23,959 bases of DNA from a virus. Position numbers and translations under genes: made by a program. Within the stretch, counting starts at the first letter, position 1. Every line of letters begins with the position of its first letter. The notes beneath the pieces were generated by a model, which did not search any database, was not told the origin of the DNA, and saw only the letters and a program-made list of their open reading frames with translations. The DNA is taken from positions 1 to 23,959 of IMG/VR virus record IMGVR_UViG_3300044644_002039; one strand, given 5' to 3'. Positions 1 to 23,959 of this stretch are shown in pieces.

Positions 1-314
1 AGCTCTCGCCCGGAGCGATTTCGATCAACCACACAGATCGTAAGATTTACGCCAAGCATCCGAACGGCACGGTCTACAAACTCGCCGGTGCCAAAGACGC
101 GCCAGATCGCGTCTGGGCCTTCGACCTTTCGAGCGACGGCACCACAACCTATCTCGGCTTCCTCCTGTATTCAGAATTTCCCAACACCGGCTCGGTGTAT
201 GACAGCCTGAATTGGGAAATCTCCCGAACCATTTTCAACGCCGCAGGCACCACCAGCAGCGAGAGCTCAGCTTCCGGGCAGTGGTCAAACAAGGAGTCCC
301 TGACCTATGCTTAG
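1..314 (+). CDS. Phage tail fibre/tip protein, C-terminal end (partial)
   Basis: The reading frame beginning at base 3 is open from the window edge and stops at TAG 312-314, giving about 103 residues; the N-terminus lies outside. Near its start it reads LSPGAISINHTDRKIYAKH, matching a pattern common in phage tail fibres and appendages, where a 'G.iaiN..D.kiy.k.pnGtv..L' segment follows the structural part. The rest is rich in Ser, Thr and Gly with no membrane segment. The next gene starts inside its last codons (ATGCTTAG, 8-bp overlap), so the two are translationally coupled and probably belong to one tail-tip operon. The coding frame is clear; the fibre call rests on motif style and on position upstream of other fibre-like and lysis genes. 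Confidence 0.6.
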   Translation, partial: LSPGAISINHTDRKIYAKHPNGTVYKLAGAKDAPDRVWAFDLSSDGTTTYLGFLLYSEFPNTGSVYDSLNWEISRTIFNAAGTTSSESSASGQWSNKESLTYA

Positions 315-1101
315 TCCTCTCTACGGCCAACTCTCCCCGCTGCGCGTGCCAACCACGATGCGCCGCGTTTCGGACGATAACGACGCGAACGCTTATCTGC
401 TGGCCGTCGAACGAGCCGACGGCCAAGAGCTAGAGTCTGGCGTCATTACAGCAGTCGAATCATTCATCCTCGGCTGCAAATCCGACGGCATCTGGAGCGC
501 CCTCAAAGCCTCCTGCATTCTCGCAGGAGCGCGCACGCTTTCTGGTGCGCTCGTCCCACTCGTCGGCACGGCTCCGACCAACGCAAATTTTGTCAGCGGT
601 GATTACAACCGAGAAACCGGACTACTTGGAAACGGTTCGACTAAATATTTAAACTCAAACCGTAATAGCAACGCTGACCCTCAAGACAGTGTGCACCAGG
701 CTATTTATTTAATGGCCGCCCCATCCATAACAGCAAGTCGCACCATCATTGGCATAAACATTTTCCCGCAAACATTTTTATCAAGCGGAACAGCTGCAAA
801 CTTGGGATCACGATGCAGAACAACCGGGACTTACGCAAATGGCTCAAGCACATCCGTCGGATTTAAGGGGCAAGCAAGAAATGTAGCCGCTAGCTATCTG
901 CTTCGCGTTGGCGGAGCAAACTCAACGAGAGCAACACCCTCATCTGGAAATCCATCAGGAAATCACTTTGTTTTTGCAACTGGTCCGACAGGAAGTTTTG
1001 ACGGCCGCCTCTCCTTTTACTCCATCGGCGAATCCCTCAATCTCGCCCTCCTCGACACCCGTGTCAGCACCCTCATGACCGCCATCGCCGCCGCCATATG
1101 A
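307..1101 (+). CDS. Lectin-like phage tail/fibre protein, 264 aa
   Basis: The N-terminal ~80 residues are followed by a Gly/Ser/Asn-rich beta-type region containing GLLGNGSTKYLNSNRNSNAD (around residues 108-127). That pattern recurs in phage proteins with a concanavalin/LamG-like jelly-roll fold, which often act in receptor binding. There is no signal peptide or membrane segment. It overlaps the upstream fibre gene by 8 bp and the downstream gene by 4 bp (ATGA), so it is translated in a coupled tail-tip cluster. The central part, about nt 590-1010, is clearly richer in A/T and uses different codons (AAT, TTT, ATT, AGA) from both ends. This suggests the receptor-facing part was exchanged recently. 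The fold assignment is an inference from motif style; a plain hypothetical structural protein is the alternative. Confidence 0.6.
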   Translation: MLSPLYGQLSPLRVPTTMRRVSDDNDANAYLLAVERADGQELESGVITAVESFILGCKSDGIWSALKASCILAGARTLSGALVPLVGTAPTNANFVSGDYNRETGLLGNGSTKYLNSNRNSNADPQDSVHQAIYLMAAPSITASRTIIGINIFPQTFLSSGTAANLGSRCRTTGTYANGSSTSVGFKGQARNVAASYLLRVGGANSTRATPSSGNPSGNHFVFATGPTGSFDGRLSFYSIGESLNLALLDTRVSTLMTAIAAAI

Positions 1102-1412
1102 CACTCGCCGACCTCATCCCCCAGCCTGTGAGCTACACCGACGCAAAAGACCTCGCGCTCGTTTTCTCGCCCGAACTCGCCGCGCAACTCGCCGCTGTGC
1201 AAGCCGAGCATGGCAACCCGCGCCATGTCGCCAGCCCCGTCGATCTCACCGATGGCCGCAAAATGCTTTGCGCCGATTTGCTGACCGAAGTCGCCCCCGG
1301 CGGCCTCTACTCCGGCGGATTCGCGCATCTCCCCGCTGAACTATTCCCCAGCGTCGAAGTCCTCCCCATGTCCGAAGTCCTGCCACTACTCCCGCAACCC
1401 GAAGAAATCTAA
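1098..1412 (+). CDS. Small tail-region protein of unknown function, 104 aa
   Basis: The start codon overlaps the previous stop (ATGA, 1098-1101), indicating translational coupling to the lectin-like gene. The product is mostly acidic and soluble, with Pro/Leu-rich ends, no Cys pair, no membrane segment and no recognisable enzyme motif. It contains VDLTDGRKMLCADLL and finishes in a Pro- and Glu-containing tail. Small genes in this position, just after a fibre gene, often encode fibre assembly chaperones or tip accessory proteins; that role is an inference from position only. Codon usage (C-ending codons) agrees with the other late genes. The gene is well supported; its function is unknown. Confidence 0.65.
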   Translation: MTLADLIPQPVSYTDAKDLALVFSPELAAQLAAVQAEHGNPRHVASPVDLTDGRKMLCADLLTEVAPGGLYSGGFAHLPAELFPSVEVLPMSEVLPLLPQPEEI

Positions 1413-1426
1413 ACCCACCACCACCC

Positions 1427-3067
1427 ATGCTCGAACAAGTCTCCACCTCCGTAAAATTCCTTGCTTTCTTTACAGCGTCGAAACAAGGCAAAACCGGCCT
1501 CACCGTCACAATCGACATCTACAATCCAAGCGGCACCCAAATCGTCACCGCAGGCAGCGCCGCGGCGCTCGGCGGTGGGTTGTATAGCTACACGCTCTCA
1601 ACCGACAATTCCTCGGAGGGCGAATACGCCGCCATCTTCAAAACCACCGACTCCACCGTGGACGCCCAGCACATCCCAAGCCTCTGGGTCCTCGGCCGCG
1701 CAGGAGTCGAAAACCTCGACGCCACGACTAGCTCGCGCCTTGCTTCCTCGGGCTACACGGCTCCCGCGAACTCGGACATCTCGGCCATCAAAAGCAAGAC
1801 CGACAATCTCCCAAGCGACCCCGCAGATCAAGGCCTCGTCGAGTCCGCCATCTCCGCCCTCTCGATCCCGACCGTGGTTCAGATTCGCACCGAGCTAGAT
1901 TCCAACTCCACCAAAATGGCGAACCTCGATGCCACGATCTCGAGCCGCTCGACCCTCACGACCGGCGACCTCCCGAGCGTGCCGAGTGCCTCGTCGGTTG
2001 CCTCCGCCGTCCGCACCGAACTCACGGAGATTTCCAACCTCGATGCAAGCGTCTCAAGCCGTCTAGCCTCGGCAGCCTACACAGCCCCGACCAGCGCCCC
2101 GACAGCCGCCGCTGTGGCTTCAGCCGTTCGCACAGAGCTGACAGAGCTCAGTAATTTGGATGCCACGATCTCCAGCCGTCTGGCAGATGCAGACTACACC
2201 GCGCCAGCCAACTCAGACATCTCCGCGATTAAGATCAAAACCGACAACCTCCCGGCTTCGCCCGCAGCGGTATCCGACATCCCGACCACTGCACAAATCA
2301 GCGAAGCCGTAGAAGGCAGCTTGCTTGATGAAAACGACGGCCAAGCCGTCCTCAACGCCATCGTCGGAGCCATCGGTAACCAGAATGTGGACGAAATCGC
2401 CCTCGTCGCCGCAGTCCGCGCCGACCTCGAGCGCACCGGCGGAAAGCTCGACAGCATCCCAACCGATGCCGCTCCGAGCGCAGCCACCGTGGCATCAGCC
2501 GTCTGGTCGGCAGTGACAAAAGAAATCACCGGCGGCGTGGTCGATACGCTCACGAACTCGCCCGATGTCCCGACCGAATCCGAAATCGCAACGGCGGTGT
2601 GGGGAGCAAGCACCAAGGAGATCACGGGCGGCACCGTCACCAACCTCACCAACGCCCCCGCCAGCGTCACTCCCGCTGATATCTGGGATTACAATGACCG
2701 AACGCTCACCAGCGCCAGCGGCCCGACAGCCGTGGAGATCCGTCAGGAAATCGATGCGAACAGCTCAAAGCTGGATGTCGCTATCAGCAGCCGCCTCGCC
2801 GATGCTGACTATGTCGAGCCAGCCAACAGCGATGTCGCCGCGATCAAAGCCAAGACCGACGCACTGCCAAGCGATCCCGCAGACCAAAGCCTCCTCGAGG
2901 CCGCTATCGCCGGAGTCACTGCCCCTTCAGCGGCCACCGTGGCATCAGCCGTTCGTTCCGAGCTATCGAGCGAACTCTCGAAGGTTTCGGCTTTGAATAC
3001 CGATCGCCTCGCCAATGTGGCAACCACAGCCATCGTCGGCAACCTCATCGCCCAGGCTAACTCATGA
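1427..3067 (+). CDS. Repeat-built phage tail fibre/baseplate protein, 546 aa
   Basis: Residues 1-95 form an Ig-like beta domain (SVKFLAFFTASKQGKTGLTV to HIPSLW). The remaining ~450 residues are diverged repeats with the unit NLDA.(I/V)SSRLA...YTAPANSD(I/V)(S/A)AIK.KTD.LP, at residues ~96-145, 204-221, 243-275 and 448-498. They are interspersed with A(S/T)VASAVR.EL and AVW.A.TKEITGG units. Such alternating short helices with Ala/Ser and Asn/Asp turns suggest an elongated, probably trimeric shaft. There is no enzyme motif and no membrane segment. The start at 1427 has no Shine-Dalgarno; it is preceded by a C/A-rich ACCCACCACCACCC leader. The gene overlaps the first lysis gene by ATGA (3064-3067). 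Similar repeat proteins occur in many environmental phages, usually annotated only as tail or structural protein. Confidence 0.7.
   Translation: MLEQVSTSVKFLAFFTASKQGKTGLTVTIDIYNPSGTQIVTAGSAAALGGGLYSYTLSTDNSSEGEYAAIFKTTDSTVDAQHIPSLWVLGRAGVENLDATTSSRLASSGYTAPANSDISAIKSKTDNLPSDPADQGLVESAISALSIPTVVQIRTELDSNSTKMANLDATISSRSTLTTGDLPSVPSASSVASAVRTELTEISNLDASVSSRLASAAYTAPTSAPTAAAVASAVRTELTELSNLDATISSRLADADYTAPANSDISAIKIKTDNLPASPAAVSDIPTTAQISEAVEGSLLDENDGQAVLNAIVGAIGNQNVDEIALVAAVRADLERTGGKLDSIPTDAAPSAATVASAVWSAVTKEITGGVVDTLTNSPDVPTESEIATAVWGASTKEITGGTVTNLTNAPASVTPADIWDYNDRTLTSASGPTAVEIRQEIDANSSKLDVAISSRLADADYVEPANSDVAAIKAKTDALPSDPADQSLLEAAIAGVTAPSAATVASAVRSELSSELSKVSALNTDRLANVATTAIVGNLIAQANS
1715..2917 (+). 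repeat. Internal protein-coding repeats of the fibre gene
   Basis: Two long copies of one ~49-residue unit lie at 1715-1861 and 2771-2917, sharing SSRLA, PANSD, AIK.KTD.LPSDPADQ and L.(S/A)AI(S/A). Two shorter copies start at 2036 and 2153 (NLDA..SSRLA...YTAP). They are conserved at protein level and less so at DNA level, so they are old duplications rather than fresh tandem repeats. Confidence 0.75.
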
Positions 3068-3363
3068 CGCCCGACTCCGCACTCGGCATTATCAACCACG
3101 CAGCGCGTCAGGATGCCACTTGGCACCTGATCGCGCTCGTGGCGATCGGGCTCGTTTTCGCCAGCATCCTGTTTCGATGGTTCACCCGCCGCCTCGAGCG
3201 CGTGGAAACAAAAATGGACCAGCAGAACGAAGAATTCGTCACCCACCTCAAAACCGCGAACCGCGAAATGCTCGAAGTGATTTCCAGCAACCAGCAGACC
3301 ACGAACCGCGCCATCACGATCATGGACCGCCTCGAGTCCAAACTCGACCGGCACAATCCCTGA
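3064..3363 (+). CDS. Membrane-anchored coiled-coil protein of the lysis cassette, 99 aa
   Basis: One transmembrane helix at about residues 22-38 (LIALVAIGLVFASILFRWF) is followed by a basic patch (TRRLERVETK) and a long amphipathic coiled coil rich in Gln, Glu, Asn and Lys to the C-terminus. The gene starts in the fibre gene's stop (ATGA) and sits directly before the holin, lipoprotein and endolysin genes. A single N-terminal TM plus coiled coil is the layout of an inner-membrane spanin, and a small lipoprotein lies two genes downstream. However, positive charges just after the TM favour a cytoplasmic C-terminus, which would not fit a spanin; an accessory holin-like or XhlA-like protein is then more likely. 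The gene is certain; the exact lysis role is open. Confidence 0.6.
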   Translation: MTPDSALGIINHAARQDATWHLIALVAIGLVFASILFRWFTRRLERVETKMDQQNEEFVTHLKTANREMLEVISSNQQTTNRAITIMDRLESKLDRHNP

Positions 3364-3366
3364 CCC

Positions 3367-3376
3367 TTTGACACCC
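3367..3376 (+). promoter_or_regulatory. TTTGACAC element before the holin gene
   Basis: TTTGACACCC lies 12 nt upstream of ATG 3389. It is one of six TTTGACAC copies placed 10-12 nt before a start codon. No -10 box follows at 16-18 nt, so it is not an obvious sigma-70 promoter. Function unknown. Confidence 0.5.
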
Positions 3377-3388
3377 CGCCGCGAAGCA

Positions 3389-3553
3389 ATGAAAGCACTA
3401 CTCTCCAAGCTCAAGGAGCCGTCCACTATTCGAGGCCTCTGCATCCTTCTCGGGCTAGTAGGCATTAACCTTGAGCCCGAAGCGGTCAACGCCATCACGA
3501 GCCTGACCATCGCTGCGCTCGGCGCGATCGAGCTTTTCCGAAAGGAAAAATGA
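3389..3553 (+). CDS. Holin-like protein with two membrane segments, 54 aa
   Basis: Starting at ATG 3389 the product begins MKALLSKLKEPSTIRGL and has two hydrophobic stretches (about residues 14-27 and 35-49) separated by a short loop with acidic residues (INLEPEAVN), ending in a charged FRKEK tail. This two-helix layout, with a '(S/T)IRGL...LLG..G' first helix, is common among small phage holins that permeabilise the inner membrane. A TTG codon at 3368 would add seven residues, but it falls inside the TTTGACAC element, so ATG 3389 is preferred. The stop overlaps the next gene by ATGA. Position between a TM coiled-coil protein and the lipoprotein/endolysin pair supports the call. Confidence 0.65.
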   Translation: MKALLSKLKEPSTIRGLCILLGLVGINLEPEAVNAITSLTIAALGAIELFRKEK

Positions 3554-3720
3554 TCGCCCCCGCCAAATTCGCGGCCGCCATGATCCTCGCCGCGTTTCTT
3601 TTCCTTGCCCTCGCCCTGCTCACCGGGTGTTCGACTTTCGGCGTCTCATTCGAGACCGACTACGGCCGCTTCACCTATCAACTCCCCGAAATGCCGAGCC
3701 GCACGCTCAAGGACAAATGA
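3550..3720 (+). CDS. Small lipoprotein, outer-membrane spanin candidate, 56 aa
   Basis: ATG 3550 overlaps the holin stop (ATGA); the product is 56 residues. It has an N-terminal hydrophobic signal (residues ~6-24) ending in LLTGC, a textbook lipobox with the acylated Cys near residue 25, followed by only ~31 residues (STFGVSFETDYGRFTYQL...). Very short lipoproteins next to endolysin genes are typical o-spanins (Rz1-like), which link to an inner-membrane spanin to disrupt the outer membrane. The gene overlaps the amidase start by ATGA (3717-3720). The missing or displaced i-spanin partner is the weak point: the only TM coiled-coil candidate is two genes upstream, on the other side of the holin. 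Confidence 0.65.
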   Translation: MIAPAKFAAAMILAAFLFLALALLTGCSTFGVSFETDYGRFTYQLPEMPSRTLKDK

Positions 3721-4325
3721 TCTCCCTCCTCGCCCGCTTCTTCATGTTGCCAAAGCCCGCGCAATCCCCCGCGCCAGCGCCTGAGCCGAAGCCCGCGAAG
3801 CCACCCAAAACCTCCCCCGCGAAAACCTCCGGCCTCCTCAAGCCCGAGCCAAAGTTTTATCAGCAGACCAACAAGCGCACCCCCAACATCTCAGCGGGCC
3901 GCGTCATCAAGCCCACCCATGTGATCTTGCACCACACCTCAGGCGCCTACGCCGGATCAGTCTCCTGGTGCAGCGACCCCGCCAGCAAAGTCAGCTACCA
4001 CTGCATTATCGCTCGCAACGGCAAACGAACCGTCCTCGCCCTGCCGAGCCAGAGAACATGGCACGCCGGTGTGTCCTCCTGGCAAGGCCGCAAAGACGCC
4101 AACTCATTCTCTGTCGGCATGGCATGGGAAGGCGACACCTACCAAACGCCGCTCAGCGAAGACGCCCTCCTCAGCGCCGTCGAATATCTCCTCCCCATCC
4201 TCCGCGAAAACAACATTCCCCTCGCAAACATCCTGCGCCACGCCGACATCGCCCCCGGCCGAAAAACCGACTGCTCCCCATCGGCCCACGCCGCGCTTTT
4301 AGCGGCTCTCAATAAGGTCCTCTAA
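3717..4325 (+). CDS. N-acetylmuramoyl-L-alanine amidase endolysin, 202 aa
   Basis: The start ATG 3717 overlaps the lipoprotein stop. Residues 1-10 are hydrophobic (possible weak signal-arrest helix), and residues 11-45 form a Pro/Lys/Ala-rich linker. The rest is an Amidase_2 (PGRP-like) domain: VILHHTSG (zinc His at 72 or 73), TWHAG (residues 114-118), and a final LRHADIAPGRKTDC block with zinc His175 and Asp185/Cys186. Members hydrolyse the bond between N-acetylmuramic acid and L-alanine in peptidoglycan. The length is normal for a single-domain phage amidase; the N-terminal linker may anchor or target it. Its place at the end of a four-gene overlapping lysis cassette makes the endolysin call strong. 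A convergent leftward gene ends 13 nt downstream. Confidence 0.9.
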   Translation: MISLLARFFMLPKPAQSPAPAPEPKPAKPPKTSPAKTSGLLKPEPKFYQQTNKRTPNISAGRVIKPTHVILHHTSGAYAGSVSWCSDPASKVSYHCIIARNGKRTVLALPSQRTWHAGVSSWQGRKDANSFSVGMAWEGDTYQTPLSEDALLSAVEYLLPILRENNIPLANILRHADIAPGRKTDCSPSAHAALLAALNKVL

Positions 4326-4338
4326 TCGCAACAGCAGC

Positions 4339-4725
4339 TTAATCCTCGGCGGTCATGTCGAGAAACCAAGTGTCGTCGATCTGCTTGAGCGTTCCGCGCA
4401 TGGAAAGCTTCCGAATCTTGTCCCCTTGGTATTTGAAGTCTGTGCCGTAGCGCCTCGCAAACGCGTCAGCCTTGGCCTTCGGCACGACGACATGGATATA
4501 AGATGTCTCATCCTCATCGCGCGACATCGTGTAAGCGCTGAAGATAACAGCGGCCCCGTCATCAGTGACGCGTTGGCGCTGCACAAAAGCCGTGTAGAGC
4601 ACGATCTTCTGCCCCTCGTATTTCTCCGGATTGTTCAGATAGAATTGCGCATCGCGGGTAGAGTTAGCCTGGGCGAAGCAGGCGGCTATTAAAAGCGCGG
4701 CTAGCGTGGAAAATAATATTTTCAT
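4339..4725 (-). CDS. Exported protein of unknown function, candidate lysogenic-conversion gene, 128 aa
   Basis: The N-terminus MKILFSTLAALLIAACFAQA is a signal sequence; LIAAC could be a lipobox (acylated Cys16), or cleavage could follow AQA. The mature part (YLNNPEKYEGQKIVLYTAF... VVVPKAKADAFARRYG... LRGTLKQIDDTWFLDM-like segments) alternates short beta strands and looks like a small OB-type barrel, but I cannot name a family. It overlaps the upstream RHH regulator by ATGA (4722-4725), so it is coupled to a probable lysogeny regulator and read leftward, against the lysis genes. That placement suggests expression in the lysogen: an envelope protein such as a superinfection-exclusion or fitness factor. 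The role is inferred from context only. Confidence 0.6.
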   Translation of the reverse strand: MKILFSTLAALLIAACFAQANSTRDAQFYLNNPEKYEGQKIVLYTAFVQRQRVTDDGAAVIFSAYTMSRDEDETSYIHVVVPKAKADAFARRYGTDFKYQGDKIRKLSMRGTLKQIDDTWFLDMTAED

Positions 4726-5066
4726 TTGGTTGGCTTAATTCTTTTCGGGGTGTAAGAAACTGAGGAGCGTCGGGCAGGCGGCGCAATTTCGTTTCCTTTA
4801 TTCCCGTATTCTGGGGAGTCATCGGCGACCAAGGCAATCTCCATTTCTTGAACTGCCGGAATCTCATTGGCTAAAGCCTCGGCGCGGAGCCGGGCAGTGT
4901 CTTTGCGCACGAGGGTCTGCACATAGCGCGAAAACATCGTCTCCCCCTCTTGCTTCATTCTCTGGAGCGCCAGCGCATACAGATCGGCATCGAAGGAAAT
5001 CGTCCGGCGTTCGCACAGCTTCTTTTGTTTTTTAGGTGTCTCACTCATGTCTGAATCAACTTTCAT
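4722..5066 (-). CDS. Ribbon-helix-helix transcriptional regulator, leftward arm of the switch, 114 aa
   Basis: Residues ~20-57 (RRTISFDADLYALALQRMKQ and on to RYVQTLVRKD) form a ribbon-helix-helix (Arc/MetJ-type) DNA-binding domain: a beta strand followed by two helices. The remaining ~55 residues are a Glu/Ala-rich and then Lys-rich tail. It is clearly paralogous to the divergent gene at 5150-5332 (shared RTIS, AL.R.KQE, Y(V/I)Q.L(V/I).(K/R)DT). The start is either ATG 5066, which lies inside the palindromic operator 5061-5079, or ATG 5048 (MSETPKK), which would leave a short leader downstream of the proposed promoter. By analogy with phage switches it should repress itself and the rightward gene; which protein favours lysogeny is not known. 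It is coupled by ATGA to the exported protein. Confidence 0.75.
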   Translation of the reverse strand: MKVDSDMSETPKKQKKLCERRTISFDADLYALALQRMKQEGETMFSRYVQTLVRKDTARLRAEALANEIPAVQEMEIALVADDSPEYGNKGNEIAPPARRSSVSYTPKRIKPTK

Positions 5067-5079
5067 ACTGAGTATGAAA
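5061..5079. promoter_or_regulatory. Operator 1, perfect palindrome
   Basis: TTTCATACTGAGTATGAAA is a perfect 9-bp inverted repeat around one G. It contains two TTCATACT half-sites, overlaps the proposed leftward -10 box (5071-5076) and includes the possible ATG 5066. It shares its half-sites with operator 2, as expected for a dimeric or tetrameric RHH repressor. Confidence 0.75.
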
Positions 5080-5098
5080 AAAAACAACAAAATGTGAA
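5071..5098 (-). promoter_or_regulatory. Putative leftward promoter of the switch
   Basis: On the minus strand, TTCACA (5098-5093) and CATACT (5076-5071) are separated by 16 bp of mostly T. These match five and four of six consensus positions for -35 and -10. The -10 lies inside operator 1. Predicted initiation near 5065 would make a message starting at or just before ATG 5066, so ATG 5048 may be the actual start. Confidence 0.45.
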
Positions 5099-5107
5099 AA
5101 TAAGGTC

Positions 5108-5136
5108 TTGACCCCATTCACCAATCTTCATACTTT
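5108..5136 (+). promoter_or_regulatory. Putative rightward promoter of the switch
   Basis: TTGACC (5108-5113) and TACTTT (5131-5136) are separated by 17 bp. The -35 is good, the -10 poor. The left arm of operator 2 overlaps the -10, so bound repressor would block polymerase. The leader to ATG 5150 would be only about 7 nt. Confidence 0.4.
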
Positions 5137-5155
5137 ACGCGTCACAAGTATGAAG
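5126..5155. promoter_or_regulatory. Operator 2, 10-bp inverted repeat with 10-bp spacer
   Basis: Arms CTTCATACTT (5126-5135) and AAGTATGAAG (5146-5155) are perfect inverted repeats around a 10-bp spacer. The right arm contains the ATG (5150) of the rightward RHH gene. The half-site TTCATACT is identical to that of operator 1, whose centre lies about 70 bp away, so looping or cooperative binding is possible. Confidence 0.75.
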
Positions 5156-5332
5156 AACACGACGAGAAAAAAAACGGAAAAGCGGACCATTTCGATGTCG
5201 CGCCAACTTCTCCGAGATGCCCTGGAACGAAGCAAACAAGAGCATCGGAGCCTTTCGAGCTACATCCAACACCTCATCGCTCGCGATACCTCAAGCGCCC
5301 GCTCTAACGCCGAAATTTCCACCCCCGCTTAA
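5150..5332 (+). CDS. Ribbon-helix-helix regulator, rightward arm of the switch, 60 aa
   Basis: From ATG 5150 the protein is 60 residues: a basic start (MKNTTRKKTEKRTIS), then a compact RHH domain with LLRDALERSKQEHRSLSSYI and a QHLIARDT end. It is a short paralogue of the leftward regulator, lacking the long C-terminal tail. An upstream in-frame ATG at 5108 is rejected because it lies in the proposed -35 and because operator 2's right arm places ATG 5150 exactly as operator 1 places ATG 5066. Size and position resemble the Cro-like partner of a phage switch, although the fold is Arc-like rather than helix-turn-helix. It is followed after 11 nt by the early small-gene cluster, so it probably leads that operon. 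Confidence 0.75.
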   Translation: MKNTTRKKTEKRTISMSRQLLRDALERSKQEHRSLSSYIQHLIARDTSSARSNAEISTPA

Positions 5333-5343
5333 CCCAAAAAAAA

Positions 5344-5457
5344 ATGAGTGAGACCCATGAAACCATCCTTCGATGCCTCGGCTACGGCATCGAATTTATC
5401 CAACTCCTCGCCGTGCCTGTGGTGCTGGCGGCAATGACCAGGAGGTTAGCGAAATGA
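5344..5457 (+). CDS. Short early protein, 37 aa
   Basis: ATG 5344 opens a 37-codon frame (MSETHETILRCLGYGIEFIQ onwards) ending at TGA 5455-5457, which overlaps the next ATG by ATGA. The middle (GIEFIQLLAVPVVLAAM) is hydrophobic and could be one membrane helix; the end is basic (TRRLAK). The frame is short, but the stop-start coupling on its downstream side and the short gap to the RHH gene support translation. No family recognised. Confidence 0.5.
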   Translation: MSETHETILRCLGYGIEFIQLLAVPVVLAAMTRRLAK

Positions 5458-5741
5458 TCAGATCAACCACAGAGGACACAGAGCGCACTGAGGGTTTAAA
5501 AAGCAATTTTTTCAGAATGCCTCGACAATCTGCAATCATTGTAAATGGCGAGGATGTGGACCGACTGGTTCATAACTCCGTCGATGATCTAAGGACACAA
5601 ATCAAGTTTCAGAAGGCGGTAAAACATCAGCCATGTCTGTGGACTCTAAAAGTCGCACACGAAGAATGCATCCTGCGAGGCTATAAAACCAAGGCGAAGA
5701 TTTTAGCGGCTGCTATCAAAAAACAGGAGGCCGCGAAATGA
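5454..5741 (+). CDS. Early protein of unknown function with a repeat-derived N-terminus, 95 aa
   Basis: ATG 5454 overlaps the previous stop. The first ~16 residues (MIRSTTEDTERTEG) are encoded by a copy of the CACAGAGG repeat. The remaining part begins around MPRQSAIIVNGEDVDRLV and is a soluble, mixed-charge protein ending in KTKAKILAAAIKKQEAAK. An internal ATG at 5517 could start the ancestral protein without the repeat, but it has no obvious ribosome site, whereas 5454 is coupled. Just before its stop an AGGAGG serves the next gene. Function unknown. Confidence 0.6.
   Translation: MIRSTTEDTERTEGLKSNFFRMPRQSAIIVNGEDVDRLVHNSVDDLRTQIKFQKAVKHQPCLWTLKVAHEECILRGYKTKAKILAAAIKKQEAAK
5465..5483 (+). 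repeat. CACAGAGG dispersed repeat, copy 1
   Basis: AACCACAGAGGACACAGAG is identical over 19 bp to copy 2 at 7558. It lies inside the start of the 5454 gene and encodes TTEDTE. The same repeat type is widespread in Verrucomicrobiota and Planctomycetota genomes. Confidence 0.75.
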
Positions 5742-5890
5742 GTGCCTGGGAAGCTGTGTTGTTGGGCTTTATCGCCTTTGGTTCCTGCTTCGCGTGCTAC
5801 CAGCTCGGGCAGCGCAATATGTATGACCGCATCCAGCGCATGCGCGAGAAGCGCCAGCGGTGGGCGGAATGGGAGGACTTCGATGAATAG
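5738..5890 (+). CDS. Small single-pass membrane protein, 50 aa
   Basis: ATG 5738 overlaps the previous stop (ATGA) and is preceded by AGGAGG at 5726-5731, one of the few clear Shine-Dalgarno sites here. Residues ~4-21 (WEAVLLGFIAFGSCFACY) form a membrane helix; the rest is a charged, Arg/Glu/Trp-rich tail (QRNMYDRIQRMREKRQRWAE). Tiny membrane proteins of this layout are common in phage early regions; function unknown. Its end overlaps the next start by 8 bp (ATGAATAG). Confidence 0.6.
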   Translation: MSAWEAVLLGFIAFGSCFACYQLGQRNMYDRIQRMREKRQRWAEWEDFDE

Positions 5891-6077
5891 CATCGAACTC
5901 TCCGAAGACCAAGTCGGCTGCCTTTGCCTGGTCTGCGATGCAGTGGGCGAGGCGCGTGTCTCGAAGCTGCTGGATCCGGACCTCGGGCCGGTGTGCCACG
6001 AGTGCTTCAACCACTGCCAACTCGCCACCGTGGAACTCCTCTGGCAATGCGCCGCCATTTCACCTTCCAAACCCTAA
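5883..6077 (+). CDS. Small Cys-rich protein, possible zinc ribbon, 64 aa
   Basis: The start at ATG 5883 sits in the 8-bp overlap with the membrane protein. Residues 14-19 (CLCLVC) and CHEC about 20 residues on form two CxxC-like knuckles consistent with a zinc ribbon, followed by FNHC. A frame open further upstream (from 5742) is only a shadow of the 5738 gene. Small zinc-ribbon proteins in phage early regions often bind nucleic acid or host polymerase, but nothing here is specific. Confidence 0.6.
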   Translation: MNSIELSEDQVGCLCLVCDAVGEARVSKLLDPDLGPVCHECFNHCQLATVELLWQCAAISPSKP

Positions 6078-6084
6078 CCCACCT

Positions 6085-6282
6085 ATGAATCATCACGAAA
6101 AAACTGCCGCTCAACTCCTCGCCACGGCCACCCAACTTTTGGCCACCGCCCAAAAACTCCTGGCGAAGCCAACACCCCCCGCCCCGAAATCTCGCCGGAT
6201 GCGCACCCAAGGCCCCCGGCTCACCCAAGCGGAGGCCGCTGAGGCTTTCGCCAAGCTCCGCGCCGAGCTCGCCACCCTATGA
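6085..6282 (+). CDS. Small early protein of unknown function, 65 aa
   Basis: ATG 6085 follows an ACCCTAACCCACCT leader without Shine-Dalgarno. The product starts with a helical, repeat-like segment (QLLATATQLLATAQKLLA, residues ~10-27), then a Pro/Lys/Arg-rich linker and a second helix (LTQAEAAEAFAKLRAELATL). It looks like a short coiled-coil or DNA-associated protein. The stop overlaps the next ATG (ATGA, 6279-6282). Confidence 0.55.
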   Translation: MNHHEKTAAQLLATATQLLATAQKLLAKPTPPAPKSRRMRTQGPRLTQAEAAEAFAKLRAELATL

Positions 6283-6425
6283 CACCCAAACCCTCCCCGC
6301 GCTTGGCGCCATATTCCAAAGACCCGCAAAAAATCCGCCTCGAGCAGAAAGCGATCGCGCTGCTGCGCCGCTCCGAGGAATTGCGAGCCAAAGCCCACGA
6401 ACTCATCCGCCAAAGCATGCAATGA
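6279..6425 (+). CDS. Small basic early protein, 48 aa
   Basis: ATG 6279 to TGA 6423-6425, coupled by ATGA on both sides. The sequence is helical and rich in Lys/Arg and Ala (about residues 15-46, IRLEQKAIALLRRSEELRAK), with a Pro-rich first 12 residues. No family recognised. The double stop-start overlap is the main evidence that it is translated. Confidence 0.5.
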   Translation: MTPKPSPRLAPYSKDPQKIRLEQKAIALLRRSEELRAKAHELIRQSMQ

Positions 6426-6856
6426 TACGCGAGCCCCACTACTACGACGACATGAGCGAGATCGACACCGAGGTGGATCTCATCTGCGAGGAAATGGGCG
6501 TCGGCCCAGCCCTCGCCCGCCGGATCAAAGACTACAAGGATGCCGCCCTCTCGGAGAGCGTGGATTGGGAAGTGGCCCAAATCCTTTCCAAGGTGCTCTC
6601 AGAATTTACAAGGCCCTGCAAAAACATCCGCGCCAAAGTCTATGGGCTGATCTTCGCGGCCGGCCTCGATGAGGCGAACAGCATTCACAGCCAGGCCGAG
6701 ATCGCTCGCCAGATCGATTGCACCCGCGCCCTCGTGAGCCACTACACGACCCAGTGGGCCGACAAGATCCGGCTGGGCGTCTTCAAATTCCGGAAGGCCG
6801 AAAGCTCCAGGCAGACCTTCCGGCATGCACAACTCAAAGCCTGGGAGAAACGATAG
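6422..6856 (+). CDS. Helix-turn-helix protein, probable phage gene regulator, 144 aa
   Basis: The start ATG 6422 overlaps the preceding stop. The N-terminal ~55 residues are acidic and helical; around residues 89-115 (IHSQAEIARQIDCTRALVSH and on to YTTQWADKI) is a helix-turn-helix of the sigma-70-region-4/recombinase-like kind, where 'SQAEIAR..G(C)TRA.VS.Y' is the turn and recognition helix. A basic C-terminus follows (FRKAESSRQTFRHAQLKAWE). It lies in the middle of the early operon, where activators of later genes or replication regulators are often found. A role switching on the late genes would suit it but is not shown. Confidence 0.6.
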   Translation: MIREPHYYDDMSEIDTEVDLICEEMGVGPALARRIKDYKDAALSESVDWEVAQILSKVLSEFTRPCKNIRAKVYGLIFAAGLDEANSIHSQAEIARQIDCTRALVSHYTTQWADKIRLGVFKFRKAESSRQTFRHAQLKAWEKR

Positions 6857-6860
6857 AATC

Positions 6861-7550
6861 ATGAACACCACAAATACCCTGACACTACCGGAAGGGCTCT
6901 GCACATTTTCACGCGGGGCTCTTGTATTTACCCGCACCCCCATCCAAGAGGAATGGGAGCAGATCGGGCGCTATGTCCACGCCGCGCGCGGCTCCTCGCT
7001 GCGGTGGATGGCGGATTGGCGCATGGAAGGCCGCAGGCAATTCGGCGATGAGATCGTGGAGTCGGCCGAGAAGTCGCTCCAGATGGAGTTTAAGGACCTG
7101 CGCGCTGCGGAGGCTCTGGAGGCCCTCGAGGGCGCGCGGAGCGAGGCTCTCTCCGATGAGCACCACCTGGCGCTCTCGAAGTCGCTGTCGGATGATGGCC
7201 TCAGCCGGGCAAGACAAGAATGGCAGGACACGGCTCAGCGTTGGCTGAGAATCGCCGAGGAGGAGGGTCTCTCGCCAAGCGAACTCAAGAAATCGATCAA
7301 GGCGGGGGAGATCGTGCGGGAGGAATCGACGCGGGGTGGCACGGCCTCGGCAGGCACGACGGGCATCCTCACGCTCGAGGCGATCCACATGGATTTCCTC
7401 CGGTGGGTGAAGCGGGCGGAGGACGATGGATTCCCTGTCCAGTGGGAGCCTCGCCGCCTGGCGAAGGTGAAAAGCCTGCTGGCGGACATGGCGGGAGCGC
7501 ACCGCGCGGCATCGACGACGCTGATTCAACTCGGAGGGGAAGAGCAATGA
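6861..7550 (+). CDS. Early protein of unknown function, 229 aa
   Basis: From ATG 6861 the protein is soluble and largely helical. The N-terminus (LPEGLCTFSRGALVFTRTPI, then EEWEQIGRYVHAARGSSLRW) is followed by a charged stretch with WMADWRMEGRRQFG, an EALEALEGARSEAL coiled-coil-like part, an LSPSELKKSIKAGEI segment that resembles a small helix-turn-helix, and a C-terminal helical domain. No enzyme motif is visible. It is the first gene in which the + strand becomes clearly G-rich, a trend that continues to 12.27 kb. The stop overlaps the next start (ATGA). Function unknown. Confidence 0.6.
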   Translation: MNTTNTLTLPEGLCTFSRGALVFTRTPIQEEWEQIGRYVHAARGSSLRWMADWRMEGRRQFGDEIVESAEKSLQMEFKDLRAAEALEALEGARSEALSDEHHLALSKSLSDDGLSRARQEWQDTAQRWLRIAEEEGLSPSELKKSIKAGEIVREESTRGGTASAGTTGILTLEAIHMDFLRWVKRAEDDGFPVQWEPRRLAKVKSLLADMAGAHRAASTTLIQLGGEEQ

Positions 7551-7789
7551 AGACTTCAACCACAGAGGACACAGAGGTCACGGAGAAGGAGCCCAGGTTT
7601 TTTCGGCAACTCTTCTGGAGGGCGGTGGCGGATGAGCTTCCGGATGACGAGGAATCGGTGCTGCTGCACCTCGAGGGCGGCGAAGTGTGGACGGGTTTCC
7701 TGGATGGCCGCGTCTGGCGCTTTGTCTCGGCGGACAAGATCGAGGAGGAGGTCCTGCATTGGGCTCCATTCCCACACCCTCCGCTTTAA
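7547..7789 (+). CDS. DUF551-like phage protein, 80 aa
   Basis: ATG 7547 overlaps the previous stop and follows a GGAGGGG ribosome site. After a repeat-encoded start (MKTSTTEDTEVTEKE), the body WRAVADELPDDEESVLLHLE...VLHWAPFPHPPL matches the layout of DUF551, a small phage domain that begins with 'W......lP....VLv' and ends with 'vtHW.plP.PP'. Its function is unknown. The stop codon TAA 7787-7789 is itself part of another copy of the same dispersed repeat, so repeat copies flank the DUF551 core on both sides. Confidence 0.7.
   Translation: MKTSTTEDTEVTEKEPRFFRQLFWRAVADELPDDEESVLLHLEGGEVWTGFLDGRVWRFVSADKIEEEVLHWAPFPHPPL
7558..7576 (+). repeat. CACAGAGG dispersed repeat, copy 2
   Basis: AACCACAGAGGACACAGAG, identical to copy 1, continues into a degenerate third unit (GTCACGGAG). 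It encodes the first residues of the DUF551-like protein. Confidence 0.75.
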
Positions 7790-7815
7790 CCGCGGAGAAC
7801 ACAGAGGACACAGAG
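7788..7815 (+). repeat. CACAGAGG dispersed repeat, copy 3
   Basis: A longer copy starting AACCGCGGAGAACACAGAGG and continuing ACACAGAG. It overlaps the stop of the DUF551-like gene and places AGAGG just ahead of ATG 7817, where it could act as a Shine-Dalgarno site. Confidence 0.7.
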
Positions 7816-7816
7816 A

Positions 7817-8059
7817 ATGAGAAAAACAGAGACGCATATTTTGTCGGCGGCGATGCACGCCCTGGCGGGCGAGATCGTGAGCGGGGATGGCGTGGCCTCG
7901 GCGGCGATCCTCGAGGCCGGTGCCCGGCTGCTGGAGCAATCGGTGGAGATCAAGGAGTGGCGCGAGCAGGCGGCCGAGTTGGCCGTGGCCCTGCTGTCGC
8001 CGAATAGCGAATACACGCGGGAGGTTTTGAAAAATTACCAAGAAAGGATTGAGAAATGA
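7817..8059 (+). CDS. Small early protein of unknown function, 80 aa
   Basis: ATG 7817 lies directly after a CACAGAGG repeat whose AGAGG is suitably spaced for ribosome binding. The product is helical and acidic (ILSAAMHALAGEIVSGDGVA... LLEQSVEIKEWREQAAELAV...) with no membrane segment or Cys. It overlaps the excisionase-like gene by ATGA (8056-8059). No family recognised. Confidence 0.6.
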   Translation: MRKTETHILSAAMHALAGEIVSGDGVASAAILEAGARLLEQSVEIKEWREQAAELAVALLSPNSEYTREVLKNYQERIEK

Positions 8060-8331
8060 TCGCGGAATATGATCCAGACAAATTGGCTTTCCCATGCGAC
8101 ATGGCGGATGTCATCGGGCTTTCAAAGAACGAGATTGCTTTTCTAAAACAAAAGGGGTGTCCGTTTTTTGGCCGGAAGACGACGGTGCGATGGGTGCGGG
8201 ACTTTATAGCGCACCAGGCGGGGGCACCAAGGCTGCCGCAGAATGAGCATCCGACAGGTTCAGCTTCGAATACACGGCGTGAACCAGGCGCGTGGAGTGG
8301 TTCACCAACCTCATCGCTTGGGATTCGCTGA
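8056..8331 (+). CDS. Excisionase-like DNA-binding protein, 91 aa
   Basis: Residues ~14-50 (DMADVIGLSKNEIAFLKQKG, then FFGRKTTVRWVRDFI) form a winged-helix/MerR-like module as in small excisionases (Xis/AlpA type), with a helix-turn-helix and a wing followed by W.RDFI. The start ATG 8056 is coupled (ATGA) and has AAGGA upstream. The last ~43 residues run antisense through the 3' end of the integrase gene and are low-complexity, so only the first ~50 residues are likely to be a conserved domain. Being next to the integrase, a role in directing excision is plausible, though another small regulator is possible. Confidence 0.6.
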   Translation: MIAEYDPDKLAFPCDMADVIGLSKNEIAFLKQKGCPFFGRKTTVRWVRDFIAHQAGAPRLPQNEHPTGSASNTRREPGAWSGSPTSSLGIR

Positions 8332-9226
8332 GACCGGCGCGATGACAACGAGTCACGAACGATACGCGGAGGCTGTGGCTGGTGGCGCCGGTGGCGGTTT
8401 TGAGGATGGAATTAAAGACTCGGTTCTGGTCACCGGTGAGGGGTCCACTGGTGCGGTCGCTTTTTTTAAAAACCTGCTGCAGGTGCTGCGCGAGGCCGGC
8501 GGGCATGGGCACGGCGTATCGCTTCCGAGGGTCGCCGTCCTTCCGCTTTGAATCGATGAGCCAAATGACTTTCTCTTTAAAATCCACATCCTCGCGGCCG
8601 AACTCGGCCTCGCTAAACCGGCAGCCGAGATGGGCGCAGACCTCGAAGACGGTGAGCATCCAATCGGCTCGATCGGCGAAGGCGGCGCGGGCGGCGGCAA
8701 AGTCCTTGGTCGATAGCTCTTTTTTCGGCTTCGGCGCAGTGCGGGGGATCTTGGCGAGCGCGAGGGGGTTCTTCGTGCAGAGCTCTCGGCGGAGCGCCTC
8801 CTGCATGACGAAGGAGAAGAGCTTCAGCTCGAGCCGTGCGGTATTGTGCGATGCACCTTGGTCTTTGCGCCAATCCATGAACTGGCTGGCATGCTCGTAT
8901 CGGATGTCGGCGGGGTGCCTGAGATTGCCCAATCGCATCCACTCGACGCAGCGGGACCAGGCCAGCTCGTATCGTTTCTTTGAGTGCGCGTTTGAAAAAT
9001 GTGCCGTCAAGTATGGTGGCGCCCACTCGATGAAATCTCCCTGGTGGCGTGGCGCGAGCTGGGCCTCGCGGCGTGCGGCGGCTTCCGCCATGCGCTGCGC
9101 TTTGCGCGTCTCCTTGGGGTCATCGATGCGGCATCTGGTGGATTCCTCGCGCCACCGGCCGGTATCGAGGTCGCGGTATTTGAGGATCCAGAACGAGGAC
9201 TTGGGAGTCTGCCGTAAAAACGCCAT
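8204..9226 (-). CDS. int: Tyrosine recombinase (phage integrase), 340 aa
   Basis: From ATG 9226 the 340-residue length is normal for the family. The N-terminal arm-binding part (~1-60) is followed by a SAM-like core-binding domain (~65-165) and the catalytic domain. The catalytic residues are visible: Arg203 (LGCRFSEAE), a Lys around 228, His284 and Arg287 (HSLR), His310 (NHST) and the nucleophile Tyr319 (VYSK). It carries out site-specific integration and excision. An alternative start at 9244 would add six residues. Its promoter region overlaps the repeated CTCCCACA sites from 9236 on, so integrase may repress its own synthesis. The gene points leftward, converging on and overlapping the excisionase-like gene by 128 bp. 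Confidence 0.92.
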   Translation of the reverse strand: MAFLRQTPKSSFWILKYRDLDTGRWREESTRCRIDDPKETRKAQRMAEAAARREAQLAPRHQGDFIEWAPPYLTAHFSNAHSKKRYELAWSRCVEWMRLGNLRHPADIRYEHASQFMDWRKDQGASHNTARLELKLFSFVMQEALRRELCTKNPLALAKIPRTAPKPKKELSTKDFAAARAAFADRADWMLTVFEVCAHLGCRFSEAEFGREDVDFKEKVIWLIDSKRKDGDPRKRYAVPMPAGLAQHLQQVFKKSDRTSGPLTGDQNRVFNSILKTATGATSHSLRVSFVTRCHRAGLSESQAMRLVNHSTRLVHAVYSKLNLSDAHSAAALVPPPGAL

Positions 9227-9235
9227 GGCCTCAGA

Positions 9236-9401
9236 CTCCCACATGCTCCCACACGCATCCACAAAAATCGTGTGGGATAAAGTGGGGGAGCGTTGTTTTA
9301 CAGGGGTTTGCGTGGAAGGGAATTCCCTACCGTTACACCACGAGGCAAGGTTTTGTCTTGTATTTGAAGCACTTGCGGGAGACTCCCACACGGCTCCCAC
9401 A
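9236..9401. other. Putative attP region with arm-type repeats
   Basis: CTCCCACA occurs as two direct pairs: 9236-9243 with 9246-9253, and 9383-9390 with 9394-9401 (10-11 bp periodicity, about one helical turn). Inverted related copies lie at 9271-9278 (TGTGGGAT) and about 9282-9290. Between them is a candidate core with the palindrome AGGGAATTCCCT (9317-9328) followed by ACCGTTACACCA (9329-9340), which looks like the end of a tRNA. Flanking arm sites, a core and an adjacent integrase are the plan of lambda-type attP. The core assignment is inference. Confidence 0.55.
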
Positions 9402-9457
9402 AAAAATCTTGGGGTTGCCGGTGTGCAACGGCTGGGAATCTGGAGCGGGGGGGCTTT

Positions 9458-10633
9458 GTGAGCAAGGACAAAGTTTCTGTGGCCGAGCGGGCGGCGAGGT
9501 ATTTGGCGAAGATGGGGCCTGCGGTATCGGGCGCTGGCGGACATACGCACACGCTTCTTTGTGCTCGGGCTTTGGTGAGGGGGTTTTTGCTGTCGCCTTC
9601 GGAGGCGCTGGGGATTTTGGAAAATTGGAATCAGGGGAATGCGGAGAAGTGGTCGGCGCATGAACTGGAGCACAAGCTGCGGTCGGCAGTGAATGGGCCT
9701 GGGGAGGATGGGTATTTGCTGCGGGAGAGTGATCGCTCGGCTTCGCGCTCGGTGGCGTCTTCTCGAAATCAGGTGCTCCCGACGAAGCCTCGGCCGCGTT
9801 TGGTTTACGAGCCGGAGATGCTGCGGCGTATCGCGGGGGATTTTGCGGCTGCGGTGGATTTGCCTTGGTTGGCGAATCGGTCGGAGGTGGATCCGGCGGG
9901 GGTGGCGGCGGGGGAGTTTCTGTCGCGGCTCTACAATGCCGAGGCGGGCGAGCGGGTGATTGTTTTTTCGGAATACAAAAGCCAGGGGCAGGCTGTGTGG
10001 CCGACTCAGAGCATTCCGACTTCTGGGAAGGATGGCGTTTGGTTTTTGGCTCAGCCGGTGGATGGGAAGCTGCGGCCGAATCCTCGCTTGGGAAAGATGT
10101 CGCGTCGCTCGGAGGAGTCGGTGCTGGCTTGGCGCTGGATGGTGCTGGAATCAGATGAGGCTCCGGTGAGGCTGTGGCTGGGTGCATTGGCTCGGGTTGT
10201 TCCGAGGATTGCGGCGATCACGACTTCTGGAGGTCGCTCGGTGCATGCATTGGTGCGGGTTGATGCGGCCACAAAGCGAGAATGGGATGACATCAAGCGG
10301 GAGGTGCTGGGCCTGGTGGCTGCGGGCGCGGATCAAGGTGCTCTGTCGGCGGTGCGTCTTACGCGGCTGCCTGGTTGCTGGCGGGGGGAGAAGGAGCAGA
10401 AGTTGCTCTACTTCGCGCCGAGTGCTCCGGCTTTGACGATCGCGGAGATGCTGCCTCGGAGGGATGTGCTGGCTTTTTGGCGGGGGGAGTGTCGTCGGGT
10501 GGCGATGGGGGGCTTTGCGGATCGGGAGGCGGTGGCGAGGGCGTTGGCGGGGTGTCGGCACTATGAGCGTTTTGACGATTGGCTGACGAGTGCGGCGGAG
10601 GAGTTGGAGAGAGAAATTTTAACCAAGGAATAA
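9458..10633 (+). CDS. Primase-polymerase (archaeo-eukaryotic primase-like), 391 aa
   Basis: The GTG start at 9458 gives 391 residues. Residues ~33-80 (ARALVRGFLLSPSEALGILE, then W.A.ELEHKL.SAV) match the PriCT-type helical module often found in phage primases, here at the N-terminus. Residues ~225-310 show primase-polymerase-like motifs: a metal-binding ESD (231-233) in RWMVLESDEA, SGGRSVHA (257-264) with the conserved Ser and His, and RLPGCWR (303-309). The protein probably synthesises primers for phage replication. It is followed after 8 nt by the AAA+ helicase gene. Codons are strongly G-ending. Identification rests on motifs, with the metal-binding set only partly visible. Confidence 0.65.
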   Translation: MSKDKVSVAERAARYLAKMGPAVSGAGGHTHTLLCARALVRGFLLSPSEALGILENWNQGNAEKWSAHELEHKLRSAVNGPGEDGYLLRESDRSASRSVASSRNQVLPTKPRPRLVYEPEMLRRIAGDFAAAVDLPWLANRSEVDPAGVAAGEFLSRLYNAEAGERVIVFSEYKSQGQAVWPTQSIPTSGKDGVWFLAQPVDGKLRPNPRLGKMSRRSEESVLAWRWMVLESDEAPVRLWLGALARVVPRIAAITTSGGRSVHALVRVDAATKREWDDIKREVLGLVAAGADQGALSAVRLTRLPGCWRGEKEQKLLYFAPSAPALTIAEMLPRRDVLAFWRGECRRVAMGGFADREAVARALAGCRHYERFDDWLTSAAEELEREILTKE

Positions 10634-10641
10634 AAAATAAC

Positions 10642-12267
10642 ATGAGTGAGATAGGCGATATGGTCAGCTCGAAGCTGGCAGAATACGGCATCGTGCCGGA
10701 TCGTGGAGATGCGGCTGGTGCGGCGGCGTCAGAGAATCCGGAGATGCCGATGGTGCAGATCGTGCCGGTGATCTCGACGATGGCGCGGGAGATCGGGGGG
10801 ATCTTGTCGCAGAATGGTGTCTTCGTGCGGCAGCGCTCGGCGATGACGATCTCGCCTGAGGGGCGGCTGGTGGAGATGTCGGCGCGGCGGTTTCGGACTT
10901 ACTGCGAAGAACACCTGGTGACTTTCAAGTGGGAGATGCCGAAGCCGAATGTCTTTGAGAAGAAGCCCCAGACGATCACGGTGGAGGCGGCGGCGACGAT
11001 TTTGGAAAGCGATCAATTCCTCGAGCGTCAGCGTGAGCTGATGCGGGTTGCGACGGTTCGGCAGCCGGTGCGGCGAAAGGATGGACGGATCGAGCTCCTG
11101 CAGTATGGCTATGACCACGAGGCACAGACTTACACGCAAAACTCGGGGGTGGAGTTTGCATCGGATATGCCGCTGGAAGAGGCGCGGAATGTTTTGCGTT
11201 CTCTTGTGGCGGAGTTTCCTTTCGGTGATCGGAAGGCGGATGGGCAGTCGCGCAATGAGGCGATCGTGATCTCGGCGATGCTGGCGATGTTTGCCGCGCC
11301 GCTGCTGAGGCCGACGGCGCGCAGGATGAACTTTATGTTCAGCTCGAACTCGGTGGGCTCGGGCAAGACGCTGCTGGCGCAGTTGGCGATCATCTCGACT
11401 CTCGGCACATGCGATGTGCAACCGCTGCCGGAGAATCAGGAGGATTGGCGGAAGATTCTCGATACTGAGTCACTGGCAGGCTCGCCTTACATTTTGTTCG
11501 ATGACTGCAATGGCTACCTCAAATCCCCGACCCTTAATGCGTTTTTGACCGCTGCGACTTGGACGGGGCGGCGGATGAATACTCAGATGAAGTTCGCAGT
11601 GCCGAAGATCGCCACGGTCTTCCTGACCGGCAACAACCTCGAGGTCACGCCCGATGTGGCTCGGCGCTTCCTGCATTGCCGAATGCTGACTGACGAGGCG
11701 GATCCTCAGGCGCGGAAGATCGAGAAGGTTTTCTCGGATGAGTGGCTTGAGAAACCCTCGACGCGCGCCCAACTCCTCGCGTGCCTGTGGTCGATCGTGA
11801 GGTCTTGGGATGCGGCCGGTCGGCCTAGCCCAACGCGGATCGTGCGCGGGTATGAACCTTGGTGCGCTGTCTTTGGGGGAATGGTGCAGCATGCCGGCTT
11901 CGGTGATCCGATGGAGCCTCTACCTGTCGAGGAGTCGGGGAACTCTGAGCTCGCGGACATGACTGCTCTGGTGGCTCAACTGGCGAAGGGCGTGGATGAC
12001 GACCAGGAGTTTTGTTTCCAAGATGTCGTCGAGGCGGCCGTGGAGGTGAATGCTTTCACATGGATGCTCGAGGGCAAGGAGGAGAGGGATGGGAAGGACG
12101 GGCCTCGGCGATATGTGCTCACGGCTCGGGCCAACTCGAAGTTCGGCAGGCTCCTCGCCGAGCAGTATGGCGGTAAGAAGTTCCGCCTGCCATCGGGACG
12201 AGTGGTCCGATGGGGGCAGTCCGGCAAGAACCGGCAGCGTGTCTACACGCTCACCGTCCTCGAGTAG
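10642..12267 (+). CDS. Phage replicative AAA+ helicase/ATPase, 541 aa
   Basis: From ATG 10642 the first ~200 residues are a mixed N-terminal domain. The ATPase core follows: Walker A NSVGSGKT (236-243), Walker B ILFDD (284-288), sensor-1 TVFLTGNN (325-332) and an arginine pair at 341-342 (DVARRFLH). This order suits an SF3/D5-like or VirE-like helicase working with the preceding primase. The C-terminal ~150 residues probably include a winged-helix domain (KFRLPSGRVVRWGQSGK). A frame open from 10579 is only the overlap with the primase tail. Transcription ends at the strong hairpin just downstream. ATP-driven unwinding at the phage origin is the likely role. Confidence 0.75.
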   Translation: MSEIGDMVSSKLAEYGIVPDRGDAAGAAASENPEMPMVQIVPVISTMAREIGGILSQNGVFVRQRSAMTISPEGRLVEMSARRFRTYCEEHLVTFKWEMPKPNVFEKKPQTITVEAAATILESDQFLERQRELMRVATVRQPVRRKDGRIELLQYGYDHEAQTYTQNSGVEFASDMPLEEARNVLRSLVAEFPFGDRKADGQSRNEAIVISAMLAMFAAPLLRPTARRMNFMFSSNSVGSGKTLLAQLAIISTLGTCDVQPLPENQEDWRKILDTESLAGSPYILFDDCNGYLKSPTLNAFLTAATWTGRRMNTQMKFAVPKIATVFLTGNNLEVTPDVARRFLHCRMLTDEADPQARKIEKVFSDEWLEKPSTRAQLLACLWSIVRSWDAAGRPSPTRIVRGYEPWCAVFGGMVQHAGFGDPMEPLPVEESGNSELADMTALVAQLAKGVDDDQEFCFQDVVEAAVEVNAFTWMLEGKEERDGKDGPRRYVLTARANSKFGRLLAEQYGGKKFRLPSGRVVRWGQSGKNRQRVYTLTVLE

Positions 12268-12272
12268 AGATC

Positions 12273-12299
12273 AAGGCCCGCCACACGGCGGGCCTTTTT
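12273..12299 (+). terminator. Rho-independent terminator after the replication genes
   Basis: Stem AAGGCCCGCC (12273-12282), loop ACAC, stem GGCGGGCCTT (12287-12296), with a T5 run at 12295-12299. A perfect GC-rich stem six bases after the helicase stop. Confidence 0.92.
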
Positions 12300-12661
12300 G
12301 TTTCCGCATAGGTCATGCAGGGGTCCGCAATGTTCCGACGCTTAACACTACACACCCCCTTCCCCTTTTATCATTTCGCACTGGACCCCCGCACCCACGC
12401 AGCACCCCCGTCTTTTCCATCATTTGCAAATCATTCTCCATCATTGTTTGGATTCTCTCTGATGACTAGGTGGCATAGGTGGCATAGGTCTTTTGGCTTT
12501 TGTGATAGTGGGTATGGGGACAGTCATGTCTTAAAGGCGGAGACCTCCGCACCTGTGTTTCGGTTCCGTTGTCCAAGAGTGCAAAGGAATCTCTTTGGGT
12601 GTGCGTTCTCTGCAGTTTGCCAGTCGCTCGTTACTTTTATGAGAGCGAACCCGAAACTATA

Positions 12662-12720
12662 CGGAACCGGAACCAAGGAACCCGTTCCGCATCCGTTCCG
12701 TTTGACATCGTTCCGTTCCG
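12662..12720. repeat. GTTCCG iteron cluster before the small terminase gene
   Basis: Two tandem CGGAAC (12662-12673) face four GTTCCG (12684, 12695, 12710 and 12715 starts). A GGAACCCGTTCC palindrome lies at 12677-12688. Single copies occur at 12332 and 12563. Repeats of this kind directly upstream of a small terminase gene are typical of packaging-initiation (pac/cos) binding sites. Confidence 0.65.
12701..12707 (+). promoter_or_regulatory. TTTGACA variant element before the small terminase gene
   Basis: TTTGACATCG, 16 nt before ATG 12727, sits inside the GTTCCG cluster. It resembles the TTTGACAC elements of the late genes but with longer spacing. Confidence 0.35.
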
Positions 12721-12726
12721 TAACAC

Positions 12727-13323
12727 ATGAAACGACACGGAAGGGAACAAGCGGACCTGGTGAAGGCGTGCGCCGCGCGACACGGCGTCACTCCGCGCGC
12801 CGTGCGGAAGTGGCGCGACCAGGTGGATCCGCGTTGGAACCAATTTCTCGCCGAGCGCGCGGCTGCCGGAATGATCCCGGTCGGCTCGGCCGCGCCGGCC
12901 GCTCCGTCAATTCCACGCGAGTGGTCGGATGAGGACCTGACTTTGGAAAACCAGATCCGGAAAATGAAAGAGGCCACCGCCGACCTTCGCGAGCGCGCCG
13001 AGTTGGCCAAGTCCGTCGGCGACCTGGACGCCGAAATGTCGCTCCGCCGCATGTGGCTCCAGCACGCCGAGGCCCTTCGCCGTCTCGAGAAAGACGCCCC
13101 TGGCATCAGCGCCGCTTCCGGCGATGTCGTCAACCGCAAGCAAGCCGTCCAGGTTCTCATGCAATACTCCGCCGCCATCGCCGCCGCTCTTTCGAACCTC
13201 CCTGACCGCATCCTCTCTCTCCTCCCTCAAGTCGCCGACGACATCGCCGCCAAGATCCGCGCTGAGGCCGAGGAGGTCCAACGCGCCGCCCAGCAGATCA
13301 ACCCCGATGCCCTCGCTTCTTGA
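12727..13323 (+). CDS. Terminase small subunit, 198 aa
   Basis: The N-terminus carries a basic helix-turn-helix (LVKACAARHGVTPRAVRKWR, residues ~10-29) of the kind small terminases use to bind the packaging site. It is followed by helical, coiled-coil-like segments (IRKMKEATADLRERAELAKS...) for oligomerisation. It directly precedes and overlaps the large terminase gene by 17 nt, the standard order. The GTTCCG iterons immediately upstream are the obvious candidate target. The length is normal for the family. Family identity is inferred from the domain plan and position; there is no sequence signature as strong as the large subunit's. Confidence 0.75.
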   Translation: MKRHGREQADLVKACAARHGVTPRAVRKWRDQVDPRWNQFLAERAAAGMIPVGSAAPAAPSIPREWSDEDLTLENQIRKMKEATADLRERAELAKSVGDLDAEMSLRRMWLQHAEALRRLEKDAPGISAASGDVVNRKQAVQVLMQYSAAIAAALSNLPDRILSLLPQVADDIAAKIRAEAEEVQRAAQQINPDALAS

Positions 13324-15016
13324 TCCCGCAGCTCGCGAGCAACTCTCTCGCATCTGGCAACCCAGCCTTCGGCCGACCGCCCTCGAGTGGGCACAAGAAA
13401 ATGTCACCCTCGACAAACGCTTCTCCCCTCGCCCCGGCCGCTACGACGCCGACTACACACCCTACCTTCGCCAGCTCCACCTCTGGTTCTCTGATCCAAA
13501 AATCCGTCAGCTCACCTTTGTAAAAAGCGCCCAAGTCGGCGGCACCACCTGGCTCGCGAACTGCCTCATGTGGGCCATCTCCGAGGACCCCGGCCCCATC
13601 CTCTATGTGACCAGCACCAACGAAAACGCCAAGTCCTGGTCCGAACGCGAGCTCCATCCGCGCCTCCGCGCCTGCCGCGCCCTCAAGCCCCTCCTCCCCT
13701 CCAACGACGACGACTTCCGAAAAACCGAGATGCACTTCGCGTCTTGCACCCTCAAGCTCGTCGGAGCCTGTTCCGAGGGCAACCTCGCCTCCCGCCCGAT
13801 CCGCTACCTCTTCGCCGACGAGGTCGACAAGTGGCCCGACGACTCCTCCCTCGAAGCCCCTGCCCTCGAGCTCGCCATGGCGCGTCTGAATTTCTACCGC
13901 AAAGTCTCCAAGGCCTGCCTCACCTCCACCCCCACCGTCGAGACCGGCGCCATCTGGTCCCAATTCCTCGCCGGATCCCAGCACCGCTTCCACCTCACCT
14001 GCCCCGATTGCGGCCACGCCCAGCCCCTCCTCTTCGAGCAGCTCAAATGGCCCGAGCACCACCGCGACCTCGCAGGCATGTGGGACCTCGAGGCCGTCGA
14101 GCGCGACACCGTCTACCACTGCTCCGCCTGCCAGAGCCCATGGAATCAAGCCCTCCAGACCGACCTCGTCCGCCGAGGCCAGTGGATCGCCGGAAACCCC
14201 AAAGCCCCCTCCGACCACATCTCCGCCCACATCTCCGCCCTCTACTCACCGCAGATCTCCTGGGGCAGCCTCGCCCGCATCTTCCTCCAGAAAAAAGAAA
14301 CCACCGGCGGCCTCCACGATTTTTACAACAACTTCCTCGGCATCCCCTGGGAAAACCGCGCCGCCCAGGTCAAAGAAGACGCCATCCTCGCCCTCCGCGA
14401 CCCCACCTACCGCATCGCCACGCTCCCCTGCGAGCCCGTCGTCCTCACCCTCTGCGCCGACCCCGGCGAACGCCAGACCCACTGGACCGTCGAAGCCCGC
14501 ATCCAATCCGGCGAGAGCTGGCTCATCGACTACGGCACCGTCCTCGCCATCGAGGACTTGATCAGCCCCGAGTTCCTCGCGGCCCGCCGCTACCATTTCG
14601 GCGAAAAAACATTCACCCCCCGCTTCGGTCTCATCGATTCCGGCTGGTCCGCCGAGCGCGTCTACACCGTCTGCGCGAAATCCGGCGGCGTCTACATGCC
14701 CTCCAAAGGCTCCACCGCCAGCTTCGGCACCTGGACCCAGTCCGCCGTCAACGGCTACCCCAGCCTCCGCCTTGTCACCTATGTCGATCTCACCGCCAAG
14801 ACCGAGCTCTACCTCGAGCGCGTGAACAAAAAAATGCCCCCCCTCCTCCACCTCCCCGCCGACACCGGCACCGACTTCATCGGCGGCCTGACCGGCCAGC
14901 AACTCCTCCAAAACAAAAACTCCCGCCTCAGTCCGTTCTTCTGGAAAAAAGTCGCCGAAGACCATTACGGCGACTGCACCAAACTCCACGGCGTCGCCTG
15001 GTGGGTCTTGAAATAG
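13307..15016 (+). CDS. Terminase large subunit, GpA type, 569 aa
   Basis: ATG 13307 (MPSLLDPAAREQL) lies inside the small-subunit gene; 569 residues is normal. The N-terminal ATPase shows the deviant Walker A KSAQVGGT (73-80), as in lambda gpA where the key Lys precedes the loop, and Walker B YLFADE (167-172). Two Cys pairs, CPDC (232-235) and CSAC (272-275), form a zinc site seen in GpA proteins. The C-terminal nuclease has acidic residues in LCADPGER (Asp385) and GLIDSGW (Asp444). It drives ATP-dependent DNA translocation into the procapsid and cuts concatemers. A long frame at 13570-15183 is an Arg/Pro-rich shadow. Confidence 0.93.
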   Translation: MPSLLDPAAREQLSRIWQPSLRPTALEWAQENVTLDKRFSPRPGRYDADYTPYLRQLHLWFSDPKIRQLTFVKSAQVGGTTWLANCLMWAISEDPGPILYVTSTNENAKSWSERELHPRLRACRALKPLLPSNDDDFRKTEMHFASCTLKLVGACSEGNLASRPIRYLFADEVDKWPDDSSLEAPALELAMARLNFYRKVSKACLTSTPTVETGAIWSQFLAGSQHRFHLTCPDCGHAQPLLFEQLKWPEHHRDLAGMWDLEAVERDTVYHCSACQSPWNQALQTDLVRRGQWIAGNPKAPSDHISAHISALYSPQISWGSLARIFLQKKETTGGLHDFYNNFLGIPWENRAAQVKEDAILALRDPTYRIATLPCEPVVLTLCADPGERQTHWTVEARIQSGESWLIDYGTVLAIEDLISPEFLAARRYHFGEKTFTPRFGLIDSGWSAERVYTVCAKSGGVYMPSKGSTASFGTWTQSAVNGYPSLRLVTYVDLTAKTELYLERVNKKMPPLLHLPADTGTDFIGGLTGQQLLQNKNSRLSPFFWKKVAEDHYGDCTKLHGVAWWVLK

Positions 15017-15028
15017 ATCATTTCAATC

Positions 15029-15043
15029 CGTCCGATCCGGACG
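15029..15043 (+). other. Short hairpin after the large terminase gene
   Basis: CGTCCG (15029-15034), ATC, CGGACG (15038-15043) form a 6-bp stem with a 3-nt loop; no T-run follows, so it is not a typical terminator. It lies just before a TTTGACAC element. Confidence 0.4.
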
Positions 15044-15050
15044 CCTCCCC

Positions 15051-15060
15051 TTTGACACCC
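15051..15060 (+). promoter_or_regulatory. TTTGACAC element before the connector-like gene
   Basis: TTTGACACCC followed by exactly 10 nt and GTG 15071. It helps to choose the GTG start. Confidence 0.55.
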
Positions 15061-15070
15061 TCCCCAAGCC

Positions 15071-15352
15071 GTGGACCAGCACGCCCAAGCCCTCGCCGGA
15101 TTCAAAGCCTACCTCAAAGCCCTCGGCAAAACAAAAGCCGAGCTCCTCACCATGGCCGCCGATCTCGCCAACGGCCTCGATGATGTGACGATCACCAGCA
15201 TCTCCGGAGACGGCACCGCCTCGAGCGGCCAGCTCAGCCTCCTCCCTCGCGAGCTCAAGATCTCCGCCATCATGGAAGTCTACCAGGAAGGCAACTCCGC
15301 CCGCCAACTCGCCAGCATCATCGACCGCTCCCTCTACGCCAGCCCGCTTTGA
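15071..15352 (+). CDS. Small head-region protein between terminase and portal, 93 aa
   Basis: GTG 15071 is chosen because the TTTGACAC element lies exactly 10 nt upstream, as for the portal gene. The N-terminal ~40 residues are helical (MDQHAQALAGFKAYLKALGK...), followed by a Gly/Ser turn (TSISGDGTASSGQLS) and a second helical part (LKISAIMEVYQEG). Small proteins in this slot of lambda-like phages include the gpW head-tail joining protein (68 residues), but similarity cannot be seen by eye and I leave the family open. Its TGA stop is within the next TTTGACAC element. Confidence 0.6.
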   Translation: MDQHAQALAGFKAYLKALGKTKAELLTMAADLANGLDDVTITSISGDGTASSGQLSLLPRELKISAIMEVYQEGNSARQLASIIDRSLYASPL

Positions 15353-15357
15353 CACCC
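15348..15357 (+). promoter_or_regulatory. TTTGACAC element before the portal gene
   Basis: TTTGACACCC plus 10 nt plus ATG 15368; the TGA within it is the stop of the previous gene. CGAGG within the spacer could be a weak Shine-Dalgarno. Confidence 0.55.
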
Positions 15358-15367
15358 GCCTCGAGGC

Positions 15368-16825
15368 ATGGCCTCGAAAATCAAAGCAAATTCAAAGAAA
15401 TCAAATCGCGGCGGACCCCGCCCAGGCGCAGGCCGCCCACCGAAAGCCGCCGCCTTCGAAGCCTCCGAATTCTCCCGCCAGCGCGGCCTGATCGTCCTCG
15501 ACACCTTTGAGCCCAAGCGCGAAGCCCCACCCCAGACCCGCCTCACCCTCCTCAAGAAATCCCGCTGGCTTTACAATAATCTCGGCGTCGCCTCCTACCT
15601 CGTCGAGCATTTGGCTCAGCGCGCCGTCGGCACCGGCATCGTCCCCCAAGCCCAAACCACCGACCCCGCCTGGAATCGCCTCGCCGAGCGCGCCTTCGAG
15701 GATCGTGCCTGTGCCGAAGCCTGGGCCTTCGATGCCTCCGCCCAGGTCAACTTCTACGGAGCCCAAAGCCTCATCCTTCGCCAGGTCGCCGTCGATGGCG
15801 ATTTCTTCGCCCAGCTCCTCACCACCTCCAACGGAGCCGCCCGCGTCCGCTTCCTCGGCGGCGAGACCGTCGGCAGCACCGCCGACTCCTCCGAGCGCGC
15901 CTTCGATGGCGTCCTCCTCGATAATTTCGGAGCCCCAGTCAGCTACCGCGTCATCACCGACCGAGCCTCTGGAAAGTTCCAGGATGTCCCCGCCCCCGAC
16001 ATGCTCCACTTCCGCCACATCCGCCGCCACGGCTACCCACGCGGCATCTCCTGGATGCACAACGCCATTATCAACTGCCACGACCTCCTCGAGTATTTGG
16101 CTTACGAAAAAGGCAGCGCCAAAGCCGGAGCCCAGATCGCCTACGCCATCACAAGCAACGAAGCCGTCCGCCTCGGCGGCGGCCTCGGCAGCGTCTCCTC
16201 CGGCGACAACCCCCAGCAAGAAATCTCCACCGAGACCCTCTACAACGGCAACATCATCCCCAAGCTCAAGCCAGGCGAAGCCATTCAGTCTTTTAAAAAC
16301 GAGCACCCCACCGGCGCCTTCGAGCCCTTCATCGCCACCATCCTCGGCGAGATCGCCCGAGGCATCGGCCTTCCCCCCGAAGCCATGATGCTCACCACCG
16401 GAGCCGCAGGCACCGAATTCCGAGGCATCCTCGAAGTCGCGCAAAACTTCTTAGAAAGACTCCAGCAAATGCTCGTCGACCAATTTTGCCGACCTTATTG
16501 GAAATACTGGGTATGGCACGAGATCCAAGCCGGACGCCTCCCCTACCCCGGCGACGACTGGTGGCGCTGCGACTGGATCGCCCCCCGCAAGATCACTGTC
16601 GACAACGGCCGCGACGGCCGCCTCTACGCCCAACTCCTCGACTCCGGCTACATGTCCTGGGAGCGCTACGCCAACCTCCACGGCCTCGATGCCGAAGCCG
16701 AAGAGGAATCCATCCTCACCACCTACATCCGACGCAAACAAAAATGCGAGGCCCTCGGCATTCCACTCTCCGAGGTCTTTCCCAGCTATGCCCAAAATCT
16801 CCCTGATCCAACCCCCACCTCCTGA
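15368..16825 (+). CDS. Phage portal protein, lambda family, 485 aa
   Basis: The body matches the lambda portal family: W.YNNLGVASYLVEHLAQRA near residues 72-95, DGDFFAQLLT, GVLLDNFGAPVSYRV, DMLHFRHIRRHGYPRGISW, a central GAQIAYAITS segment, and the C-terminal ILGEIARGIGLPPEAMMLT with EF.G.L....F. The portal forms the dodecameric ring at one head vertex through which DNA enters. It follows terminase and precedes the head protease, the usual order. An oddity is the N-terminus: residues ~14-26 (RGGPRPGAGRPPK) form a basic AT-hook-like motif more typical of small terminases. The start ATG 15368 is supported by the 10-nt spacing to TTTGACAC. Confidence 0.92.
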   Translation: MASKIKANSKKSNRGGPRPGAGRPPKAAAFEASEFSRQRGLIVLDTFEPKREAPPQTRLTLLKKSRWLYNNLGVASYLVEHLAQRAVGTGIVPQAQTTDPAWNRLAERAFEDRACAEAWAFDASAQVNFYGAQSLILRQVAVDGDFFAQLLTTSNGAARVRFLGGETVGSTADSSERAFDGVLLDNFGAPVSYRVITDRASGKFQDVPAPDMLHFRHIRRHGYPRGISWMHNAIINCHDLLEYLAYEKGSAKAGAQIAYAITSNEAVRLGGGLGSVSSGDNPQQEISTETLYNGNIIPKLKPGEAIQSFKNEHPTGAFEPFIATILGEIARGIGLPPEAMMLTTGAAGTEFRGILEVAQNFLERLQQMLVDQFCRPYWKYWVWHEIQAGRLPYPGDDWWRCDWIAPRKITVDNGRDGRLYAQLLDSGYMSWERYANLHGLDAEAEEESILTTYIRRKQKCEALGIPLSEVFPSYAQNLPDPTPTS

Positions 16826-16842
16826 TTGCAGGTTTTTTATCA

Positions 16843-17172
16843 ATGCCCTCCGCGAAAAATTTAAACGCCCGCCTCTTCCGGCAGCGGATCCAGCGCCCCC
16901 ACCAATTCCTCGCCGAGAAGTCCACATCCAGCAACACCTCCGCCCCTGGAGACCCTGACCCCGACTTCCTCGTCGCCATCATGTGCGCGATGATCGAGCA
17001 AGCCTTCAAAGACCTCCAAAACGAAGCCACCTACAAATCCCCCCACAAAAACAACGAGATCGCCGAATCCCACCGCACCGCCAAAGCCTTCTTCAACTCC
17101 CGCTTCTTCCTCGAGCTCTGCCTCACCCTCAATCTTCCCGCCGACAAAATCCTCCGGCGCGCCCTTGCCTAG
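16843..17172 (+). CDS. Small head-region protein of unknown function, 109 aa
   Basis: ATG 16843 lies 17 nt after the portal stop. The basic N-terminus (~1-40) is followed by a helical acidic part and a C-terminal segment AESHRTAKAFFNSRFFLELC, LTLNLPADKILRRAL, resembling a family of short phage proteins of unknown function containing 'H.TA..FF...F...C..LNL'. No membrane segment or enzyme motif. The TAG stop (17170-17172) is 11 nt before the next TTTGACAC. Position suggests a head accessory protein. Confidence 0.55.
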   Translation: MPSAKNLNARLFRQRIQRPHQFLAEKSTSSNTSAPGDPDPDFLVAIMCAMIEQAFKDLQNEATYKSPHKNNEIAESHRTAKAFFNSRFFLELCLTLNLPADKILRRALA

Positions 17173-17183
17173 CCCCTCTCTCT

Positions 17184-17193
17184 TTTGACACAG
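17184..17193 (+). promoter_or_regulatory. TTTGACAC element before the head protease gene
   Basis: TTTGACACAG, 11 nt before GTG 17205 (5 nt before an alternative in-frame GTG 17199). The regular spacing elsewhere favours 17205. Confidence 0.5.
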
Positions 17194-17204
17194 CGCCCGT
17201 GTTC

Positions 17205-18410
17205 GTGAACTCCTGGTATGCCCTCGCTAAAAAAACTGACATCGGCCAAACCGAAATCTCCATTTATGACGAGATCGGCGCTTTTGGCGTCAGTGCCAAG
17301 TCCTTCCTTGCCGACCTCCAGCGCATCCCGGCAGATCACACTATCCTGCTTAAAATTCACTCCCCCGGCGGAGAGGTCTTCGACGGCAACGCCATCTTCA
17401 ACTCCCTAAAACGCCGCGCCGCCGATGTCGTCGTCCAGATCGAAGGCATCGCTGCGAGCATGGCCACCGTCATCAGTCTCGCCGGGCATCATGTGAAGAT
17501 GGCCGCCAATGGCTTTTACATGATCCACAATCCATGGGGCATGGCCATGGGCGACGCCGCCGAGCTCCGCGACCAGGCTGAACTCCTCGACAAAATCCGC
17601 TCCAACATGGTCGGAGCCTATGCCGCCAAGTCCGGCCAATCCCCCGAGCAAATCAAAGAGTGGATGGATGCCGAGACCTGGTTCACCGCAGAGCAAGCCC
17701 TCGCCGCCGGATTTGTGGATGAAATTACCGACGGCCTCGCCATCGCCGCCTCCGCCAACAGGCCCGCCCTCCTCACAAAATTCCGCAACACCCCCGCCGC
17801 ACTTTTGACACCCGAGCCACCGCGTATGAACGAAACCCAACCCGTCGCCGAGCCCGAGGTCGAAATCCTCGAAACCGAAAAAGTCGAAAACGAGCCAAAC
17901 CCCTTGCTTGTTGAAATTTTGGCCTCGCTTGACGAAGTCGAAACCAAGTCCGCCGACCTCGACGACGAAAGCAAAGTCACCCTCTCCGAGCGTTTGCAAT
18001 CCATGGCCTCCGCCATGAGCGCACCCGAAGAAGAGACCACAGAAGAGGTGACGAAAAAAGAGGACGAAGAGTATGCCTCTGAGCCGCAAGCCAAGATCGC
18101 CGCAGCAGACCAGATCCTCGCCAAATACAACGCCGCCCTCGCCGAGCGTGACAGCGCCCTCGCGGAAGCCCGCAGCTACAAGGCCCAACTCGACACCGAG
18201 CGCGAAGCCCTGCAACGCCTCGAGCGCAGCCTCGGCCTCTCCGCCGCCCGCGTCGTCCCAGTCATTGAGAACGCCAGCCCCGAAGCCTCCGACCCCGTCG
18301 CCGAATACATCGCCGCCGTGGAAGCCGGAGACCGCAAAACCGCCTCGGCCCTCTTCGAGAAACACAAAGCCGCCATCTGGCAGCACCGTTCCAAAATTTC
18401 CAAGGCATAA
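17205..18410 (+). CDS. Head maturation protease fused to scaffold, 401 aa
   Basis: A ClpP/S14-type serine protease occupies residues ~1-190: HSPGGEVFDGNAIF, catalytic Ser85 in GIAASMATVI, His108 in YMIHNPWG, and DAETWFTAEQALAAGFVDEI supplying the probable third residue (Asp155). A linker (ALLTPEPPRM) leads into a highly charged, helical C-terminal half (~208-401) rich in Glu, Ala and Lys, as expected of a scaffold. It directly precedes the major capsid gene. Such proteins organise procapsid assembly and then degrade the scaffold. The frame is open further upstream (from 16983) but the TTTGACAC spacing supports GTG 17205. An internal start at 17826 probably yields scaffold alone. Confidence 0.88.
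   Translation: MNSWYALAKKTDIGQTEISIYDEIGAFGVSAKSFLADLQRIPADHTILLKIHSPGGEVFDGNAIFNSLKRRAADVVVQIEGIAASMATVISLAGHHVKMAANGFYMIHNPWGMAMGDAAELRDQAELLDKIRSNMVGAYAAKSGQSPEQIKEWMDAETWFTAEQALAAGFVDEITDGLAIAASANRPALLTKFRNTPAALLTPEPPRMNETQPVAEPEVEILETEKVENEPNPLLVEILASLDEVETKSADLDDESKVTLSERLQSMASAMSAPEEETTEEVTKKEDEEYASEPQAKIAAADQILAKYNAALAERDSALAEARSYKAQLDTEREALQRLERSLGLSAARVVPVIENASPEASDPVAEYIAAVEAGDRKTASALFEKHKAAIWQHRSKISKA
17804..17813 (+). promoter_or_regulatory. TTTGACAC element inside the protease gene, before the scaffold start
   Basis: TTTGACACCC is read in frame as part of LLTPE and lies 12 nt before the in-frame ATG 17826, the same spacing as at the holin gene. Its placement inside a coding sequence exactly ahead of a nested start suggests function. 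Confidence 0.55.
17826..18410 (+). CDS. Nested scaffold protein from an internal start, 194 aa
   Basis: ATG 17826 is in frame with the protease (its residue 208) and would yield only the C-terminal scaffold half (MNETQPVAEPEVEILETEKV onward). The sequence is very acidic at first, then forms long helices with a coiled-coil look (QILAKYNAALAERDSALAEA, RSYKAQLDTEREAL). Lambda makes its scaffold Nu3 from an internal start within gene C in the same way. A TTTGACAC element lies 12 nt upstream, matching the other starts. A free scaffold in excess over protease fusion would suit procapsid assembly. The internal start is predicted, not demonstrated. Confidence 0.65.
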   Translation: MNETQPVAEPEVEILETEKVENEPNPLLVEILASLDEVETKSADLDDESKVTLSERLQSMASAMSAPEEETTEEVTKKEDEEYASEPQAKIAAADQILAKYNAALAERDSALAEARSYKAQLDTEREALQRLERSLGLSAARVVPVIENASPEASDPVAEYIAAVEAGDRKTASALFEKHKAAIWQHRSKISKA

Positions 18411-18446
18411 GGCCAAGGAGAAACCAACCAAACCACCACCACCAAA

Positions 18447-19295
18447 ATGCCCAATACAATCGATTCAGCCCTGGTTGCGGACTCCATCGCCGCCCAGACA
18501 AAAACCGTCCTCAGCAAGCGCCTCTCCGCGCTCAACCTCTTCGCCTCCGACTTCAGCTCGGAAGTTAAGAAGCCAAAGGACACCATCCATGTGCCAATCG
18601 CTTCCGCGACTGCGTCCACATCGGTGAACCCCACCACCTTCAACTCGATCGGCGGCACGACCCTCGGCAAAGCCAGCGTCGTCCTCGACCACATCTATCA
18701 GCCCTTCGGCCTCGCTTACAGCGACCTCCAAAGCGCGCACCGCTTGGAGCGCCTCATCCAGATCAATGTCGACGCGATCGCCGACAAAATCTGGACCTTG
18801 GCCACAACTCCCGTGACCGTCGCCAACTTCGGCGCAGCCGTTGTTGACGGTGCAGAAGGCTCGATCAACGCCACCTCCGGCGACCTCCCCTTGCTCTGGG
18901 CAGGCGTTCACAAGTCGATGCGCAAAGGCCTCGTGGTCTCGCCCGTCATCTACTCGAACCTCATCCCGACCAGCACCACCGCCCTCAATCTCGGCGACGG
19001 CGCTTACGGATTTGAAAACGGCGTCCACTACGCAACCGCATTCGGCGGAGAAGCAGGCCTCAAAGGCTTTGCATGCTCGCCCGAAGCGCTCGTCATGGCC
19101 GCAGGCGTCCCCGCCCTCGCGGATAACGACTACCTCGTCAGCGACAGCGTCACGCTCGATCAGATCGGCCTGACCGTCTCTTACAATGTGTATTCGGACA
19201 AGAGCACCCGCTCGCTCATAGCATCGCTTGAAGTGATGTTCGGCGCAGCCGCTGGCCTCACCGCTGGCACGATGGCGCTCATCATTCCAGACTAA
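18447..19295 (+). CDS. Major capsid protein, HK97-fold, 282 aa
   Basis: The protein begins MPNTIDSALVADSIAAQTK and continues LSALNLFASDFSSEVKKPKD, a pattern of phage major capsids in which 'F..DFS.e..k..dt..VP.' leads into the E-loop. TFNSIGGTTLGKASVVLDHI, YQPFGLAYSDLQSAHRLERL and IASLEVMFGAA follow the HK97-like order of P-domain and A-domain elements. There is no large N-terminal delta domain, fitting a separate scaffold encoded upstream. It follows the protease-scaffold gene by 36 nt; the leader is CCACCACCACC-rich with a distant AAGGAG. A strong terminator sits just downstream, probably limiting transcription of following genes. The capsid call rests on order and motif style. Confidence 0.82.
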   Translation: MPNTIDSALVADSIAAQTKTVLSKRLSALNLFASDFSSEVKKPKDTIHVPIASATASTSVNPTTFNSIGGTTLGKASVVLDHIYQPFGLAYSDLQSAHRLERLIQINVDAIADKIWTLATTPVTVANFGAAVVDGAEGSINATSGDLPLLWAGVHKSMRKGLVVSPVIYSNLIPTSTTALNLGDGAYGFENGVHYATAFGGEAGLKGFACSPEALVMAAGVPALADNDYLVSDSVTLDQIGLTVSYNVYSDKSTRSLIASLEVMFGAAAGLTAGTMALIIPD

Positions 19296-19331
19296 TCCCG
19301 CACCAGCGCCCGCACCGCGCTCCTCGCCCGC

Positions 19332-19370
19332 AAAAGCCCTCGCCGTCTCACTCCGGCGGGGGCTTTTCTT
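19332..19370 (+). terminator. Rho-independent terminator after the major capsid gene
   Basis: A 14-bp stem pairs AAAAGCCCTCGCCG (19332-19345) with CGGCGGGGGCTTTT (19354-19367), one G-U wobble, 8-nt loop, followed by T-rich CTT(TT). It is followed at once by a TTTGACAC element. Confidence 0.9.
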
Positions 19371-19379
19371 TTGACACGC
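19370..19379 (+). promoter_or_regulatory. TTTGACAC element before the head completion gene
   Basis: TTTGACACGC plus exactly 10 nt plus GTG 19390, directly after the capsid terminator. CAAGG in the spacer is a possible weak ribosome site. Confidence 0.55.
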
Positions 19380-19389
19380 CGCAAGGTTC

Positions 19390-19710
19390 GTGTCGCCCAC
19401 CGCTCGCAACGCCCTCGCTCTCCGCTCCGCGCAACTGCGCCAAAGCGCCCACGGCACCACAGTCAAGTTTCGCCAGGCTGAGATCCGCGTCTGCCTCGCC
19501 CCTGTCTCCATCGGCCTCGACCTCGAGACCGGCGGCCTCCGCCAAGGCGGCGAGTTCTCGATCCGCTTTCTAGCCGCCGACCTGCAAAGCCCACCGCGCC
19601 GAGGCGAAGCCGTCACCTTCAGCGCCAAGACCTATTTCATCAGCCAAGTCAGCGAGACCCACGCCCCCGGCGAATACCTCGCCACCATGTCGCCAGGAGG
19701 TGCCGCATGA
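19390..19710 (+). CDS. Putative head completion/head-tail joining protein, 106 aa
   Basis: GTG 19390 is supported by the 10-nt spacing to TTTGACAC. The product is a small beta-rich protein: VKFRQAEIRVCLAPVS, EFSIRFLAADL, then RRGEAVTFSAKTYFISQVSE, HAPGEYLATM. Short beta-barrel proteins between capsid and tail genes are typically head-closure or neck proteins (lambda gpFII type), and the 'p.rGe.vt..g..y.I..v......' segment is characteristic of that fold. It overlaps the next gene by ATGA (19707-19710). Family membership is inferred from position and this segment. Confidence 0.6.
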   Translation: MSPTARNALALRSAQLRQSAHGTTVKFRQAEIRVCLAPVSIGLDLETGGLRQGGEFSIRFLAADLQSPPRRGEAVTFSAKTYFISQVSETHAPGEYLATMSPGGAA

Positions 19711-20099
19711 ACCTCCCGGTCGAAACCTCCCTCGCCGCATGGCTCCGCGCCACGCCCGCCTTTGACGGGATCCCCGTCCACACCGGCCAATCCGCCGAGA
19801 CGATCCCGGCGGATCAAAGCGTCCTCCTCGCCGGTTGCGAGAATGTCGAGATCATCGGCGGCACGCTCTCACGCGCCACGGCCTCCATCGTCCTCGCGAC
19901 TCCGTCGCACCTGGAGATCGATCAGCACCAGCAGCTCACTTCCGCACTCCGCACGGCCCTCCGCAATCTCTCAACCCTCGCCACGCACTTCGAGGGCATC
20001 GCATTCGCCGGAGCGGTTTTGACCGGACTCACGGAATCGCAGTCCGATTCGCGCTGGGTTTGCAGCGCCACCCTCGTCCTCGGCATTGCCGAAATTTGA
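19707..20099 (+). CDS. Putative tail completion protein, 130 aa
   Basis: ATG 19707 overlaps the previous stop. The protein has an N-terminal helix (MNLPVETSLAAWLRA), a beta-hairpin core (IPVHTGQSAETIPADQSVLL...), a helical middle (EIDQHQQLTSALRTALRNLS) and a C-terminal strand pair (RWVCSATLVLGIAEI). This order, just before tail-tube genes, is that of gpU-like or HK97 gp10-type tail terminators that cap the tube and join it to the head. There is no direct signature; position carries most of the weight. The stop is part of a TTTGACAG word 24-30 nt before the next start. Confidence 0.6.
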   Translation: MNLPVETSLAAWLRATPAFDGIPVHTGQSAETIPADQSVLLAGCENVEIIGGTLSRATASIVLATPSHLEIDQHQQLTSALRTALRNLSTLATHFEGIAFAGAVLTGLTESQSDSRWVCSATLVLGIAEI

Positions 20100-20128
20100 C
20101 AGCCCCACCTCAAAGAAATCCACCACCT

Positions 20129-20440
20129 ATGCCAGCAACCTACACCTTCGGAATCACAGGCGGGAACGCAGGATCGATGATCGTTAATTCGGTCACGATC
20201 TCCGACACCTCCGCAAAACAAGAACTTCGTGGCGCGGACGGCGAATACGCCGCTGTCGGCTACAACAAATTTAAGCGCGAGGTCTCCATCTCCGGAGTCG
20301 GGGATGCAGGCTCTCTCGCTGTCGGCGGAGCCCTCGGCAGCATGCCCGGCGTCTCTGGATCCTACACGATCGATCAAATCTCCACCTCCCGATCCATCGA
20401 CGGATTCGCGGAATTCCAAATCACCGCAACCCAAGACTAA
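20129..20440 (+). CDS. Tail-tube-like protein 1, 103 aa
   Basis: ATG 20129 follows a CACCACCT leader; a frame open from 19835 is a shadow of the preceding gene. The product is beta-rich: FGITGGNAGSMIVNSVTISD, RGADGEYAAVGYNKFKREVS, ISGVGDAGSLAVGGALGSM, TIDQISTSRSIDGFAEFQIT. It is clearly paralogous to the gene at 20447: both share DGE, a 'Y.k...v.I.G.G' segment and a C-terminal '.GFA...I..TQ.D' strand. Beta-sandwich proteins at this position usually form the tail tube or its decorations. Which paralogue is the major tube subunit cannot be told from sequence alone. Confidence 0.65.
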   Translation: MPATYTFGITGGNAGSMIVNSVTISDTSAKQELRGADGEYAAVGYNKFKREVSISGVGDAGSLAVGGALGSMPGVSGSYTIDQISTSRSIDGFAEFQITATQD

Positions 20441-20446
20441 TTTTTT

Positions 20447-20809
20447 ATGCCTGCACAATTCTACGCCGCCAGCGGAATCACTGCCGATTTCGGAATCCAA
20501 GACGAGTCCGCTCTCAATATTTTGATCCAGTCCTACAGCTACGATGTCACATCGGATAAAGCCGAGATTTTTAACACCGATGGCGAACTCGAGCACTCAC
20601 ACCGCTACGGGAAAAAAGCCACGATCGCCATCAACGGCATCGGCACCGCCGTCCCTGATGTCGGCGACATGATCAGCTCGCTTGTAAATACCGGCGCAGG
20701 TGCTCTCTCTGGCACGATCCTCGTAGACAGCGTGACCCAAAACCTCACCTCCGAAGGATTCGCTTCCGTGGATATTTCCATGACGCAATACGACACCGCT
20801 TTGTCCTAG
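20447..20809 (+). CDS. Tail-tube-like protein 2, 120 aa
   Basis: It starts 6 nt after the stop of its paralogue. Shared features include IQSYSYDVTSDKAEIFNTDG, 'Y.KKATIAINGIGTA', a 'VG.MISSL' segment and SEGFASVDISMTQYD at the end. It has about 17 more residues than paralogue 1, mostly at the N-terminus and mid-loop. It should be a beta-sandwich tube or tube-associated protein of the long non-contractile tail. A terminator directly follows at 20829-20860, as after the capsid gene, in keeping with an abundant structural product. Confidence 0.65.
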   Translation: MPAQFYAASGITADFGIQDESALNILIQSYSYDVTSDKAEIFNTDGELEHSHRYGKKATIAINGIGTAVPDVGDMISSLVNTGAGALSGTILVDSVTQNLTSEGFASVDISMTQYDTALS

Positions 20810-20828
20810 CCCACCACGCCCGCCGACA

Positions 20829-20860
20829 GGCTCCCCGGCACAATAGGGAGCCGATTTTTT
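20829..20860 (+). terminator. Rho-independent terminator after the tail-tube genes
   Basis: Stem GGCTCCC (20829-20835) with GGGAGCC (20846-20852), a 10-nt loop, then GA and T6 (20855-20860). Slightly weaker than the capsid terminator but well formed. Confidence 0.85.
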
Positions 20861-20873
20861 ACGAGACAATAAA

Positions 20874-21263
20874 ATGGAAAAATACACCTACACGCAAAAC
20901 CTCAAAGCCGCTGCGGCCCTCACCACGCTCGGCTTCCGCCACAAAGAATCCTCGCCATGCGTGCGAGTCCACCGCGAAGACGGCAAGGAGACATCCTCCT
21001 TCTGGTTTGAAGAGAACGGCCCGAACGGCCTCCGCGCCTCGAAAGTCATTTTTTGGATGACCAAAGGCCACGCCGAACTCGAAGAGTCCGACCCCGAGCA
21101 TCCGGTGAATTACATCCGCGCCGGATTCGTGAACCGCGAGACCTGGATCGATGTCCACAAAAGCACCCCCCGCGTCCTCGAGCTCAAGCGCAACGGAAAA
21201 ATCCTCTACCTCTCCGAGAACGCCGACGAAGAAACCCGCCGTAAATTCTCCAAACTTTTTTAG
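20874..21263 (+). CDS. Tail-region protein of unknown function, 129 aa
   Basis: ATG 20874 follows the terminator by 13 nt. The N-terminal segment TYTQNLKAAAALTTLGFRHK leads into a mixed domain with ASKVIFWMTKGHAELEE, NYIRAGFVNRETWIDVHKST and a basic C-terminus (EETRRKFSKLF). No membrane segment or known family. It sits between tail-tube genes and the tail assembly chaperone, where phages seldom carry an extra gene, so it may be a tail accessory protein or an insertion. Codon use matches the late genes. Confidence 0.55.
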   Translation: MEKYTYTQNLKAAAALTTLGFRHKESSPCVRVHREDGKETSSFWFEENGPNGLRASKVIFWMTKGHAELEESDPEHPVNYIRAGFVNRETWIDVHKSTPRVLELKRNGKILYLSENADEETRRKFSKLF

Positions 21264-21275
21264 AAACAAAAACCC

Positions 21276-21689
21276 ATGAAAAAACAAACCCAACCCACCA
21301 CCACCGACACCGACCTCCTCACCGACGACGAAGTCCTCCGCGAGCAGGCCATGACAAGTGGCCCGCAAAAACTCTCCCGCTGGGAACTCCGCCCCACCGC
21401 CGCGCTCGAGATCAGCTGGATGCAGCGCAACAAAATCCTCACGACCGACATGGACATCATGTGGCGCGCCTCCGGCTTCGGCTTCATCCACGGAGCGCCC
21501 AAAGCCAGCGTCCGCGCCGTCGTGAACGACTTCCCCCGATTCGCCGCTGCCGTCGATGACTGGATGGAAAAACAATCTCCGAGCGCCCAAGAAATCGCCG
21601 ACCTCCAAAGCCTCTGTCTCGAGCGCACGAACGAATACTTCGCCTCCTACTCCAGTCAGCCAGGCGCCAAGGATTCGTCGGGAAACTAA
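21276..21689 (+). CDS. Tail assembly chaperone, short form (gpG-like), 137 aa
   Basis: The product is a helical, soluble protein: an acidic N-terminus (TTTDTDLLTDDEVL), a middle domain (LRPTAALEISWMQRNKILTT, then DIMWRASGFGFIHGAPKASV) and a C-terminal helix pair (SAQEIADLQSLCLERTNEYF). It lies a few genes after the tail-tube genes and just upstream of the tape measure. The stop codon TAA 21687-21689 is immediately preceded by a slippery heptamer that opens the -1 frame, as in lambda G/GT. In lambda both forms bind the tape measure and recruit tube subunits. The 0-frame stop, slippery site and second frame together give good support. Confidence 0.75.
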   Translation: MKKQTQPTTTDTDLLTDDEVLREQAMTSGPQKLSRWELRPTAALEISWMQRNKILTTDMDIMWRASGFGFIHGAPKASVRAVVNDFPRFAAAVDDWMEKQSPSAQEIADLQSLCLERTNEYFASYSSQPGAKDSSGN

Positions 21690-21910
21690 ACGGCCCCGGC
21701 TGGCTCGCGAGCTATGTCTACCGCATCGCCAAGATCACCGGCTGGGGCTACAGAGAGATTTTGGAAGACCTCCCGTTCGCGGCCGGCCTTCAAATCCTCC
21801 ACGCCGACGACTTCGCGCACGGGAGAAAACGAGTCTGGGGCCGAAACAACCGAGCGACCGATTTTGACTCCCTCGCAGCCATAGAAGCCGCTTTCGAGAA
21901 CCTGACCTGA
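21276..21910 (+). CDS. Tail assembly chaperone, -1 frameshift form (gpGT-like), about 211 aa
   Basis: The second frame runs from 21686 to TGA 21908-21910 and has no usable start of its own. Its 74 residues include GWLASYVYRIAKITGWGYRE, ILEDLPFAAGLQILHADDF, HGRKRVWGRNNRATDFDSLA, a gpT-like helical segment ('tGW.....l..lp...g.....') seen in tail chaperone partners. A -1 shift at GGGAAAC (21680-21686) joins codons 1-137 to this tail. The junction reads ...SSGN then LNGPGW. The shift lies at the final sense codon, so ribosomes that do not slip stop at once. Frameshift efficiency cannot be read from sequence. Confidence 0.75.
21680..21686 (+). promoter_or_regulatory. Programmed -1 frameshift site GGGAAAC
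   Basis: In the zero frame it reads G GGA AAC followed by TAA. This X XXY YYZ heptamer is one base different from lambda's GGGAAAG. The -1 frame is open before and after it. Confidence 0.75.
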
Positions 21911-21911
21911 G

Positions 21912-22727
21912 ATGCCCAAAATCAAATTCGAAAACCTCAAGTTTGAGCAGATCATGAAAGACTACGCCGAGATCCTTGAGACCACGATCCCCGACGCCGT
22001 CCACATGAGCGCTCGGCTTCTTTGTGTCGAACTTGCTCGCCGCACTCAGCCATTCGGTAAAGACGACAAAGTAGGCAAAGCAGCCATCGCCCGCGACCTG
22101 CTTGGCGGGAAAAAACGATACGGCATCTTTTCTACACTCACGGCTTTCGTAGCCTCAAATTACGAGAGATATAAGACAGGAAATATCCGGCTTTTTGTAA
22201 AAAAAGACGGCACCGTCTATGGCACCGACACCGCGCACTTTCTTGATGGCGCTACCGCTGCAACCTTACGCCAAATCCACAAGGCAGCTTTTCAAAACGG
22301 CAGGATGTCCAGCGCAGGCAGTGGCACGCGAAACATAGGGCGATGGAAGTTTGTGGATAAATATTTCGTCCCAGACACCACGCTTTCGGACTATGTTAAA
22401 TCCCAACAAGCCAAGTCAGGCTTAGCCAAATCCGGTTGGGCAGCTTGCGCCAAGCAGCTCAAAAAAGTCGGCTCTGGATCAATGACTCGAGATATTCCCG
22501 GATGGGTCACGCGGCATCTTGGAGATTACAATTTCGGCACGGTCGAAGACCGCACGGGCAACATCTTTTCTCCCACCGTCGTCCTCACGAACACCTGCCG
22601 ATATGCCGACAAGGTTCTCCGCGAAACCGAAAAGCTCCAAGGCCTCTCGATCGTCGGAGGCAAAATGAAAAAGCAAATGGAGCGGATCTTGAAACATAGA
22701 AAACTCAAACTCCAGGAGGCCGCGTAA
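21912..22727 (+). CDS. Tail-region protein of unknown function, 271 aa
   Basis: ATG 21912 lies one base after the frameshifted stop. The N-terminus (MPKIKFENLKFEQIMKDYAE, ILETTIPDAVHMSARLLCVE) is followed by LARRTQPFGKDDKVGKAAIA, a C-terminal FVKKDGTVYGTDTAHF region and a basic end (KKQMERILKHRKLKLQEAA). The 'lAr.TqPfG....G...i..D' part resembles the neck/tail-terminator type of minor tail protein, but the placement between chaperone and tape measure is unusual. The middle (about 22050-22480) is less GC-rich than neighbours. An AGGAGG near its end serves the tape measure gene. Function remains open. Confidence 0.6.
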   Translation: MPKIKFENLKFEQIMKDYAEILETTIPDAVHMSARLLCVELARRTQPFGKDDKVGKAAIARDLLGGKKRYGIFSTLTAFVASNYERYKTGNIRLFVKKDGTVYGTDTAHFLDGATAATLRQIHKAAFQNGRMSSAGSGTRNIGRWKFVDKYFVPDTTLSDYVKSQQAKSGLAKSGWAACAKQLKKVGSGSMTRDIPGWVTRHLGDYNFGTVEDRTGNIFSPTVVLTNTCRYADKVLRETEKLQGLSIVGGKMKKQMERILKHRKLKLQEAA

Positions 22728-22731
22728 CGCC

Positions 22732-23959
22732 ATGGCTGATGTCTCAGTAGAATTCGGAGCCAAGGATGTCGGGCTGCAAGACAGCCTGAAGAAAATCCAA
22801 AGCGAGATGCAGACCCTCGAGGGGAAGGTCAAGAGCGGCGAACTCTCCTTCGAGGAATTGGAATCCACCATGAAGCGCCTCGGCCAAGTCGAGCGCCTCG
22901 AGAAGCAACTCCAAGCGATCGGCAACGAGTCCGCAGGCGCGGCCCCCAAAGTCGGCGAACTTGGCAAGGACATCCAAGACGCCGGGAACAAAAGCGAGAA
23001 GATGGGCGAACAGAGCGGCATGGGTTTTGGCCAGTTTGTCGCTGGCGTCGGCCTGGGGCAAGTCGCCGCCAAAGCCTTCACCGCCGTCCTCGATTCCGCC
23101 TTCGCCGCCGTGCGTGGCACGATCCAAGGCTTCACTGACGCCCTCGACCTCGGCGGCCGCCTCTCCGACCTCTCCGCCAGCACTGGCGAGACCGCAGGCA
23201 AGCTCCTCGTGCTCGAGCGAGCTTTCGACAATTCCGGCATCGGCGCGGAGAAAGTCGGATCCACCATTGCCAAAATGCAGAAAAACATCGAGGACGCCCG
23301 CGATGGCTCCGGCACCGCCGCGAATGCCTTCGCCGCCATGGGCGTTTCCGTGGACGAACTCGAAGGCAAGCTCCCCACCGAGCAGTTCAAAATCCTTTCC
23401 TCCGGCATCCAATCGATCGACGACCCCACCCAGCGCGCTGCCGCCGCCATGGGAGTCTTTGGAAAATCCGGTGCCGAACTCCTCCCGCTCCTCACCAATC
23501 TCGACGGCGAACTCGGCGAAGCCCGCGACACCGTCGGCTCCATGGCCGAAATCATGGACCGCCGCAACGCGACTTTCGACGCCGTCGGCGACCGATTCAA
23601 AACCATCGGCGAAAAAGTCCGAGACTTCGCCGCAGGCATCCTCGACAAAGCCCTCCCCGCGATCGACGCCATCACCTCGGCCCTCTCCCGTATCGACGCC
23701 GCCAAGATCGGCCAAAACCTCGCCGACGCCTTCCTTGGCGGCCAAAAAGCCATGTCGGGATTCCAGTCTGCGGTGGATGCCATCAAGGTCGGAAATATCT
23801 CCGCCGCTTTTTCAATTTTCTGGGACAGTCTCAAACTCCAAGCCGCGCAGACTGCGGATGAGATTTACAAACGCCTGATCGCGGCATTCCAGAGCGCAGG
23901 TCAGTTGCTCGGGGAAATCTTCTCTCCATCGGGCGCGCTGATCGGAACCGTTGTTTCAT
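22732..23959 (+). CDS. Tape measure protein, N-terminal 409 residues (runs off the window)
   Basis: ATG 22732 (MADVSVEFGAKDVGLQDSLK) follows an AGGAGG at 22714-22719 and is open to the window end. The N-terminal ~90 residues are a coiled coil (KIQSEMQTLEGKVKSGELSF...), followed by a Gly/Ala-rich weakly hydrophobic helix (GMGFGQFVAGVGLGQVAAKA) and the typical tape-measure segment LGGRLSDLSASTGETAGKLL, GIGAEKVGSTIAKMQKN, AAAAMGVFGKSGAELLPLLT. It also has the 'F..L..gI.si.Dp..raa.am..fGk.g.el' pattern common in these proteins. Tape measures set the tail length and sit inside the tube. The C-terminus lies outside. Confidence 0.9.
   Translation, partial: MADVSVEFGAKDVGLQDSLKKIQSEMQTLEGKVKSGELSFEELESTMKRLGQVERLEKQLQAIGNESAGAAPKVGELGKDIQDAGNKSEKMGEQSGMGFGQFVAGVGLGQVAAKAFTAVLDSAFAAVRGTIQGFTDALDLGGRLSDLSASTGETAGKLLVLERAFDNSGIGAEKVGSTIAKMQKNIEDARDGSGTAANAFAAMGVSVDELEGKLPTEQFKILSSGIQSIDDPTQRAAAAMGVFGKSGAELLPLLTNLDGELGEARDTVGSMAEIMDRRNATFDAVGDRFKTIGEKVRDFAAGILDKALPAIDAITSALSRIDAAKIGQNLADAFLGGQKAMSGFQSAVDAIKVGNISAAFSIFWDSLKLQAAQTADEIYKRLIAAFQSAGQLLGEIFSPSGALIGTVVS

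Follow-up and report, generated by a model that had tools for sequence, protein, structure and literature searches.

A probable lambda-type attachment site with a tRNA-Gln 5'-end core in a temperate virus of Verrucomicrobiota

Does a repeat-rich segment of 166 bp in a piece of viral DNA mark the point at which a phage enters a host tRNA gene, and if so, which end of that gene does it take over? The segment (positions 9236–9401) lies between a divergent integrase gene (int) and a primase-like gene in a stretch of 23,959 nt, here called the window, whose other genes (terminase, portal, ClpP-like protease, endolysin- or amidase-like) point to a tailed phage. The tRNA genes are classic phage landing sites; nearly all known cuts fall at the anticodon loop or further 3', and the tRNA promoter is kept. 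A cut at the start of the tRNA means that the virus must supply the leader, a means of transcription and the first 21 nt. Our analysis indicates with high confidence that the segment is the attP of a lambda-type (bivalent) tyrosine integrase, which recombines a 21-bp core with nt 1–21 of the host tRNA-Gln(CUG) gene. The phage itself is a temperate virus of environmental Verrucomicrobiota.

Layout of the segment and its integrase gene

The features of the region, in order along the window, are as follows.

8204–9226, minus strand: tyrosine integrase gene, 340 aa (PHROG integrase, 1.1e-35; Pfam Phage_integrase just below the cut-off)
9236–9243, minus strand: int-proximal arm-type site 2, TGTGGGAG, 10 bp from int-proximal site 1
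9246–9253, minus strand: int-proximal arm-type site 1, TGTGGGAG, at +94 from tRNA nt 1
9271–9278, plus strand: inverted arm-like copy, minus-strand reading ATCCCACA, kept in the nearest TGTGGGAG relatives
9283–9290, plus strand: inverted arm-like copy, minus-strand reading CTCCCCCA, also in close relatives
9298–9310, minus strand: weak IHF-like element CAAACCCCTGTAA, 6/9 of the consensus (8–9/9 at the same position in several relatives)
9327–9347, minus strand: common core of attP, TGCCTCGTGGTGTAACGGTAG, equal to tRNA-Gln(CUG) nt 1–21 (5' acceptor strand, nt 8–9 and D-arm)
9363–9375, minus strand: IHF-like element CAAGTGCTTCAAA, 7/9 of the consensus, 15 bp outside the core, at the same position in many relatives
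9383–9390, minus strand: int-distal arm-type site 2, TGTGGGAG, 11 bp from distal site 1
9394–9401, minus strand: int-distal arm-type site 1, TGTGGGAG, at -54 from tRNA nt 1
9458–10633, plus strand: primase-like gene (PHROG DNA primase) on the other side of attP, with a counterpart at the attL end of the prophage in the MAG G004

The integrase has the complete R, H-x-x-R, H/W, Y set, and R203, H284, R287, H310 and Y319 are invariant in 12 integrase relatives. In an AlphaFold model, residues 1–50 (pLDDT about 80–91) form a three-stranded sheet and a helix, a predicted N-terminus resembling an arm-binding domain, and the best PDB match of the predicted fold is full-length lambda Int. The int gene is undivided, with the core outside it, about 100 bp upstream. 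An excisionase was not identified.

Read on the plus strand, the four arm-type sites are exact octamers, CTCCCACA, and the sole exact copies in the 23,959 bases, all inside 166 bp (expectation from shuffling 0.76; at least four copies in 1 of 100 shuffles). Start-to-start distances are 10 bp in the int-side pair and 11 bp in the distal pair, and 129 bp separates the pairs, which confirms the four direct repeats in two pairs with helical spacing described in the first-pass annotation; the two inverted related copies that it placed between the pairs are present as well. Octamers with one mismatch occur at chance level across the window (20 against 20.6 expected), so what marks the site is the clustering of the octamers, their phasing and their conservation in relatives. 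IHF-like elements recur on both sides of the core (15 bp to the left, 17 bp to the right); some relatives have strong versions and the window weak ones, and HU/IHF-family proteins are encoded by the hosts.

The palindrome AGGGAATTCCCT, which had been counted as part of the core, is present at 9317–9328. A relative with an integrase 94% identical (L006) has GGGAATTACC there; the palindrome is therefore not conserved and is unlikely to be important. A fold pairing the core with the int start region was likewise dropped, since relatives do not conserve the pairing. ARAGORN found no whole tRNA in the window, Rfam returned chance matches only for 9150–9500 (mir-299, hairpin made by the inverted repeats), and blastn with 8900–9600 found no match among the INPHARED phage GenBank records.

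Core and junctions in integrated relatives

A search of the window allowing three mismatches located the core at 9327–9347 only, with 0 occurrences in 100 shuffles; it sits between the paired TGTGGGAG repeats, ~100–120 bp upstream of int. The integrase, used as query against viral contigs, yielded 14 relatives, and the core or a near variant adjoins int in 14/14, even where the integrases are just 45–52% identical. When the regions upstream of int were compared, a 20-nt string, TGCCTCGTGGTGTAACGGTA, or near variants of it persisted everywhere despite quite different arm letters. A pattern scan for strings of this type returned 76 stretches, mainly of two sorts: whole tRNA-Gln genes, and sites linked to an integrase and holding the first 20–21 nt of tRNA-Gln only; with both scans combined, the core lies next to this integrase family in 30 viral contigs. 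One 47-kb viral contig (L085, 14029–14049; IMGVR_UViG_3300032282_004853) ends exactly at the 21-nt core, probably because assembly or trimming broke off at the att repeat.

The end of the core separates two isoacceptors. Cores ending in GGTAG, the window's among them, match tRNA-Gln(CUG), and those ending in GGTAA match tRNA-Gln(UUG). A tree of 27 integrases requires three or more changes of this label; related integrases have thus exchanged one isoacceptor for the other as target. By pattern search, a complete CUG-type gene was found once each in the MAGs G003, G004, G005 and G007, which are incomplete, and in the host MAGs tRNA-Gln(CUG) appears to be a single-copy gene.

A scan of named genomes by integrase alignment gave six relatives, all in Verrucomicrobiota MAGs, most of them labelled Spartobacteria, Chthoniobacter or Chthoniobacterales. 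Four of the six (L092–L095) have host DNA upstream of the core instead of a phage arm, and the other prophage ends were located by searching these genomes for the core. In the Chthoniobacter flavus MAG (G004), attR (C20:4742) and attL (C20:34898) have 30.2 kb between them; the order is host leader, core and int arm at one end, and phage arm, core and intact tRNA-Gln(CUG) at the other, where attL carries two TGTGGGAG arms. In palsa_1379 (G007), the junctions (C3:243631 and 287962) lie 44.3 kb apart, and in five congeners the left flank runs unbroken into the whole tRNA-Gln(CUG), which is the empty attB. ARAGORN recognised an intact tRNA-Gln at the attL of G004 and G007 and also in L097, and in L036 a phage arm as in the attP of L016/L028 is joined to a complete tRNA-Gln(UUG). 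For G004, where the left flank and the tRNA are not adjacent in its family, joining the flanks gave no synteny proof of an empty site. The two junction pairs are each on a single contig, in MAGs for which binning or assembly errors are possible.

The maps of the window and of the G004 prophage are permuted at the core. By blastn, 9327–15015 of the window matches 34918–29240 (75.7%) and 8084–9348 matches 6002–4741 (72.7%); collinearity breaks exactly at the core, and the halves that touch in the window stand at opposite prophage ends. The left arm of the window resembles the phage side of attL (58/77, shuffled maximum 44) and the right arm the phage side of attR (76/104, shuffled maximum 57), neither of them the host side. 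The nearest lysogen with both junctions has an integrase 78% identical to that of the window, and we infer that the window's own phage integrates as its relatives do. The block shared by attL and attR is nt 1–21 only, and the anticodon loop begins at nt 31, about ten bases beyond it. The crossover must fall inside 9327–9347; since the attL and attR cores are identical, it is placed only to the 21-bp block as a whole.

These junctions bear out the lambda-type attP with arm repeats adjoining int and a tRNA-derived core that the first-pass annotation had proposed, and they overturn the end of the tRNA that it chose. In its plus-strand reading, the core could be the 3' end of a tRNA (T-loop remnant, acceptor strand and CCA), in which case integration would replace the 3' end of the gene. 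The plus strand does give CCGTTACACCA, and 3' fragments make up most of the known tRNA attP cores (PMC4383910). However, in every attL found, phage DNA precedes tRNA-Gln and leads into its 5' end, the common block is nt 1–21 on the minus strand, the junctions of both G004 and G007 contradict a 3' end, and no tRNA with the proposed 3' sequence came to light. The chance that the core is a 3' end is, in our judgement, close to nil. What does stand is the tRNA origin and the remark that the reverse strand looks like a D-arm, which is correct for nt 1–21 of tRNA-Gln.

Arm sites can double as regulatory sites, and the position of the segment between divergent int and primase-like genes would suit operators of a repressor or an activator, with the tRNA-like piece incidental. 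Such a role for the repeats is very improbable as the explanation of the segment, however, because attL and attR of the prophages divide the repeats with the core at the break, and from clade to clade the repeats change their letters but keep a geometry bound to the core.

Two host loci add side observations. In G005, the leader of a tRNA-Gln(UUG) (L102, ~1520 on C5) resembles a decayed phage distal arm (ttgagggagcagcgcaggag...aagtgcttca) and may be an old attL, or else the counterpart of the attR of L093/L107. One Spartobacteria MAG (G003; L091/L110) holds an unsplit attP on a 5.6-kb contig together with an apparently empty tRNA-Gln(CUG), which suggests an extrachromosomal phage or a mixed bin.

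Arm geometry and exchange of leaders

The arm octamers differ by clade and read TGTGGGAG, GTGACACT, TGGGGAAC, TGTGAAAC, TGTGGAAC or TGTCCCCC. Across clades, the int-side pair is 10 bp apart and lies about +94 to +96 from tRNA nt 1; in most clades the distal pair is 11 bp apart, at -54 or, ~one helical turn nearer, at -45, and in L013 the distal arm set is arranged differently. Drifting letters with fixed geometry and core would fit an arm-binding specificity that co-evolves with its sites. A hybrid attP occurs in L024 (core 6648–6667, minus strand) and in L086, which is identical to it over 4500 nt: the distal arms are of the TGTGAAAC type of L016/L028 and the int-side arms of the TGTGGAAC type of L026/L045, as if attP halves had been exchanged between two phages using the same tRNA.

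In the recombination that we propose, the integrase would bridge the paired arm sites and the 21-bp core, probably with a bending protein of the IHF/HU type, and the core would recombine with nt 1–21 of the host tRNA-Gln(CUG) gene. Since this core corresponds to the tRNA 5' end, the prophage would supply that end and the leader. At attL, an intact chimeric tRNA-Gln would thereby receive a new 5' end and upstream leader, and at attR, the host leader with the original promoter region and a 21-nt stub would come to lie ~120 bp ahead of int. Within the G007 genus, the conserved TTGCGG...TTACGT-type block of the host leader is present at attR and absent at attL, which demonstrates that the original upstream region is displaced. 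Promoter exchange is thus observed as a rearrangement; its presumed transcriptional effect is that a promoter in the phage leader would drive the tRNA and the tRNA promoter would drive int. The overlap of attP with the int promoter, which the first-pass annotation had put forward, is plausible.

A promoter and terminator consensus scan of 9150–9520 returned nothing, and no strong sigma-70 promoter was found in the phage leader. Position-constrained sigma-70 scores were weak, also in host leaders (median p 0.30 for host and 0.37 for phage, a comparison of low power). The best candidate takes the core-proximal arm as -35 (GTGGGA, GTGACA or GTGAAA, by clade) with a -10 about 12–16 nt before the tRNA, scoring mostly within shuffles; in the window, the GTGGGA of int-distal arm site 2 coincides with the -35 of this weak candidate.

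The attP may be rightly identified with no functional exchange of promoters, an outcome that we hold possible and somewhat doubtful: tRNA-Gln would be transcribed by phage read-through or from an unrelated promoter, and int from its own promoter between core and int. The absence of a convincing -35/-10 in the phage leader speaks for this, as does the right-hand TTGATT-like element of relatives, which could be an int -35; the element at 9298–9310 of the window could alternatively be one too. On the other hand, the primase-like gene is the nearest one upstream at attL, and in the window arrangement its transcription points away from the tRNA, which makes read-through from it unlikely; moreover, the host leader with its TTGCGG...TTACGT block demonstrably stands at attR.

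Tentatively, and with a good deal of reserve, we suggest a wider reading of the exchange. Here, nt 1–21 would be a further tRNA subsite for a bacterial phage integrase family, with promoters swapped both ways, so that the phage leader, with its core-proximal arm site acting also as -35, drives the host's only tRNA-Gln(CUG), the tRNA-Gln promoter drives int, and occupancy of the arms by integrase couples lysogeny to the supply of tRNA-Gln. The int leader has a hairpin, TCCCACACGATTTTTGTGGATGCGTGTGGGA, at 9247–9277 on the minus strand, made of an arm site and an inverted copy; by analogy with the reported int leader of ICEKp1, this hairpin could act as an attenuator of transcription arriving from the tRNA promoter at attR.

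Comparison with known integration systems

The system offers a clean natural test of an element taking over the expression of an essential tRNA. It adds a phage family with assigned Verrucomicrobiota hosts, and it provides integrases whose arm sites change around a fixed target and geometry. A description of this integrase/attP family was not found in the literature searched, the coverage of which is incomplete.

The lambda attP has the same bivalent integrase, paired arm sites flanking a ~21-bp core, IHF-like elements between them and int adjacent. The lambda attB is intergenic, whereas here the core is a tRNA 5' end, the arm sequence differs and the bending sites are putative.

Bacterial tRNA subsites, as given in the part of PMC8371274 that draws on Williams 2002, are the anticodon loop, the T-loop and the T/acceptor junction. 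As at these common sites, the tRNA fragment of attP restores the tRNA on integration, and an intact tRNA-Gln stands on one side; crossovers at the common sites, however, fall no further 5' than the anticodon loop, and nt 1–21 is none of the three. The Islander collection has 5' fragments in 159/3,919 islands and 3' fragments in 3760/3919, and it places crossovers either in the anticodon or in the T/acceptor region (PMC4383910). With a common block limited to nt 1–21, the present site falls outside the classes of PMC8371274 and PMC4383910.

Several systems share parts of this arrangement. The integrated int of ICEKp1 also lies downstream of a host tRNA promoter, and its excised form uses a promoter from the other end (PMC13023037); with ICEKp1, however, insertion is at the 3' end of the tRNA, whose own promoter stays in place, whereas here the tRNA would lose it. 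In dusA-associated islands the target gene likewise has its 5' end and its upstream region replaced, but that target is a protein gene (PMC4482086). In tRNA-dependent lysogeny the tRNA is not restored and the phage carries a replacement tRNA (PMC10865867), whereas the relatives described here restore the tRNA and the window is without a tRNA gene.

A precedent for the target is archaeal. Integration into the 5' half of a tRNA gene, at the cost of its original promoter, is known for pTN3 and rarely encountered in bacteria (PMC8371274). In pTN3-type elements (PMC8371274, PMC5495485), attB is also the 5' part of a tRNA, and the restored tRNA is parted from its original promoter region. Their 41-bp block, however, reaches the anticodon, and their attP lies inside the integrase gene, which is split on integration; in the window, the block is 21 bp and the attP lies outside an intact int, in a bacterial phage with arm sites.
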